From an uncultured Chryseobacterium sp. (GTDB taxonomy: Bacteria; Bacteroidota; Bacteroidia; Flavobacteriales; Weeksellaceae): 64,000 bases of DNA. The position numbers and the translations under genes are program-made. The notes under the pieces were generated by a model. It was not told the origin of the DNA, ran no database searches, and saw only the letters and a program-made list of their open reading frames with translations. The DNA lies in NCBI GenBank assembly GCA_913776245.1, contig CAJYLO010000002.1, positions 1 to 64,000 on the forward strand, read 5' to 3'. Positions 1 to 64,000 of this stretch are shown piece after piece; within the stretch, counting starts at the first letter, position 1, and each line of letters starts with the position of its first letter.

Positions 1-2
1 TG

Positions 3-110
3 GCAATTTTGAACGCTGTAAGAAATAAGATTATTCACAGGATTTTCGCACTCGCTAAAAATGGAAAATCCTATGAAAAAAATTATATAAATAGTTTGAA
101 TATGTCATAG
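3..110 (+). pseudogene. C-terminal piece of an IS110-family transposase (partial at window edge)
   Basis: An open frame enters from the left edge and ends at TAG 108-110. Its 35 visible residues include NAVRNKIIHRIFALAKNG and a following SYEKNY. This resembles the C-terminal end of IS110-type (Transposase_20) proteins of Bacteroidota, where an INAIRNK...HR.FAV.K.G..Y...Y pattern is common. Only the tail is in view, so whether the transposase is intact upstream cannot be judged; 'pseudogene' here means partial. IS110 elements encode a structured bridge RNA in a non-coding end, so the flanking DNA could belong to the element. The family call is by eye. Confidence 0.5.
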
Positions 111-165
111 AAATCGGAATGACAAAATTATGTTTTTATGTTGAATCCTGTTTTATGTTGAATTT

Positions 166-270
166 GCAGCCCGACTTGAGCGGAAATCCTTTTTTGCTTG
201 CGTTTCAAGTTTTAATTAATCTGAAGTCTTCTGCAAAAAAGATTGGGAGCGGAAGGCGGAAATAGCTGCC
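166..270. repeat. Dispersed GCAGCCCGAC...AGCTGCC repeat, copy 1
   Basis: The outer ends GCAGC and GCTGC are inverted, and inner arms TTTTTTGC and GCAAAAAA can pair around a variable core. The conserved blocks are GCAGCCCGACTTGAGCGGAA on the left and GATTGGGAGCGGAAGGCGGA on the right. Related copies lie at 22041-22121, 45371-45476 and 50871-50949. All four are intergenic. Confidence 0.75.
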
Positions 271-336
271 ATAAAAACAATGACAAATTGCTATTCGACA
301 CAGTCAAAAGCTGTCCAAATCAACACAATCACAAAT

Positions 337-1614
337 TTAATTCAAAACTTCTTTTAATCGGTCTTTGTTCAATCGGTTTTCCCAATTGGAAACAACAACT
401 GTGGCCACCGCATTCCCAATAACATTGGTCAACGCACGGCATTCTGACATGAACTTATCAATCCCGAGAATCAGAGTCATTCCGGCAATCGGAACTTCCG
501 GCACAACTGTTAAAGTTGCCGCCAACGTGATAAATCCTGCGCCTGTAACGCCAGCTGCACCTTTGGAACTCAGCATCGCCACCAAAAGCAAACCGAGCTG
601 ATGTTCCAGAGTCAAATCGATGTTACAGGCCTGAGCGATGAACAACGCCGCCAAAGTCATATAAATATTAGTGCCGTCGAGATTGAAAGAATAACCGGTC
701 GGAACCACCAAACCAACAACACCTTTGTCACAGCCTGCGTTTTCCATCTTTTTCATCAGTCCGGGAAGTGCAGGCTCTGACGAACTTGTTCCCAAAACCA
801 GAAAAATCTCTTCTTTGATGTACTTCAGAAATTTGAAAATATTGAACCCGTTATACCAGGCCACGCTTTCTAAAATCAAAACAACGAACAACGCAGAAGT
901 CACGTAAAATGTTCCGACCAGCATTGCCAGATTTTTGAGCGATTCCACACCATATTTGCCAATTGTAAAGGCCATTGCTCCGAAAGCACCGATTGGTGCG
1001 AGTTTCATCAGGATTTCCACAATTTTGAAAATCGGAATTGTCAATGTCTGAAGAAAATCGAAAACAGGATAACTTTTCTCTGAAGTCAGCGCTAAAGCAA
1101 CTCCAAATAAAATCGCAACCAAAAGCACCTGTAAAATGTTATCACCAGTTAACGGACTAAATAAAGTTTCCGGAATAATATTGAAAATAAAACTGACCAA
1201 GGAATTATCGTGCGCGGCTTTGACATATTTCTCAACTTCTGCACCGTTCAGAGTATTTGGGTCAATATTTAATCCTTTTCCCGGCTGAACGATATGGCTG
1301 ACAATCATTCCGATTATCAAAGCTAAAGTGGAAAATGTAAAAAAGTAAATAAATGCTTTCCCGGCAACTCTTCCCACTTTTTTAAGGTCGCTCATTCCGG
1401 CAATTCCCGTGGAAACAGTCAGGAAAATAACCGGTGCAATAATCATTTTCACCAGCTTGATAAAGCCTTCGCCAAGCGGTTTCATTTTTTCGCCCAAATC
1501 GGGATAAAAATAACCGAGAGAAACACCGAAAACAATCGCAATCAATACCTGAATGTAGAGCAGCTGATAGAATTTTTTCGGTTTAGGAGGTTTTTGTTCA
1601 ATGTCCAAATTCAT
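337..1614 (-). CDS. dctA: Dicarboxylate:cation symporter (DAACS family, DctA-like)
   Basis: A 425-residue membrane protein of the glutamate/dicarboxylate:cation symporter family, probably taking up C4-dicarboxylates with protons or sodium across the inner membrane. Family hallmarks are visible: [11 protein letters not shown] in the early helices, the serine-rich re-entrant loop [13 protein letters not shown], the [10 protein letters not shown] segment in TM7, and the [11 protein letters not shown] second hairpin. Length is normal for DctA. The hydrophilic N-terminus ([10 protein letters not shown]) precedes the first helix. It is the first complete gene of the window, and the minus-strand phosphatase gene lies about 40 bases upstream of its start. 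A TAAATTTG -7-like box lies at 1632-1639, but no matching -33 element was found. DctA versus GltP specificity is inferred. Confidence 0.88.
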
Positions 1615-1653
1615 AAAAGGAGCTTATCTTACAAATTTAGAATTGTTTATGAA

Positions 1654-2094
1654 TTATATCGTGTTGTTCCTGATTTTTTCTGCAATTATTTCGCAGGAAT
1701 CGTCCAGCATTTTGTAAACTTTATCAAAACCATCGATTCCGCCAAAATATGGGTCCGGAACTTCCAATTCGTTATCGAGAATCAATCTGATTTTATGTTT
1801 TTGGGAATCGTCTGCCATTTTCAGAACATCCTGATAATTGTTTTTGTCCATACAGAAAATCAGATCAAACTCATCTAAATCTGATTTTTTGATGGGTCGT
1901 GATTTTTGCATCGAAATGTCGATTCCATTTTTGAAAGCGGTCTTTACAGAACGTTCGTCGGGACCGCTACCTTCTTGATAATTGATGGTTCCGGCACTGT
2001 CTATGAAATAACTATCATCGAGCTTAGATTTTAAAATTCCTTCTGCCAAAGGACTTCTGCAAATATTACCGAGGCAGACCATTAGTATTTTCAT
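1654..2094 (-). CDS. Low-molecular-weight protein-tyrosine-phosphatase
   Basis: A 146-residue cytoplasmic phosphatase that hydrolyses phosphotyrosine through a cysteinyl-phosphate intermediate. The P-loop CLGNICRS starts at residue 7 (C7, R13) and the general-acid DP lies in VPDPYFGG near residue 115. Length matches the family (about 150). It should be distinguished from the arsenate-reductase version of the same fold at 3262-3678, which has the extra redox cysteines that are missing here. The physiological substrate is unknown. It is co-directional with dctA but probably separate. Confidence 0.88.
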   Translation of the reverse strand: MKILMVCLGNICRSPLAEGILKSKLDDSYFIDSAGTINYQEGSGPDERSVKTAFKNGIDISMQKSRPIKKSDLDEFDLIFCMDKNNYQDVLKMADDSQKHKIRLILDNELEVPDPYFGGIDGFDKVYKMLDDSCEIIAEKIRNNTI

Positions 2095-2201
2095 AACTTA
2101 TTTGTAAGATGTAAAAAGTGAAAAGTAAAAATGACTATAAATTTACTGATTTATCCATTTAATTAATATTTGGGAATAACAATTAACAGATGTTATTTCA
2201 A

Positions 2202-2287
2202 AAAGCCCTTCGACAAGCTCAGGGTGACATCTCGAATACTAACCACAATTATTTAAGCATTGTCAGGCTGAGCCTGTCGAAGCCTTT
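2202..2287. repeat. Inverted repeat of the CCTTCGACAAGCTCAGG type
   Basis: The left arm AAAGCCCTTCGACAAGCTCA and the right arm GAGCCTGTCGAAGCCTTT are imperfect inverse complements separated by about 30 bases. Sequences of this kind are widespread in flavobacterial intergenic DNA. It fills most of the 297-base gap between the phosphatase gene and arsR, with nothing else recognisable apart from the operator. Confidence 0.7.
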
Positions 2288-2365
2288 ATTAGTAAAAGAG
2301 ATAAGCCAATAAATTTAAAATAAAAAAAAGAATTCAAAATTGATTGGTTCATTAAATTTTAATCG

Positions 2366-2381
2366 TAATATTGCAATATTA
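2366..2381. promoter_or_regulatory. Probable ArsR operator, upstream of arsR
   Basis: TAATATTGCAATATTA is a perfect 16-bp palindrome ending ten bases before the arsR start. The 17-mer ATCGTAATATTGCAATA that contains most of it is repeated exactly before the next gene at 2738-2754. A duplicated palindrome flanking a dimeric repressor gene is the expected arrangement for autoregulation. Confidence 0.7.
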
Positions 2382-2391
2382 AATTATAAAA

Positions 2392-2718
2392 GTGGGGGCA
2401 ACCAAAACAGAACATTTTACCGAGCAGCAAAACAGAATTGCCAGCATCGCAAAAGCTTTAGGGCATCCGGCGAGAATTGCCATCATCGAATATTTGATGA
2501 AAGTGAATGAATGCATCTGTGGAGATATCGTGAATGAACTTCCGCTAGCTCAGCCAACGGTTTCACAACATTTGAAAGAACTCAAAAATGCGGGAATCAT
2601 TAAAGGAAATATCGAAGGTAATTCAATTTGCTATTGTATTGATGAAAAAGTAATCGAAATTATTAATTTTTATTTTTCAAAAGTCATCGAAACCGTTTCT
2701 AAAGAAAAATGTTGTTAA
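2392..2718 (+). CDS. arsR: ArsR-family metalloregulatory repressor
   Basis: A 108-residue winged-helix repressor expected to leave DNA when arsenite or a similar soft metal binds its thiols. The core ALGHPARIAIIEYL is followed by NECICGDIV, which holds the CxC pair typical of the ArsR metal site, then the recognition helix region AQPTVSQHLKELKNAGII. The C-terminus ends in KCC, offering further thiols. The start is GTG; no in-frame ATG lies upstream. It heads a tight operon of arsenic genes and is bracketed by two copies of a palindromic operator. Confidence 0.88.
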   Translation: MGATKTEHFTEQQNRIASIAKALGHPARIAIIEYLMKVNECICGDIVNELPLAQPTVSQHLKELKNAGIIKGNIEGNSICYCIDEKVIEIINFYFSKVIETVSKEKCC

Positions 2719-2737
2719 ACTTTTTTTGAAATACAAT

Positions 2738-2755
2738 ATCGTAATATTGCAATAA
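2738..2755. promoter_or_regulatory. Second probable ArsR operator, between arsR and the DUF6428 gene
   Basis: ATCGTAATATTGCAATA here is an exact copy of the 17-mer before arsR. Its core TATTGCAATA is a perfect 10-bp palindrome. Its position 32 bases before the next start suggests a second regulated promoter inside the operon. Confidence 0.62.
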
Positions 2756-2785
2756 ACCAAATAATTAATTTAAAATCTTACTAAT

Positions 2786-3250
2786 ATGACTCTTGAACAA
2801 ATCAAAGCGATACTTTCGACACTGGAAAATGTAGAATTTCAGTTGGAAAACGGAACTTTCGTACCGGAACACTTCCACGTTACTGAAGTTGGTCAAATCA
2901 CAAAAAACTTCATTGATTGCGGCGGTACGATTCGAAATGAAAAAGTCGTTAATTTCCAGCTCTGGAATGCCGATGACTATGAACATCGCCTTAAACCCGG
3001 AAAATTACTCAACATCATCAGACTTTCGGAAGAAAAACTGGGCATCGAAAATTCTGAAATCGAAGTAGAGTATCAATCTGATACAATTGGAAAATATGAT
3101 TTAGAATTTAATGGACAACATTTTATTTTGAAAAATAAAACAACAGCTTGTCTGGCTCAGGATGCCTGCAAAATTCCGACAGAAAAAACAAAAAGGAATT
3201 TATCCGAGTTAAGTTCTAACTCCTGCGCTCCCGGAAGTGGATGTTGCTAA
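2786..3250 (+). CDS. DUF6428 family protein of the ars operon
   Basis: A 154-residue soluble protein without a signal peptide. The pattern HFHVTEVGQI, DCGGT, NFQLW and the later CLAQDAC matches what I recall as DUF6428, a family found in flavobacterial arsenic operons. It ends in a cysteine-rich tail (SCAPGSGCC) that could bind thiol-reactive metals such as arsenite. Biochemical function is unknown; an arsenic-handling or accessory role is inferred from position between arsR and arsC. Its own copy of the operator lies just upstream. Confidence 0.78.
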   Translation: MTLEQIKAILSTLENVEFQLENGTFVPEHFHVTEVGQITKNFIDCGGTIRNEKVVNFQLWNADDYEHRLKPGKLLNIIRLSEEKLGIENSEIEVEYQSDTIGKYDLEFNGQHFILKNKTTACLAQDACKIPTEKTKRNLSELSSNSCAPGSGCC

Positions 3251-3261
3251 ATAAAAAAATT

Positions 3262-3678
3262 ATGAGTAAAAAAATCTTGGTGCTTTGTACGGGAAACAGT
3301 TGCAGAAGCCAGATTGCAGAAGGCTATCTAAGATATTTTGCAAAAGAAAAAGCGAAAATTTACAGCGCTGGCGTAGAAACTCACGGTGTGAATCCAAAAG
3401 CCATTGCGACAATGAAAGAAGACGGAATCGACATTTCCATTCATACTTCCAATAATATCGAGGAATATAAAAACATCGCCTTTGATTTTGTCATTACGGT
3501 TTGTGATAACGCCAAAGAACGATGTCCATTCTTTCCCTCAAAAGCTGTAAAATTTCATCATAATTTTCCTGATCCGGCAAAGACTACCGGAACTGAAGAT
3601 GAGATATTGGAAGAATTTAGAAAAGTCAGAGAACAAATCAAGAATTATTGTTTTAAATTCGTCAAAGAAAATCTTTAA
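3262..3678 (+). CDS. arsC: Arsenate reductase, LMW-phosphatase type (thioredoxin-linked ArsC)
   Basis: Reduces arsenate to arsenite. It has the LMW phosphatase P-loop CTGNSCRS (C9, R15) plus the redox pair C81 and C88 in VCDNAKERCPFF, matching the three-cysteine relay of the pI258 ArsC type, which is recycled by thioredoxin. I start it at ATG 3262 (138 residues, MSKKILVL) rather than the ORF-track ATG at 3241. The earlier start overlaps the preceding stop and adds an unlikely MLLNKKI. It shares a TAATG stop/start with the next gene, so translation is probably coupled. Confidence 0.88.
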   Translation: MSKKILVLCTGNSCRSQIAEGYLRYFAKEKAKIYSAGVETHGVNPKAIATMKEDGIDISIHTSNNIEEYKNIAFDFVITVCDNAKERCPFFPSKAVKFHHNFPDPAKTTGTEDEILEEFRKVREQIKNYCFKFVKENL

Positions 3679-4169
3679 TGAACTTCATAATCAAACCCTT
3701 AGAAGCAAATCATCAGACTAAAGTTTTAGGAATCTATAAGCTAGGCATAGAAACTAAAAATGCGACTTTCAATACCACTGTTCCAACTTGGGAAGAATGG
3801 GACAAAGGTCATTTTCAGCATTCCAGATTTGTAGTAGAAACAGGAAATAACATTGCAGGCTGGATTGCTATAAGTCCGGTTTCAACTCGTTGCAGTTATT
3901 CAGGCGTTGCGGAAGTGAGTGTTTATATTCATCCGAATTTTAATGGATTAGGATTGGCTTCTGAACTGATGAAAATTTTAATTTCTGAAAGTGAAAACAA
4001 TGGAATCTGGACACTACAGTCTAGTATTTTCCCGGAAAACAAAGCCAGCATAAAACTTCATGAGAAATTCGGATTCAGAAAAGTCGGCTACCGGGAAAAG
4101 ATTTCTAAATTGGATGGCGTTTGGAGAGATACGATTCTTTTTGAAAAACGGAGCCTGAACATATTATAA
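3678..4169 (+). CDS. GNAT acetyltransferase, phosphinothricin/arsinothricin N-acetyltransferase-like (ArsN-type)
   Basis: A 163-residue GNAT enzyme. The order PTWEEWDKGH, VAGW-like NIAGWIAISP, the beta-4 segment AEVSVYIHPNFNGLGLAS (acetyl-CoA pyrophosphate loop) and KLHEKFGFRKVGYREK resembles the PAT/ArsN group that acetylates phosphinothricin, methionine sulfoximine or arsinothricin. Position as last gene of an arsenic operon, with a one-base start overlap to arsC, favours an ArsN1-like role against an organoarsenical amino acid. Substrate is inferred only. The operon ends in a strong bidirectional terminator. Confidence 0.78.
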   Translation: MNFIIKPLEANHQTKVLGIYKLGIETKNATFNTTVPTWEEWDKGHFQHSRFVVETGNNIAGWIAISPVSTRCSYSGVAEVSVYIHPNFNGLGLASELMKILISESENNGIWTLQSSIFPENKASIKLHEKFGFRKVGYREKISKLDGVWRDTILFEKRSLNIL

Positions 4170-4173
4170 CAAA

Positions 4174-4197
4174 AAAGTCTGAACAATTTCAGACTTT
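4174..4197. terminator. Bidirectional intrinsic terminator between ars operon and dnaA
   Basis: AAAGTCTGAA and TTCAGACTTT form a perfect 10-bp stem with a 4-base loop, flanked by A and T runs. It lies between convergent genes and can serve both. Confidence 0.85.
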
Positions 4198-4202
4198 AAT
4201 TA

Positions 4203-5657
4203 TTAATGAGCAATTTTCTCTTTAAGATCCTTGATGTATTTCTTCAATTCTTTATCAATTTTGGAAACATCCCGAATCGTGTCGCAAGCGTACATCACGG
4301 TTGAGTGATCTTTGCCGCCCATTTCCTCACCGATTTTTGTGAACGTTGCATTCGTATATTCTTTAGCAAAATACATTGCCAGCTGTCTCGGCAAAGCGAT
4401 TTCTCTTTTTCTTGTTTTAGATAACAGCTGCTCTCTCTGGATTCCGAAGTAATCACAGATAACCTCCTGAATATAAGGAATATTAATGGTTTTTTTCTGA
4501 GTAGTCGCCAGCTTATTGATGGTATCTTTTAAAAGATCAAGACTGAAATCTGATTTGTAAACTGTAGAGTAAGCAATTACTGCATTCACAACTCCGATCA
4601 GTTCTCTAACGCCATTGGTTTTAACTTCTGAAGCCAGATAATCCAGCATATCATCGGTTAGTTCTATTCCGTCACGGCTTAACTTATCAACGATGATTTT
4701 TCTTCTGGTTTCGAAATTTGGCGATTTGATTTCTGCTGAAAGACCCCATTTGAAACGGGAAATAATTCTTTCCTGTGTATCCAGAATATCCGCCGGCGCT
4801 TTATCAGAGGTCAATATGATTTGTTTGCCGTTCTGGTGCAGATAATCAAAAATATGGAAGAAACTGTCCTGCGTTGCTGCTTTACCGGACAGAAACTGAA
4901 TATCATCGATAATCAAAACATCAATCATCTGATAATAGTTCTGGAAGTCTGTTTTGTTCTGGGATTTAGCTGCTTTTACAAAATCCTGGATAAATTTTTC
5001 CGAAGACTGATAAAGGACAACTTTATCAGGAAAAGAAGCTTTTACTTCCAAACCTATTGCCTGAGCAAGGTGCGTTTTTCCTACACCATAACCGCCGTAA
5101 ACAAACAGCGGGTTAAAAGCTGTTGCACCAGGTCTTTTTGCAATCGATTTTGCAACCGTGCAGGCAAACTTGTTGCTTTCGCCTTCTACGAAATTATCAA
5201 AAGACTGATCTGCTTTAAGGTTAGAATCAATATTGATTTTTTTGATTCCTGGAACGACAAAAGGATTAATGTTATTTTCCTTAATAACCGGTCTTGCTTC
5301 CTGAATTTTGGGTGCCTGTGTAGAAATCCCCTTTACATTTACAGTGATTGGTTTTTCCTTTCCTGCAGGCTTATTTTCCATCACGGAATACCACAATTTC
5401 ACCCCTTTACCGATATTTTTTTTGAGCGCAGCAGACAGTAAAGACAGATAATTGTCCTCAATATATTCTTTGTAAAAATCGCTGGGAACTAGCAACGTAA
5501 GATTATTGTTCACCAAAGAAATTGGCTGAACCTTATCAAATAATAAGTCGAAAGAATTTTCTAACTTTTTGAGGTCTGTGTTATCCTCCGCTGCGTTTAG
5601 ATTGTCCCTCATGAATTGGAGACACCTATCCCAGATCAATACTAAATTTTCATTCAT
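4203..5657 (-). CDS. dnaA: Chromosomal replication initiator DnaA
   Basis: A 484-residue AAA+ ATPase that binds DnaA boxes and opens the origin. Domain I (oligomerisation, about 1-90) is followed by a variable linker. The AAA+ core has Walker A GGYGVGKTH near residue 187 and Walker B VLIIDDIQF. Domain IV ends with the signature KDHSTVMYACDTI. Length and order are normal. The flanking intergenic sequence shows no cluster of TTATCCACA boxes and no dnaN neighbour, so the gene does not mark an origin here. Confidence 0.97.
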   Translation of the reverse strand: MNENLVLIWDRCLQFMRDNLNAAEDNTDLKKLENSFDLLFDKVQPISLVNNNLTLLVPSDFYKEYIEDNYLSLLSAALKKNIGKGVKLWYSVMENKPAGKEKPITVNVKGISTQAPKIQEARPVIKENNINPFVVPGIKKINIDSNLKADQSFDNFVEGESNKFACTVAKSIAKRPGATAFNPLFVYGGYGVGKTHLAQAIGLEVKASFPDKVVLYQSSEKFIQDFVKAAKSQNKTDFQNYYQMIDVLIIDDIQFLSGKAATQDSFFHIFDYLHQNGKQIILTSDKAPADILDTQERIISRFKWGLSAEIKSPNFETRRKIIVDKLSRDGIELTDDMLDYLASEVKTNGVRELIGVVNAVIAYSTVYKSDFSLDLLKDTINKLATTQKKTINIPYIQEVICDYFGIQREQLLSKTRKREIALPRQLAMYFAKEYTNATFTKIGEEMGGKDHSTVMYACDTIRDVSKIDKELKKYIKDLKEKIAH

Positions 5658-5762
5658 TTTTCTGCTGCTATTACCGGTAAGATTTTAGTTTTTTTAGAAG
5701 AAGACAAATATCCAATTATTAATTTTTATAAAAAAATTTTTTAGCTATTGATTATTTAAAAA

Positions 5763-5770
5763 TATATTTG
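5763..5770 (+). promoter_or_regulatory. -7 promoter box of the thioesterase gene
   Basis: TATATTTG fits the Bacteroidota consensus TAnnTTTG. It abuts the ORF-track ATG at 5772, so transcription would start inside that ORF, which supports the later ATG at 5793. No well-spaced -33 TTG is evident. Confidence 0.45.
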
Positions 5771-5792
5771 TATGAATTATTATTGGCTTAAA

Positions 5793-6203
5793 ATGATACA
5801 TACAACCCACTCAATAAGAGTACGTTACGGAGAAACCGATCCTATGAAATATGTCTATTACGGAAACTATGCAGAATATTTTGAAGTAGCGAGAGTTGAG
5901 CTTTTCCGCAGTCTCGGAATATCTTATGATGAGATAGAAAAGCGTGGGATTTTTCTCCCCGTTTCGGAATATAAAATCAAATATCTGAAACCTGCACTTT
6001 ATGATCAGCTTCTGGAGATTCATACCTACATCAGAAAAATACCCGGAGTTAAAATTGAATTCGATTATGAGATCTATAATGAAGACAAAATAAAAATAAC
6101 CGAAGCATCCACAACCCTGTTTTTTCTGGATGCCCAAAACAATAAAATCTCCAGATGCCCCTCTTTTTTGATGGAATTAATTGAAAAGCACTGGAAAATT
6201 TAA
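5793..6203 (+). CDS. Acyl-CoA thioesterase, YbgC/4HBT hotdog family
   Basis: A small hotdog-fold enzyme expected to hydrolyse acyl-CoA thioesters in the cytoplasm. The motif VRYGETDPMKYVYYGNY followed by YFEVARVE corresponds to the family active site, where the Asp of ETD is catalytic. With ATG 5793 the product is 136 residues, the usual YbgC length. The ORF-track start at 5772 would add MNYYWLK and lies too close to a -7 box to be transcribed. It runs divergently from dnaA. Confidence 0.85.
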   Translation: MIHTTHSIRVRYGETDPMKYVYYGNYAEYFEVARVELFRSLGISYDEIEKRGIFLPVSEYKIKYLKPALYDQLLEIHTYIRKIPGVKIEFDYEIYNEDKIKITEASTTLFFLDAQNNKISRCPSFLMELIEKHWKI

Positions 6204-6272
6204 TTTTTGCTCAAAATTTGTATTGACTCATTAGACGACTTAACTTACAGATAATCAACAAATATTAGTCTA

Positions 6273-6794
6273 ATGAAAAATACGATCTTTTTGCTCGCAT
6301 GTTTTTTCCTTTTCTCCTGCGTAAGAAATGACATGGACCTGAAAACACTTCAGGGGCTCATTAGCAAAAGCAATTACACCAATAAGCTAAGCATTAATGG
6401 CGAGATGAAGTTTTATAACGAGGCGGGAAAAACAGATATCAGGTTTGAGGATTATCTTAAAAAGTATAATGTTACTACGTTGGTTGCCGGTGATTTTAAT
6501 CATGATGGCGAAGAAGACTACTTGGCCAATGTAAGTAATAATTTTAATAAAGCATCCTTTGCACCTTCGGAATATTTTCCTATTATTATCATTCTGAAAA
6601 GCGGAAATTATTTTATTTTCAAGCTGGATAAATTCTTTGGTGCAAAATCTGTCGGAACAAAGCTTAAGATCAGTGACAAAGATTACATTCTTCTGTTTTC
6701 TAAAGATCGCGATAATAACAATAGTATTAAAAAAGATACGCTTAATTTTGAGAATAACACAATCGCCGCTTTTGAAAAAAACAAGAATAATTAA
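6273..6794 (+). CDS. Hypothetical lipoprotein with a calcium-binding-like repeat
   Basis: A 173-residue protein with a signal peptide ending in the lipobox LFSC (Cys about residue 16), so probably a lipoprotein. GDFNHDGEEDYL in the middle resembles the DxNxDGxxD loop of FG-GAP/VCBS or dockerin-like calcium sites. No enzyme signature was seen. It lies nine bases before the secreted GH43-like gene and may be cotranscribed with it. Confidence 0.72.
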   Translation: MKNTIFLLACFFLFSCVRNDMDLKTLQGLISKSNYTNKLSINGEMKFYNEAGKTDIRFEDYLKKYNVTTLVAGDFNHDGEEDYLANVSNNFNKASFAPSEYFPIIIILKSGNYFIFKLDKFFGAKSVGTKLKISDKDYILLFSKDRDNNNSIKKDTLNFENNTIAAFEKNKNN

Positions 6795-6803
6795 ATATAT
6801 ATA

Positions 6804-8558
6804 ATGAAGAAACTATTATTAATTCCTTTAATACTTGTATTCTATTCAATTTTTTCTCAGCAGAAAACGTTCTGTAATCCTATTAATATAGATTACGGCT
6901 ATACGCCTTTCGAGGTTTTTTCGAAACAAGGAAAACACCGTGCAACGGCTGATCCGGTTATTGTCAACTTCCAGAAAAAACTATTTCTGTTTTCTACCAA
7001 TCAGGAAGGTTACTGGTACTCTGATGATATGCTGAACTGGAAATTTGTTTACAGAAAATTCCTGCGGGACAACAAATATACCCATGATCTTAATGCTCCT
7101 GCAGTCTGGGCGATGAAAGATACATTATATGTCTTCGGCTCTACTTGGGAACAGGATTTTCCGATCTGGAAAAGCACCAATCCGACAAAAGACGATTGGA
7201 AAATTGCTGTTGACACTTTAAAAGTGGGTGCCTGGGATCCGGCATTTCATTATGATGAGGATAAAAATAAATTGTATCTTTATTGGGGTTCCAGTAACGA
7301 ATGGCCGCTTCTTGGAACCGAAGTCAAAACCAAAACTTTGCAGTCGGAAGGTTTCGTAAAGCCTGTCATCAGACTAAAGCCGGAAGATCATGGCTGGGAA
7401 AGATTCGGAGAATATAACGATAATGTTTTTCTTCAGCCATTTGTGGAAGGCGCCTGGATGACCAAATACAAAGACAAATATTATCTGCAATACGGCGCAC
7501 CAGCAACGGAATTCAGTGGTTATTCTGATGGCGTCTATGTTTCCAAAAACCCTTTAGAAGGTTTTGAATATCAGCAGCACAATCCATTTTCTTACAAACC
7601 GGGAGGTTTTGCAAGAGGCGCAGGCCACGGTGCAACTTTTCAGGATAATTTTGGAAACTGGTGGCATATTTCCACGATTTTCATTTCTACAAAAAATAAT
7701 TTTGAAAGACGATTAGGAATTTGGCCGACAGGATTTGATAAAGATGATGTGATGTACACCAACACCGCTTATGGCGACTATCCTACTCTTCTTCCTCAAT
7801 TTGCTCAGGGAAAAGATTTTTCAAAAGGGTTATTTCCGGGTTGGATGTTACTCAATTATAATAAACCAGTACAGGTCTCTTCGACTTTGGGTGGCTATCA
7901 TTCCAATTATGCAGTGGATGAGGACATCAAGACTTATTGGTCTGCCAAAACCGGAAATGCCGGCGAATGGTTCCAAACTGATCTTGGAGAAGTTTCAACG
8001 ATTAATGCGATTCAGGTCAATTATGCGGATCAGGATGCAGAGTTTATGGGCAAAACGCTGGGCAAAATGCATCAGTATAAAATCTACGGCTCCAATGACG
8101 GCAAAAGCTGGAAAGTAATTGTTGACAAATCAAAAAACCAAACCGATGTTCCGCACGACTACATCGAATTGGAAACACCTGCGAAAGCCAGATTCCTGAA
8201 AATGGAAAACCTGAAAATGCCAACAGGTAAATTTGCACTAAGCGGTTTCCGGGTTTTTGGAAAAGGAGCCGGAATGAAACCTGGGAAAGTTCAGAACTTC
8301 GTGCCATTGAGAGCTGACCCCAAAAAATATGGCGAAAGAAGGAGCATCTGGATGAAGTGGCAGCAAAATCCTGATGCTGACGGCTATGTCATTTATTGGG
8401 GAAAATCACCGGACAAATTATACGGAAGCATTATGGTTTACGGCAAAAACGAATATTTCTTTACGGGAGCAGACAGAACAGATGCATATTATTTTCAGAT
8501 TGAGGCGTTTAATGCCAATGGAATCTCCGAAAGAACGGAAGTTATAAAATCAGAATAA
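6804..8558 (+). CDS. Secreted GH43-like glycoside hydrolase with discoidin (F5/8 C) and fibronectin III domains
   Basis: A 584-residue exported protein (signal peptide MKKLLLIPLILVFYSIFS). The N-terminal about 330 residues look like a five-bladed propeller of the GH43 type: ATADPVIV may hold the base Asp, GAWDPAFH another acidic site, and FVEGAWMTKYKDKYYLQYG a candidate acid Glu. Residues about 360-480 (HSNYAVDEDIKTYWSA, WFQTDLGE) are a discoidin/CBM32-like domain and the last 90 a fibronectin III-like domain. Probably acts on plant or host polysaccharide; the substrate cannot be told. No T9SS tail is visible. A terminator follows. Confidence 0.8.
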   Translation: MKKLLLIPLILVFYSIFSQQKTFCNPINIDYGYTPFEVFSKQGKHRATADPVIVNFQKKLFLFSTNQEGYWYSDDMLNWKFVYRKFLRDNKYTHDLNAPAVWAMKDTLYVFGSTWEQDFPIWKSTNPTKDDWKIAVDTLKVGAWDPAFHYDEDKNKLYLYWGSSNEWPLLGTEVKTKTLQSEGFVKPVIRLKPEDHGWERFGEYNDNVFLQPFVEGAWMTKYKDKYYLQYGAPATEFSGYSDGVYVSKNPLEGFEYQQHNPFSYKPGGFARGAGHGATFQDNFGNWWHISTIFISTKNNFERRLGIWPTGFDKDDVMYTNTAYGDYPTLLPQFAQGKDFSKGLFPGWMLLNYNKPVQVSSTLGGYHSNYAVDEDIKTYWSAKTGNAGEWFQTDLGEVSTINAIQVNYADQDAEFMGKTLGKMHQYKIYGSNDGKSWKVIVDKSKNQTDVPHDYIELETPAKARFLKMENLKMPTGKFALSGFRVFGKGAGMKPGKVQNFVPLRADPKKYGERRSIWMKWQQNPDADGYVIYWGKSPDKLYGSIMVYGKNEYFFTGADRTDAYYFQIEAFNANGISERTEVIKSE

Positions 8559-8585
8559 ATAACAAATTTTAACGGATAAAAAATC

Positions 8586-8618
8586 AAGCTTTTGAAGTAA
8601 TTCTTCGAAAGCTTTTTT
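8586..8618 (+). terminator. Intrinsic terminator after the GH43-like gene
   Basis: AAGCTTTTGAAG pairs with CTTCGAAAGCTT (one G-T wobble) across a 5-base loop and is followed by a run of T. Confidence 0.75.
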
Positions 8619-8788
8619 ATTTTTTAACATTATTTTTTACGATTTTTCAATTGATATAAATTCAACAAATTCAAAACTAACATTAAAACTTATTAATAAA
8701 GCCGATTTTTATTCGAAAAAAACACAACATTTTTTCTTTAATTAAAATAATTTTATAATTTTATAATAAATAAGAGAATTAAGAGCGA

Positions 8789-9913
8789 ATGGAGTTTTTT
8801 CTGACATCAGAAGATAATGATGACCGACCGATTTACATTACCGGGAATTTTAATAAATGGAATCCGAAAGATTCAAAATTCAGAATGGAAAAGATGGATG
8901 ACAGTAACTATCATATTAACATTCCTGATGAATTATTAAATGATGAGATAGAATATAAGTTTACAAAAGGTGGCTGGCAAAATGTAGAAATTGACAAATA
9001 TGACAACATTACGCCCAACAGGAAAGTAAAAAAAGAAAAACATAAAAGCCGCAATCTTGTAGAAAAGTGGCGACTGAACTGGGGTCCGTTCAAACAGGAA
9101 TTTTTCCCGATTGTGGAATTGGTAGATGATGAATTTTATATCCCTCAGTTGGACAGGACGAGAAAAATCTGGGCTCTTTTGCCTTATGATTATTATAATT
9201 CCGGGAAGCATTATCCGGTTTTGTATCTGCAGGATGCACAGAATTTATTCAATGACGGTTCCGAATTTGGAAACTGGGAGATTGATAAAAAGCTCGCACT
9301 TCTCGCAGAATACGGACGAGGCGATTTAATCGTCATTGCAGTAGAACACGGCGAAGATGACCGAATCAAAGAATATGTTTTTGATAACGAAGATGTGACA
9401 AAAAATGCGGAAGGAAAAAAGTATCTTAGATTCATTACAGATACATTGAAACCTTGGATTGATAAAAATTATCGAACAAAAAAAGACCGGGAAAATACTG
9501 GAATTGGAGGAAGTTCTTTAGGTGGTTTGATTAGCATTTATGGAGGATTTCTTTATCCTGAAGTCTACTCCAAATTGCTGATTTTTTCGCCATCACTTTG
9601 GGTAGAGCCGGAAAACAATTTTCCGATGATAAGGTTCGAAAATCCTTATAAACTGAAGGTTTATCTCTACGGTGGTAAAAAAGAAGGCTCCCGAATGGTG
9701 GGAAGAATAAGATTATTTGAAAAGGCTTTAAAAAAATTAACAACTCAGAAATCATTTGACTTTGAAGTCAGAACGAACATCAATGACCAGGGAACACACC
9801 AGGAATTTTTCTGGTCGCAGGAATTTCCAAGAGCCGTAGAATGGCTTTACATTGACAGTCTGGAAAGTCCTGTGAAAGCCAAAAATGAATTAGAAGATAA
9901 TTTAAATCAATAG
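8789..9913 (+). CDS. Esterase (PF00756-type alpha/beta hydrolase) with N-terminal CBM48-like domain
   Basis: A 374-residue cytoplasmic protein (no signal peptide). Residues 1-90 (ITGNFNKWNPKDSKF, EYKFTKGGW) resemble the AMPK/CBM48 glycogen-binding E-set fold. From about 115 an esterase-D-like hydrolase follows: YPVLYLQDAQNLF, the nucleophile elbow GGSSLGG, and a late His in DQGTHQEFFWSQEFPRA. Substrate is unknown. It opens the run of ligase and hydrolase genes to 18389, 67 bases before the aminopeptidase, though two small hairpins lie between. It may or may not belong to the same transcript. Confidence 0.8.
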   Translation: MEFFLTSEDNDDRPIYITGNFNKWNPKDSKFRMEKMDDSNYHINIPDELLNDEIEYKFTKGGWQNVEIDKYDNITPNRKVKKEKHKSRNLVEKWRLNWGPFKQEFFPIVELVDDEFYIPQLDRTRKIWALLPYDYYNSGKHYPVLYLQDAQNLFNDGSEFGNWEIDKKLALLAEYGRGDLIVIAVEHGEDDRIKEYVFDNEDVTKNAEGKKYLRFITDTLKPWIDKNYRTKKDRENTGIGGSSLGGLISIYGGFLYPEVYSKLLIFSPSLWVEPENNFPMIRFENPYKLKVYLYGGKKEGSRMVGRIRLFEKALKKLTTQKSFDFEVRTNINDQGTHQEFFWSQEFPRAVEWLYIDSLESPVKAKNELEDNLNQ

Positions 9914-9915
9914 CG

Positions 9916-9966
9916 TCGGGCTTTAGCCCGATGAAAAATTAAAGATTGTATTTGGCTTTAGCCAAA
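9916..9966. repeat. Two hairpins with GGCTTTAGCC-type cores
   Basis: TCGGGCTTTAGCCCGA (9916-9931) and TTTGGCTTTAGCCAAA (9951-9966) each fold into a 6-bp stem with a TTTA loop. A similar CGGCTAAAGCC sequence occurs near 40606. They fill the gap between the esterase and aminopeptidase genes and could attenuate read-through. Confidence 0.65.
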
Positions 9967-9979
9967 ACTTAAAAAAATT

Positions 9980-11383
9980 ATGATCAAAATTTACAATAAA
10001 AAAGAATCAACAACACAAAACATATATCTGTTCAGCGAAGACGATTGGGAACAGGAAAAAAGCTCGCATCCGAACGTTGAATTGTTCTTCAACGGAAAAA
10101 AGAGCGAAGTTTTTATCAAAACAGGTTCCAATGAAATCAACTTTTTTATCGGAATTGGAAAAGATACAAAAGGATTTGAAATCCAGGCGATTGCTAACAA
10201 ATTTTCGAATGATTATAAAAAAAATCTGCAGGCAGTTCCAACTTCGGCTCATTCAAAGTTAGGATTGGATTTAACGGAAGAATTTGTGAAAGGCTTGTTT
10301 TTGGGAACTTACCTCTACCCTTTCGAGAAATCTCATCCTTTTTGGCAGGAGAATTTTGAACTTCATTTTGAAAATATTTCGGAAGACGAGGCTAAAAATT
10401 TAGCCTTGAAAACCGAAGCGCTTTGCAACGGACAATTTGCCGGAATGGAATGGCTGAATAAACCTGCTAATCACAAAAAAGTGGGCCAGATTTCAGATTT
10501 CCTGAAATCAACGGCGGAAAAATATGGCTTAAAATATAAAGCTTTCAACAGAGAGCAATCGATCCAGGAAGGCTTGGGTGCTTTTGTTGCTGTGAATCAG
10601 GGAAGTTCGCAGGAAGCGGCTTTTACGATTATGGAATACAATTGCGGAAAAGAAGGTGCCAGAACTTTCGGTTTGGTTGGGAAATGCGTGTTGTTCGACA
10701 CAGGCGGAATTTCCATCAAGCCATCGGACAATATGCATTATATGAAAAGCGATATGGGCGGAGCAAGCGCAGTTATCGGTGCGTTGATTACAGCCTCTGA
10801 ACTAAAATTACCTGTCAATATCATTGCCATTCTTCCGATTACGGATAATGCTGTTTCGGAAAATGCGTATTTGCCAAGCGATGTTGTGACAGCTTATAAC
10901 GGAAAGACTATTGAAGTCCTCAATACCGATGCAGAAGGCAGAATGACTTTGGCAGACGGACTTTCGTACTTATCAAAAAACTATAAAACCGATGTTTTGA
11001 TTGATCTGGCGACATTGACAGGAAGTTCGGTTAGAATGTTTGGCTACACTTGCGGTGCATATTTTTCTAACAATGAAGAGCTTAAAAAGAAACTGGAACA
11101 ATCAGCTGACAAAACGAATCAGCGCCTTTGGAATTTGCCGCTTTGGGATATCTGGAAAGATGATTTCACTTCGGATGTTGCGGATTTCAAGAACATTTCA
11201 ATGAAACCTTTCGGAGACTGCATTATTGCAGGAAAATTCCTGGAACAGTTTATAGAAGGTCACGAAAATTGGGCGCATTTAGATATTGCCGGCGTCGCAT
11301 TTGGAAATGTCGGTTATGCCAAAGATAAAGCTGCCACAGGTTACGGCGTTCAGCTTTTATTAGATTTAATTGAAAACTACTAG
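9980..11383 (+). CDS. M17 leucyl aminopeptidase family metallopeptidase
   Basis: A 467-residue member of the PepA family, which removes N-terminal residues using two metal ions. It has LVGKCVLFDTGGISIKPS and MKSDMGGA (metal and Lys ligands) and the family signature NTDAEGRMTLADGL. The N-terminal half is divergent from E. coli PepA. Being followed by amide-bond-forming enzymes, it could trim a peptide product or simply be housekeeping. The same strand and 66-base gap to the next gene are compatible with one operon. The ATG at 9980 fits; no better start is seen. Confidence 0.88.
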   Translation: MIKIYNKKESTTQNIYLFSEDDWEQEKSSHPNVELFFNGKKSEVFIKTGSNEINFFIGIGKDTKGFEIQAIANKFSNDYKKNLQAVPTSAHSKLGLDLTEEFVKGLFLGTYLYPFEKSHPFWQENFELHFENISEDEAKNLALKTEALCNGQFAGMEWLNKPANHKKVGQISDFLKSTAEKYGLKYKAFNREQSIQEGLGAFVAVNQGSSQEAAFTIMEYNCGKEGARTFGLVGKCVLFDTGGISIKPSDNMHYMKSDMGGASAVIGALITASELKLPVNIIAILPITDNAVSENAYLPSDVVTAYNGKTIEVLNTDAEGRMTLADGLSYLSKNYKTDVLIDLATLTGSSVRMFGYTCGAYFSNNEELKKKLEQSADKTNQRLWNLPLWDIWKDDFTSDVADFKNISMKPFGDCIIAGKFLEQFIEGHENWAHLDIAGVAFGNVGYAKDKAATGYGVQLLLDLIENY

Positions 11384-11449
11384 ACAAGAATAAGAAAGTA
11401 AATCTTTGTACATTTTACTTTTTACATCATACAAAATTTGAAATTGAAT

Positions 11450-12655
11450 ATGGAAAAAACGATAGTCTGCATCTCCTGTTATTACAAAGGTTATGACTTT
11501 ATGGATGAGTGCAAAAAACTCGGCAACAAGGTTATTCTCATCACTTCAGAAAACCTGAAAGAGAAAAACTGGCCTTGGCACGCAATAGATGAGGTTTATT
11601 ATATGCCGGAAATCGAACCTTCGGTTTGGAATCTTGACCATTTAGTTCAGGGATTCGCATACCTGATGAAAAATCACCAGATCGACGCGGTAATCGCTTT
11701 GGATGATTATGATGTAGAAAAAGCAGCCATGATCCGGGAAACGTATCGTATTCCGGGAATGGGACAAACAACACATCGCTATTTCCGGGATAAGCTGGCA
11801 ATGCGACAGCAAGCTAAAGACAACGGCATTTCTGTTCCGGAATTTTCTTCCATTTTCAATGATGCCAAGCTGCATCAGTTCACGCAGGATGTTCCCGGAC
11901 CTTGGGTTCTGAAACCACGCTCTGAAGCGTCCGCAAGCGGAATTAAGAAAATCAATTCGGCGGAAGAACTCTGGCCGGCGGTGGAAAATCTTGGTGATGA
12001 ACGGTATAAATTCCTTCTGGAGTCCTTCAAGCCGGGTGATGTTTACCACGTTGACTGTCTGGTTTACAATAAAGAAATCGTGTTTTCATGTTTCTCAAAA
12101 TACCTTTCTCCGCCAATGAAAGTTTCTCACGAAGGTGGTGTATTCCGTACCAAAACGCTGGACAAAAACTCCGATGAAGCAAAAGGTCTGAACGAAATCA
12201 ATCAACAGGTTTTAGAAAAATTCGGAATTAAAAATGGCGCAACTCACAGCGAATACATCAGAGGAACTGACGGACAATATTATTTCCTTGAAACCTCTTC
12301 CAGAGTTGGCGGAGCGCATATTCCTGATATGGTGGAAGCCGCAACCGGTGTTAATATCTGGAGAGAATGGGCAAGGCTGGAAAATGCATTATTACAGGAA
12401 ACTCAATATTCCGTTGAAGAAAGTCATAAATTATATTCAGGACTGATTGTGGCATTAGCAAAAGACAAACATCCCAATATTGAGAATTTGAAAAGCGACG
12501 AGGTAGAAAAATTTCTGCCGATCGATTATCATATCGGAATTGTTTATAAATCCGACAATACCGAAAGAATTCAGCAAAAATTAGATGAAGCTGCAACCTA
12601 TGTCACAGAAGAGATTCTGAATATCATTCCTCCAAAAGACAAACCGACAAGTTAA
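11450..12655 (+). CDS. ATP-grasp ligase I of the amidoligase-like cluster
   Basis: A 401-residue carboxylate-amine ligase-type protein. N-terminal Rossmann-like segment (KTIVCISCYYKGYDF), central PWVLKPRSEASASGI (ATP-binding Lys and glycine-rich loop), LLESFKPGDVYHVDC, and the metal-binding end EYIRGTDGQYYFLETSSRVGG with the acidic and Arg residues expected of ATP-grasp. It should activate a carboxylate as acyl phosphate and join it to an amine; substrates are unknown. I chose ATG 11450, since the ORF-track start at 11438 is TTG. Neighbours are an esterase and a second ATP-grasp. Confidence 0.83.
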   Translation: MEKTIVCISCYYKGYDFMDECKKLGNKVILITSENLKEKNWPWHAIDEVYYMPEIEPSVWNLDHLVQGFAYLMKNHQIDAVIALDDYDVEKAAMIRETYRIPGMGQTTHRYFRDKLAMRQQAKDNGISVPEFSSIFNDAKLHQFTQDVPGPWVLKPRSEASASGIKKINSAEELWPAVENLGDERYKFLLESFKPGDVYHVDCLVYNKEIVFSCFSKYLSPPMKVSHEGGVFRTKTLDKNSDEAKGLNEINQQVLEKFGIKNGATHSEYIRGTDGQYYFLETSSRVGGAHIPDMVEAATGVNIWREWARLENALLQETQYSVEESHKLYSGLIVALAKDKHPNIENLKSDEVEKFLPIDYHIGIVYKSDNTERIQQKLDEAATYVTEEILNIIPPKDKPTS

Positions 12656-12718
12656 GGTCAATATTTCTGAGTTTAAAGTTTTATCATTCATCAATTATCA
12701 TTTATCAATCATAAAAAG

Positions 12719-13432
12719 ATGCCTCAAATCACACATACAGATTACTATTCACATATTCTCGGAATGAGTCTTCAGGTCGAAGTTACAGGACATTTTGGTT
12801 ATCCGATTATTATGTTTCCCACTTCGCAGGGTTCTTATACTCAGAATGCCGATTTTCACTTGAACGGAAGTATTTCGCATTTCACCAATAACGGAATTTT
12901 GAAATTATTCAATGTTCAGACGATTGACAAATTCAGTTTTTATGACAAAGGCATTTCGCCTTACGAAAGAATCAGGAACTACGAAATGTACGTTCAGTTT
13001 TTAGTTCAGGAATTCATCCCTTACATTCAGAAAACACATAATACGCATCGTATAGGCATTGCGGGTGCAAGTTTCGGAGGTTATCACGCCGCGAATTTTG
13101 CGTTCAGGTTTCCGGATTTGGTCTCGCATCTTTTCTGCCTGTCAGGCGCTTTTAACATCAGGAATTTTATGGATGGCTATCAGGATCAACTGATTTATTT
13201 CAATTGTCCCGACGAATTTGTGAAAAATGACGAAGCGTGGAAATACAAACATATGCACATTGTCTTAAGCACTTCAGACCGTGATATTTGCCTGGAGCCA
13301 ACTAGAAAAATGGCAGGAATCTTAACCGAAAAAGGAATCAACCATTGGTATGATGAACAAAAATGGATAGACCACGATTGGGTGCTTTGGCGAATGGTTT
13401 TCCCGACATTTATTGGAAGATTTTTTGGGTAA
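12719..13432 (+). CDS. Putative esterase (alpha/beta hydrolase) of the cluster
   Basis: A 237-residue cytoplasmic serine hydrolase of the PF00756-like group. The nucleophile elbow is GASFGGYHAANFAF, the likely Asp lies in STSDRDICLE and the likely His in WIDHDWVLW. It sits between two ATP-grasp ligase genes on the same strand with gaps of 63 and 105 bases, so it probably acts on the same metabolite, for instance releasing an ester or amide intermediate. That role is inferred. Confidence 0.8.
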   Translation: MPQITHTDYYSHILGMSLQVEVTGHFGYPIIMFPTSQGSYTQNADFHLNGSISHFTNNGILKLFNVQTIDKFSFYDKGISPYERIRNYEMYVQFLVQEFIPYIQKTHNTHRIGIAGASFGGYHAANFAFRFPDLVSHLFCLSGAFNIRNFMDGYQDQLIYFNCPDEFVKNDEAWKYKHMHIVLSTSDRDICLEPTRKMAGILTEKGINHWYDEQKWIDHDWVLWRMVFPTFIGRFFG

Positions 13433-13537
13433 TTTAAAAAAAATGTAAAATCGTAAAATCGAATAATTGTAAAGTATTAATAATGAATTATACAAAGCAA
13501 CGATTCATCAAATCAACAAATTAACAAATTATAAACT

Positions 13538-14488
13538 ATGGCAAAAAAAATTGGAATTTTATTCGGAATGGAAGATACATTTCCGTGGGCTTTTATTGAT
13601 AAAGTCAACGAACTGGGAAAAGGCGAATATATTGCAGAACCAGTTCAAATTGATAAACTGGAGCAAGGTGCAGATTATGGCTATGCTGTGATTATCGACA
13701 GGATTTCGCAGGATGTTCCTTTCTACAGAGCTTATCTTAAAAATGCGGCGGTGAATGGAACTTACGTCATCAACAATCCATTTTGGTGGAGTGCAGATGA
13801 AAAATTTTTCAACAACGCATTAATGTCAAAAATCGGAATTCCATTGCCGAAAACCGTTTTGCTGCCTTCTCACGAAAGACCAACCAACACGTCGGAAACA
13901 TCTTTCAGAAACCTGAAATTCCCTCACGACTGGGAATATATTTTCAATTATATCGGATTCCCTGCGTATATGAAACCTCACGACGGCGGCGGCTGGAGAA
14001 ATGTTTACCGTGTGGAAAACCCGGAAGATATGTGGGCAAAACACGCAGAAACGGAGCAACTGGTAATGATGGTTCAGGAAGAGATCGTTTTCGAGGATTA
14101 TTACCGTGTTTATTGTTTAGGCAGGAAATATGTTCACATTATGCCTTACGAACCGAGAAATCCTCACCATTTAAGATACGCTACAACACACAAAACAGAA
14201 GGAAAAGAACTGGAAAAATTATTGAAAACGATTACGGACTACACCATTAAAATGAATAAAGCATTGGGTTACGATTTCAACACCGTAGAATTTGCTGTTC
14301 GAGACGGTATTCCTTACGCCATTGACTTCTGTAATCCGGCGCCAGATGCAGACAGAAACTCTGTTGGCGAAGAAAATTTCCAATGGATTGTAGAACACGC
14401 CGCAAAACTGGCGATTGAAAAAGCGAAAGATTACAAACCAGGAAAAATCAATATCGACTGGGGAACATTTGTAACCAATCAGCTTTAA
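13538..14488 (+). CDS. ATP-grasp ligase II of the cluster
   Basis: A 316-residue protein starting KKIGILFGMEDTFPWAF. It carries a central AYMKPHDGGGWRNVYRV (ATP Lys and glycine loop), a QEEIVFEDYYRVYCLG strand, and NTVEFAVRDGIPYAIDFCNPAPDAD near the end, where E and D/N residues would bind the metal. This layout is RimK/D-Ala-D-Ala-ligase-like. Substrates are unknown. It follows the esterase gene and precedes the YbdK-type ligase by 80 bases. Confidence 0.8.
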   Translation: MAKKIGILFGMEDTFPWAFIDKVNELGKGEYIAEPVQIDKLEQGADYGYAVIIDRISQDVPFYRAYLKNAAVNGTYVINNPFWWSADEKFFNNALMSKIGIPLPKTVLLPSHERPTNTSETSFRNLKFPHDWEYIFNYIGFPAYMKPHDGGGWRNVYRVENPEDMWAKHAETEQLVMMVQEEIVFEDYYRVYCLGRKYVHIMPYEPRNPHHLRYATTHKTEGKELEKLLKTITDYTIKMNKALGYDFNTVEFAVRDGIPYAIDFCNPAPDADRNSVGEENFQWIVEHAAKLAIEKAKDYKPGKINIDWGTFVTNQL

Positions 14489-14500
14489 TCAGATTCTAAA

Positions 14501-14527
14501 CCTTCAGGGTTTTAGAAACCTTGAAGG
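14501..14527. repeat. Imperfect hairpin CCTTCAGGG...CCTTGAAGG
   Basis: Nearly complementary 9-base arms flank a 9-base loop between ATP-grasp II and the YbdK-like gene. It lacks a good T run, so it reads as a dispersed intergenic repeat rather than a terminator. Confidence 0.5.
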
Positions 14528-14568
14528 TCGAAATAACAAACTACTAATTTTAAACACAAAGAAAAAAT

Positions 14569-15672
14569 ATGCACAAATTCACCATTGGTGTCGAGGAAGA
14601 ATATCAGATCATAGATGCGGAAAGCCGCGATCTGGTTTCCCATGTTTCCAAAATAATAGAAGGAGGAAAGGCTGTTCTCAGCGAAAATCTAAAACATGAG
14701 ATGCACGAGTCGGTTGTTGAGATGGAAACAGGCATCTGTGAAAATATTCAGCAGGCAAGACAGGAATTGACCGACCTCAGAAGGCACCTTGTAAAAACAG
14801 CTCATGACCAAGGTTTACGGGTTTCAGGAGGTGGAACTCATCCTTTTTCTCACTGGAAGGACAATGTCATTACACGAGCCGAAAGATATGACAAAATCGT
14901 GAGTGATATGGGCGATGTGGCAAGATCCAACCTTATTTTTGGGCTACACGTTCACATCGGTATTCCTGACCGTGAAGAAGGAATCAGAATCCAGAATGTG
15001 ATGCGTTATTTTTTACCTCACGTTTATGCCTTGTCCACCAATTCTCCGTTTTGGGTTGGCAGATTAACCGGTTTCAAATCATACAGACAGGAAGTTTTTG
15101 CTAAGTTTCCAAGAACCGGACTGCCAAGTTACTTCGGAAGTGTGGCGGAGTTTGATGCCTACGTGAATCTGATGGTGAAAACAGGAACTATTGATAATGC
15201 TAAGAAAATCTGGTGGGATCTGAGAGTCCATCCATTCTATCCTACGATTGAATTCAGGATTTGCGATATGCCGCTGACTATTGATGAAACCGTTTGTCTC
15301 GCAGCGATTATGCAATCGTTGGTTGCCAAGATATATAAGATGCATCAGCAAAATACAAGCTACAGAAGCTACAGAAGACTTCTGCTTACCGAAAATAAAT
15401 GGCGTGCCTCCAAAGATGGCATTGATGCACATCTCATTGATTTTGGGAAAGAAGCGAGCGTTCCTTATAAAGATTTGTTAGAAGAATTATTGGCTTTCAT
15501 AGATGATGTTGTGGATGATTTGGGTTGCAGAAAAGAAGTTGAATTTGCAAGAGAAATTATCAAAATGGGAACCGGCGCAGACAGACAGCTAAAAGTGTTC
15601 CACGAAAGCGGCGGCGACATGAAAAAAGTAGTGGATTATATGATCTACGAAACCGAGAAGGGACTGCTTTAA
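14569..15672 (+). CDS. YbdK/GCS2-type carboxylate-amine ligase
   Basis: A 367-residue member of the glutamate-cysteine ligase-like family of weak GCL activity (E. coli YbdK type). Opening FTIGVEEEYQIID supplies acidic metal ligands, followed by HEMHESVVEMETG, SGGGTHPF, the metal-binding GLHVHIGIPD and WWDLRVHPFYPTIEFRICD. Length is standard. It forms amide bonds by acyl-phosphate chemistry using a glutamine-synthetase-like fold, a second ligase type beside ATP-grasp in this cluster. Its natural substrates are unknown. The next genes are an embedded toxin-antitoxin pair. Confidence 0.88.
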   Translation: MHKFTIGVEEEYQIIDAESRDLVSHVSKIIEGGKAVLSENLKHEMHESVVEMETGICENIQQARQELTDLRRHLVKTAHDQGLRVSGGGTHPFSHWKDNVITRAERYDKIVSDMGDVARSNLIFGLHVHIGIPDREEGIRIQNVMRYFLPHVYALSTNSPFWVGRLTGFKSYRQEVFAKFPRTGLPSYFGSVAEFDAYVNLMVKTGTIDNAKKIWWDLRVHPFYPTIEFRICDMPLTIDETVCLAAIMQSLVAKIYKMHQQNTSYRSYRRLLLTENKWRASKDGIDAHLIDFGKEASVPYKDLLEELLAFIDDVVDDLGCRKEVEFAREIIKMGTGADRQLKVFHESGGDMKKVVDYMIYETEKGLL

Positions 15673-15741
15673 TAATTGATTATTTATAGATGTTTTGATC
15701 TCTTCTTACGTTTATCAATTATAAAGATATTTTCAATTTTG

Positions 15742-15749
15742 TAAATTTG
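15742..15749 (+). promoter_or_regulatory. -7 box before the antitoxin gene
   Basis: TAAATTTG fits TAnnTTTG and ends 13 bases before ATG 15763. No -33 TTG at proper spacing was found. It suggests that the toxin-antitoxin pair has its own promoter inside the larger gene run. Confidence 0.4.
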
Positions 15750-15762
15750 CAAAAAATTGGTT

Positions 15763-15993
15763 ATGAACATCGAAGCAACCAAATTAGAACTGATGAAACT
15801 TCTTTTGAATACTCAGAAAGAAAGTGTTCTCGAAAAAATAAAAGAGATTTTCCAGAAAGAGTATCCTCAGGATTGGTGGGAAGAATTAAGTAAAGAGGAA
15901 CACCAGGAAATTGAATTGGGACTAAAAGAAGCTGAAAACGGACAACTTAAATCACATCAAGATGTGATGAAATTGTTTAATGAATGGAAATAG
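15763..15993 (+). CDS. Antitoxin-like protein of a RelE/ParE pair
   Basis: A 76-residue acidic helical protein (KEIFQKEYPQDWWEELSKEE) that overlaps the downstream toxin gene by ten bases, the classical antitoxin-first layout. No DNA-binding fold is obvious. I start at ATG 15763 because the ORF-track start at 15757 is TTG and the -7 box lies just upstream. Identification rests mainly on the partner. Confidence 0.7.
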   Translation: MNIEATKLELMKLLLNTQKESVLEKIKEIFQKEYPQDWWEELSKEEHQEIELGLKEAENGQLKSHQDVMKLFNEWK

Positions 15994-16277
15994 AAATCGT
16001 CTGGACAAATCGTGCAGAAAGAGGACTTTTAAAAACTTTAAAATATCTGAAGTCTGATTGGACAAGTAAAGAGATTCTCCGCTTGGAATATAATATCAAT
16101 AAATTTATTGAGTTGATAAAACGTCAGCCAAAACTCTTTCCTAAAACAGAAAAATTCAAAAACCTTCATAAAGGAATGGTTGATGAAAACAACTACATTG
16201 TTTACAGAATAGATGCCAGGAAGAAGCAAATTATCATAATCAATTTTAGAGACGGTAAACAAAAATCAATTTATTAA
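15984..16277 (+). CDS. RelE/ParE-family toxin
   Basis: A 97-residue basic protein of the RelE/ParE fold: IVWTNRAERGLLKTLKYL at the start, RQPKLFPKTEKFKNLHKGMV in the middle, and the paired strands NYIVYRIDARKKQIIIINFRDGKQ. Either ribosome-dependent mRNA cleavage or gyrase poisoning is possible; the subclass cannot be told. Only four bases separate its stop from the glutamine amidotransferase start, so it is physically embedded in the biosynthetic run. Confidence 0.78.
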   Translation: MEIEIVWTNRAERGLLKTLKYLKSDWTSKEILRLEYNINKFIELIKRQPKLFPKTEKFKNLHKGMVDENNYIVYRIDARKKQIIIINFRDGKQKSIY

Positions 16278-16281
16278 AAGT

Positions 16282-17124
16282 ATGAATATGAGTAAAAATG
16301 ATGTAAGAATTGCACTTTTGGATATGAATAACAATCATCCGAATCAAGGAATGAGAAACATAAAAGAGCTGTCGAAGGCATTTCAGGAGCAGTCGGAATA
16401 CGAGGTTTCTGTGGCTGTTTTTGATGTCCGTTATAAAAATGAAATGCCTAATGTAGAGGATTTTGACATCTTTATCTCTTCCGGTGGTCCGGGAAATCCG
16501 CATCGTGAAGGTTATGAATGGGAACAGAAATTCGCTGATTTCCTGACACAGATCTGGGACCATAACAAAACTAACGAACAGAAAAAGTATTTGTTCTTGG
16601 TTTGCCATTCTTTCCAACTGGCCGTTATCCATTTCGGAATAGCAAACGTCTGCAGGAGAAAATCCTATTCTTTTGGCGTGATGCCGATTCATAAATCTGA
16701 GGAAGGCGACAGTGAGTTTCTTTTCCAGAATCTTCCGGATCCTTTTTATGCAGTAGATTCCAGAGCATATCAATGCATCGAACCCAATCAGGAAAAATTA
16801 GACGAATTGGGTATGAAAATAGTGGCTTTGGAAAAAATCCGCCCTACGGTTCGTTTGGAAAGAGCGATGATGGCGGTGAGATTTTCCGATGAAATTTTCG
16901 GCACACAGTTTCACCCGGAAGCTGATCCTGTCGGATTTCTTAAAAATCTGGAAGATGAAAAAAATAAGGAAGCGATGATTGAAACATTCGGGATGGAAAA
17001 ATACCTGGAAACCATTGACAGAATGAATGACGAAGATAAAATTATTCTCACACAGTCGCAGATTATCCCGAAATTTCTACAAGCCGCAGCCGGGCAAATT
17101 GTTAAAACCTTAGTCTTTAATTAG
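16282..17124 (+). CDS. Class I glutamine amidotransferase of the cluster
   Basis: A 280-residue protein with a class I GATase triad. The nucleophile elbow is FLVCHSFQLAV (Cys near residue 113), and the His-x-Glu pair is in GTQFHPEADP. It would release ammonia from glutamine for an amide-forming partner, most likely one of the clustered ligases. An oxyanion-like glycine stretch ISSGGPGNPH precedes. About 60 residues continue past the triad. The start is ATG 16282, four bases after the toxin stop. Confidence 0.85.
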   Translation: MNMSKNDVRIALLDMNNNHPNQGMRNIKELSKAFQEQSEYEVSVAVFDVRYKNEMPNVEDFDIFISSGGPGNPHREGYEWEQKFADFLTQIWDHNKTNEQKKYLFLVCHSFQLAVIHFGIANVCRRKSYSFGVMPIHKSEEGDSEFLFQNLPDPFYAVDSRAYQCIEPNQEKLDELGMKIVALEKIRPTVRLERAMMAVRFSDEIFGTQFHPEADPVGFLKNLEDEKNKEAMIETFGMEKYLETIDRMNDEDKIILTQSQIIPKFLQAAAGQIVKTLVFN

Positions 17125-17207
17125 AGTAAAATGTGAGAAGTTAGAAGTAAGATGTTTAATACTTCTTATTTCTTACTATCAACTTTTAACTTAGAAAAAA
17201 CACAACT

Positions 17208-18389
17208 ATGATTCCAAAATACAGAGCTCAGTTTAATGAGGAATTTTCTCCGGATAAGTATCAGAAAGCTCAGCAATTGATAACGGAAAAATGCGGTCAC
17301 GAAGCCGCGTTTCGACTTTCTGAAAGTCCGATTTTCCTTACTAATTATTTTTGGAAAAAGCTGGATGATGCCTCTCAATCTATTATTTCTCAAATCAAAG
17401 AAATGCCTGATGATGAGTTGAGAAAAGCGATTCCTGCCAACTGTAATGTCCCGAATGACACTAAAAAGCCACATTTTATGGCAATCGATTTTGGAATCTG
17501 CCAGGATGAGAACGGAAATGTGATTCCACAGTTGATAGAATTACAAGCTTTTCCGAGTTTGTTCGGATTTCAGAAGCTGTTTGAAGAAGTAATTGCTGAA
17601 GTTTATCCTTTTCTTAATGAGCTGAGAAATTCGCTTCCGAAAGATCAATATATCAAAAAGCTGAAGCAAGTTATCGTTGGAAATGAGAATCCTGAAAATG
17701 TCATTCTTTTGGAAATTTATCCTGAAAAACAAAAAACGGCGATCGATTTCGTTTTGACCGAGCAATATCTGGGTATCAAAACAGTCTGTCTGACTAAAGT
17801 TAAAAAAGATGGAAAAAAATTATTCTATGAAAATAATGGAAAATTAGTTCCAATTAATAGAATCTACAACCGTGTGATTTTTGATGAGCTGGATAAAATC
17901 GAAGGTCTGAAAACGGAATTTGACTTTCGGGAAAATGTTGATGTAGAATGGATCACACACCCGAACTGGTTTTTCAAAATCTCAAAATATATCCTTCCCA
18001 AACTGAAGCACGAATTTGTTCCGAAAAGTTATTTCTTACCAGACTTTCCTGAAACTGAACAGTTAGAAAATTTTGTTCTGAAACCACTTTTTTCATTTGC
18101 AGGAAGTGGTGTGAACCTGAATCCTACACAGGAAATCATCAATCAAATTGAAGATAAAGAAAATTATATCCTTCAAAGAAAAGTGACTTATGCACCACTT
18201 TTTGAAGACATCAATGGCGAATTTTCCAAAGCAGAAATCCGCTTACTTTTTGCGTGGAATCCGGAAGAATTTAATCCTGAACTAATGGTAAATCTTGTGA
18301 GAATGACCAAAGCTGCAATGGTGAATGTGGATTTTAATAAAAAAGATGCGATCTGGATTGGGAGTTCTATGGCATTTTTTGAGAAATAA
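17208..18389 (+). CDS. Divergent ATP-grasp-like protein of the cluster
   Basis: A 393-residue soluble protein I do not recognise with certainty. The C-terminal third looks like an ATP-grasp core: NFVLKPLFSFAGSGVNLNP gives a Lys and glycine loop, YILQRKVTYAPLFED a substrate strand, and SKAEIRLLFAWN an acidic strand. Earlier parts (PHFMAIDFGICQDENGNV, QLIELQAFPSLFGFQ) may bind substrate. It is last in the co-directional cluster, 83 bases after the amidotransferase. A ligase role is inferred. Confidence 0.68.
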   Translation: MIPKYRAQFNEEFSPDKYQKAQQLITEKCGHEAAFRLSESPIFLTNYFWKKLDDASQSIISQIKEMPDDELRKAIPANCNVPNDTKKPHFMAIDFGICQDENGNVIPQLIELQAFPSLFGFQKLFEEVIAEVYPFLNELRNSLPKDQYIKKLKQVIVGNENPENVILLEIYPEKQKTAIDFVLTEQYLGIKTVCLTKVKKDGKKLFYENNGKLVPINRIYNRVIFDELDKIEGLKTEFDFRENVDVEWITHPNWFFKISKYILPKLKHEFVPKSYFLPDFPETEQLENFVLKPLFSFAGSGVNLNPTQEIINQIEDKENYILQRKVTYAPLFEDINGEFSKAEIRLLFAWNPEEFNPELMVNLVRMTKAAMVNVDFNKKDAIWIGSSMAFFEK

Positions 18390-18396
18390 TATTATG

Positions 18397-18426
18397 TATC
18401 TTTGATACTATCAAATGATACTATCA
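18397..18426 (+). promoter_or_regulatory. fic promoter with two tandem palindromic operators
   Basis: TATCTTTG (18397-18404) matches the -7 consensus. It overlaps the perfect palindrome TTTGATACTATCAAA (18401-18415), which is followed by TGATACTATCA (18416-18426), with centres 13 bases apart. A repressor bound here would cover the transcription start. A TTG at 18379-18381 may be the -33 element, though the spacing is short. Confidence 0.62.
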
Positions 18427-18431
18427 AAAAT

Positions 18432-19385
18432 ATGAAGCCACCCTACGAGATCACGTCAGAAATATTAAAACATATTGCATCAATTTCAGAAAAAATTGGA
18501 ATCGTGAACGCCAAATTTTTGACTAGAACCGATCCTAAACTTCGAAAGCAAAATCAGATCAAAACCATTCATTCTTCTTTAAGTATAGAAGGAAACACAC
18601 TTTCTGAAGACCAAATAACGGCTATTTTAGAAAACAAACGTGTCGTAGGGCCTCAGAAAGATATCATTGAAGTTCTGAACGCTTTGACTATTTACAAAAA
18701 TCTGACTCAACTAAAATTTGACAAAGAAAAAGATTTCTTGAAAGCACATCAATCCTTGATGAAAAATCTCATAGAAAATCCTGGAAAATATAGAACGAAA
18801 AGTGTTGGAATAGTAAAAGGGTCTAAAGTTGAACATATTGCACCACCAGCGGAAAACCTTTCTTTTTTAATGAAAGACCTTTTTGCATATTTGAAGGATA
18901 GATCAGAATTAACATTAATAAAAAGTTGTGTATTTCATTACGAAATGGAATTCATCCATCCCTTTTTGGACGGAAATGGTAGAATGGGAAGACTTTGGCA
19001 GACTTTGATTTTGATGAATGAGTATCCAATTTTTGAATTCATACCTTTTGAAACTTTGATTTCAAAAAATCAGGAAGAATATTATAACGCCTTATCAGCT
19101 TCTGACAAAGAGGGAAAATCGACCAAGTTCATAGAATATATGTTGCAAATCATCGATAGATCGCTTTCGGAACTATTAGAAAACTCGACAAAAAAACTTT
19201 CTGAAAGTGATAGGATTTTTATTTTTATAGAAAATATTAATCAGGAATTTACAAGAAAAGACTATATTGATTATTTCAAAAATATTTCTTCTGCAACGGC
19301 GAGCAGGGATTTGAAATCAGCTGTTAATAATAAAATTATCACAAAAACAGGTGACAAAAAACTGACCGTTTACAATAAAAAATGA
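18432..19385 (+). CDS. Fic-family AMP-transferase with N-terminal inhibitory motif
   Basis: A 317-residue Fic protein expected to transfer AMP from ATP to a target protein. The catalytic loop HPFLDGNGRMGR is complete. The motif SSLSIEGN near the N-terminus matches the autoinhibitory (S/T)xxxE(G/N) helix of class II Fic proteins, so no separate antitoxin is required. The last about 70 residues (FTRKDYIDYF, SATASRDLKSAV) look like a winged helix and may bind the twin palindromes upstream. Start is ATG 18432; the ORF-track start at 18402 is TTG and lies inside the promoter. Confidence 0.9.
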   Translation: MKPPYEITSEILKHIASISEKIGIVNAKFLTRTDPKLRKQNQIKTIHSSLSIEGNTLSEDQITAILENKRVVGPQKDIIEVLNALTIYKNLTQLKFDKEKDFLKAHQSLMKNLIENPGKYRTKSVGIVKGSKVEHIAPPAENLSFLMKDLFAYLKDRSELTLIKSCVFHYEMEFIHPFLDGNGRMGRLWQTLILMNEYPIFEFIPFETLISKNQEEYYNALSASDKEGKSTKFIEYMLQIIDRSLSELLENSTKKLSESDRIFIFIENINQEFTRKDYIDYFKNISSATASRDLKSAVNNKIITKTGDKKLTVYNKK

Positions 19386-19457
19386 GTATTTTATCATTCA
19401 TATTCAACTAAAAACTAAAATCTCTGGCGTATTTTTTGAACGAAATCGTAAAAAACT

Positions 19458-20141
19458 ATGGTCGATTTCAAACAAATTTTATTAGGCTCTGAAGAATGGA
19501 GTTTCCTCCTGGAAACATTTCTCCGAACGGGAATAATGTTTTTTGTCATTATTTTCGGATTGAGACTCCTTGGAAAACGCGGCGTCAAGCAATTATCTGT
19601 TTTTGAGCTTGTTGTCATTATCGGCTTAGGATCTGCTGCGGGCGATCCGATGTTTTACAAGGATGTTGGAATTATGCCTGCAATTGTAGTCTTTACAATG
19701 ATCATCAGCCTTTATTCTATCATAACTTACTTCATTGGAAAAAGCAAAAATTTCGAAAAGCTGGTAGAAGGAAAACCAATTTGCCTGATTAAAAACGGCA
19801 TTTTTTGTATTGATGATTTCAAAAAAGAGGCGCTTGGCGAAGACGAATTTTTTGCAGAGCTCAGACTAAAAGGAGTTTCTCAGCTTGGGCAGGTAGAGAG
19901 TGCAATTGAAGAAATTTCCGGCGAGATCAGTGTTTTCTACTTCGATGATAACAATACGAAGTTTGGATTGCCAATAATGCCGGACTCTCTGGACCAAGCC
20001 ATAAAAACCATCCTTAGCCATTCGTATTACTCGTGTACATTTTGTGGTTATACGGAAGAATTAGAACAAGGAAAACACCTCTGCAAGATCTGCGGAAAAG
20101 ATGAATGGGTAAAGTCATCCAGCAAAAAAAGAATTTCTTAA
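19458..20141 (+). CDS. DUF421 (YetF-like) membrane protein with C-terminal zinc ribbon
   Basis: A 227-residue protein. Three N-terminal membrane helices surround the DUF421 motif GKRGVKQLSVFELVV and GLGSAAGDP; the soluble domain contains EFFAELRLKGVSQLGQVESA. The last about 40 residues hold CTFCGY and CKICGK, a two-CxxC zinc ribbon not expected in standard DUF421 proteins. Function is unknown. Its stop overlaps the stop of the convergent HAD gene. Confidence 0.82.
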   Translation: MVDFKQILLGSEEWSFLLETFLRTGIMFFVIIFGLRLLGKRGVKQLSVFELVVIIGLGSAAGDPMFYKDVGIMPAIVVFTMIISLYSIITYFIGKSKNFEKLVEGKPICLIKNGIFCIDDFKKEALGEDEFFAELRLKGVSQLGQVESAIEEISGEISVFYFDDNNTKFGLPIMPDSLDQAIKTILSHSYYSCTFCGYTEELEQGKHLCKICGKDEWVKSSSKKRIS

Positions 20142-20791
20142 ATCATTTCTAACTCTTCAATTTTAAGCTCATCAAAATGATGAATCACCAGGTCTGCATT
20201 GTCATAATTCTGGTTTTTGCTATTCTGACTTTTATAGCCGATACAGAAAATTCCCGCAGCGTTTGCAGCCTGGATTCCGTTTGTGCTGTCTTCAATCACT
20301 ATACAATTTGATCTTCTGTTTCCTGAAAGTCTTTGTGCTTCAATAAAAATAGCGGGATTAGGTTTGGATTCCGGGAAGTCTTCACCACTGACCAAATGAG
20401 AAAAAAAAGGAAACAAATTGAAACGTTTGAAAACTCTGTCAATGGTAGATTTTGCGGCAGACGATGCCAATATTAACTGAAAGCCTGATGAATAGAGATT
20501 TGTAATCAAATTTTCAACACCATCTAATAATTTAAGAGCAGGATCTTTATCAAACAAACTGTAAAATAGGGTTCTTTTTCTTGCGATTAAATCTTCTACA
20601 TTAGAATCAATTCCGAAAATATCTTTAATCATTTGGTAAACATTTCGGGTCGATTTGCCGGTAAATCTTGAGAATAATCCTGCGTCTACCTCGATGTTCA
20701 ATTCTTTAAAATGCTGATAATAAGCCTTTTTATGAAGCGGTTCCGTATCTACAATCACGCCGTCCATATCAAAAATAACCGTATTTTTCAT
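20138..20791 (-). CDS. HAD-superfamily phosphatase / beta-phosphoglucomutase-like
   Basis: A 217-residue HAD hydrolase with all four motifs: FDMDGVIVDTE, ILASSAA, the Lys of SKPNPAIF, and VIEDSTNGIQAA. The cap position after motif I and the DTE-type first motif favour the beta-PGM/phosphatase group; the substrate is unknown. Start is ATG at 20791 (MKNTVIF); the ORF track uses a TTG two codons earlier. A well-spaced promoter precedes it. Confidence 0.86.
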   Translation of the reverse strand: MKNTVIFDMDGVIVDTEPLHKKAYYQHFKELNIEVDAGLFSRFTGKSTRNVYQMIKDIFGIDSNVEDLIARKRTLFYSLFDKDPALKLLDGVENLITNLYSSGFQLILASSAAKSTIDRVFKRFNLFPFFSHLVSGEDFPESKPNPAIFIEAQRLSGNRRSNCIVIEDSTNGIQAANAAGIFCIGYKSQNSKNQNYDNADLVIHHFDELKIEELEMI

Positions 20792-20823
20792 TCGCAAATT
20801 TTGCCTAGTTCATTAATTCGGTG

Positions 20824-20852
20824 CAAAAGTAGGGATTATGATTTTAACGCAA
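20824..20852 (-). promoter_or_regulatory. Promoter of the HAD phosphatase gene
   Basis: On the minus strand, TTG (20850-20852) is separated by 18 bases from TACTTTTG (20824-20831), fitting TTG-N(17-23)-TAnnTTTG. The start codon is about 33 bases downstream. The -33 element falls in a dispersed CGCAAAG repeat. Confidence 0.55.
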
Positions 20853-20918
20853 AGGCCGCAAAGATTTTTATAATTATTGATAATATTTATGATTCGTAAA
20901 GGTGCTTCGCTCATCAAA
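20847..20918. repeat. Dispersed ACGCAAAG...CGCAAAG repeat, divergent copy
   Basis: This copy contains GCAAAGGCCGCAAAGA, then a TTATTGATAATATTT-like middle and GGTGCTTCGCTCATC, paralleling the better copies at 45241-45316 and 47350-47422. Confidence 0.5.
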
Positions 20919-20946
20919 GAAATAAAAAATTATTTGTCCAGAAATA

Positions 20947-21966
20947 TTACTTAAAATTCAATTTGATAATTCTGTTTTTTCCAGCTAATATTAAAGTATC
21001 GTGATTCAGCCATTCGCAGGCATAAAGATTTTTTTCGTCAGAGATTTTTGTCCAGGTTTTTCCGTAATCTGATGAGAAACTGATGTGCTGATCTCCAACA
21101 GCAACGATCTCCCTACCTTTCGTTTTTGGCCGGAATTTCACGCAAGTCATATAACCTGCATTTTGCCCGCTGGCCTGGATTTGCCAGGTTTGTCCGCCAT
21201 CATTTGTTGTTGCAATATTGTTGATGTTATCAGCTTGTTTGGTGTAATCTCCGCCGACTGCTATTCCAAAATTTTTATCATAAAAGTCAATGGAATAAAT
21301 CCCTTCTGAAGGTGTGCCCTGAACAAATGGCGTTTCGAAAACCTGCCAGTTATATGGATTTTTCCAGTTGAATTTAAAAATTCTTGCTTTTGTTCCTCCG
21401 GTTGCAATCCATACATTCTTTCTATACATAGCAATGTTAGAATTACTTGCCGCAAAATGTGCTTCACCTTTAAAATATGTTGGCAGATTACTTTGTTTTT
21501 CTGCAAAATTTTTCTTTTTTGATGTTATTACTACTAAGGGTTTACCATTTGGGAAAGGGTCACTAATAGCAATTCCATCATTGTTATTTAAAACTTTAAA
21601 TGAATCAAAAAAAACAGTAGAATCGGTATATTTTGCAAGTTGAGAAATTTTTAAATTTTCTGCGGATATTACATAAAATTGAGCTGGTGAACCTACATTT
21701 GCGGTTTCAAAAAAGTTTTCTTTGAATTTTGCAATCACACGAAATTCTTGGTTTTTATCGTTTAGGATAACTTGATTTCCGACTTTTGGTTCGTTTATTT
21801 TTACATACCCAAACTTGGACATTGATCCGGCATACCAGACTTTTCCATCCCAGAGTTGAATAGCTCGAATGCTGATTTTATCAGTCAATAACGTATCAAT
21901 TGTGAATTTCTGAGATAATAGAAATGATGATAGGATTAATAGTGAAAATAGTATCAGTTTTTTCAT
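20947..21966 (-). CDS. Secreted BNR/Ycf48-like beta-propeller protein
   Basis: A 339-residue exported protein (signal MKKLILFSLLILSSFLLS). Asp-box-like repeats are visible, notably TTNDGGQTWQ and SSDYGKTWTKI, together with GIAISDPFPNG and GIAVGGDYTK. This fits the photosystem-II-stability-factor/oxidoreductase-type propellers common in Bacteroidota. No catalytic residues were identified, and function is unknown. It is flanked on the left by the convergent-side repeat region and on the right by repeat copy 2. Confidence 0.8.
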   Translation of the reverse strand: MKKLILFSLLILSSFLLSQKFTIDTLLTDKISIRAIQLWDGKVWYAGSMSKFGYVKINEPKVGNQVILNDKNQEFRVIAKFKENFFETANVGSPAQFYVISAENLKISQLAKYTDSTVFFDSFKVLNNNDGIAISDPFPNGKPLVVITSKKKNFAEKQSNLPTYFKGEAHFAASNSNIAMYRKNVWIATGGTKARIFKFNWKNPYNWQVFETPFVQGTPSEGIYSIDFYDKNFGIAVGGDYTKQADNINNIATTNDGGQTWQIQASGQNAGYMTCVKFRPKTKGREIVAVGDQHISFSSDYGKTWTKISDEKNLYACEWLNHDTLILAGKNRIIKLNFK

Positions 21967-22040
21967 TTTATAAAAATAATGAAAGTTAGGTAATGTTGAT
22001 TATTATTGGGAAATTTTCCTTTTAGAAACAAAAACCAATA

Positions 22041-22121
22041 GCCCCGATTGCAATGGAAATCCTTTTTTGCGAGAGGCTATGCCGAGCAAAAAAGATTGTA
22101 ATGGAAAGCGGGATTAAGCTC
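22041..22121. repeat. Dispersed GCAGCCCGAC-type repeat, divergent copy 2
   Basis: GGAAATCCTTTTTTGC and GCAAAAAAGATTG-like blocks are conserved, and the right end GCGGGATTAAGCT matches other copies, but the outer ends have drifted. Confidence 0.6.
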
Positions 22122-22128
22122 CAAAAAA

Positions 22129-22154
22129 AAATTCCGCAAAAGTATGCGGAATTT
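22129..22154 (-). terminator. Intrinsic terminator of the APC permease gene
   Basis: On the minus strand AAATTCCGCA and TGCGGAATTT form a perfect 10-bp stem with a 6-base loop, followed by a T run (the A run at 22123-22131). Confidence 0.88.
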
Positions 22155-22159
22155 ATATT

Positions 22160-23701
22160 TTAATGTTTGTTGTCGATATCGATATCAACATCTTCCAAAG
22201 GTTCCTGTTCTGCCTTAAACGTTTCTCCAAATCCTCCGTTCTGAAGTTTTGAATTTCTTTTGCTATATAAGAAGTAAATAAAGAAACCTATCACAAGCCA
22301 TCCCAAAGAGTACATTTGTGCTTCTTTGCTCAGGTTGATGATCAAATAGATGTTAATCGCAATTCCTAAAACGGCAATGACCGGCAATGCAGGAACTTTG
22401 AAATTCCTTTGAAGATTCGGTTCTTTAACTCGAAGAACCCAAACCGCCACACAAACCATTGTGAAAGCGAACAATGTCCCGAAGCTGGTCATATGCGCCA
22501 AATCATTGATTGGTGTAAATGAAGCAATGACCGAAATCACACCTCCTAAAATAATCAGGTTTTTGGAAGGAACACTTGTAACCGGATTTACTTTTGAGAA
22601 GGTTTTCGGAATCAACCCGTCTTTTGACATTCCCAGGAAAATTCTGGATTGTCCCATAATCATTACCATAAGTACGGAAATCAAACCAACTGTTGCAGCA
22701 ATCGTAATGATATAACCAGCCCAAGCCTGCCCGGCAATATCGAAGGCGTAAGCCACTGGCGCTTTAATTGCATCCGGATATTTTCCTAGTGGATTGAAGT
22801 CTGTATAATGCATCATTCCTGTCAGAACCAATGACACCAAAATGTATAATAATGTACAGATTACCAAAGATGCAATGATTGCAAACGGTACATCTTTTTT
22901 AGGGTCAATCGCTTCCCCCGCCTGTGTGGAAACGGCATCAAATCCTACATAGGCAAAGAAAATCGCAGATGCTCCGGCAACAACGCCCGCATATCCATAA
23001 GCGGAATGGGAAACACCGTTTTCTGTAATGGTAGTTGCCGCAGGAATAAATGGTGACCAGTTTTCCGGATTGATGAAGAATACACCCGCAATAATAACGA
23101 AAATGATAGCAGAAACTTTCAGCATTACAATGAGGTTATTGGCTTTTGCAGCGCCTTTCGTTCCTCTCAGCAGAATCCCGATTACCACCCATACAATTAA
23201 AAATGCAGGTAGGTTCATGGAAAATCCGGAATTACCTGCAGCAAGATATGTTTGTGGGTCTGTTGTAAGCCAAGCCGGCATATGCAGCCCGAACATCTTC
23301 AGTAATTTTCCGAAATACCCGGACCAGGAAACTGCAACCGTCATAGAACCCATTGCGTATTCCAGAATCAATCCCCAGCCTATAATCCAAGCAAAGATCT
23401 CTCCTACTGTTCCGTAAGCGTATGCATAGGCCGAACCTTCAACCGGAAGAATCGATGCAAATTCCGCATAACACAATGCTGCAAAAACACAGGCAATCCC
23501 TGCAATCACGAAGGAAAGTGCCAGAGCCGGGCCTGCATTATAATATGCACCTGTCCCTGTTAAAACAAAAATACCACCTCCAATGATGGCACCAATCCCG
23601 ATAGCTGTTAAACTCCATTTTCCCAATACACGCTTAAGCTGACTTTTTTTGATGTCCGCTTCGTAAGCTTCCATTGGCTTTTTAATCCAGATATTTGACA
23701 T
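22160..23701 (-). CDS. APC-family amino acid permease
   Basis: A 513-residue, about 12-helix inner-membrane transporter. The first helix has the substrate-binding bend GIGAIIGGGIFVLTG, and YAEFASILPVEGSAYAYAY and FFAYVGFDAVSTQAGEA are typical of the cationic amino acid transporter-like branch. It would import amino acids by proton coupling; the exact substrate is unknown. The C-terminal tail is acidic (EPLEDVDIDIDNKH). It is a single-gene unit with its own strong terminator. Confidence 0.9.
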   Translation of the reverse strand: MSNIWIKKPMEAYEADIKKSQLKRVLGKWSLTAIGIGAIIGGGIFVLTGTGAYYNAGPALALSFVIAGIACVFAALCYAEFASILPVEGSAYAYAYGTVGEIFAWIIGWGLILEYAMGSMTVAVSWSGYFGKLLKMFGLHMPAWLTTDPQTYLAAGNSGFSMNLPAFLIVWVVIGILLRGTKGAAKANNLIVMLKVSAIIFVIIAGVFFINPENWSPFIPAATTITENGVSHSAYGYAGVVAGASAIFFAYVGFDAVSTQAGEAIDPKKDVPFAIIASLVICTLLYILVSLVLTGMMHYTDFNPLGKYPDAIKAPVAYAFDIAGQAWAGYIITIAATVGLISVLMVMIMGQSRIFLGMSKDGLIPKTFSKVNPVTSVPSKNLIILGGVISVIASFTPINDLAHMTSFGTLFAFTMVCVAVWVLRVKEPNLQRNFKVPALPVIAVLGIAINIYLIINLSKEAQMYSLGWLVIGFFIYFLYSKRNSKLQNGGFGETFKAEQEPLEDVDIDIDNKH

Positions 23702-23867
23702 AGTTTGTAATTTTTTACCCGACAGAACCGAGTGACTTTTCTATTATTTATATATTTTGAATTACGAAAATATTAAAAAATTGCTTTCATTAACTTTTTT
23801 TAACTATTTAATTTCACTTTTCGATAATAATTCCTAATAACAGAACTAATTTTCAACGTTTAAAGAT

Positions 23868-23875
23868 TATCTTTG
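23868..23875 (+). promoter_or_regulatory. -7 box directly before pnuC
   Basis: TATCTTTG ends five bases before the ATG at 23881. Transcription would start at or next to the start codon, so the mRNA may be nearly leaderless. No -33 TTG at normal spacing was seen. Confidence 0.4.
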
Positions 23876-23880
23876 ATGAT

Positions 23881-24543
23881 ATGAACTTCTTCGAATCACT
23901 TACGGCGCAGTACAGCTCCTATGAAATCTATCTTATTGTATTAGAATCCGTTGCTGTCATCTTCGGGTTGTTAAGTGTTTACTTTTCTATCAAAAAAAAT
24001 ATCTGGGTCTATCCCACCGGCATAGTTTCCACAGTCTTATTTATCTATATAATGCTGGTTTTTGGATTACTGGGTGATATGCTCATCAATGTCTATTATA
24101 CGGTGATGAGCATTTATGGCTGGATTCTTTGGTCCAGGCATTCTGAAGATCACATTCATGTAGAGGTAAAAAAAGCAAGTGTAAAGGATTGGAAAGTTGG
24201 AGGAATGCTGTTTTTCGCCAGTTTGATTTTTGTCGGATTGGTTTATTATTACAAGCCTTTTATTGACAATCATTTCTCTATGAATGGCGTCAGGCTGGGC
24301 CTTTATCATCTGGATTGGGCAAATTACACAGACATCATTACCACTTCTATGTTTCTGGTCGGGATGTATTTTATGGCAAAACGTAATATCGAAAACTGGT
24401 TGTTCTGGATTGCCGCAGACCTGGTCTGCGTTCCGATGATGCAATACAAAGGTCTTTCTCTGACTGCTTTGCAATACCTGGTTTTTACCGTTATGGCAGT
24501 TATCGGCTACTTTGAGTGGAAGAAAAACTTAGTTAAGTCCTGA
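23881..24543 (+). CDS. pnuC: Nicotinamide riboside transporter PnuC
   Basis: A 220-residue, seven-helix PnuC protein that lets nicotinamide riboside enter the cell for NAD synthesis. Characteristic segments are NIWVYPTGIVSTVLFIYIM, YYTVMSIYGWILW and the later NWLFWIAADLVCVPMM. Length is normal. No nadR-type kinase lies next to it. Its last 15 bases overlap the convergent hypothetical gene. Confidence 0.92.
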   Translation: MNFFESLTAQYSSYEIYLIVLESVAVIFGLLSVYFSIKKNIWVYPTGIVSTVLFIYIMLVFGLLGDMLINVYYTVMSIYGWILWSRHSEDHIHVEVKKASVKDWKVGGMLFFASLIFVGLVYYYKPFIDNHFSMNGVRLGLYHLDWANYTDIITTSMFLVGMYFMAKRNIENWLFWIAADLVCVPMMQYKGLSLTALQYLVFTVMAVIGYFEWKKNLVKS

Positions 24544-24765
24544 CAACTTTTCAGCATATTCCTTGGCAAAAAGTGTTTTGTCTTCCTGGAGTTTTTCAAT
24601 AGTTGAAGGCAGGATGTAATGAAAAAGGTATTGGTTTTCATCATTCAGAAAAACGATTTCCTTTTCCTCGCCATCGATCATTGATGCAAAAACATCCCAC
24701 ATCGATTGGTCTTTCAGCTTCAGTAATTCAAAAAAATCGTTGGCTTTTATTGTAATATTTTTCAT
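24529..24765 (-). CDS. Hypothetical 78-residue protein
   Basis: A small acidic soluble protein (MKNITIKANDFFELLKLKD) not recognised. It has no signal peptide and no membrane segment. It overlaps the pnuC 3' end tail to tail and precedes the DUF4268 gene on the same strand. Reading as a real gene rests on balanced composition and an ATG start. Confidence 0.55.
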   Translation of the reverse strand: MKNITIKANDFFELLKLKDQSMWDVFASMIDGEEKEIVFLNDENQYLFHYILPSTIEKLQEDKTLFAKEYAEKLSGLN

Positions 24766-24866
24766 TCTTTTAATGTTTTATTGAATGTTAAAAAGGATAA
24801 GTAAAATGTTTTTATGGCTGAAATTTGTTTTTATATTTACTTCTCACATCTTACTTCTCATTTCTG

Positions 24867-25295
24867 TCAGACATCTTTGATAAAATCTTCGTACTCGTAG
24901 TAAAATCTTTCGAACCCATCCATTTTGTCGACAAAAAACTCGAAAATATCCGGCCAGGTCTGCTTGTTGAAAACGCTGACTCCGGTTTTCTCTACCCAAA
25001 TCCTGCTGATGATTTTTCCATTGTCCAGAGCATAAAACTCATCTTTGGTAAAATCGCCTACAAAATCTTCCAGAATAGATTCCAGAGACCAGATCTTCTC
25101 GTAATAAGCATTTCGATACAGCTCATCTTTCATCTCAATATCCAGAGAAACCTCAGCTTTTTTGTTGTCTGCATAGAATTTGAATGAGAAATCTTTGATC
25201 TTGGTATCATACAGCAGCCATTTCCTCGGGAAAGCTTTTCCAAAAGCTGTCCAGAATTCTGTTTTCAATTGTTGAGCTTCCTGTTTAGAGAACAT
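24867..25295 (-). CDS. DUF4268 domain protein
   Basis: A 142-residue soluble protein beginning with SKQEAQQLKTEFWTAFGK and AFPRKWLLYDTKIKDFSFKF, which I recognise as DUF4268, a domain also found next to restriction and nuclease proteins. The stand-alone form in flavobacteria has no assigned function. A short direct repeat of GAGTTTGAGA lies just upstream of the start. Confidence 0.78.
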   Translation of the reverse strand: MFSKQEAQQLKTEFWTAFGKAFPRKWLLYDTKIKDFSFKFYADNKKAEVSLDIEMKDELYRNAYYEKIWSLESILEDFVGDFTKDEFYALDNGKIISRIWVEKTGVSVFNKQTWPDIFEFFVDKMDGFERFYYEYEDFIKDV

Positions 25296-25385
25296 TTTGA
25301 GTTTGAGAGTTTGAGAGTTTTTTTTTTGATTTATGCTGATAATAAAATTATTTTAAACAGTTTTATGAGTTGTTATATTTTTTTT

Positions 25386-26369
25386 TTACAACATCAAATC
25401 AACTTTAGCTTCGTTGAATTCCCGGATTAAATTTTCAAAGACTTTTTCAACCGGCAGGATTTCATCGATTAAAGCAGAAACCTGTCCAATTTCCAATTCG
25501 CCTTCTTCCAAGTCACCTTCAAACATACCGCGTTTAGCACGTGCTCTGCCTAAAGTTTCCTTTAACACTTCGACATTTCTGCCAGATTCGTAAAGACTCT
25601 CCAGATCGTGGAAAAATTTATTCTTAACCAGACGAACAGGAGCCAATTCCTTTAAAGTCAGCTGTGTGTCACCTTCTTTCAGTTCAACAATCTTATTTTT
25701 GAAGTTATCGTGGGAACTCGCCTCAACTGTTGCAGCAAAACGTGAACCGATCTGAACACCGTCTGCACCCAATGTCATCACTGCTCTCATCTGGCTTCCC
25801 AAACCGATTCCACCTGCGGCTATCAAAGGAATGTCAATATGTTTTCTGACGCTTGGAATAAGGCAAAGTGTAGTGGTTTCATCTCTTCCGTTGTGTCCGC
25901 CTGCTTCAAAACCTTCTGCTACAACTGCATCAACGCCCGCTTCCTGACATTTTACCGCAAACTTCACGCTGGAAACCACGTGAGCGACTTTGATGCCTTC
26001 TTTTTTAAGCGTTTCTGTATAGGTTTTCGGATTGCCAGCTGATGTGAAAACGATTTTCACACCTTCTTCCAAAATAATATTGATAATTTCTTCAAGATTT
26101 GGATATAGCAAAGCGACATTGATACCGAAAGGTTTATCTGTCGCAGCTTTGCATTTTTGGATATTTTCTCTTAAAATATCCGGATACATACTGGCCGAAC
26201 CAATTAATCCCAATCCGCCATTATTAGAAACTGCGGAAGCCAATCGCCAACCGGAATGCCAGATCATCCCGCCTTGAATAATGGGATATTTTATATTGAA
26301 AAGCTGGGAGATTCTGTTCTTTCCCTGGTATTGCTTTTTGGCAATTCCGAAGTCTATAAAACCTGACAT
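25386..26369 (-). CDS. Nitronate monooxygenase family flavoprotein
   Basis: A 327-residue TIM-barrel FMN enzyme of the 2-nitropropane dioxygenase/NMO group. PIIQGGMIWHSGWRLASAV opens the barrel; VVAEGFEAGGHNGR has the His expected at the active site and IPLIAAGGIGLG with GADGVQIGSRF binds the FMN phosphate. It would oxidise nitronates, or act as a related FabK-like reductase. I start at ATG 26369; the ORF-track start is TTG and overlaps a TATTTTTG -7 box at 26385-26392. Confidence 0.87.
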   Translation of the reverse strand: MSGFIDFGIAKKQYQGKNRISQLFNIKYPIIQGGMIWHSGWRLASAVSNNGGLGLIGSASMYPDILRENIQKCKAATDKPFGINVALLYPNLEEIINIILEEGVKIVFTSAGNPKTYTETLKKEGIKVAHVVSSVKFAVKCQEAGVDAVVAEGFEAGGHNGRDETTTLCLIPSVRKHIDIPLIAAGGIGLGSQMRAVMTLGADGVQIGSRFAATVEASSHDNFKNKIVELKEGDTQLTLKELAPVRLVKNKFFHDLESLYESGRNVEVLKETLGRARAKRGMFEGDLEEGELEIGQVSALIDEILPVEKVFENLIREFNEAKVDLML

Positions 26370-26410
26370 TTTTATAATTTTTTTCAAAAATAGCTATTCC
26401 GATTGGAAAT

Positions 26411-26437
26411 AAAAAAGCCGGAAGAAAATCTCCCGGC
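26411..26437 (-). terminator. Terminator of the T9SS protein gene
   Basis: Minus-strand GCCGG...CCGGC stem with an 11-base loop followed by six T. It separates the cell-surface gene from the flavoprotein gene downstream. Confidence 0.75.
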
Positions 26438-26459
26438 AAAAATTAAATTTTATTATCGA

Positions 26460-29114
26460 TTAATTTTTAATAAACTTAATTGTCTGTACACCATTATCTG
26501 TAAAGATCTTGATGAGATAAGCTCCTTGTATTAGAGTATGAACATTCAGTTTTCTTTCTCCATTCAAAGATTTTTCAAAAACTTTCTTACCATCAATTGA
26601 CATAATTATAACCCTACTTATTTTCACATCACCATTGAAGTGTAATGCTTCGTTAACCGGATTTGGATAAATTTGGATTTTGGCTTTGCCATTTACATTA
26701 CTAACATTCAAATCCTCATTCCAAGCCCTTACCGGCAATGATGCTTTCGACTCACAACCACCAATGGTTTGCGTAGCATAATAAGTGGTATCATTTACAA
26801 TTATTGTATTGATTGATAAACCATTGACATGATTAGTAGCATCAGTTGCTGTAGAATACCACTTAATATTTTGACCATTTACAACAAGAACACCTAAAGT
26901 ATCTCCAGCATTAAAGGTTTGTGTAGTAGCTCCTGTTGGTGCTGTTACTGCTTCCGCTTCCGTTATTGTAAATGACTGTGTTGTACTACAATTATTTGCA
27001 TCTTTAACAGTTACTACATAAGTTCCCGCAGCCAATCCTGTTGCTGTCATTCCTGTTTGTTCAGGAGTTGTATTCCAACTATATGTATAACTACCTGTTC
27101 CACCAGTAACATTAACTGTAGCTGAACCTGTCGCGCTACCATTACAAGCAACGTTGGTTTGTGCTCCAGCTGTGGCCACTAATGCGGCCGGCTGGGCTAT
27201 AGTCACAGAAGTAACACCAGTACAACCATTAACGTCTTTTATAGTCACTGTATAAGTTCCTGGGGCAAGACCTGTTCTATTTTGGGTATTCACACCGTCA
27301 TTCCACTCAAAAGTATATGGAAATACGCCTCCAGAAGGTGTAAGTGTTATTGTTCCATTAGAACTTCCATTACAAGTAATATCGGTTTTAGTTATTGAAC
27401 CACTTACCGATGATACGGTCAGAGCTACACTATTTGAAGTTGCAGCCGGTGTGCACAATCCTGTTACCACAACTCGGTACAAATAACCATTCATAGCGGC
27501 AGTTGCTCCTGTAATAGTTAAGGTTGATGTAGTTGCACCAGAATATGGTGCAGTGTTGCTGATATTCGTAAAGCCGGAACCAGAATCAACCTGCCATTGG
27601 TAACCGGTGGCATTACTTGCAGAAGCTGTAAACGTAGTGTTAGAACCTGCACAGATCGTACTTGCACTTGGTTGGGTCGTAATTGACGGAGCAGAATTAA
27701 CGGTCAAGGCTGCGCTGTTTGAAGTTTTTGGATCGCATCCTGTAGAGCCAGAAATTACTACACGATAAACATAACCGTTCATTGCGGCAGTTGCTCCTGT
27801 AATAGTCAGCGTAGCCGTCGTTGCACCGGAATATGGTGCAGTGTTGCTGATATTTGTAAAGCCTGAACCAGTATTAACCTGCCATTGATACCCTATAGCA
27901 TTGTTAGCTGCAGCACTAAATGTGGTATTAGCACCCGCACAAATTGTGCTGGCACTTGGTTGGGTTGTAATATTTTGTTCAGGATTAACTGTTATAGTCT
28001 TACTCATGGAATGCGCACAGCCATAAGGGTCTGTATAATCGTAAGTAATAGTTTGCGTACCCGCTGCTGGATCAAATTTACCTCCACTCACTCCCGTTCC
28101 ACTATATGTTCCCCCTGCGGGAGAAGCTTCTGTTAAAGTATATAAACCACTATTACTACAAAGTGTTGGAAAATTAGCTATAGTAATCGGGTTTGACGGA
28201 CATAGTACAGTAATAGAATAATTCTGAGAACCTGAGCATCCACTGGCATCAGTCACTGTCGCAGTAAAATTAAATGTCCCTGTAGCAGTCGGCGTTCCCG
28301 AAATAGTTCCTGAGGAAGATAAAGTTAATCCCGGAGGAAGTGTACCAGCTGTAATGGCAAAACTAGGAGTTCCTAAAGCCCCTGTCTGCGTAAGCGTTTT
28401 ACTGTAAGGGCTGCCCGCAGCACCAGCTGTTAAAGCTCCGCCAGGTGTCATAGTAAACGCCGGACAAACATAAGGCGTGTAAACCACATTATCTATTCCT
28501 ATATAATCTGAATTTGTTCCGGTTGGGCCTCCACTTGTTACAAAATACCTGAATGCTATACGTCCTGATGTAGGCGCAGGCAAACCGGAAATTGTAATAG
28601 TAAACTGCGTCCACACCTTCGGATAAACTCCTGTTGTCAAGTTTGGATTTACGCTTAACAGCAATATTGTAAAATCTCCAAGTCCGGTTGGACCTGTTCC
28701 AACATTTACACTGGCTCCATTTGTACTCATACGAACTTCAAGGCGATCAGGATATTCTGTCGGGGCTGGGGTTGGTATTCTGGTATAAAACGTAAAGACA
28801 TCTCCGTTCCGCAAAGTTCTGTTCGGTGCGACGAGCCAGTTACTGATCGTATTATTGCCTGTTGTTGAGTTATAATTTGCACAAATGTACGAGTTTGCTG
28901 CACCATTATAAGAATCAAAAGGACCTGTGGGAGTGGGTACACCTTGAATCCAATTAGGATTGTTTCCAATTGTAGAACTATTATTCTGCTGATACCAACC
29001 ACTCGCTGTGAGTGTGGCAACATTGTCAAAATTCTCTGTAAAGGCTTGAGCAAAACTTGATTTCGCCCAAAACATAATTAAGAGAATACAAAATTTTAGG
29101 TAAAAATTTCTCAT
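26460..29114 (-). CDS. T9SS-secreted multidomain adhesin (anchor-J, Ig-like and SprB repeats)
   Basis: An 884-residue exported protein (signal ending SSFAQ). Residues about 25-215 look like a choice-of-anchor/cleaved-adhesin jelly roll (FTENFDNVATL, IGIDNVVYTPY). About 220-305 is a putative Ig domain (GTPSFAITAGTLPPGL, TISGTPTATGTF). Two nearly identical Ig-like modules follow (GYQWQV, YSGATT, AAMNGY), then two SprB-type repeats (TDITCNGSSNGTITL, VACNGSATGSATV). The last 70 residues are a type A sorting tail (IYPNPVNEALHF, GAYLIKIFTDNG). It is expected on the cell surface; the ligand is unknown. A TATATTTG -7 box lies at 29192-29199 on the minus strand. Confidence 0.9.
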   Translation of the reverse strand: MRNFYLKFCILLIMFWAKSSFAQAFTENFDNVATLTASGWYQQNNSSTIGNNPNWIQGVPTPTGPFDSYNGAANSYICANYNSTTGNNTISNWLVAPNRTLRNGDVFTFYTRIPTPAPTEYPDRLEVRMSTNGASVNVGTGPTGLGDFTILLLSVNPNLTTGVYPKVWTQFTITISGLPAPTSGRIAFRYFVTSGGPTGTNSDYIGIDNVVYTPYVCPAFTMTPGGALTAGAAGSPYSKTLTQTGALGTPSFAITAGTLPPGLTLSSSGTISGTPTATGTFNFTATVTDASGCSGSQNYSITVLCPSNPITIANFPTLCSNSGLYTLTEASPAGGTYSGTGVSGGKFDPAAGTQTITYDYTDPYGCAHSMSKTITVNPEQNITTQPSASTICAGANTTFSAAANNAIGYQWQVNTGSGFTNISNTAPYSGATTATLTITGATAAMNGYVYRVVISGSTGCDPKTSNSAALTVNSAPSITTQPSASTICAGSNTTFTASASNATGYQWQVDSGSGFTNISNTAPYSGATTSTLTITGATAAMNGYLYRVVVTGLCTPAATSNSVALTVSSVSGSITKTDITCNGSSNGTITLTPSGGVFPYTFEWNDGVNTQNRTGLAPGTYTVTIKDVNGCTGVTSVTIAQPAALVATAGAQTNVACNGSATGSATVNVTGGTGSYTYSWNTTPEQTGMTATGLAAGTYVVTVKDANNCSTTQSFTITEAEAVTAPTGATTQTFNAGDTLGVLVVNGQNIKWYSTATDATNHVNGLSINTIIVNDTTYYATQTIGGCESKASLPVRAWNEDLNVSNVNGKAKIQIYPNPVNEALHFNGDVKISRVIIMSIDGKKVFEKSLNGERKLNVHTLIQGAYLIKIFTDNGVQTIKFIKN

Positions 29115-29387
29115 ATATTTTATTTTTGAGGTTATTCATAGTATTTTTAAAATAAATTCAACAATAACAACATATACAATCATCCTATTCACAAATATAA
29201 CTTAATTTTTAAAATAAATAAACCAATATATAATTTTATTTAAAAAATCAATTATTCAAACTCCAACAAATCAATATGAAATGTGCATTAAAAAAGCATT
29301 TATAATCAGAATATAGAAATACCAACATTCAATAGATTATAATTCTTTTTTCTTTCAAAATATCTATTTTTACAAAAAATTTACAAG

Positions 29388-30176
29388 TTGGACTTATCAT
29401 TGAGAACCGTAACGGTTACCAGATATATTTTGCCGTTGCGCGAAGGCGGATCTTTGCCGGCTCTTGCCGAGGCGGATGATGACTTCAAGTATGTGCTGAA
29501 ATTCCGTGGTGCTGGTCACGGCGTGAAGGCACTGATTTCTGAACTGATCGGCGGAAAAATCGCACAGGTTTTGGGTTTCCGGATTCCTGAACTGGTTTTT
29601 GCCCATCTTTCCGAAGATTTTGGAAGAAGTGAAGCTGATGAAGAAATCCAGGATCTTCTGAAAGCAAGCTGCGGACTGAATCTTGCGCTTCATTATCTTT
29701 CCGGAGCCATTACTTATGATCCCGGCGCGGTGAAAATTGACTCCAAACTGTCTTCTGAAATCGTATGGCTGGATGCTTTTCTTACGAATATTGACCGGAC
29801 ATTCCGCAATACGAATATGCTGATCTGGCATAAGGAACTCTGGCTGATTGACAATGGTGCATCCCTGTATTTCCATCATTCCTGGGACAACTGGGAAAAG
29901 AATGCGGTAAGTCCTTTCGTAATGATAAAAGACCACGTTTTGCTTCCACAGGCTTCTGAACTGGACGAGGTAAATGCGAGATTCAAATCCATTCTTACAC
30001 CAGAAATACTGCGAGAAATTGTAGAACTGATTCCAACCGACTGGCTCAATTGGAACGATACCGACTTGTCACCGGAAGAAATCAAAGAGGTATATTTCCA
30101 ATTTCTTTCGATAAGACTGGAACATTCTGATAACTTTTTAAATGAAGCGAAAAATGCAAGAGCCAAAGTTATATGA
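29388..30176 (+). CDS. HipA-like kinase (HipA_2 type)
   Basis: A 262-residue protein resembling the compact HipA-family kinases. FKYVLKFRGAGHG supplies the ATP-site Lys and glycine loop, NIDRTFRNTNML the catalytic Asp/Asn, and LWLIDNGASLYF the DFG-like metal Asp. It lacks the N-terminal HipA subdomain and has no HipB beside it. The start appears to be TTG 29388, as no suitable ATG exists before the conserved region. It overlaps the DUF3037 gene, its likely functional partner. The target is unknown. Confidence 0.78.
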   Translation: MDLSLRTVTVTRYILPLREGGSLPALAEADDDFKYVLKFRGAGHGVKALISELIGGKIAQVLGFRIPELVFAHLSEDFGRSEADEEIQDLLKASCGLNLALHYLSGAITYDPGAVKIDSKLSSEIVWLDAFLTNIDRTFRNTNMLIWHKELWLIDNGASLYFHHSWDNWEKNAVSPFVMIKDHVLLPQASELDEVNARFKSILTPEILREIVELIPTDWLNWNDTDLSPEEIKEVYFQFLSIRLEHSDNFLNEAKNARAKVI

Positions 30177-30537
30177 ATATGCGGTAATCCGCCTGGTTCC
30201 GAAACCTGAGCGTGAAGAGTTCTTCAACGTTGGATTAATTATGTTTTCAAAGAAAGAAAAATTCATCAAGGTGAAGATTCATCTATGTGAGGAAAAATTC
30301 CGGGTGATTCATTCTAAAATCGAGTTTGATGAAGTAGAGAAACACCTGGAATCCTTCGTTAATATTGCCAAAGGTGACAAATCAGCCGGTTCTATTGCCC
30401 AGCTGGATATTCCGGAACGTTTCCGCTGGCTGACAGCCGTGAAAAGCTCGATCATTCAAACGTCCAGACCGCATCCCGGAGCAAGCCGAGACCTGGAGAA
30501 AACGTTTGACCGATTATTTGAAGAGTTGGTAATGTAA
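30154..30537 (+). CDS. DUF3037 protein paired with the HipA-like kinase
   Basis: A 127-residue soluble protein opening EPKLYEYAVIRLVPKPEREE and FFNVGLIMF, the signature I associate with DUF3037. It overlaps the kinase gene by 23 bases if ATG 30154 is used, or 35 if 30142 is used. The later start places the conserved YEYAVIR near the N-terminus as in relatives. Function is unknown; an antitoxin, adaptor or substrate role for the kinase is possible. Confidence 0.75.
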   Translation: MQEPKLYEYAVIRLVPKPEREEFFNVGLIMFSKKEKFIKVKIHLCEEKFRVIHSKIEFDEVEKHLESFVNIAKGDKSAGSIAQLDIPERFRWLTAVKSSIIQTSRPHPGASRDLEKTFDRLFEELVM

Positions 30538-30538
30538 A

Positions 30539-30895
30539 TTATTCTCTGTGAACCAAATCCATTGAAAAAGCCGGCAGACAGATAGCAATATACTCACAAG
30601 GTTCATTGAACGGATTAGAATAGCGTACTCTTGCCCCTTTTTCAATCAAAATACTTTGGCCTTTTTCCAGAATCACTGAATCGCCATCGATCTCGAAATG
30701 TTTTTTACCGGAAATGATTAATGTAAATTCATCAAACTCGGGCGTCTGATGCGGCTCGCTCCAGTCAGGCGGTGCCACCATATGCGCAATAGAGATATCT
30801 GAATTCCGGGTCGAGTTCCCCCAATGTTCTTCAATCAGCTTTCCATCGGTGGTTGGAACAACAAAAGGATTGGCTTGTATTCTGTATTTTTTCAT
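30539..30895 (-). CDS. Cupin-domain protein
   Basis: A 118-residue single-cupin protein. The conserved core PHQTPEFDEFTLIISGKKHFEIDG and the second motif GQSILIEKGARVRYSNP are visible, with His and Glu positions able to bind a metal. Possibly a small-molecule sensor or isomerase; no specific function is evident. It converges with the DUF3037 gene one base away. A TAAATTTG box lies at 30916-30923 on the minus strand. Confidence 0.8.
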   Translation of the reverse strand: MKKYRIQANPFVVPTTDGKLIEEHWGNSTRNSDISIAHMVAPPDWSEPHQTPEFDEFTLIISGKKHFEIDGDSVILEKGQSILIEKGARVRYSNPFNEPCEYIAICLPAFSMDLVHRE

Positions 30896-30928
30896 TTAGA
30901 TTTTTTTATCAGAATCAAATTTAATAAT

Positions 30929-31438
30929 CTATTTCCGGATTTCATAAACAACATTCAGTTTTTCCGGCTCACCGAAATAGGCGACGTTGATTTCATCTAC
31001 TTTTTTCGCTCCAAGCTTTTCCATTGCTTTCTGGGAACGGATATTATCTTTACCAACGTGAAAATTAACCTTATCCACGAACTGAAAAATATAATCCAGC
31101 ATCAGTTTTTTGACCTGAGGATTCAGTTTTGAGCCCCAAAATTTTCTTGCATAAAAAGTATAACCAATGAAAATCGAACTGTCTTCCAGATTATAATCAT
31201 AGAATCTGGTGCTGCCTACTATTTCGCCCGTATTTTTTTCAACAATTTTGAACGCACCTTTACTTTCCATTGCTCCTTTGAAAAAATTTTGGAAAACCTC
31301 TCTTTTATAGCGGTCTTTATTCGGATGCTGTTCCCAGATCTTCGGGTCAGAAGCTACAGAAAATAAGGATTCAAAATCGTTTTCTTCCAAAGGAATTAAT
31401 TTAACAAAGTCGTTTTCTAAAATTGGCTGGATATTCAT
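30929..31438 (-). CDS. GNAT acetyltransferase (RimJ/RimL-like)
   Basis: A 169-residue GNAT. Features are LIPLEENDFESLFSVASDP, GEIVGSTRFYDY, a degenerate pyrophosphate loop KFWGSKLNPQVKKLML, and HVGKDNIRSQKAMEKLGAKK near the end. This resembles the RimJ/RimL group that acetylates protein N-termini or small amines. The target is unknown. Confidence 0.82.
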   Translation of the reverse strand: MNIQPILENDFVKLIPLEENDFESLFSVASDPKIWEQHPNKDRYKREVFQNFFKGAMESKGAFKIVEKNTGEIVGSTRFYDYNLEDSSIFIGYTFYARKFWGSKLNPQVKKLMLDYIFQFVDKVNFHVGKDNIRSQKAMEKLGAKKVDEINVAYFGEPEKLNVVYEIRK

Positions 31439-31525
31439 AGTTAATAGATGATATTTGATGTTTTTGAGTTCAAAATAAATTATAATCCTAAATCTGCAAC
31501 TTGGAACCTTGCAACCTGCGTATTA

Positions 31526-32569
31526 TTAAAACAAAATCGATTTTTCCAGCTCCAACAGTTTTTGTTTCCGCCAGATTCCGCCGCCGTAACCTGTTAAAGT
31601 ACCGTTAGTTCCGATAACCCTGTGACAAGGAATAATGATTGAAATTTTATTAAGACCGTTCGCATTCGCAACCGCCCTCACCGCTTTCGGATTTCCGAGA
31701 ATATCAGCCTGTTGCGCGTAACTTCTGGTAGTTCCGTAAGGAATCGTTCTCAGGATTTCCCACACTTTTTTCTGAAAATCTGTCCCAACCGGTGAAAGCG
31801 GAACCGTGAAATCCAGTCTTTTCCCTTCAAAATATTCGTCCAATTCTTTTTCCAAAATCCTGAAATGAGGATTTTCGCCCTGCACAATATTGGCTTTGAA
31901 AAATCTTGAAATCTCTTCCAGTTCTTTGGTTAGCGATTTTCTGTCGGAGAATTCCAGCATACAGATTCCGTTCTCATTCGCACAGGCAATCATAGTTCCG
32001 AGCGGTGTTTCGATTCTTTTAAGGTCAACGATTTTTTCCATTTTTGAGTTTTTAGGAGAAGCTCCGATAATTGATTTGAAACTGTCATTGAAACCGCTCA
32101 AACTTTCATAACCGTTTTCCAAAGCTACATCCAGAACATTTTCACCTTGCTGAAGCTTTTTAAAAGCCGAATTAATTTTAAACATTCTTTGGAAAGCGTG
32201 GAAAGTCATCCCGTGATGTTTCAGAAACCAGCGTTTTACTGTAATCGGCTGTAGTCCTCTCTCAACCAAATCAATATCTTTGAATTTTAATACCGGATTT
32301 TCCGATAATTCATTCATCAGTTTCAGAATTTCTTCCGGAGTTTCATCCGGATTTTCTAATGGCTTGCAGACTTTGCAAGGTCTGTAACCTTTCTGGATTG
32401 CATCTTTTGTGTTACCAAAAAACTCAACGTTCTCAGGCTTTGGTTTTCTTGCCGTACAAGTCGGACGGCAGAAAATCCCTGTCGTTTTCACGCCCATCCA
32501 AAAAACACCTTCGAATTCCGGATTTTTTTCAAAAGATGCCTGATACATTATTTCGCTGCTCAATTCCAT
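31526..32569 (-). CDS. ada: Ada: methylated-DNA repair methyltransferase and AraC-type activator
   Basis: A 347-residue full-length Ada. The N-terminal zinc domain has C34 and C38 in GIFCRPTCTARK and CKVC near 65-68, accepting methyl from phosphotriesters. An AraC-type HTH follows (HHGMTFHAFQRMFKIN, ALENGYESLSGFNDSF). The C-terminal O6-methylguanine methyltransferase has IIPCHRVIG. Methylation of the N-domain would activate its own transcription in the E. coli model. A good promoter lies just upstream on the minus strand. Confidence 0.93.
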   Translation of the reverse strand: MELSSEIMYQASFEKNPEFEGVFWMGVKTTGIFCRPTCTARKPKPENVEFFGNTKDAIQKGYRPCKVCKPLENPDETPEEILKLMNELSENPVLKFKDIDLVERGLQPITVKRWFLKHHGMTFHAFQRMFKINSAFKKLQQGENVLDVALENGYESLSGFNDSFKSIIGASPKNSKMEKIVDLKRIETPLGTMIACANENGICMLEFSDRKSLTKELEEISRFFKANIVQGENPHFRILEKELDEYFEGKRLDFTVPLSPVGTDFQKKVWEILRTIPYGTTRSYAQQADILGNPKAVRAVANANGLNKISIIIPCHRVIGTNGTLTGYGGGIWRKQKLLELEKSILF

Positions 32570-32588
32570 AACTGTTGTCTGAATGATA

Positions 32589-32620
32589 CAAATTTAGTTG
32601 TTTTCCAAGGCAACCGGCAA
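32589..32620 (-). promoter_or_regulatory. Promoter of ada
   Basis: Minus-strand TTG (32618-32620) with 21 bases to TAAATTTG (32589-32596), matching the Bacteroidota consensus spacing. The ATG lies 19 bases beyond the -7 box. Confidence 0.6.
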
Positions 32621-32659
32621 CCGAAAAATGAACAGGCATTTTTTCTTTGTCCAGATTAA

Positions 32660-34288
32660 ATGAAATATTTATCTTCCAAAACAGAAAATCAACAGTTTAT
32701 GGATAAGAGAAAACTTCGTGAATCAATTTTCAGACATCTGGACGGTATCGTTACTGCGCCGGTCATTTCTGCTTTGTCGAAGAAAAAAGTATTGGATTTT
32801 TTATTAACCAATGATTGTCTGGAACTTTCCGAAATCAATGAAAAATTTGAAGCTAATGAAGGTTATCTGAATGTGGCGTTGCGTGTTTTGGCTTCTCAGG
32901 GTTTCCTGAATTATGATTTGAATAATGAGTCCAATATTGTCAGAATTTTAAAAAATAATAAAACCGAAGAAGCATTTTCTCATCAGAATACTTATGTTGA
33001 TTTAGCCGAATTTCTGGCAGATTTCGATGTTATTAATTCCAAAGAACTGACTGAAAATCTCTGTAAAAAATGGATTCAGCTATTTGAGAAATACAAATCG
33101 TTTTTGAATGAAAATGTGGAAGAATCGACCTTAAATTATCAGATCCAAAAACATATCGAAGGGGCTTTGGTTGGACCAATCATCATCAAACTTGGGATGA
33201 GCGGAATGTTTCATAAATACTTTATGGAAGCGAGTTTCAGCGCGGAAGAATTTCATAAAAACCCGGAATATTTCGGGAAAATATTGGATTACCTTTCCGA
33301 ACTCGGCTGGTTTTCCAAGAAAGGGAAAAATTTCCAGTTCACGGAAACAGGATTATTCTTTGCAAGACGAGCAACGGCGTACGGCGTGACGGTTTCTTAC
33401 CTTCCGATGTTTGCCAAGCTGGACCAATTGATCTTCGGAAAAGCATCTGAAATAAGAGAAATCGAAGATGGTGAGGACGAGATCCACGTGAACCGCGAAA
33501 TGAATGTCTGGGGAAGCGGTGGCGCGCATCTGACCTATTTTAAAGTCATTGACGAATTCATTATCGAGATTTTCAACCGCCCGCTGAACGAACAACCAAA
33601 AGGAATTCTGGATATGGGTTGCGGAAACGGAGCGCTCCTGCAACATCTTTATGAGATCATCGAAAGACAGACTTTGCGGGGTAAACATCTGGAAGAATAT
33701 CCGTTGTTCCTGGTTGGCGCAGATTATAATCAGGCGGCACTCAAAGTGACAAGAGCTAATCTGATTAAAAATGACATCTGGGCCAAAGTAATTTGGGGTG
33801 ACATCGGAAACCCGAAACAGCTGGCGGAAGATCTGCAATCGGATTATAATATTGAACTCGGTGATTTGCTTAATATCCGAACATTCCTCGACCACAACAG
33901 GATTTGGGAAGAGGTTTTGGACATTAATTCTGACAGAATCAGCACATCAACGGGCGCTTTTGCGTTCCGCGGAAAACGGTTATCCAACAAAGATGTGGAA
34001 GAAAATCTTTTAAATCATCTCAAAAAATGGGCGCCTTATGTAGAAAAATTCGGATTGCTTTTGATCGAATTACACACGCTTTCGCCGGAAATCACGTCAA
34101 AAAACCTGGGATTAACCGCAGCGACAGCTTATGACGCAACGCACGGATTTTCTGATCAATATATTGTGGAAGTGGATGTGTTTCACAGAATTTGTAAAGA
34201 ATCCGGTTTGGAACCAGACACGAATCTTTTCAAGAAATTCCCGGATTCTGAATTAGCGACGGTGAGCATCAATCTACTGAAGAAGTAA
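32660..34288 (+). CDS. Large SAM-dependent methyltransferase with duplicated winged-helix region (possibly AprA-related)
   Basis: A 542-residue protein. Two winged-helix-like dimerisation segments (about 15-100 and 165-240: TAPVISALSKKKVLDFL, LVGPIIIKLGMSGMFHKYF) precede a class I methyltransferase domain with ILDMGCGNGALLQHLYE and the Asp of LVGADYNQAAL. The layout recalls O-methyltransferases and AprA-type methyltransferases from polyketide pathways, but no PKS/NRPS gene is nearby. Substrate is unknown. The ATG at 32660 fits; an alternative is 32699. It runs divergently from ada. Confidence 0.7.
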   Translation: MKYLSSKTENQQFMDKRKLRESIFRHLDGIVTAPVISALSKKKVLDFLLTNDCLELSEINEKFEANEGYLNVALRVLASQGFLNYDLNNESNIVRILKNNKTEEAFSHQNTYVDLAEFLADFDVINSKELTENLCKKWIQLFEKYKSFLNENVEESTLNYQIQKHIEGALVGPIIIKLGMSGMFHKYFMEASFSAEEFHKNPEYFGKILDYLSELGWFSKKGKNFQFTETGLFFARRATAYGVTVSYLPMFAKLDQLIFGKASEIREIEDGEDEIHVNREMNVWGSGGAHLTYFKVIDEFIIEIFNRPLNEQPKGILDMGCGNGALLQHLYEIIERQTLRGKHLEEYPLFLVGADYNQAALKVTRANLIKNDIWAKVIWGDIGNPKQLAEDLQSDYNIELGDLLNIRTFLDHNRIWEEVLDINSDRISTSTGAFAFRGKRLSNKDVEENLLNHLKKWAPYVEKFGLLLIELHTLSPEITSKNLGLTAATAYDATHGFSDQYIVEVDVFHRICKESGLEPDTNLFKKFPDSELATVSINLLKK

Positions 34289-34353
34289 TGAATTTCTTAC
34301 ATATTGAACATATAATTAAATAAAAAAAACATAATGTTCAATCCGAGAGCGTA

Positions 34354-34914
34354 TCAAATTATCTGATTTAAAGCTCTTTCCGCTTGTTTGATATGCCTCA
34401 GATTATGGTAAATCACGAACCGGAATGTATCGCCCAGTTTCAGTCTGATGAATTTGGAAATGCTGATTGAAGTTTTTGTATTTTCCAGATCAACCGTTTT
34501 TGCTTTTTCCAGAAGTCCAAGGATTTTGTTTTGCTGATTGATGAATTCGCTGATAACAGAATTATCCAGCTTTTTATGGATTGGATTAGAAACCTTGAGC
34601 GTTTTCATCTTGTTGAGTTTCTTTTTCGGAAGCATCATATTGGCAAAATAATTTCCCAGAAATCCGCTCCTGAATTCATTTTTATTGGATTTAAATCGAC
34701 TTTCTTCGATTCGGCTTTCTATCTCCGGAAGATAAAACCGGCCATAAAAATTAAGATGTTCCAGGCATTCTAAGATGCTCCAGCTGTTTTCGGAACTTCG
34801 GAAATTTAACGTTTCATTATTTTGATTGAGTAATGAATCAGTAAATACAATGTTATTTATCGTAATGGTTTTGAGTTCATTAAGTAATTGATCGACCGGA
34901 ATTTTCATTATCAT
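34354..34914 (-). CDS. DinB-superfamily protein
   Basis: A 186-residue four-helix protein with NSWSILECLEHLNFYGRFY and the late HNLRHIKQAERAL, whose histidines would form the DinB-type metal site. The family includes thiol-dependent transferases but the substrate here is unknown. I use ATG 34914 (MIMKIPVDQLL); the ORF-track start is a TTG that adds 18 unconserved-looking residues. It lies downstream of a Crp-like regulator on the same strand. Confidence 0.74.
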   Translation of the reverse strand: MIMKIPVDQLLNELKTITINNIVFTDSLLNQNNETLNFRSSENSWSILECLEHLNFYGRFYLPEIESRIEESRFKSNKNEFRSGFLGNYFANMMLPKKKLNKMKTLKVSNPIHKKLDNSVISEFINQQNKILGLLEKAKTVDLENTKTSISISKFIRLKLGDTFRFVIYHNLRHIKQAERALNQII

Positions 34915-34964
34915 AAAATTTTTACAAAAGTCTGAAAACCCGTTTACAAAAATATTGACTGAGG

Positions 34965-35480
34965 TCAAGATTTTTTCAATCTCGACAAGGTTTCGGGCGA
35001 CATCCTGAGATAATTGGCGATATATTTATTGGGAATCTGCTGAAACAATTGCGGACTTCGTTTCAGAACTCTTTCGTACCGGATTTTCGGCGAACTGTAC
35101 AAAAGATCTTTCTCACGTTCAATCTGTTGCAACACAAGATCTTCCAGAATCGAACTCCAAAGTTTCAGATTGTCATTGCTGGAATTAATGAATTCATAAA
35201 AATCTTTTTTGGACGCCACTTTCACCGTCGAAGCTTTTAACGCCTGAATATAAAATTCCGAAGGCTTGCCAGACAAAAACGAATCCAATGAAACAATGAT
35301 ATTTTCTTTATATCCAAAGCGAATAATCCGTTCTTCATTTTCATCTTCAATAAAAATCCGGATGCTCCCTTCTTGTACGAAATAGATATTGGTATCAATG
35401 CTTCCCGGAGTTTTGAGCAATTCATTCCGTTTCAGCGTTTTTGTGTTCCAATGTAAATTCTGTAACAAAATCTGAATCAT
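34965..35480 (-). CDS. Crp/Fnr-family regulator
   Basis: A 171-residue protein with a cyclic-nucleotide-binding-like beta-roll (NIYFVQEGSIRIFIEDE, SLDSFLSGKPSEFYI) and a short HTH at the end (IPNKYIANYLRMSPETLSRL). It lacks the cysteines of Fnr. Such regulators are common in Bacteroidota and the ligand is generally unknown. Start is ATG 35480, as the ORF-track start is TTG. It is cotranscribed with, and probably controls, the adjacent DinB gene; that control is inferred. Confidence 0.83.
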   Translation of the reverse strand: MIQILLQNLHWNTKTLKRNELLKTPGSIDTNIYFVQEGSIRIFIEDENEERIIRFGYKENIIVSLDSFLSGKPSEFYIQALKASTVKVASKKDFYEFINSSNDNLKLWSSILEDLVLQQIEREKDLLYSSPKIRYERVLKRSPQLFQQIPNKYIANYLRMSPETLSRLKKS

Positions 35481-35527
35481 AGTTAATAACAAAAAATAAA
35501 CCTCAAAAATGAGGTTTTAATTTGAAT

Positions 35528-35830
35528 TTATTTGATGCTTTTGACCCTAATCATTCCTTTGTTTTCGTGGTACATCATACACATAATTTTGCCGTCTCTT
35601 TCCGGGCAGTCTTTAGTATGAACAAAAACAAGTGATACTTTTTCACCGTCTTTCTTATCATTCAGAAGATCCGAATTACATATCAAATAATCATTATTTT
35701 CTCCGATTCTAAGGTAAGTTCCCGTACAGTCTCTTACAATTGTACCTGACTGTTTACTATTGTTAACCGAAGCGCAGGAAAATAATAATGCTGCGAAAAT
35801 GACTGATAGGAAAAAGTTTGCTGATTTCAT
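35528..35830 (-). CDS. Small hypothetical lipoprotein
   Basis: A 100-residue protein with a signal peptide and the lipobox LFSC (Cys near 19). The mature part has three further cysteines (RDCTGTY, LICNSD, KDCPERDGKIMC) and may be disulphide-bonded. Not recognised otherwise. Confidence 0.65.
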   Translation of the reverse strand: MKSANFFLSVIFAALLFSCASVNNSKQSGTIVRDCTGTYLRIGENNDYLICNSDLLNDKKDGEKVSLVFVHTKDCPERDGKIMCMMYHENKGMIRVKSIK

Positions 35831-35888
35831 AATTTTTATTTGAAGTTAAAAGTACAATTTTTAATCAAACACTTTATAATGATTTTAT

Positions 35889-35896
35889 TAACTTTG
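35889..35896 (+). promoter_or_regulatory. -7 box of the second toxin-antitoxin pair
   Basis: TAACTTTG fits TAnnTTTG, 17 bases before the antitoxin ATG. No clear -33 element. Confidence 0.4.
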
Positions 35897-35912
35897 ATAA
35901 AAATCTATCACA

Positions 35913-36167
35913 ATGAGTTCTACAACATTACATACCATTACCGAAAAATTGAAAAATGAGCCTGAAGAGATTCTCAAGCAGGTTTTGGGATATCTGGATG
36001 GAATTTTGGAAAACAAAAAAGAGAAAAATTGGTTTCAGCATAATACGAATTATCAACTCACGGAACAACAGAAACGTGAATTAGACGCAATGGAAAATCT
36101 GACCGATGAAGATTTTATGCCTGCTGAAGAATTCCACAGAAATATGAAAGAAAAATATGGCTTTTAA
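35913..36167 (+). CDS. Antitoxin-like protein (second RelE/ParE pair)
   Basis: An 84-residue acidic protein (TITEKLKNEPEEILKQVLGYLDG, then ELDAMENLTDEDFMPAEEF). It overlaps the toxin gene by 11 bases and precedes it. The N-terminal helical pair resembles DUF2281-type antitoxins of flavobacteria, which I regard as probable but not certain. Confidence 0.68.
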   Translation: MSSTTLHTITEKLKNEPEEILKQVLGYLDGILENKKEKNWFQHNTNYQLTEQQKRELDAMENLTDEDFMPAEEFHRNMKEKYGF

Positions 36168-36450
36168 AATAGAATATACACATCAAGCTGAAATTGATGT
36201 TGTAAAAGCTGTTGATTATTACATTGAAAAAGCGTCACCTAAAATTGCAAAATCATTTTATAGTAAGCTGATTGAAGCCGAAAAAACTTTAAAATCAATC
36301 TCTTTTTTTCAAAAAATCCACAATGATTTTCATAAACTACCATTGAAAATATTTCCTTATATTATCATTTACAAAGTAGATAAAGAAAACGAAATTATCA
36401 AGATTTTCAGAATCTTCCACACCTCACAAAATCCTGAAAAATATCCATAA
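36157..36450 (+). CDS. RelE/ParE-family toxin (second pair)
   Basis: A 97-residue basic protein typical of the ParE/RelE fold: FKIEYTHQAEIDVVKAVDYY, FHKLPLKIFPYIIIYKVDK and IIKIFRIFHTSQNPEK. The final IFHTSQNP resembles the RelE/ParE C-terminus. The pair ends at a strong terminator shared with carB. Confidence 0.82.
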   Translation: MAFKIEYTHQAEIDVVKAVDYYIEKASPKIAKSFYSKLIEAEKTLKSISFFQKIHNDFHKLPLKIFPYIIIYKVDKENEIIKIFRIFHTSQNPEKYP

Positions 36451-36451
36451 A

Positions 36452-36479
36452 AAAACCGAAAGACACATCTTTCGGTTTT
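36452..36479. terminator. Bidirectional terminator between toxin gene and carB
   Basis: AAAACCGAAAGA and TCTTTCGGTTTT form a perfect 12-bp stem with a 4-base loop between convergent genes. Confidence 0.9.
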
Positions 36480-36500
36480 CATTTTTGTAAGGTCGGAAAA

Positions 36501-39500
36501 CTACATCGCCTCCATTTTAAACGTCATACTCTCAATCACTTTCAGAATTGCTTCCACAGTGTCCATTGAGGTCAGACAAGGAACACCGTTCTCCACGGAC
36601 ATTCTTCGGATCTGGAAACCGTCTCTTTCGGATTGTTTGCCTTTGGTCATTGTATTGACCACGTATTGCACTTTTCCTTTCTGGATCAGATCGATCAGGT
36701 TCACATCTTCTTCCCCGATTTTGTAACCGATTTTTGTCTGAATTCCTTTTTCTTCAAAGAATTTCGCCGTTCCTTCCGTTGCCCAGATTCGGAAACCTGC
36801 ATTGTTGAAACGCTTGGCCAGTTCTGATGCTTCTTCCTTGTCTGCATCTGCTACTGTGAAAAGAATAGCTCCGAAAGTCGGAACTTTTCTTCCGGCTCCG
36901 ATCAAGCCTTTGTACAAAGCCTTTTCCAGCGTCAGATCTTTACCCATCACTTCTCCGGTCGATTTCATTTCCGGTCCGAGGGAAATATCGACTTTTGTTA
37001 ACTTGCTGAAAGAGAAAACCGGAACTTTCACATAAACGCCTTCCTTGTTAGGAACCAATCCGGATTGATAACCTAAATCTTTCAATGACGATCCGAGAAT
37101 GGCTTTGGTTGCCAGATTTGCCATCGGAACATCTGTGATTTTCGATAAGAAAGGAACGGTTCTGGACGAACGTGGATTCACTTCGATGACGAAAACTTCG
37201 CCGTTGGAAATCACGTACTGGATATTCATTAATCCAATGACATTCAGACCTTTTGCTAATCTTATCGTATAATCTTCTAATGTTTTGATTTGAGTTTCCG
37301 TCAAAGTTTGAGGCGGATAAACTGCAATTGAATCTCCGGAGTGAACTCCAGCTCTTTCGATATGTTCCATAATTCCGGGGATCACCACCGTTTCGCCGTC
37401 AGAAATTGCATCCACTTCCACTTCTTTTCCGGTCAGGTAGCGGTCAATCAGAACCGGATGTTCCGGGCTGGCGTCCACCGCATTTTCCATATAGTGAGCA
37501 AGTTCTTTTTCAGAATAAACGATTTCCATTGCTCTTCCTCCCAACACATAACTTGGGCGAACCAAAACCGGATAACCGATTTCGTTGGCAATCACAATCG
37601 CTTCTTCTTTTGATGTCGAAGTTTTCCCCAATGGTTGTGGAATTCCCAAATCCTGAAGGGCTTTTTCAAATTTATCTCTGTTCTCTGCTCTGTCCAGATC
37701 TTCAAGAGAAGTTCCCAAAATCTGAACGCCGTGAGCCGCCAGTTTATCTGCCAGATTAATCGCTGTCTGGCCTCCGAACTGTACCACAACGCCTTTTGGC
37801 TTTTCGAGTTCGATGATGTTCATCACGTCTTCTTCCGCCAAAGGTTCGAAGTATAACTTATCCGAAATCGAGAAGTCTGTGGAAACCGTTTCCGGATTGG
37901 AGTTGATGATAATCGCCTCGTAACCCATCTGCTGAATCGCCCAAACCGAATGAACCGTCGCATAATCGAACTCAACGCCTTGTCCGATTCTGATGGGACC
38001 TGAACCCAAAACGATGATTTTCTCTTTTTCGGAAACGACGCTTTCATTCTCTTCTTCATAAGTTCCGTAGAAATAAGGCGTTTCCGATTCGAATTCAGCG
38101 GCACAAGTGTCCACCATTTTGTAAACCGGCATTATTCCGTTGTCTTTTCTGAAACGGAAGACTTCATTTTGAGTCGTTTCCCAAAGATGAGCGATATTCA
38201 AATCGGCGAAACCTAATTTCTTAGCTTCGAGAAGAATTTCTTTATTGAATTGATTGTCTTTGATTGTCGTTTCGAAATCAATCAGTTTTTTGATTTTCCA
38301 GATGAAGAATTTATCGATTTTGCTCCACTCTACAATCTGTTCCCAATCGTAACCTCTTCGCAAAGCATCGCCGATAATGAACAATCTTTCGTCATCACAA
38401 ACCCGGATTCTTCTTTCTATTTCTTCGTTTGTCAAAGCATCCGCTTGTTTTTTCTTTAATCCTAAATGACGGATTCCGGTTTCCAGAGAGCGGATGGCTT
38501 TCTGCAAAGACTCTTCGAAGTTTCTTCCGATGGCCATTACTTCGCCTGTCGCTTTCATCTGCGTTGACAATCTCCTGTCAGCTGTTTCAAATTTATCGAA
38601 AGGGAATCTCGGGAATTTCGTTACCACATAATCCAAAGCCGGCTCAAAACAAGCGTAAGACGTTCCTGTTACCGGGTTTTTGATTTCGTCCAATGTCAGA
38701 CCAACTGCAATTTTCGCCGCGATTTTTGCAATAGGGTAACCGGTTGCTTTACTCGCTAAAGCCGATGAACGCGAAACTCTCGGATTCACCTCGATGATAT
38801 AATAATTGAAAGAATGCGGGTCTAATGCCAACTGAACATTACATCCACCCTCAATTCCTAAAGCTCTGATGATTTTAAGGGAAGCATTTCTCAACAACTG
38901 ATATTCTCTGTCAGAAAGCGTCTGCGAAGGTGCCACCACAATAGAATCTCCTGTATGAACACCAACTGGGTCGATGTTTTCCATATTGCAGACCACGATG
39001 GCGTTGTCGTTGGAATCTCGCATTACTTCATATTCGATTTCTTTGAAACCAGCGATTGACCTTTCAATCAAGCATTGTGTTACCGGCGAATGTTTCAAGC
39101 CCAATTCAGCGATTTCACGAAGTTCAGTTTCGTTGGAAGCAATTCCACCTCCTGTTCCGCCCATTGTAAAGGCAGGACGGACAATCACAGGATAACCCAG
39201 ATTGTCAGCAAAATCCAAAGCGCCTTCAACAGTTGTTACGATATCAGACTCAGGAACCGGTTCGTTCAATTCACGCATCAATTCACGGAACAAATCTCTG
39301 TCTTCCGCCTGATTGATTGCGGAAAGTTTAGTTCCCAAAACTTCAACTTTGCATTCTTCAAGAATTCCAGATTTCTGTAATTCAACCGCCATATTCAGTC
39401 CAGTTTGTCCTCCCAAAGTCGGAAGAAGCGCATCCGGACGTTCTTTGCGAATGATTCTGGAAACGAATTCCAAAGAAATCGGTTCAATATAAACTTTGTC

Positions 39501-39680
39501 GGCAATCTCCACATCCGTCATTATCGTAGCAGGATTGGAATTGATCAAAATCACTTTGTAGCCTTCTTCCTTCAAAGAAAGGCAAGCCTGTGTTCCCGAA
39601 TAATCAAATTCCGCAGCCTGACCAATAATGATTGGACCTGAGCCGATTACTAAAATGGTTTGTATATCTTTTCTTTTCAT
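36501..39680 (-). CDS. carB: Carbamoyl-phosphate synthase large subunit
   Basis: A 1059-residue synthetase that makes carbamoyl phosphate from bicarbonate, two ATP and ammonia delivered by CarA. Two homologous ATP-grasp halves are visible: the first with [20 protein letters not shown] and the second with [17 protein letters not shown]; each has a VRPAF/VRPSY ATP site and [11 protein letters not shown] or [11 protein letters not shown] metal strand. The C-terminal about 120 residues are the allosteric MGS-like domain. Length is slightly under the E. coli value. carA lies 1.3 kb away on the same strand, separated by two unknown genes. Confidence 0.97.
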
Positions 39681-39776
39681 TTTTACTTTTTTTTGTCCGA
39701 AGTCCGATGACAGAAGTCGGAAGATTTTTTATTTTATTTTTTGCGTTGCTTTGTCATTCTGAAAGAATCTCGACAA

Positions 39777-40313
39777 CTAATACTTTATCTTTATTTCTTT
39801 ATTATGCAGTTTATCCAATTCATAAATGATTCTGTCCGAAAGATTAAAATCAATTCCTTTTTCGATACAAACTTGTTTTAATTTTTGTAAATAATCAATA
39901 TAAAAATCAATCTGTTTTTCAACAGAAGAAAAATATTTTGGCATCTCCACACCATAAATAAATCGATAAACCCGTTGGTCAATAATCTGATAAATATTTG
40001 AATTTTTAAATCTCAAAATTGTGGAGGCCATTGCTAGCTGTATTCCTTTTGTTTTTAAAAGTTGGCTTAATATCGTAATTGTATGTTCTACATCCAGAAT
40101 TAAATTTTCTTTAGTTATTTTATTTAAAAGTGAAAGCGTTTTATCATCAAGAAGAGAATATCTATTCACTTTCCAAAGAACAATTTCATTAATAATGTCT
40201 TGGTTGAAATCAGTATCCAAATCATCCAATTTTGATGTGAGTTCAAGTTGATATTTATAATTTACATTTTGTAAATCATCGTTTGTAATTTCAATATCAA
40301 AAATTGTTTTCAT
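39777..40313 (-). CDS. Unknown protein between carB and carA (helix-hairpin-like segment)
   Basis: A 178-residue soluble protein not assigned to a family. KGIQLAMASTILRFKNSN followed by IYQIIDQRVYRFIYG resembles the pattern of helix-hairpin-helix/HhH-GPD-like proteins (hydrophobic, A-S-x-I-L-R, then I-x-D-x-R), but the DNA-glycosylase catalytic residues cannot be confirmed. Its ATG directly follows the stop of the 93-residue gene, so the two are a tight operon. Confidence 0.62.
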   Translation of the reverse strand: MKTIFDIEITNDDLQNVNYKYQLELTSKLDDLDTDFNQDIINEIVLWKVNRYSLLDDKTLSLLNKITKENLILDVEHTITILSQLLKTKGIQLAMASTILRFKNSNIYQIIDQRVYRFIYGVEMPKYFSSVEKQIDFYIDYLQKLKQVCIEKGIDFNLSDRIIYELDKLHNKEIKIKY

Positions 40314-40595
40314 CTAAATATTTACTTCGTTTTCTGAAATCCCATTAGAATCCATTATTGTAAAAATAGTTTCCTCTGTATTTTTGCAAAGCTTTACAAG
40401 TTTCTGAACATTTGCATCTTCTATACTTTCAAAATGCTTTAGTTTAAAATCATATTCATCACCGATATCAAAAGCATCCTCCAAATGTTTTAATTCTCCT
40501 GACATTGCAAGATTTACAATTTGTGTAAAAATAATTCCTCTTGCTTCGATAAGATTTTGAATAACTTCTAATATTTTTTCTCTATGATTTTGCAT
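40314..40595 (-). CDS. Unknown 93-residue helical protein paired with 39777-40313
   Basis: A short acidic, mostly helical protein (IQNLIEARGIIFTQIVNLAM, then FESIEDANVQKLVKLCKN). No family recognised, no signal peptide. Its TAG stop abuts the next ATG with no gap. The arrangement (small gene first, tight coupling) resembles toxin-antitoxin or other two-gene cassettes, but nothing in the residues proves it. Confidence 0.58.
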   Translation of the reverse strand: MQNHREKILEVIQNLIEARGIIFTQIVNLAMSGELKHLEDAFDIGDEYDFKLKHFESIEDANVQKLVKLCKNTEETIFTIMDSNGISENEVNI

Positions 40596-40632
40596 TTTAA
40601 ATTTCGGCTAAAGCCAACTTATTGTTAATCTC

Positions 40633-40750
40633 CATTCCGTAGGTTAAAACATACGGCTATTAACATTGAACCCTTCGGGTTCCTTTGACTGTCTTTATAT
40701 TTCTCCATAGGTTTCACCTACGGCTACTGATATTGAATCCTTCGGATTCT
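40633..40750. repeat. ATTGAACCCTTCGGGTTC / TTTCACCTACGGCTA repeat pair
   Basis: Blocks CATACGGCTATTAACATTGA and CCTACGGCTACTGATATTGA occur in tandem, each followed by a small palindrome (CCCTTCGGGTT, CCTTCGGATTC). The same composite recurs at 50733-50820 between argC and argG. Confidence 0.65.
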
Positions 40751-40775
40751 GTGATCTTTCCTTTTTATTTTGACA

Positions 40776-40930
40776 ACCTACTTTACTCCTCCTTTTGCTT
40801 ACTTCACTCTTCTGACAGTCTACTTCACTCTTCTGATTGTCTACTTTGCTCTTGTAACGGTCTACTTTGCTCTTGTAATTGTCTACTTTGCTCTTGTAAC
40901 GGTCTACTTTGCTCTTGTAACTGTCTACTT
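40776..40930. repeat. 21-bp minisatellite, about 7.4 units
   Basis: Unit GTCTACTTTGCTCTTGTAAC plus one variable base. Units start at 40776, 40797, 40818, 40839, 40860, 40881 and 40902, with a partial unit at 40923. The last four full units are nearly identical, alternating endings CG, TT, CG, CT; the first ones are degenerate. 21 bases keep any reading frame open, which explains the shadow ORFs. Confidence 0.9.
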
Positions 40931-40969
40931 AAGACCTATTAGCTTACAGAAGCAAAGTTTTAATTAAAT

Positions 40970-42043
40970 TTATTTCTTAAAATCCTCCATCAGAGTGATG
41001 AATTCATCAAAAAGATAATTCGCATCTTCCGGACCGGGACTGGCTTCCGGGTGGTATTGTACTGAGAAACAAGGATGAATCTTATGCTTCACACCTTCGT
41101 TCGTTCTGTCATTCAAAGCGATATGAGTTTCTATTAAATCTGTATTTTTTAAAGATTCCTGGTCAATGGCGTAACCGTGATTTTGCGAAGTAATCGCGAC
41201 TTTGTTTTTCTCTAAATCCAAAACAGGATGATTGCCGCCTCTATGTCCAAATTTCAGTTTGTAAGTTTTTGCGCCACAAGCCAAACCAATCAACTGATGA
41301 CCAAGACAAATCCCGAAAATCGGAACTTTCCCCAACAATTTCTGAATCATTACCAAGGCGTTCTGATTATCCTCCGGGTCGCCGGGACCGTTGGAAAGCA
41401 TTATGCCATCCGGATTCATCAGAAGAATTTCTTCGGCCGTTGTATCGTGGGAAACCACGATGATGTCACAGTTTCTCTGAGACAACTCGCGGATGATTCC
41501 CAATTTGGAACCGAAATCTACCAAAACCACTTTAAAACCTCTTCCCGGACTGGCGTAAGACGTTTTTGTAGAAACCTGTTCTACTTGATTTGTTGGAAAT
41601 TGAGTCGCTTTTAGCTCTTCGATTACAGCTTTTTCATCTGCATCGGCATTCACGATTTTTCCCTTTTCAACACCTTTGCTTCTGAGGATTCTGGTCAGTC
41701 TTCTGGTGTCGATGCCGGAAATTCCGGAAAGGTTTTTCTTCTCGAACAATTCATCCAGCTTCATTTGCGCTCTGAAATTGGAGGGCAAATCGCAAAGTTC
41801 CTTCACGATTAAACCTTTGATCACCGGCTCGATGCTTTCATAATCGTCACGGTTGATGCCGTAATTGCCAATCAACGGATAGGTCATACACACAATTTGT
41901 CCGCAATAACTTGGGTCAGAAAGTAATTCCTGATAACCCGTCATTCCTGTGTTGAAGACCACTTCTCCCGCTGTGTCCTGCTCTGCTCCGAAGCCCGTTC
42001 CGTAAAAAACTTCGCCGGATTCTAATACTAATTTCTTTTTCAT
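40970..42043 (-). CDS. carA: Carbamoyl-phosphate synthase small subunit
   Basis: A 357-residue glutaminase subunit that feeds ammonia to CarB. The N-terminal CPSase domain contains FNTGMTGYQELLSDPSY and SGIDTRRLTRILRS; the C-terminal class I GATase has GICLGHQLIGLA (nucleophile Cys) and FSVQYHPEASPGP (His/Glu). It is separated from carB by two unknown genes and from pyrB upstream by a terminator. Confidence 0.96.
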   Translation of the reverse strand: MKKKLVLESGEVFYGTGFGAEQDTAGEVVFNTGMTGYQELLSDPSYCGQIVCMTYPLIGNYGINRDDYESIEPVIKGLIVKELCDLPSNFRAQMKLDELFEKKNLSGISGIDTRRLTRILRSKGVEKGKIVNADADEKAVIEELKATQFPTNQVEQVSTKTSYASPGRGFKVVLVDFGSKLGIIRELSQRNCDIIVVSHDTTAEEILLMNPDGIMLSNGPGDPEDNQNALVMIQKLLGKVPIFGICLGHQLIGLACGAKTYKLKFGHRGGNHPVLDLEKNKVAITSQNHGYAIDQESLKNTDLIETHIALNDRTNEGVKHKIHPCFSVQYHPEASPGPEDANYLFDEFITLMEDFKK

Positions 42044-42125
42044 TTTTACTTTTTATGTTGGAAGCTGGAGGATGGATGTTGGAAGTCTTCCATCTTCCTG
42101 CTTCTCTCTTCCTTCTTTTTATCTC

Positions 42126-42149
42126 AAAAAAAACACGCCCGAAAGCGTG
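42126..42149 (-). terminator. Terminator of pyrB
   Basis: Minus-strand CACGC-TTTCGG-GCGTG hairpin followed by eight T. It lies between pyrB and carA, so carA probably has its own promoter in 42044-42125. Confidence 0.8.
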
Positions 42150-42158
42150 AATCAATTT

Positions 42159-43061
42159 TTATTTTTTGGAGTCGATGAATTGGTATCCTTTGTTTTCCAA
42201 ATCGTATTTAAGGATGGCCATTCTTGCAAAAACGCCGTTCTGCATTTGTTTGAAGATTCTCGACCTTTCGCATTCAACTAATTCTGAATCAATTTCCACG
42301 CCTCTGTTGATTGGTGCCGGATGCATAATGATGGATGTTGGTTTCATTTTCGCTTCTCTTTCTTTTGTTAACCCGAATTTCTTCAGATAATCTTCGGATT
42401 TGAAATTGAAGTTTCGCTCGTGGCGCTCGTGCTGGATCCTCAGCAGAATCAAAACATCCACTTCCTTCACCAGATCATCGAACTGCATATAAGTTCCGTT
42501 CACCAGCATTCCTTCATCGAACCAGAATTCCGGACCGGAGAAATAAACTCTTGCGCCTAATCTTCTGAATAATCCTGCATCCGAATTCGCAACGCGGCTG
42601 TGTTTCACATCGCCTACGATTCCGATTTTAAGTCCTTCGATTTTCCCAAATTCCTGAATGATGGTCAACGCGTCCAAAATAGCCTGAGTCGGGTGATGTC
42701 CTGTTCCGTCACCGGCATTCACAATACTGAGTTTGGTATCTTTCAGCGCATCATAATATCTGTTTTCCGAATGTCTGATAACAGCTACTTCCACCCCAAT
42801 CGCTTCCAGAGTTTTGATGGTATCCAGCATTGTTTCGCCTTTGGCAATCGAGCTTTTCTCGGCTTCAAAGTCGATGACTTGAAGTCCCAGTTTTTTTTCT
42901 GCTACTTCAAAGCTGGTTTTGGTTCTGGTACTGTTCTCAAAAAATAAGTTGGCCGCAAAAACATCACCTTCAATTTTGCTAATCTTACCCTCCGAAAAAG
43001 CCTGAGCTTCTTTTAAAATATTTCCTATACTGTCTGTAGAAATGCGTGAAAGCTTAATCAT
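42159..43061 (-). CDS. pyrB: Aspartate carbamoyltransferase catalytic subunit
   Basis: A 300-residue transcarbamylase that joins carbamoyl phosphate and aspartate in pyrimidine synthesis. The phosphate loop [30 protein letters not shown] and the later [12 protein letters not shown] are the family markers. No pyrI regulatory subunit is adjacent. A hairpin with a T run sits 18 bases before its start and suggests attenuation control. Confidence 0.95.
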
Positions 43062-43078
43062 AATTAAAATTTTTAAAT

Positions 43079-43106
43079 AAAAAAACGAAGCCTAAAAGAC
43101 TTCGTT
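43079..43106 (-). promoter_or_regulatory. Intrinsic terminator in the pyrB leader (probable attenuator)
   Basis: On the minus strand AACGAAG, a 9-base loop and CTTCGTT are followed by seven T. No minus-strand gene lies upstream to be terminated (the Lrp gene is divergent), so the structure is most simply read as premature termination of the pyrB transcript. Confidence 0.62.
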
Positions 43107-43185
43107 AAATATAAAAAATATTGTTGTTGTCGGCAAACCTGCCAATTATTTTTGTCGCTAAATTCTGTACCAAATTCATTGGTTG

Positions 43186-43193
43186 CAAAGATA
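43186..43193 (-). promoter_or_regulatory. -7 box of pyrB
   Basis: Minus-strand TATCTTTG matches TAnnTTTG. It predicts a leader of roughly 115-120 bases that includes the hairpin at 43079-43106. No properly spaced -33 TTG was found. Confidence 0.5.
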
Positions 43194-43276
43194 CCAATAT
43201 TTTTAATATTATGAAATCTCTCCCAAAATATTTTATGTTAAATCAATGAACGTCTACTCTTGTCAATTTTTTTATT

Positions 43277-43284
43277 TACTTTTG
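43277..43284 (+). promoter_or_regulatory. -7 box of the Lrp-family gene
   Basis: TACTTTTG matches TAnnTTTG, 18 bases before the ATG. A TTG at 43260-43262 is closer than usual for a -33 element. Confidence 0.45.
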
Positions 43285-43302
43285 AAATAATGATTCACCA
43301 TT

Positions 43303-43764
43303 ATGAGTTTGGATAAAAAAGACAAATTAATTCTTCAGCTCCTCCAAGAGGATTCTACGTTATCTGTGAAAGAAATCTCCGAAAAAATCGGATTGACTTT
43401 CACGCCGACTTACGAACGCATCAAAAACCTTGAAAAACAAGGTGTGGTGGAAAAATACGTTGCCATTCTCAACCGGGAAAAACTCGGAATCAACATTGTG
43501 GTCTATTGCAATATCCGCCTTAAGGAGCAATCTCAGAAAACCCTTAAGGAATTCGAAGATTACATTTCGAAATACGATGAAGTCCAGGAAATCACAAGCC
43601 TTTCCGGCGAGTATGATTATATGCTGAAAATTCTTGCGAACGATATTAATTCCTACAATGATTTTACCGTAAATATCATCTCCAACAGTCCTCACATCGG
43701 TCAATATCATAGTTCTATTGTGCTTCACGAGGTTAAAAAAACGACTAAATTTAAGTTGGATTGA
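43303..43764 (+). CDS. Lrp/AsnC-family regulator
   Basis: A 153-residue regulator. N-terminal HTH (KLILQLLQEDSTLSVKEISE, FTPTYERIKNLEKQG) and C-terminal RAM effector domain (VQEITSLSGEYDYMLKI, SPHIGQYHSSIVL). It senses an amino acid or related metabolite in the family model. It is transcribed divergently from pyrB and lies just beyond the arginine operon's last gene, so control of either is plausible but unproven. Confidence 0.9.
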   Translation: MSLDKKDKLILQLLQEDSTLSVKEISEKIGLTFTPTYERIKNLEKQGVVEKYVAILNREKLGINIVVYCNIRLKEQSQKTLKEFEDYISKYDEVQEITSLSGEYDYMLKILANDINSYNDFTVNIISNSPHIGQYHSSIVLHEVKKTTKFKLD

Positions 43765-43773
43765 TTTTTTTAA

Positions 43774-43905
43774 AACGCAAAGTCGCAAAAGGTTTTATCT
43801 ATAATACTCTTCAAAGTCGCAAAGGATAAATTTTCTAACTTGATAACGTTAAGATTTTGCGCCTATAAAACAGTTTCATTGTCTAATTACTTTATGCCTT
43901 TGCGA
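43774..43905. repeat. Degenerate CGCAAAG repeats beyond argH
   Basis: ACGCAAAGTCGCAAAAGG and AGTCGCAAAGGATAAA occur, and TCGCAAAGG (43817) is the exact inverse complement of CCTTTGCGA (43897). No clear terminator for the arginine operon was found here. Confidence 0.45.
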
Positions 43906-43913
43906 TAATAAAC

Positions 43914-45218
43914 TTAACCCAACAATTTGTCTCGCACTTTATTGAACTGATATTCGATTTCATCGAGACAAAGATTTCCTAAACTGCCTTGATGCGTGTG
44001 ATTCAGTTCCTTGTGATCGTATTCAAAAACGTTATTTTCAATTTCTTGTCCGATTTGGATGTACGCATCGCGGAATGAATTTCCTTTTTTCACTTCTTCG
44101 TTGATTTTTTCTACGCTGAAGATGTATTTGTACTTTTCATCATTCAAAATATTGTCTTTCACTTCGATGTTCGGAAGCGTGTAAATCAGGATTCCCAAAC
44201 ATTCTTTTAAAGAATCGATGGCAGGAAAAAGGATTTCTTTGGTCAATTGCAAATCTCTGTGATAACCAGAAGGCAGATTATTCGTCACCAAAATCAATTC
44301 ATTCGGCAATGCCTGAATTCTGTTGCATCTTGCTCTCACCAATTCGAAAATATCAGGATTTTTCTTGTGTGGCATTATACTGCTTCCCGTTGTAAATTCT
44401 TTCGGAAAATTGATGAAATCAAAATTCTGACTCAAATAAAGACATACATCGTAAGAAAACTTAGACAAAGTTCCAGCCAAAACCGAAAGCGAATTTGCTA
44501 ATAACTTTTCAGATTTCCCACGCGTCATTTGCGCATAAACAACGTTATAATTCAGCGTTCTGAAATCCAATTTATAAGTTGTGCTTTCCCTGTCAATCGG
44601 GAAAGAGGAGCCATAACCAGCAGCCGAACCGAGTGGATTTTTATTGATGATATTCTTCGTTGCAAACAATAATTCCAAATCGTCAACCAGAGATTCTGCA
44701 TACGCCCCAAACCACAATCCAAAAGATGATGGCATCGCAACCTGAAAATGTGTGTAACCGGGCAACAAAACATCCTTGTGCTGATTCGCTTTGTCTTTCA
44801 GTATTTGAAAAAACGAATCCGTCAGTTCTGTGATTTCTCTGATTTCATCTAATAAATATAGTTTTATATCCGTCAAAACCTGGTCATTTCTTGACCTTGC
44901 GGTGTGAATTTTTTTTCCTGTTTCTCCAAGTTTCTCGATGAGAACCGATTCGATTTGTGAATGAATGTCTTCTGCTGTTTTATCGATTTCGAAACTTCCA
45001 TTTTCGATGTCGGTAAGGACTTCTTCCAAAACTGCTACAATTGCCTGCTCTTCATCCAAACGAATCAAACCAACTTCTGCCAGCATTTTTGCGTGAGCAA
45101 TAGAACCCAACACATCGTATTTTGCTAATCGGTCGTCAAAATCCAGGTCCTTGCCGACCGTGAATTTTGTGACCAAATCATTGGTTTTTACACTGTCTTT
45201 TTGCCAGATTTTTTTCAT
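43914..45218 (-). CDS. argH: Argininosuccinate lyase
   Basis: A 434-residue fumarase-superfamily lyase that splits argininosuccinate into arginine and fumarate, the last step of the pathway. The signature GSSIMPHKKNPD and the upstream HTARSRNDQV (TARSRN) are present. Length is normal. It is the last gene of the minus-strand arginine operon, 275 bases after the deacylase gene with two repeat elements in between. Confidence 0.95.
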   Translation of the reverse strand: MKKIWQKDSVKTNDLVTKFTVGKDLDFDDRLAKYDVLGSIAHAKMLAEVGLIRLDEEQAIVAVLEEVLTDIENGSFEIDKTAEDIHSQIESVLIEKLGETGKKIHTARSRNDQVLTDIKLYLLDEIREITELTDSFFQILKDKANQHKDVLLPGYTHFQVAMPSSFGLWFGAYAESLVDDLELLFATKNIINKNPLGSAAGYGSSFPIDRESTTYKLDFRTLNYNVVYAQMTRGKSEKLLANSLSVLAGTLSKFSYDVCLYLSQNFDFINFPKEFTTGSSIMPHKKNPDIFELVRARCNRIQALPNELILVTNNLPSGYHRDLQLTKEILFPAIDSLKECLGILIYTLPNIEVKDNILNDEKYKYIFSVEKINEEVKKGNSFRDAYIQIGQEIENNVFEYDHKELNHTHQGSLGNLCLDEIEYQFNKVRDKLLG

Positions 45219-45240
45219 TTTTTAATATTTTGATATTTGA

Positions 45241-45316
45241 ACGCAAAGTGCGCAAAGATTTTTTTTAATTTTATTGAAAATATTTTAAGGTTCGCAAAGG
45301 CGCTGACGCTCAGCTA
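45241..45316. repeat. Dispersed ACGCAAAG...CGCTGACGCTCAGC repeat, copy A
   Basis: ACGCAAAGTGCGCAAAGATT, an AT-rich spacer, and TTCGCAAAGGCGCTGACGCT. The copy at 47350-47422 shares almost the entire sequence including TTGAAAATATTTTAAGG. Confidence 0.75.
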
Positions 45317-45370
45317 AGATTAACTTTTAAAATTCTTTTTAATTGAAGACAAATCTTCAACTTTGCGAAG

Positions 45371-45476
45371 CGCAGCCCGACTTGAGCGGAAATCCTTTTT
45401 TGCCAACCTTAAAGTTCTATTTAAACTTAAATCGTCTGCAAAAAAGATTGGGAGCGGAAGGCGGATTAAGCTGCCC
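45371..45476. repeat. Dispersed GCAGCCCGAC...AGCTGCC repeat, copy 3
   Basis: This copy is close to copy 1: GCAGCCCGACTTGAGCGGAA on the left, GCAAAAAAGATTGGGAGCGG and AAGGCGGATTAAGCTGCC on the right, with a different core. It lies between the deacylase and argH genes. Confidence 0.8.
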
Positions 45477-45492
45477 AAATCTTTAAAATAAT

Positions 45493-46575
45493 TTATAATA
45501 TTTTCTCTAATATTTTGATGTAAATATCGATTCCTTCCCTGATTTCGTCGATGTAAACAAACTCGTCTGCGGTATGGGAACGCAGACTGTCACCAACGCC
45601 CAACTTAACAGACGTGCAAGGGATAATCGCCTGGTCGGAAGAGGTCGGCGAACCGTAAGTTGTCCTTCCCACAGCCAAACCCGCCTGAACGAATGGATGA
45701 CTGACTTCTATTTTTGAGGAATTGAGACGGAATGACCTCGGTGTCAATTTCGATTTCATCTGGGACTGGATGATTTCGAACACTTCCCGGTTCGTGTATT
45801 CGTCTGTCACACGTACGTCCAAAGTGAATTGACATTTTTCCGGAACTACGTTATGCTGAGTTCCCGCATTGATAACCGACAAAGTCACTTTCACCTCGCC
45901 CAAATAATCAGAGACTTTCGGAAATTTGAAATCCAGAATATTCTGCAAATCCTGCATACACTTCACAATCGCATTGTCATTGTTAGAATGCGCCGCGTGG
46001 GAAGGCGTTCCCGTCATTTCTCCATCAATCACCAGCAAACCTTTTTCCGCAATTGCGAGATTCATTTTGGTTGGTTCGCCTACGATGGCTAATTCTACAT
46101 TCGGGAGTTGTGGGAACAATGCTTCGATACCGTCCAAACCAGAGATTTCTTCCTCAGCTGTCAAAGCAATCAGGAGATTATGAGTCAAATCTTCACCTTC
46201 ATAAAAATAAAGAAAGGTCTGCGCCATTGCTACCAAAGACGCACCGGCATCGTTGCTTCCCAAGCCGAACAATTTCCCGTCTTTTTCCACCGGAATAAAC
46301 GGGTCCAAAGTGTAAGCTTTGTTCGGTTTTACCGTGTCATGATGTGTGTTTAGAAGGATCGACGGTTTTCCTGCGTCAAAATGTTTGTTGGTTGCCCAGA
46401 TATTGTTTTTGAAGCGGTTGATTTTAATTTGATGCTCATTGAAAAACCCTTCAATGATGAGGGAAACGTTATATTCGTCACGGCTCATAGACGGCGTTGC
46501 GATCAGTTTTTTCAGCAATTTGACTGCATTTTCCATAAGTTCTTCTCTGCTAAAGACAGATTTCAGTTCCTTCAT
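45493..46575 (-). CDS. argE: M20-family N-acyl-citrulline/N-acyl-ornithine deacylase
   Basis: A 360-residue zinc peptidase-fold enzyme. Metal-site motifs LLNTHHDTVKP, SNDAGASLVA and ALTAEEEISGLDG are present. In pathways with an N-acyl-ornithine carbamoyltransferase, as here, the deacylase acts on N-acyl-citrulline rather than on N-acetylornithine. The start overlaps argB by 26 bases; an ATG near residue 15 would remove the overlap. The symbol is by pathway position. Confidence 0.87.
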   Translation of the reverse strand: MKELKSVFSREELMENAVKLLKKLIATPSMSRDEYNVSLIIEGFFNEHQIKINRFKNNIWATNKHFDAGKPSILLNTHHDTVKPNKAYTLDPFIPVEKDGKLFGLGSNDAGASLVAMAQTFLYFYEGEDLTHNLLIALTAEEEISGLDGIEALFPQLPNVELAIVGEPTKMNLAIAEKGLLVIDGEMTGTPSHAAHSNNDNAIVKCMQDLQNILDFKFPKVSDYLGEVKVTLSVINAGTQHNVVPEKCQFTLDVRVTDEYTNREVFEIIQSQMKSKLTPRSFRLNSSKIEVSHPFVQAGLAVGRTTYGSPTSSDQAIIPCTSVKLGVGDSLRSHTADEFVYIDEIREGIDIYIKILEKIL

Positions 46576-47341
46576 TTCCTAGTTTTATTTGTTCGGATAA
46601 TTTTTCTTCTTTGATTAGAGCCACTTTCTGAACGCCATTTTCTTTGGCACGGAAAGCATTCTCTAGTTTCGGCAAAATGCCTTTATGGAGTTTTCCTTCG
46701 GATTTTAAATCAGAAAATTCTTGTTTGTTGATTGTTTTCAAATTCGAATTCTCATCCTCAATATTTTCTAAAACCCCGTTTTTATCGAAGCAGAAAAGCA
46801 ATTCCGTATCGAAATGTTTTGATAAAGCCTGAGCAATGGTTCCGGCAATCGTATCTGCATTGGTGTTGAACAGATTCCCTTTTTTATCGTGAGTGATTGC
46901 AGAAAACACCGGAACCAAACCCAGATTTATCATATTAATCATCAATTCGTGATTGATACTTTTTTCATTGATATCGCCAACAAATCCAAAATCAATTGTT
47001 GGATGTTCGCGTTTTTCAGCCTGAATCATATTGCCATCGGCACCAGAAAATCCAATCGCATTGCAGTTGAAGCTTTGCAGTTTGGCTACCAAATTTTTAT
47101 TGATTCTTCCCGCATAAACCATCGTTACCAACTTCAACGTTTTTTTGTTGGTGATTCGTCGTCCGTCAATCATTGTCTGCGTGATTTTCAGTTTTTCAGC
47201 CAATGCTTCTGCTAATTTTCCTCCGCCGTGAATCAGGATTTTAGCGCCTTTTATTTCTGAAAATTGTTCAAGGAAAGACTTCAATGCTTTTTTGTCATCG
47301 ATAAGCGTTCCTCCGATTTTTATGATGTGTAATTTTTGCAT
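46550..47341 (-). CDS. argB: N-acyl-glutamate kinase (acetylglutamate kinase family)
   Basis: A 263-residue amino-acid kinase family enzyme that phosphorylates N-acetyl- (or N-succinyl-) glutamate. KIGGTLIDDKKAL and LIHGGGKLAEALAEKL bind ATP, and NTNADTIAGTIAQAL is near the substrate site. It lacks the long N-terminal extension of arginine-inhibited hexameric kinases. Overlapping argE suggests coupled translation. Confidence 0.92.
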   Translation of the reverse strand: MQKLHIIKIGGTLIDDKKALKSFLEQFSEIKGAKILIHGGGKLAEALAEKLKITQTMIDGRRITNKKTLKLVTMVYAGRINKNLVAKLQSFNCNAIGFSGADGNMIQAEKREHPTIDFGFVGDINEKSINHELMINMINLGLVPVFSAITHDKKGNLFNTNADTIAGTIAQALSKHFDTELLFCFDKNGVLENIEDENSNLKTINKQEFSDLKSEGKLHKGILPKLENAFRAKENGVQKVALIKEEKLSEQIKLGNEGTEICL

Positions 47342-47349
47342 TATTTTTA

Positions 47350-47422
47350 ACGCAAAGAGCGCAAAGGTTTTTATTAATTATTGAAAATATTTTAAGGTTC
47401 GCAAAGGCGCTGACGCTCAGCA
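47350..47422. repeat. Dispersed ACGCAAAG...CGCTGACGCTCAGC repeat, copy B
   Basis: Nearly the same as copy A (45241): ACGCAAAGAGCGCAAAGG, TTGAAAATATTTTAAGG and TTCGCAAAGGCGCTGACGCT. It lies between argF' and argB. Confidence 0.75.
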
Positions 47423-47439
47423 AATATTTATTCTAATTT

Positions 47440-48393
47440 TTATTTTAATTCATCTAATATTTCAGAGAAAACCGCTTGAGCAGAAAAGATTCTGTTTTTT
47501 GCCTGCTGATAGATGATTGAGTTTTCGCCATCCATTATTTCATCACTCAGCTCAAGATTTCTACGAACCGGCAAACAATGCATTACTTTTGCGTCGTTAG
47601 TCAATGCTAATTTTTCGTTAGTTAACATCCAGTTACCTTCAACCTTTGGCATATTCGCATAATTATCAAACGACGACCAGTTTTTTACATATACGAAATC
47701 CGCATCTTTTAAAGCTTCGTCCTGATCGTGAATTACAGGTGTGTCTTTCGTGAAATTTTTATCCAAATCATAACCTTCCGGATTGGTAATTACAAAATCA
47801 ACATCCATCTGCTGCATCCACTCTGTAAACGAATTTCCGACAGCCTGCGCAATCGGTTTGATGTGAGGCGCCCAAGTCAAAACTACTTTTAGTTTTCTAT
47901 CTTCCGGCCAGTTTTCTGTAATTGTGATGCAATCCGCCAAACTTTGTAACGGATGTCGAGTTGCAGATTCCAGAGAAACGACAGGAACTTTAGCGTATTT
48001 CAGGAATTGGCTCAGAATACTTTCGTTCACATCATCTTCTTTGTTTTTCATTCCCGCAAAACATCTCACAGCAATGATATCGCAATATTGATTCAGAACC
48101 TCTATTGCATCTTTGATATGTTCGACTGTGTCGCCATTCATCACAGTTCCGTCAGCAAATTCCAGATTCCAAGCTTCTTGTGCTGCATTAAGAACCAGGA
48201 CATTCAGTCCTAAATTCTGAGCAGCGATTTGGGAACTTAATCTTGTTCTGAGACTTGAATTAAGGAAAACCAAGCCAATCGTTTTTCCTTTGCCTTTCGT
48301 TGGATTTTCTAACGGATTTTCTTTTATTTTTAAAGCTTTTGCAATGATTTCCTGCAAATTATCTATATCGTAAACGGAAGTGAAATTTTTCAT
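47440..48393 (-). CDS. argF': N-acyl-L-ornithine carbamoyltransferase (SOTCase/AOTCase type)
   Basis: A 317-residue transcarbamylase that carbamoylates acylated ornithine. The phosphate loop is SSLRTRLS instead of the STRTR of ordinary OTCases, the second motif is HPLQSLAD, and HCLPVRRNLELSDE replaces HCLPxxxGxE; these mark the AOTCase/SOTCase clade. In MNGDTVEHI residue 90 is Val, at the position that to my knowledge is Pro in the succinyl enzyme of Bacteroides and Glu in the acetyl enzyme of Xanthomonas. That leans towards succinyl-ornithine. Confidence 0.9.
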   Translation of the reverse strand: MKNFTSVYDIDNLQEIIAKALKIKENPLENPTKGKGKTIGLVFLNSSLRTRLSSQIAAQNLGLNVLVLNAAQEAWNLEFADGTVMNGDTVEHIKDAIEVLNQYCDIIAVRCFAGMKNKEDDVNESILSQFLKYAKVPVVSLESATRHPLQSLADCITITENWPEDRKLKVVLTWAPHIKPIAQAVGNSFTEWMQQMDVDFVITNPEGYDLDKNFTKDTPVIHDQDEALKDADFVYVKNWSSFDNYANMPKVEGNWMLTNEKLALTNDAKVMHCLPVRRNLELSDEIMDGENSIIYQQAKNRIFSAQAVFSEILDELK

Positions 48394-48519
48394 CTTATTT
48401 TTTTTATCGCAAAGGCGCTAAATTATTTTATGTAATTCGACTTTTATAAGTCGCAAATTTTAATGCACGATTTTTGCGACTTTTCAACATTATAATTATT
48501 GATTTCTTGGGCCTTTGCG

Positions 48520-49689
48520 TTATTTAAATTCTATAATTTCTTTTTTCGAATCAATCGCTTTCAAGGTTTTTTCCAGAGCGTTGATGAACAAATCGGATTC
48601 TTTTTCCGAAATATTGAGCGCGGGTAAAATCCGCAGAACGTTTTTATTATTGGCATTTCCGGTGAAAATAAAATGTTCAAATAACAATTCTTTCCTAACA
48701 TCTGCACAAGCTTGGTCGAGCTCAATTCCGATCATCAGTCCGCGTCTTTTGATGGTTTTGATGTGAGGAAAATGTTTGATTTTTTCTTCGATATATCTTC
48801 CGATTTTTTCAGAATTTTCGATTAAACTATCTTTTTCGATCACTTCCAACACCGCTAATCCGGCAACACAAGCGAGATGATTTCCGCCAAACGTGGTTCC
48901 CAACAATCCGTAACTCGCCTGGAATTTTGGACTAATCAAAACACCACCAATCGGGAAACCATTTCCCATTCCTTTGGCAACCGTAATCAAATCCGGTTTG
49001 ATGTCAAATTCCTGATGTGCAAAGAATTTTCCTGAACGTCCGTAACCTGACTGAACTTCGTCCAAAATCAAAATCACATTATTGTCTTTGCACAATTTTT
49101 CAATCGTTAAAATGAAATCTTCTGTTAACAAATTAATTCCGCCAACCCCTTGGATTCCTTCGATAATGACTGCAGAAATTTCGTTCTGATTTCCATCAAA
49201 AATCGATTTCAATTCTTCCGAATTATTGAATTCACATTTGATAAAATTCTCAGATTCGTTGACTGGCGCAACAATTTTTGGATTGTCCGTAACCGCAACT
49301 GAGGCGGAAGTTCGTCCATGAAAAGCTTCTGAGAAATAAACCACTTTCTTTTTCCCGTTATGAAATGAAGCCAGCTTCAAAGCGTTCTCATTCGCTTCCG
49401 CTCCGGAATTACATAAGAACAACGAGTAATCTTCGTAACCTGATAATTTCCCCAACTTCTCAGCCAATTCTTCCTGAATTTTGTTCTCCACAGAATTGGA
49501 ATAAAAACTGATTTCCTCCAATTGATTTTTCAACCTTTCAACATAATGCGGATGATTATGACCAATGGAAATCACAGCGTGACCACCATAAAAATCGAGG
49601 TATTGCTGACCGTTTTCGTCCCACAAAAAAGAACCTTGGGCTTTTACTGGATTGATGTTAAAGAGTGGATATACGTTGAATAAATTCAT
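48520..49689 (-). CDS. argD: N-acyl-ornithine aminotransferase
   Basis: A 389-residue class III PLP aminotransferase making N-acyl-ornithine from the semialdehyde. CNSGAEANENALKLA binds phosphate, ILDEVQSGYGRSGKFFAHQ holds the PLP Asp, and the Schiff-base Lys lies in ITVAKGMGNGFPIGG. Length is normal. It is in the middle of the arginine operon, between argC and argF'. Confidence 0.93.
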   Translation of the reverse strand: MNLFNVYPLFNINPVKAQGSFLWDENGQQYLDFYGGHAVISIGHNHPHYVERLKNQLEEISFYSNSVENKIQEELAEKLGKLSGYEDYSLFLCNSGAEANENALKLASFHNGKKKVVYFSEAFHGRTSASVAVTDNPKIVAPVNESENFIKCEFNNSEELKSIFDGNQNEISAVIIEGIQGVGGINLLTEDFILTIEKLCKDNNVILILDEVQSGYGRSGKFFAHQEFDIKPDLITVAKGMGNGFPIGGVLISPKFQASYGLLGTTFGGNHLACVAGLAVLEVIEKDSLIENSEKIGRYIEEKIKHFPHIKTIKRRGLMIGIELDQACADVRKELLFEHFIFTGNANNKNVLRILPALNISEKESDLFINALEKTLKAIDSKKEIIEFK

Positions 49690-49760
49690 TTTACTTTTTT
49701 ATTTTTAACGCAAAGCGCGCAAAGATTTTTTATTTTCAAACTGCTTTTAAGTCGGAAAGT

Positions 49761-50726
49761 TTAGAACGCCAAAGGTTTTAAATTCAAGCCTAAATTTTGC
49801 TCCCAACCATTCGCGATATTCATATTCTGAACAGCTTGTCCGGATGCGCCTTTCAGAAGGTTGTCAATTGCGGAATGAACTGCTATTTTATTTCCTTGTT
49901 TTTCGATCTGGATGACGCAGAAATTGGTATTGACAACCTGTTTCATATCAATCGCTTTTTCTGAGACTTTAACGAAAGGCGAATCTTTGTAAAAGTTTTT
50001 ATATAAATAGTAAATCCTTTCTAAATCCCAATCACATTCGACAATAGAACTTGTAAAAATCCCTCTTGCGAAATCTCCGCGCCAAGTAATAAAAATGAGT
50101 TCAACTTCTTGATTATTCAGCAAATTGACTTGTTTTAAAATCTCATCAACGTGCTGATGATTCAAAGTTTTGTAAGCCGAAATATTATCATTTCTCCAAG
50201 TGAAATGCGTTGTCGCCTGCAACGACTGTCCTGCTCCGGTTGAACCAGTGATTCCCGTTGTATAAACATCTTTCAGCAGATTTCCTTTCGCTAAAGGCAG
50301 TAACGCCAACTGAATCGCAGTCGCAAAGCATCCCGGATTAGCAATGCTTTTTGAATTTTTAATTTCATTAGAATAAATCTCAGGTAAGCCGTAAACAAAA
50401 CTTCTGTTTTTAAATTCTCCTTCTAATCGGAAATCGTTCCCTAAATCAATAATCAAAGTTTCCTCTGACATTTTGTTCTCGTTGAGCCAATTCTGACTTT
50501 CTTTATGCGGAAGACAAAGGAAAAGAATGTCGGTTTGTGACATTTCATTTGTCAAAACTAAATCACAAATCGACTCCAAATCCGGATACAAATCCGAAAT
50601 ATTCAGACCAGAATTGGAACGGCTGAACAAAAACTTTAATTCTATATTCGGATGAAAAGCCAGCAACCGAACAAGTTCGCTTCCTGTGTAACCGTTGGCT
50701 CCGATGATTCCGACTGATTTTTTCAT
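49761..50726 (-). CDS. argC: N-acyl-gamma-glutamyl-phosphate reductase
   Basis: A 321-residue NADPH-dependent reductase. IIGANGYTGSELVRLL is the nucleotide site, IANPGCFATAIQLAL has the catalytic Cys, and TGITGSTGAGQSL with FTWRNDNISAYKTLNHQH is typical of the shorter ArgC type. It reduces the acyl-glutamyl phosphate made by ArgB. Confidence 0.93.
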   Translation of the reverse strand: MKKSVGIIGANGYTGSELVRLLAFHPNIELKFLFSRSNSGLNISDLYPDLESICDLVLTNEMSQTDILFLCLPHKESQNWLNENKMSEETLIIDLGNDFRLEGEFKNRSFVYGLPEIYSNEIKNSKSIANPGCFATAIQLALLPLAKGNLLKDVYTTGITGSTGAGQSLQATTHFTWRNDNISAYKTLNHQHVDEILKQVNLLNNQEVELIFITWRGDFARGIFTSSIVECDWDLERIYYLYKNFYKDSPFVKVSEKAIDMKQVVNTNFCVIQIEKQGNKIAVHSAIDNLLKGASGQAVQNMNIANGWEQNLGLNLKPLAF

Positions 50727-50732
50727 ATAATT

Positions 50733-50820
50733 ATTGAACCCCTTCGGGTTCTGATGATTTGTAATTTATTTTTCCATAGGTTTCACCTACGGCTATTCAT
50801 ATTGAATCCTGTCGGATTCG
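50733..50820. repeat. ATTGAACCCCTTCGGGTTC / TTTCACCTACGGCTA repeat
   Basis: Shares CCATAGGTTTCACCTACGGC and flanking ATTGAA-palindrome blocks with 40704-40750. The gap between argC and argG contains only this and the next repeat. Confidence 0.65.
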
Positions 50821-50870
50821 TTATATTTCTCGCAGATTTTTCTGATTTAACAGATTTTAATTGAATTGCA

Positions 50871-50949
50871 CGCAGCCCGACCTGAGTGGAGCTCTTTTTC
50901 TTTTTTTCAAAAAGAAAAAAGCGGGAACGGAGGGCGGATTAAGCTGCCC
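50871..50949. repeat. Dispersed GCAGCCCGAC...AGCTGCC repeat, copy 4
   Basis: GCAGCCCGACCTGAGTGGAG on the left and GGAGGGCGGATTAAGCTGCC on the right are conserved. The core is replaced by a perfect CTTTTTC...GAAAAAG hairpin. Confidence 0.72.
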
Positions 50950-50957
50950 AAATTATT

Positions 50958-52151
50958 CTAATTCAATTTATTGACCTGATGATAGATGTTGAGCGAGTTG
51001 CTGAGGATTTTGGTAAATCCTTTCACATCTTCACCACTCCAAGCGAGATTTTCTTCGCCGTAACTTCCAAATTTTGAAGACATCAAATCATTTTCAGACT
51101 CGATTCCGTTCAGAATGAAACGATACGGATGAAGCGTGATGAATACCTTTCCATTCACGGTTTTCTGAGAATCCTGCAAAAATGATTCGATATTTCTCAT
51201 CACCGGGTCAAGGAAAAGTGCTTCGTGAAGCCAGTTCCCATACCAATCTGACAACTGCGATTTTATCATCTGCTGGTATTTTGATAAAGTGTGTTTCTCC
51301 AGTAAATGATGCGCTTTGATGATGATTGACGCTGCAGCAGCCTCGAAACCAACACGACCTTTGATGCCGACAATCGTGTCCCCAACGTGGATATCACGGC
51401 CAATTCCGTAAGGTGAAGCCAATTCCTCAATCTTCTGAATCGCCAAAACCGGATGTGAATACGTCTTGCCATTGACAGAAATCAGTTCTCCGTTTTTGAA
51501 TTCGATTTCCAGTTGAGAAGATTCTGTTTTTTCGATTTGTGACGGAAACGCTTCTTCCGGAAGGTAGTTCTGCGAAGTCAGAGTTTCTTTTCCGCCGACG
51601 GAAGTTCCCCAAAGTCCTTTGTTAATGGAATATTTAGCTTTCTTAAAATCCATTTCGTAATTATGATTTTTCAGGAATTGAATTTCGTCTTCCCGAGAGA
51701 GACTCAAATCACGAATCGGTGTGATGATTTCGATTTTCGGACACATCACATTGAAGATCAAATCAAAACGAACCTGATCATTTCCTGCGCCCGTACTTCC
51801 GTGCGCAATCGCATCCGCACCGATTTCCAAAGCGACTTCGGCAATCGTCTGCGCCTGGATCGTTCTTTCTGCACTGACCGACAATGGGTAAGTATTGTTT
51901 TTCAAAACATTACCGAAAATCAAATACTTCACACAATCGTTATAATATTTCTCCGAAGCATCAACAAACCTGTAAGAAGCCACACTTAATTTTTCTGCTT
52001 TTTCTTTAAGCGAAACCTCATCATTTTCATCAAAGCCACCTGTATTAACTGTAACGGCGTGAACTTCGTAACCCAGAATTTCACTCAGATATTTGGCGCA
52101 ATAAGAAGTATCCAAACCTCCGCTGAATGCCAAAACTACTTTCTTACCCAT
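50958..52151 (-). CDS. argG: Argininosuccinate synthase
   Basis: A 397-residue ATP-dependent ligase joining citrulline and aspartate. The PP-loop AFSGGLDTSYCAKYL is at the N-terminus, AHGSTGAGNDQVRFD and GRVGFEAAAASIIIKAHH follow. Length is normal. Its start overlaps the stop of the GNAT gene by 8 bases, so both are cotranscribed from the promoter at 52744. Confidence 0.95.
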   Translation of the reverse strand: MGKKVVLAFSGGLDTSYCAKYLSEILGYEVHAVTVNTGGFDENDEVSLKEKAEKLSVASYRFVDASEKYYNDCVKYLIFGNVLKNNTYPLSVSAERTIQAQTIAEVALEIGADAIAHGSTGAGNDQVRFDLIFNVMCPKIEIITPIRDLSLSREDEIQFLKNHNYEMDFKKAKYSINKGLWGTSVGGKETLTSQNYLPEEAFPSQIEKTESSQLEIEFKNGELISVNGKTYSHPVLAIQKIEELASPYGIGRDIHVGDTIVGIKGRVGFEAAAASIIIKAHHLLEKHTLSKYQQMIKSQLSDWYGNWLHEALFLDPVMRNIESFLQDSQKTVNGKVFITLHPYRFILNGIESENDLMSSKFGSYGEENLAWSGEDVKGFTKILSNSLNIYHQVNKLN

Positions 52152-52722
52152 TGTTGTTATTTATAGATTCAAAATTTTTCTTTTTCTCTTTATTCAGATT
52201 ATCAGGAACGAAAAGCATTGCCGTGCAAAGGCAATTTTTACGTTCCTTCATCATCAGAATATCATAATTCACACAGTTTTTACAACCATTCCAGAATTGC
52301 TCGTCCTGAGTCAGTTCTGAATATATGACTGGTTTGTAACCGAGATTACTATTAATTTTCATCACAGCCAAACCTGTTGTTAAGCCGAAAATCTTAGCTT
52401 TGGGATATTTTTCCCGGGATAATTGGAAAATTCTTTCCTTAATCTGAGTTGCCAGACCCAGATTTCTAAATTGAGGCGAAACTATCAATCCGGAATTGGC
52501 GACATATTCTCCATTCGTCCAGGTTTCTATATAACAGAAGCCCGCCCAGGTTCCATTTTCGTCAATGGCGATGATAGAATTACCTTCCGAGATTTTTCTA
52601 CTCAGATATTCGGAAGAGCGTTTTGCAATACCTGTTCTGCGTTTTTTTGCGGAATCTTCCATTTCGTTTCTGATTGCCTCTACATAAACCAAATGTTTCT
52701 CTGAAGAAACTTCTAATTTCAT
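52144..52722 (-). CDS. GNAT acyltransferase heading the arginine operon (predicted N-acylglutamate synthase)
   Basis: A 192-residue GNAT (VYVEAIRNEMEDSAKKRRTG, ANSGLIVSPQFRNLGLATQI as the acyl-CoA loop, SNLGYKPVIYSEL). No argA or argJ is present in the operon, so this is the natural candidate for the first step, acylation of glutamate. The C-terminal tail carries cysteine-rich KNCVNYD and NCLCTAM, possibly a metal or redox site. It is first in the operon and overlaps argG by 8 bases. Confidence 0.78.
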   Translation of the reverse strand: MKLEVSSEKHLVYVEAIRNEMEDSAKKRRTGIAKRSSEYLSRKISEGNSIIAIDENGTWAGFCYIETWTNGEYVANSGLIVSPQFRNLGLATQIKERIFQLSREKYPKAKIFGLTTGLAVMKINSNLGYKPVIYSELTQDEQFWNGCKNCVNYDILMMKERKNCLCTAMLFVPDNLNKEKKKNFESINNNNG

Positions 52723-52743
52723 TTATATTATCTAATTATGGCG

Positions 52744-52775
52744 CAAAAATAGAAATAATTATCTTAATTATACAA
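52744..52775 (-). promoter_or_regulatory. Promoter of the arginine operon
   Basis: Minus-strand TTG (52773-52775) with 21 bases to TATTTTTG (52744-52751), a good match to the Bacteroidota consensus. The start codon is about 20 bases downstream. Confidence 0.68.
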
Positions 52776-52782
52776 ATAAAAA

Positions 52783-52796
52783 AGATAATATTATCT
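52783..52796. promoter_or_regulatory. Palindrome AGATAATATTATCT in the arg / InsA-like divergent region
   Basis: A perfect 14-bp palindrome just upstream of the arg -33 element. A near copy (TAATAATATTATCT, 52813-52826) and a half-like AATAATTATCT (52755-52765) lie on either side. Such spacing suggests an operator set controlling the divergent genes; the regulator is unknown. Confidence 0.55.
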
Positions 52797-52858
52797 GTTA
52801 AATTTACATTAATAATAATATTATCTTTATTAAAAAAAATAATATTGCTAAATTATTA

Positions 52859-52866
52859 TATATTTG
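52859..52866 (+). promoter_or_regulatory. -7 box of the InsA-like gene
   Basis: TATATTTG matches TAnnTTTG, 16 bases before the ATG at 52883. Confidence 0.5.
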
Positions 52867-52882
52867 CTAAAAAAATATAGTT

Positions 52883-53308
52883 ATGGAAAATCAATGTCCA
52901 AAATGCAGCAATCAAAACATTTCTAAAAGCGGAATCATAAAAGGAAAACAACGGTTCTACTGCAAAAACTGCAATTACTACTTTACTGTTAAAAAATTAG
53001 GAAAACAAATTGATGACTACTACGTTACTAAGGCTTTACAGCTCTATCTGGAAGGATTAAGCTTCAGAGAAATTGAAAGAATCATTGGCGTTTCCCACGT
53101 CAGCATCAGTTCCTGGATTAAGAAATATAATATTACCAGACCGCCACATTCAGAATTCCATCCCGTTTATAAAGTCTTGAAACAAAATGAATTGATAGAA
53201 TACATTTCGCAAGAAAATAATCTTGAAAACTCAGGACTGATCATTACTCAGTTTGCCGATAAGTATATGTTAATCAAATGGGAACGATTTAAAAAAGATT
53301 CAAGATAA
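52883..53308 (+). CDS. Orphan IS1 InsA-like zinc-ribbon/HTH protein
   Basis: A 141-residue protein. The first 35 residues are a zinc ribbon (CPKCSNQNISKSGI, FYCKNCNYYF) and residues about 45-90 an HTH (ALQLYLEGLSFREIERIIGV, SHVSISSWIKKYN), as in InsA of IS1. No DDE transposase partner or terminal inverted repeats are found around it. A C-terminal extension (LIEYISQENN, LIITQFADKY) is unlike InsA. It therefore reads as a domesticated DNA-binding protein, possibly regulating the divergent arginine operon or the acetate genes downstream. Confidence 0.75.
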   Translation: MENQCPKCSNQNISKSGIIKGKQRFYCKNCNYYFTVKKLGKQIDDYYVTKALQLYLEGLSFREIERIIGVSHVSISSWIKKYNITRPPHSEFHPVYKVLKQNELIEYISQENNLENSGLIITQFADKYMLIKWERFKKDSR

Positions 53309-53424
53309 AGGGAAAAAGATACAACTAACTATACTATTAGCATTAATATATATTAAATTTTTGTAAACAAAATATTAATAACAATTTGGCAATCACAAAA
53401 TAAACACCAAATTTTTATTAATAA

Positions 53425-54804
53425 ATGAAGAAAATTCTCACTTTTATAGGATTAGCTTTAATCAGCTCTTCTCTATATTCTCAAGGCTCACCAGATTACG
53501 GCAGTGGATTAAAACTAAATCTCAATCCGGAAGGTGACAAGTATGTAAGATTTATTCTTTGGAACCAGATCTGGTTGAGAAATACGGATATGAATCCAGG
53601 AACTCTGGTTTCTGACGAAGCCACAAAAAATACCTGGAACATTGGAAACCGAAGACTGAGAGCGCTTGCCTATGCACAAATTACCAAAAGGTACATGATT
53701 TTGATGCACTTTGGGATCAACAATCAGACTTTTATTAATGGCGGCGGATCCGGAACAAGCGGAACAGGCGGCTATGGAAACGGTAAAAAACCACAAATGT
53801 TTTTCCACGATGCCTGGAATGAATATGCAGTTGTTTTACCAGGAGAAGCGGGAAAATTCAGTTTAAGCTTAGGAGCCGGCCTTCATTATTATATGGGACT
53901 TTCCCGGATGACAATGGCTTCAACACTTAATTTCCTGACTGTTGACTCTCCTATTTTCACATGGCCTCTGATTGATAACTCCGACCAATTCGCGAGACAA
54001 ATGGGAGTTTTCGCCAAAGGAAAATATGGCAAACTGGAATACCGATTCAGTTTAAACAAACCGTTTGCAACCAACCTTACACCAGTCGATGTTACGAATC
54101 CGGCCGCAAGAGTTGCCGTTGACAATAACGGAAATCCGGAATTCTCAAAAGCCGGTTATGTGGAATACCAATTCCTTGATTCGGAATCCAATCTTTTGCC
54201 TTTCAAAGTTGGTTCATATTTAGGGACTAAAAAAGTTTTCAATATCGGAGCAGGTTTCTACCATCAGAAAGACGGCACAAGAACTTCCGTTAATTCCCAA
54301 ATTGAAAAACACGACATTGCGCTTTATGCTGTTGATGCTTTTGCAGACCTTCCGCTTGGAAACTCCAAACATAAAATGGCGCTTTCTGCTTATACCGGAT
54401 TTTACAATTACAATTTCGGCCCGAACTATCTCAGAAATCTCGGCATTATGAATATTGGAACTTCTGATCCTTCATTCGTTGGTGATAAAGCGATTGCAGG
54501 CGCCGGAAATCTTCAGCCGATGATCGGAACGGGAAACATCTATTATCTGCAGGCCGGATTACTCTTGCCAAGCAATGCTGACAAACCAAAAATCAGAATC
54601 CAGCCTTTCGCAGCCTATACCAATAAAAATTTCAAAGCTTTGGAAAATTCTTCTTCGCAATTTGATATCGGTGCAAACTGGTTTATAGACGGACATCACG
54701 CAAAACTGACAACACAGTATTCTACACGGCCAACTTACACAAGTGCTTCGGCAGAACCGAAATCAAAAGGAGAATTCATCCTTCAGTTCCAGATTTATCT
54801 ATAA
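53425..54804 (+). CDS. Outer-membrane porin
   Basis: A 459-residue protein with signal peptide (ending SLYSQ) and a long series of amphipathic strands ending in a C-terminal aromatic-hydrophobic strand (GEFILQFQIYL), typical of a beta-barrel. YVRFILWNQIWLRNTDMNPG and FHDAWNEYAVVL are prominent. Position before a carboxylate-type symporter, an acetate-type sensor kinase and acs suggests it admits small acids through the outer membrane. Specificity is inferred. Confidence 0.82.
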   Translation: MKKILTFIGLALISSSLYSQGSPDYGSGLKLNLNPEGDKYVRFILWNQIWLRNTDMNPGTLVSDEATKNTWNIGNRRLRALAYAQITKRYMILMHFGINNQTFINGGGSGTSGTGGYGNGKKPQMFFHDAWNEYAVVLPGEAGKFSLSLGAGLHYYMGLSRMTMASTLNFLTVDSPIFTWPLIDNSDQFARQMGVFAKGKYGKLEYRFSLNKPFATNLTPVDVTNPAARVAVDNNGNPEFSKAGYVEYQFLDSESNLLPFKVGSYLGTKKVFNIGAGFYHQKDGTRTSVNSQIEKHDIALYAVDAFADLPLGNSKHKMALSAYTGFYNYNFGPNYLRNLGIMNIGTSDPSFVGDKAIAGAGNLQPMIGTGNIYYLQAGLLLPSNADKPKIRIQPFAAYTNKNFKALENSSSQFDIGANWFIDGHHAKLTTQYSTRPTYTSASAEPKSKGEFILQFQIYL

Positions 54805-54833
54805 AAATTATTAACACCAAATCTTAATATACA

Positions 54834-56414
54834 ATGAGCGATTCACATCACGTACAGTACGAGAACCTGAGCGACAAGCAAAAAAACCGCACCATTTGGA
54901 GCGTGATTATGGCTTCATCTCTCGGCACCCTTATCGAATGGTATGATTTCTATATCTTCGGAAGTCTGGCAATTGTCCTAGCCACAAAATTCTTTCCGGC
55001 AGATAATCCAACAGCAGCTTTCCTATCAACTTTAGCAACATTTGCGGCAGGTTTTGTGGTGAGACCTTTCGGAGCATTATTCTTCGGAAGGCTAGGAGAT
55101 TTAATCGGCAGAAAGTACACATTTCTGGTAACGCTTCTGATTATGGGATTCTCGACATTTCTTATCGGATGCATCCCAAGTTATGAAACCATTGGCTTTA
55201 TGGCGCCGGTTTTAGTTTTAATCCTGAGACTTTTACAAGGTCTTGCTCTCGGAGGCGAATATGGCGGCGCGGCAACTTATGTAGCAGAGTATGCACAGCC
55301 CGGAAGACGCGGCTATTGGACTTCTTGGATCCAGACTACGGCAACAGCAGGTCTGTTCATCTCATTAATCGTCATTTTGATTACAAAAACATCACTTTCT
55401 ACAGAGGAATTTGATCGCTGGGGATGGAGAGTTCCGTTCTGGATTTCAATTCTAATGGTAATCGTTTCTTATTTCATAAGAAAGAATATGAAAGAATCGC
55501 CACTTTTTGCAAAAGCGAAAAGCGAAGGAAAAACATCAACCAATCCATTGAAAGAAAGTTTCGGGAACAGGTTTAATTTTAAATTCGTTTTGCTCGCACT
55601 TTTCGGAGCAGCGATGGGACAAGGTGTGATCTGGTACACAGGACAATTCTACGCAATGAGTTTTATGCAAAAAGTAATGAACATAGACACCACCCAGGTA
55701 GATTCCCTGATGGCTATCGGATTATTCCTGGGAACGCCATTCTTCGTATTCTTCGGCTGGCTGTCTGATAAAGTCGGAAGGAAAGCTGTGATGATGACGG
55801 GAATGCTCATTGCCATTTTAGCTTACAGACCTATTTACAGCGCAATGTTCAATTCTGTGGATGTTGCTAAAAAAGAAGTTGCCAGTGGCGGAATTACAGA
55901 AAAAAGAACTGTAAAGGTTCATGACAAAATTGCTACAGACAGCCTGATTACTTTCCATAAAGAAATTGCTTACACCGATGGAACTCTAATGAAAAAAGAC
56001 AGTATCATCCATTGGTCAGCAGCCGGACCCGTGATGAAAGATGGAAAAATTGAGGAACCTAAAGTTACAAAATCGGTCAAAATCAACGATGACACCAAAT
56101 GGTATTTAGTATTCCTGGTGTTTATTCAGGTGATTTTTGTAACGATGGTTTATGGTCCGATTGCAGCTTTTTTGGTGGAAATGTTTCCTGTGAGAATCCG
56201 ATACACCTCTATGTCACTGCCTTATCATATTGGAAATGGTGTATTTGGCGGATTATTGCCGGCGGTTGCAACTTATCTGGTGACCACAGGAAAAGATGCC
56301 GGACACGAAGGCTGGTACCTGGAAGGTTTATGGTATCCCATCGGTGTAGCTGCCGTATGTCTTGTGATCGGTCTGGTTTACATCAAAAACAAAAATCAGA
56401 ATATCCACGAGTAG
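54834..56414 (+). CDS. MFS symporter, metabolite:H+ (MHS) family with a periplasmic-loop insertion
   Basis: A 526-residue transporter. IEWYDFYIFGSLA, RPFGALFFGRLGDLIGRKY and RLLQGLALGGEYGGAATYVAEY are MHS hallmarks (ProP, KgtP, ShiA). After helix 9 a hydrophilic stretch of about 75 residues (approximately 342-420, KKEVASGGITEKRTVK to EEPKVTKSVKIND) intervenes before helix 10. This loop is normally short. It may bind substrate or contact the porin. An organic acid such as acetate is a likely substrate by context. Confidence 0.88.
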   Translation: MSDSHHVQYENLSDKQKNRTIWSVIMASSLGTLIEWYDFYIFGSLAIVLATKFFPADNPTAAFLSTLATFAAGFVVRPFGALFFGRLGDLIGRKYTFLVTLLIMGFSTFLIGCIPSYETIGFMAPVLVLILRLLQGLALGGEYGGAATYVAEYAQPGRRGYWTSWIQTTATAGLFISLIVILITKTSLSTEEFDRWGWRVPFWISILMVIVSYFIRKNMKESPLFAKAKSEGKTSTNPLKESFGNRFNFKFVLLALFGAAMGQGVIWYTGQFYAMSFMQKVMNIDTTQVDSLMAIGLFLGTPFFVFFGWLSDKVGRKAVMMTGMLIAILAYRPIYSAMFNSVDVAKKEVASGGITEKRTVKVHDKIATDSLITFHKEIAYTDGTLMKKDSIIHWSAAGPVMKDGKIEEPKVTKSVKINDDTKWYLVFLVFIQVIFVTMVYGPIAAFLVEMFPVRIRYTSMSLPYHIGNGVFGGLLPAVATYLVTTGKDAGHEGWYLEGLWYPIGVAAVCLVIGLVYIKNKNQNIHE

Positions 56415-56520
56415 CAATAATTGATGATTGATAAAAGATAAATGATTTTAACATCATCAATAAAAACCAAAAAACACATTATAAATTAATTCACTTTTAT
56501 TAATTTTAAAACTAAGAAAA

Positions 56521-56748
56521 ATGGACGGACTAAAAAAAATATTAGGTATAGTTTGGATTTTACTCGCTTTGGTAGTGCTCTACTTCGGGCTGACAGTGAT
56601 GGGAATTCCTAAGCTAAGCTCCGGCAAGCAGGAAGATCTTGTTTTCGGGATCATCATTGTATTTATTCTCTTGCCGATTGTTGCCGGCGGCCTGGCAGTT
56701 TTTGGCTACTATTCATTGAGCGGTGATTATTCCGAAGAGAAAATGTAA
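56521..56748 (+). CDS. DUF6814 family small membrane protein
   Basis: A 75-residue protein with two hydrophobic helices (ILGIVWILLALVVLYFGLTV and GIIIVFILLPIVAGGLAVFG). Its opening MDGLKKILGIVWILL matches what I recall of DUF6814, often next to MHS-type transporters in Bacteroidota. It may be an accessory subunit of the preceding symporter. Confidence 0.75.
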   Translation: MDGLKKILGIVWILLALVVLYFGLTVMGIPKLSSGKQEDLVFGIIIVFILLPIVAGGLAVFGYYSLSGDYSEEKM

Positions 56749-56830
56749 AGAAAATCCCGGATGAATCTATTGATAATTGGTGAATAATAAATGTTTTATT
56801 CATCAATTATCTTTTATCAAAAAATCATTT

Positions 56831-57025
56831 ATGAAGAAAAGACACGAACAGAAACTGATTATTCTGAGCTTTGGATTATTAATTTTATTCAGCGCTCCGA
56901 TAATACTTTTGTTCAATAGCGAAAAGGAAGTGCTCGGGTTTCCCTTGATCCATGTTTACATCTTTGCGGTTTGGCTTTTCTCTGCGCTCACTTCATTAAT
57001 CATTTTAAAAAAATACGATGAATAG
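56831..57025 (+). CDS. Small two-helix membrane protein preceding the symporter-kinase
   Basis: A 64-residue protein with two membrane helices (LIILSFGLLILFSAPIILLF, LIHVYIFAVWLFSALTSLII). Start is ATG 56831 (MKKRHEQK), not the ORF-track ATG 56777, whose extra 18 residues are intergenic-like. It overlaps the next gene by 8 bases. It resembles the small partner proteins of sodium:solute symporters, suggesting a subunit of the following sensor. Confidence 0.7.
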   Translation: MKKRHEQKLIILSFGLLILFSAPIILLFNSEKEVLGFPLIHVYIFAVWLFSALTSLIILKKYDE

Positions 57026-59681
57026 CCTTGCATTATTTGCCGTTGTGATTCTATATCTTGCCCTTCTTTTTATTGTGGCTCACAGCGCCGAAAAAAAGAA
57101 GAGTAAAATATGGGTGAACAATCCTTACATCTATGCATTATCGCTTGCTGTTTATTGTACCGCCTGGACCTATTACGGAAGCATTGGTGTTGCTGTAAAT
57201 AACGGTCTGGATTATCTCCCGATTTACATTGGTCCAATTATTATAATCCCAGCCTGGATTTATATCAATCGAAAAATAATCCGTATTGCCAGGATCAATA
57301 AGGTCAGTAGTATTGCAGATTTCATTTCCCTACGCTACGGGAACAGCCGTTCGTTTGGAGCTATTATTACATTAGTCTGTATTTTTGGGATCATTCCGTA
57401 CATCGGACTACAGATTAAAGCGATTTCCGAAACGTTCCATTTGGTGACCAACACACCAATTTCTCAAAATATTTTTACTGATAATGCGACTTATGTTGTC
57501 GTACTTTTAGCATTATTCTCATCCTATTACGGAACACGTTACGTTGATGCATCCGAAAAGAGATTAGGAATCATTTCCGCTGTGGCACTGGAAAGTTTCT
57601 TGAAATTAATTTTCTTAATCGTTCTTGGCATATTTGTTACATTTTTTGCTTTTGACGGATTTTCTGACATCTATGAAAAAGCGAGTCAGTTCTCCGATTT
57701 TAAAGCTAAAAATACCTTTTCCGGCTTGGAAGGAAGCATCAACTGGATCATTCTGTGCCTGATTTCTGCCTCAGCCATATTCCTGTTACCCAGACAATTT
57801 CACACGACTATTGTTGAGAACAGGCAGGAAAAACATCTGAAAACAGCGATTTGGTTTTTTCCGCTTTACCTCCTGATCTTCAACGTATTTGTATTCCCGA
57901 TTGCCTGGGGCGGACGCATCATTTTCGAAGGTCAAAACGTGAATCCGGAATTCTACTCCATTCTCATTCCGCAGCATTTTAACAATCAACTGATTACAGT
58001 TCTGGTTTTCCTTGGCGGACTGAGTTCTTCGATCTCAATGGTCATCATTTCAAGCATCACATTATCGGTTATGCTTTCCAATAATCTGATTATTCCTTAT
58101 GGCTGGCTGGAAAAACTAAAATCGGACAACGACATCCAAAATACCAGAAATATCACGAATATCAGAAAAGTCAGCATTTTTATCCTGATTGTCACTGCAT
58201 TTGTTTTTTACAAATTTTTCATACTCAGAAACAGCCTTTATTCAGTTGGGTTGATTTCGTTCGTTGTGATTTCTCAGCTCGGACCTTCCTTTTTCGGAGC
58301 CATTTTCTGGCGAAGAGGAAGTTACAAAGGCGCAGTGACAGGATTGATCGCAGGATTGATCATCTGCTATTTCGGGTTGATTATTCCACAATATTACTTT
58401 TCTTACAATCAGGAATTCAAAGGATTTCTGCGAGATATGTACAACTGGTTCAGCTTTTTCAATATTCCTTACCTCAGTAGTATTTCGCAGATTTTTTTCT
58501 GGTCAATTTTAGTAAATTTATCATTATTTGCTATTATTTCGGTTAGCCAGAAAGGTGATTACCGCGAGCGTAATTTTGCTGAGATCTATATTGATGTTGA
58601 TAAATACATTCAGAACCACGAAAATGCATTTATCTGGCGCGGAAAAGCCTATGTTTCCGACATCCGAAATATCCTGATCAAATTTCTCGGAGAAAATAAG
58701 ACCGAACAGGCGCTTCGAATTTTCAATCTTAAATACAACATCGATACCAGAACTGAAACTGCCGACGCAAGATTCATTAAGTTTTCCGAGAATCTTCTGG
58801 CGGGCAGAATCGGGACCGCGTCCGCTAAAATCCTTATTGAAGGTGTAGCGCACGAAGATAAAATTTCTCTAAAAGAAGTTTTGGAAATCCTTGAAGAATC
58901 CAAGGAAAACATCAGCCTGAACAAGAAACTCACTGAGCAAAGCCGCGCACTGAAAGAACTTTCCGAAGAATTGAGCTCTGCCAATGAAAACCTGATCTTC
59001 AAGGACAAACAGAAAGATGATTTTCTGGATTCTGTAGCACATGAACTGCGAACGCCAATTACAGCGATTCGGTCTGCCGGAGAAATTTTGGCGGACGATG
59101 ATGATATTCCGCTGGAAATCAAAAGGGAATTTCTTAACAATATTATTACGGAGTCTGACCGATTGAATGAAATCATCAATGATATCCTTTACCTCGACAA
59201 ATTAGAACACGGCGAGATCATTCTGAATATTCAAAATAACGATATCATTTCTACTTATGAAAAAGCATTAAGCCCGATCAGCCATCTGCTTGCGCAAAAG
59301 AACATCCATCTGAGTATGGTTAATCTTCTGCACGAAACCGTTTTCAGGTATGATGAGTCAAGACTGATCCAGGTTTTTCAGAACATTCTCGGCAATGCGC
59401 TTAAATTCACCGATGATCAGGGAACAATACAGGCTAAATTCCAGGAAAAAGATGATAAGCTTGTGATTTCGATCTTCAATACCGGCAAGCAGATTCCGGA
59501 AGAAGACCTCAACCTGATCTTTGACAAATTTTATCAATCGAGGAATCAGAACATCAGAAAACCTCTGGGAAGCGGACTCGGGCTTTCGATATGCAAAAAA
59601 ATAATGGAAGCTCATCTTGGAAGCATCTCAGCTAAAAATATGGAAATCGGTGTAGAATTTCAGATCTTAATGAAAAAGTAG
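57018..59681 (+). CDS. Sodium:solute symporter-histidine kinase (CbrA/CrbS-like)
   Basis: An 887-residue fusion. Residues about 1-510 are a 13-helix SSS transporter-like domain (SKIWVNNPYIYALSLAVYCT, ISSIADFISLRYGNSRSFG, FSSYYGTRYVDASEKRLG). A linker of about 100 residues and a coiled coil follow. HisKA has H675 in SVAHELRTPITAI; HATPase_c has NILGNALKFTDD and GSGLGLSICKK. In the CbrA and CrbS relatives the transporter part senses or carries a nutrient; with acs two genes later, acetate is the likely cue, by inference from CrbS/CrbR. Confidence 0.9.
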   Translation: MNSLALFAVVILYLALLFIVAHSAEKKKSKIWVNNPYIYALSLAVYCTAWTYYGSIGVAVNNGLDYLPIYIGPIIIIPAWIYINRKIIRIARINKVSSIADFISLRYGNSRSFGAIITLVCIFGIIPYIGLQIKAISETFHLVTNTPISQNIFTDNATYVVVLLALFSSYYGTRYVDASEKRLGIISAVALESFLKLIFLIVLGIFVTFFAFDGFSDIYEKASQFSDFKAKNTFSGLEGSINWIILCLISASAIFLLPRQFHTTIVENRQEKHLKTAIWFFPLYLLIFNVFVFPIAWGGRIIFEGQNVNPEFYSILIPQHFNNQLITVLVFLGGLSSSISMVIISSITLSVMLSNNLIIPYGWLEKLKSDNDIQNTRNITNIRKVSIFILIVTAFVFYKFFILRNSLYSVGLISFVVISQLGPSFFGAIFWRRGSYKGAVTGLIAGLIICYFGLIIPQYYFSYNQEFKGFLRDMYNWFSFFNIPYLSSISQIFFWSILVNLSLFAIISVSQKGDYRERNFAEIYIDVDKYIQNHENAFIWRGKAYVSDIRNILIKFLGENKTEQALRIFNLKYNIDTRTETADARFIKFSENLLAGRIGTASAKILIEGVAHEDKISLKEVLEILEESKENISLNKKLTEQSRALKELSEELSSANENLIFKDKQKDDFLDSVAHELRTPITAIRSAGEILADDDDIPLEIKREFLNNIITESDRLNEIINDILYLDKLEHGEIILNIQNNDIISTYEKALSPISHLLAQKNIHLSMVNLLHETVFRYDESRLIQVFQNILGNALKFTDDQGTIQAKFQEKDDKLVISIFNTGKQIPEEDLNLIFDKFYQSRNQNIRKPLGSGLGLSICKKIMEAHLGSISAKNMEIGVEFQILMKK

Positions 59682-59725
59682 AAAGAGAGTACCCTTCGGG
59701 TTCTCCAAAAACAATTAAATCAACA

Positions 59726-60088
59726 ATGAAAAAAATATTAATCGCGGACGATGAACATAAAATTCTGATGTCTCTGGAATACAGCTTCAGGAAGCAGGGT
59801 TATGAAGTGTTTATTGCAAGAGACGGAACCGAAGTTCTGGAACTGCTGAAAACCATAACGCCGGACGTCATTCTGCTCGACATTATGATGCCGAAACTTG
59901 ACGGTTACAGTACATTGAAAGAAATCAAGTCAATGGAAAATCTCAGCCGGACCAGGGTGATCTTGCTGAGCGCAAAAACCAATCCGAAAGATATTGAAAA
60001 GGGAATGGGATTGGGCGCCGATGCTTATGTCACCAAACCCTATTCCATCAAGAAGCTGATTCAGCAGATCGAGGAAATGCTTGAGTAG
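59726..60088 (+). CDS. Receiver-only response regulator
   Basis: A 120-residue CheY-like receiver. The acidic pocket is ADDE near the start, the phosphoacceptor is D52 in ILLDIMMPKLDGY, and VTKPYS holds the conserved Lys. No DNA-binding output domain is attached, unlike CrbR of Vibrio. It is the evident partner of the upstream kinase, 44 bases away. How its phosphorylation changes transcription is not evident. Confidence 0.92.
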   Translation: MKKILIADDEHKILMSLEYSFRKQGYEVFIARDGTEVLELLKTITPDVILLDIMMPKLDGYSTLKEIKSMENLSRTRVILLSAKTNPKDIEKGMGLGADAYVTKPYSIKKLIQQIEEMLE

Positions 60089-60142
60089 AGCAAGAGAAAG
60101 ATTAAAGAAACAAGATTTATAAAAATTAAAAATATTAATAAA

Positions 60143-62050
<1,908 letters not shown>

Positions 62051-62089
62051 TTTGAATTTGAGAGTTGGAGAGTTGGAGGTTTGGGAACT

Positions 62090-62224
62090 AAATTGATTTT
62101 TTTTAAACCTACTCTAAAGGGAAGAAATCAATCTGTGAATTCTGTCAAAATCAAGAGCCTACTCAAATCTAAATTCAAATTGATTTTCTTTGACCCTAAT
62201 CTAAAGGGGAGGAAAATCAATTTT
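62090..62224. repeat. Pair of direct repeats, each with inverted ends
   Basis: 62090-62132 and 62177-62224 share AAATTGATTTT, CTCTAAAGGG-like and AAATCAAT blocks. Each begins with ATTGATTTT and ends with AAAATCAAT or AAATCAAT, forming long stems. Confidence 0.65.
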
Positions 62225-62233
62225 ACATACGAT

Positions 62234-62260
62234 AAAAGCCATCTTTTTGGGATGGCTTTT
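62234..62260. terminator. Bidirectional terminator between acs and the convergent hypothetical gene
   Basis: AAAAGCCATC and GATGGCTTTT form a perfect 10-bp stem with a 7-base loop. Confidence 0.88.
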
Positions 62261-62341
62261 GTCATTTTGTCATATTATTTTTGAAGGGAGTCGCTTCGTC
62301 GTTCCTTCGTCGATCCTTCGTCCAAAGTCTGTTTTTGTGAT

Positions 62342-62905
62342 TTATAGGGTTTGTGATTTTTCTGTCAGATTGGCAGGGTTATCGGTCGCTTTTACGGTAA
62401 TCTTATCTCCGGATAAATCTGCATTGTTAGCAACAGCTGTATATAACCATTCGAAACCGCTGTCTAAAGCAGAACCCTCTTCCACGAGACTTCCGTCAGC
62501 ATTTTCTATTCTTACAGTTACCGATGCGACCTGGAAGTCATCTGTCGCTGTAATTTTGATAACATCGCCTTTTTTTCCAGTATAGCCAGAGAGGTCTATT
62601 TTTTCTATTTTAGGCGCATTGAGAAGATCTGCAACCGCTACATTATATGTACTTACGCCGTTTGCCTGGTCTGCATCTGCATCGTAGAGTTCCTTTCTGT
62701 CCGGATCATTAAGCACTGCTTTTGCATAGAGCACAGCTCTTTGGAATTTCTGCTGCTGCTCTTTTTGTTTTTGGGAGTCTTCTCCTGTTTTGTCTTTTGG
62801 TGCTTTGGAGACAATGGTTTTGCCGTTTCTCTGGCTGAAGACGATCAGGTCTCCTACTTTGCCGCTAAGGCCGTGTGTGATGATGTTGTTTTTACTCTCT
62901 GCCAT
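62342..62905 (-). CDS. Hypothetical protein with ribosomal/DUF6266-like N-terminus
   Basis: A 187-residue soluble protein of a flavobacterial family I cannot name with confidence. NIITHGLSGKVGDLIVFSQRNGKTIVS recalls the G-x-x-GKVGN opening of DUF6266-type proteins. The C-terminal half (LSGYTGKKGDVIKITATDDFQVASVTVRI) looks like a beta-sandwich, Ig-like. No signal peptide. Function is unknown. Confidence 0.68.
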   Translation of the reverse strand: MAESKNNIITHGLSGKVGDLIVFSQRNGKTIVSKAPKDKTGEDSQKQKEQQQKFQRAVLYAKAVLNDPDRKELYDADADQANGVSTYNVAVADLLNAPKIEKIDLSGYTGKKGDVIKITATDDFQVASVTVRIENADGSLVEEGSALDSGFEWLYTAVANNADLSGDKITVKATDNPANLTEKSQTL

Positions 62906-63000
62906 CGTTTGTAGTTTAAATAGGTTAATAATTTAATGAAATGTGAAAATAAATATTTTTTACATACAAAACGAAATTTTGATTAATTTATTTTTAAAAA

Positions 63001-63061
63001 AATATTATGTTAAATTGAATTATATTTTATATTCCATTTTTTGATGAATATTATGTTAAAT
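63001..63061. repeat. 15-bp direct repeats AATATTATGTTAAAT
   Basis: Exact copies at 63001-63015 and 63047-63061, upstream of the primase-like gene's promoter. They could be regulator sites or recombination-related. Confidence 0.6.
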
Positions 63062-63072
63062 CATATATTTAA

Positions 63073-63104
63073 TTTGTTGAATATGAGGATATTCTTTAAA
63101 TTTG
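63073..63104 (+). promoter_or_regulatory. Promoter of the primase-like gene
   Basis: TTTG (63073-63076) with 20 bases to TAAATTTG (63097-63104). The ATG is at 63120. Confidence 0.62.
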
Positions 63105-63119
63105 GTTAAGACTGAAACT

Positions 63120-64000
63120 ATGGAAGAATCATTAACCAGAGAAGATCTTTTAAATACTAAAATCTCTTTTCAAAGAGATACTTGGTCGGAAATAAAAAAT
63201 GATGTAGAATTAATTAAAACATTGGATTACATAAAAAATGAGACGCTAAACATTCAAATTGGAAATTTAAGAAAACAGCTTGCTGCAGGTAATAAGGAAT
63301 ATTACGATAATAACAAAAAAAAATTACCCGCAGTAACTTTTAGTGGTAGTTTTGAATTACGACGTACTCTTAACAACCTAAAAAATTACAATCCTATTAT
63401 TGTTATTGATATTGATAAATTAGATAGAGAAACAATGTCAAAGGTTTATAATGACTTAATAAATGATCAGATCGTTTTATCATTCTGGAAGTCACCTTCA
63501 AATAATGGATTTAAAGGTATTGTTCCATTGAAATACAATATTGAAAATATTTTTAAATTTGATTATGATTTTCTTCATAAGTGTGCATTTAGAAAACTTT
63601 CACAATATTTTTCAGAAAAATATTCTATTGATTTAGATAAGAGCGGTAGTGATATTACTAGGTTATGCTTTCTGTCTTCAGATAAAAATTTAGTTTTAAA
63701 AGAAGAAGTAGTTTTTTTTGAAATTACCAATGAGGATATAATTTTAGTTAAAAGAAATAAAGAATATTCAAAACAAATATTAAGATTTTCTAATAGTCGA
63801 GATGCATTATATAATCCAGCAAATAAAAATTCTCCTCGAGATAGATTAATTATGTCAGACATAATTAGGTACTTATATAGGAAAGGAAAATCAATTACTG
63901 ACACTTACGATAGCTGGTGTAAAGTTGCTATGGCTATCTCAAACACTTTTACTTATGAAATAGGATTGAAATATTTCAAAAAATTGAGTATTTTAGATAG
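63120..64000 (+). CDS. BT4734/VirE-N-type primase-associated protein (partial, runs off the right edge)
   Basis: An open frame of 293 whole codons with no stop before the window ends, so it is absent from the ORF track. LPAVTFSGSFELRRTLNN and NPIIVIDIDKLD, then SFWKSPSNNGFKGIVPL, match the BT4734-like/VirE N-terminal domain; the GSDITRLCFLSSD segment fits the same domain. PRDRLIMSDIIRYLYRKG onwards may be a primase C-terminal helper domain. Such proteins occur in ICEs, prophages and plasmids of Bacteroidota, often joined to a helicase. The AT-rich codon usage differs from the acs region. A strong promoter precedes it. Confidence 0.78.
   Translation, partial: MEESLTREDLLNTKISFQRDTWSEIKNDVELIKTLDYIKNETLNIQIGNLRKQLAAGNKEYYDNNKKKLPAVTFSGSFELRRTLNNLKNYNPIIVIDIDKLDRETMSKVYNDLINDQIVLSFWKSPSNNGFKGIVPLKYNIENIFKFDYDFLHKCAFRKLSQYFSEKYSIDLDKSGSDITRLCFLSSDKNLVLKEEVVFFEITNEDIILVKRNKEYSKQILRFSNSRDALYNPANKNSPRDRLIMSDIIRYLYRKGKSITDTYDSWCKVAMAISNTFTYEIGLKYFKKLSILD

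Follow-up and report, generated by a model that had tools for sequence, protein, structure and literature searches.

The acetate module of an uncultured Chryseobacterium sp. is headed by a small gene for an InsA-like protein, and this protein is probably (we put it at about 0.6, from sequence comparisons) the module's dedicated transcription factor and, as a separate protein, the DNA-binding output of a CrbSR-like system. The gene lies in the window, which is the whole stretch of 64,000 nucleotides that was analysed. When a receiver has no output domain, which protein takes its signal to DNA? Here we offer one candidate for that protein, and predict both a docking motif and an operator. If this reading is right, a transposon regulator has been fixed as a core metabolic switch, and it suggests how many Bacteroidia might control acetate use.

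An acetate module with a stand-alone receiver

The regulator gene is followed by six genes, giving the order regulator, porin, MFS transporter, small membrane protein, kinase, receiver and acetyl-CoA synthetase:

52883..53308 (+): InsA-like regulator gene, 141 aa, heading the acetate module (open reading frame, profile matches, synteny)
53425..54804 (+): outer-membrane porin, module member (weak ExtI porin match, synteny)
54834..56414 (+): MFS metabolite:H+ symporter, module member (TIGR00883, 366 bits, under the cut-off; synteny)
56828..57025 (+): small membrane protein, weakly DUF3311-like (E 0.07; synteny)
57018..59681 (+): histidine kinase with an SLC5-like N-terminus, CrbS-like (HisKA and HATPase_c matches, N-terminal profile search)
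59726..60088 (+): stand-alone receiver response regulator, 120 aa (receiver match, relatives)
60143..62050 (+): acetyl-CoA synthetase gene, acs (synteny)

The N-terminus of the kinase is taken here to be of the SLC5/STAC type, and the product of 60143..62050 is named as an acetyl-CoA synthetase by its family. No receiver domain was matched in the kinase, so it is not a hybrid. The response regulator is a stand-alone receiver of 118-140 aa in every module locus read, which leaves the InsA-like protein as the one evident DNA binder among the module's products. Probably it is the partner that lends DNA binding to this output-less response regulator.

The first-pass annotation placed the gene at 52755-53308. 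The end is correct, but the open reading frame begins at 52883, and a start at 52755 takes in promoter DNA. That annotation also set the gene between arginine and acetate neighbours and named synteny with acs as a check. The acetate side holds widely, the linkage of regulator and acs being fixed across orders, while arginine neighbours are confined, among the loci listed, to Epilithonimonas and close genera. In a first set of loci the regulator heads the module or directly precedes acs in 37 of 37, some of these loci being without single module members at the query's sensitivity. The same is true of the Epilithonimonas, Chryseobacterium and Kaistella loci that are listed and long enough, and the same arrangement is present in other orders of Bacteroidia.

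Sampling at three ranks recovered the gene in 209 of 299 genomes for the family, 77 of 298 for the order and 33 of 346 for the phylum, the last including a few IS1 or partial matches. It is a conserved ortholog, mostly single-copy, and is under strong purifying selection: the median dN/dS over 81 regulator coding sequences is about 0.02 (0.021 for the C-terminal part), a rough median since pairs with saturated dS were dropped. In the phylum sample of 346 genomes, all 25 kinase-bearing members of the class carry the regulator gene, and one class member (G695) carries the regulator gene but no kinase. Outside the class, twelve genomes have the kinase and no intact regulator ortholog, and most of the nine loci read there hold receiver-only response regulators. 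The receiver thus has, or had, other partners, and the InsA-like protein was probably recruited after the receiver already stood alone. Conversely, one genus keeps the regulator beside acs without kinase or receiver, so the regulator can work without them.

Several loci depart from this plan in other ways. In many (L081 and L061, for example) a second acyl-CoA synthetase gene, 35-41% identical to acs and absent from the window, lies between receiver and acs. L244 (G044) is a degraded module, which keeps kinase and receiver, has lost regulator and porin, and has an MFS gene without its start. A stretch between regulator and porin (53340-53424 in the window) is conserved in the 10 Epilithonimonas and Chryseobacterium loci compared, and within it lies a 17-bp inverted repeat at 53373-53423. 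Open-frame lengths in the matches listed were also used to look for a fused receiver and InsA-like protein, and they gave one long frame, in G612 (L337).

A probable domesticated InsA

The protein can be divided into the following parts:

52895..52987 (+): C4 zinc ribbon, residues 5-35 (NF050000, 35.8 bits)
53015..53125 (+): helix-turn-helix, residues 45-81 (AF2 helices 45-56, 61-68 and 72-81)
53144..53296 (+): C-terminal domain, residues 88-138, probably a decayed InsB start, catalytic Asp unconserved
53279..53290 (+): W-E-R-F motif, residues 133-136, proposed receiver contact (covariation with the presence of the response regulator)

The zinc ribbon, C5-P-K-C8...C27-x-x-C30, scores 35.8 bits against a cut-off of 28 for NF050000, and all four cysteines are invariant in A1. 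The IS1 transposase profile NF033558 matches the whole regulator at 75.5 bits (E 5e-21) over about 109 residues (5-113), below the family cut-off of 100 bits. Pfam InsA and helix-turn-helix matches are mostly sub-threshold yet consistent, and helix-turn-helix families match 18-20 of 20 members. The InsA-type zinc ribbon and helix-turn-helix recognised at first pass are thus borne out by NF050000 and NF033558, and the extra C-terminal part described with them is present at about residues 88-141. For this domain AF2 predicts a b-a-b-b order with moderate confidence, and the fold is uncertain because the AF2 alignment was restricted to close relatives of the regulator. A fold search with the AF2 model gave no significant match, the best resemblance being to Lrp/AsnC ligand-binding regulators (E 0.015, not significant). 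Elsewhere, in L313 (G680; 1554-2738, +), an apparent LacI-type repressor continues the reading frame of an InsA-like zinc ribbon, possibly a further reuse of this transposon domain.

The InsB catalytic domain is absent, since the protein ends at 141 aa and the porin gene then follows. Inverted repeats flanking the gene were looked for and none were found, and a search of this genome at E<=1e-30 likewise gave no IS1 transposase. The absence of InsB and of terminal inverted repeats, both stated at first pass, therefore holds, and the search for an active or decaying IS element came back empty. In a small tree the InsA-like rows form one group (98/94) to which a single IS1 InsA stands nearest (97/94), so that the regulator is monophyletic in the phylogeny the first-pass annotation had called for; given the short alignment, the midpoint root and one long branch, the tree is only consistent with descent from IS1. 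A PSSM of the C-terminal part, compared with InsB starts, scores higher than all 300 shuffles for the IS1 of L373 and is equalled or exceeded by 1 of 300 for that of L314, these being the nearest IS1 sequences; for four other IS1 the similarity is weaker or not significant. By inspection, the first catalytic Asp of InsB aligns with a variable position of the regulator. This suggests an origin from InsA plus a truncated InsB, and the best reading of these comparisons is a domesticated IS1 InsA whose C-terminus resembles the decayed first strands of InsB. The earlier proposal of a transposon-derived transcription factor likewise finds support in the conservation, the acetate-module synteny, the dN/dS of about 0.02 and the monophyly.

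A tandem repeat before the start codon

Just 5' of the regulator start codon lies a tandem repeat, TGCTAANNNNNTATA-N4-TGCTAANNNNNTATA, which is likely to be the operator, in place of the palindrome discussed below:

52846..52879 (+): proposed operator, two direct 15-bp units with a 19-bp period
52846..52860 (+): operator unit 1, TGCTAAATTATTATA
52865..52879 (+): operator unit 2, TGCTAAAAAAATATA
52859..52866 (+): TATATTTG, candidate -7 box overlapping the operator (inferred from sequence)

The -7 box of Bacteroidota has the consensus TAnnTTTG, which TATATTTG fits. The operator is placed 4-37 bp before the regulator start codon. The element common to the upstream DNA of distant relatives consists of two direct units TGCWAANNNNNTATA with a 19-bp period. 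Among 74 whole genomes, 32 of the 38 with the regulator have a single operator at one mismatch or fewer and the 36 without the regulator have none, and with up to two mismatches the operator is found in 27 of 29 genus representatives against 0 of 5,800 shuffled sequences; both figures are partly circular, because the pattern was read from overlapping loci, and absence from genomes without the gene is partly trivial, because gene and operator are adjacent and are deleted together. A reversed-pattern control gave one match over the 74 genomes. The held-out loci, from another order, are the only ones independent of those used to define the pattern. Genome-wide matches sit at the regulator promoter, and in G716 between regulator and porin. 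In the rearranged loci L358, L359, L361 and L363 the operator lies between divergent acs and regulator, and in L235 it precedes the porin and not the regulator.

The palindrome probably belongs to the arginine side

The arginine side and the regulator diverge from an intergenic region of 160 bp (52723-52882). An AT palindrome with near copies had been noticed there at first pass, and it is confirmed: AGATAATATTATCT is exact at 52783-52796 and nearly repeated at 52813-52826. In the window AATATTATCT occurs four times against 0.25 expected (0 of 100 shuffles as high), and three of the four copies are in this promoter. In the whole genome the exact palindrome occurs once, with two one-mismatch copies, one of them inside a coding sequence.

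The palindrome was considered as the regulator's own site and rejected. Nine Epilithonimonas genomes are without the regulator and the block up to the receiver, so that the arginine-side GNAT gene adjoins acs, and they retain the palindrome (exact in 7 of 9, with 1-2 mismatches in the rest). In Chryseobacterium, the AGGTAAWWTTATCT site occurs mostly in loci with adjoining arginine genes and is missing from those without. Looser sites of this style precede the GNAT gene elsewhere. Being kept without the regulator and fading without adjacent arginine genes, the palindrome is best assigned to the arginine side; in the window, the palindrome and its near copies (52723-52830) appear to be part of the arginine-side promoter. 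The link between regulator and palindrome drawn at first pass is thus not supported, nor is one to the arginine genes, which over most of the range do not adjoin the regulator.

Covariation of receiver, motif and operator

Where the receiver is present, 112 of 115 loci have both the W[ED]RF motif and the operator; two of the three exceptions have an altered motif and one is without the operator. All seven receiver-less loci, which represent two separate lineages (the one genus and G695), are without W[ED]RF and without the operator, and owing to relatedness these covarying loci amount to few independent events. The held-out loci mostly behave in the same way. All nine with module neighbours keep W[EQ]R[FL], and their operators stand at 0-1 mismatch in five, at three mismatches in three and as an indel variant in one. 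In the eight held-out loci without the module, which include at least one true IS1 (L373) and a partial match (L372), the operator and a W[EQ]R[FL]-type motif are both absent. The first-pass suggestion that the InsA-like protein may supply DNA-binding output to the neighbouring response regulator is strengthened by the receiver-only form of the latter and by this covariation.

A sister InsA-like family (f79, with L366, L369 and L370) has a similar C-terminus without the WERF motif or a receiver, so the C-terminal domain is not only a receiver contact. An HU-like gene lies upstream of its members. The next gene downstream is of outer-membrane type in both L366 and L369, and L366 has uppS- and bamA-like genes as well.

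Proposed mechanism and alternatives

A bolder reading, which we hold tentatively and rate a little short of an even chance, is that the response regulator is split: the receiver, standing alone, takes its DNA-binding half from a transposon protein that has been domesticated, and the co-evolving receiver, C-terminal docking motif and tandem operator hold the arrangement together across the class Bacteroidia. In the main reading, the SLC5-type kinase would sense acetate status and phosphorylate the receiver, which would then make contact with the W-E-R-F end of the C-terminal domain in the InsA-like protein. This contact would shift the regulator's seating on the pair of 15-bp repeats in its promoter, thereby switching the module. 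Binding to the repeats, contact with the receiver and acetate as the signal are all inferred. Since the repeats overlap the likely -7 box, we lean slightly towards repression that the phosphorylated receiver lifts, rather than activation.

The regulator could instead act autonomously, its own C-terminal domain sensing a small metabolite while kinase and receiver act elsewhere. The genus and the genome G695 that keep it beside acs without kinase or receiver, the similar C-terminus of family f79 in a different context, and the weak Lrp/AsnC resemblance all point this way, but the receiver-less loci are just those that have lost the conserved C-terminal end and the operator, and we consider this alternative unlikely. 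Less probable again is a regulator that merely represses itself, as InsA does on IS1, with the module not under its control and the linkage historical. The short distance from operator to the regulator's own start codon would fit, as would a separate conserved stretch before the porin; on the other hand, the operator of L235 precedes the porin instead of the regulator, several loci have it between divergent acs and regulator, and the linkage to acs outlasts rearrangement.

That the regulator acts at the AT palindrome to control the divergent arginine operon is very improbable: the palindrome does lie within the shared promoter, but the nine genomes without the regulator keep it, it decays where arginine genes are not adjacent, and over most of the range these genes lie away from the regulator. 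That the gene is an IS1 relic, decaying or active, carried by chance is scarcely credible. Its homology to InsA is the point in favour, set against a conserved gene with a dN/dS of about 0.02, neither InsB nor terminal repeats, and a synteny fixed across orders.

Comparison with known systems

In the open-access literature no account of the regulator or its operator was found, and nothing relevant on an InsA-derived regulator of acetate genes or on a domesticated IS1 transcription factor; subscription papers were mostly outside the search. As in IS1 InsA (NF033558), a zinc ribbon is joined to a helix-turn-helix, but unlike IS1 the regulator has neither a catalytic domain nor mobility signals, and it is a single copy at a fixed locus. 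InsA represses IS1, and binding of the regulator near its own promoter would be a parallel. Two weaker likenesses concern the helix-turn-helix and the segment that follows it. FevR (NF050017) resembles it there in 20 of 20 members, but the regulator scores 30 bits against a cut-off of 180, and the zinc ribbon has no match; the MerR-type DNA-binding domain of CarA (PDB 2jml) is similar at E 0.003, again leaving the zinc ribbon unmatched.

TldR proteins are transposon-derived, RNA-guided transcription factors (PMC13418256). They too are bacterial transposon proteins turned regulators, but no guide RNA is invoked for the InsA-like regulator. Another close parallel is CrbS/CrbR (MxtR/ErdR), the acetate two-component system of Vibrio and Pseudomonas, in which the kinase CrbS is a hybrid and CrbR, a regulator of the LuxR family, binds DNA at an imperfect inverted repeat (PMC5715377, PMC5436829). 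In both cases an SLC5-type histidine kinase and a response regulator are tied to acetyl-CoA synthetase. Here, in contrast to the hybrid CrbS, the kinase and the receiver are encoded as two proteins, and the response regulator, at 118-140 aa, is a receiver without the LuxR-type DNA-binding domain of CrbR. In place of CrbR and its inverted repeat, an InsA-like protein, encoded beside a direct repeat, is the sole candidate for DNA binding.
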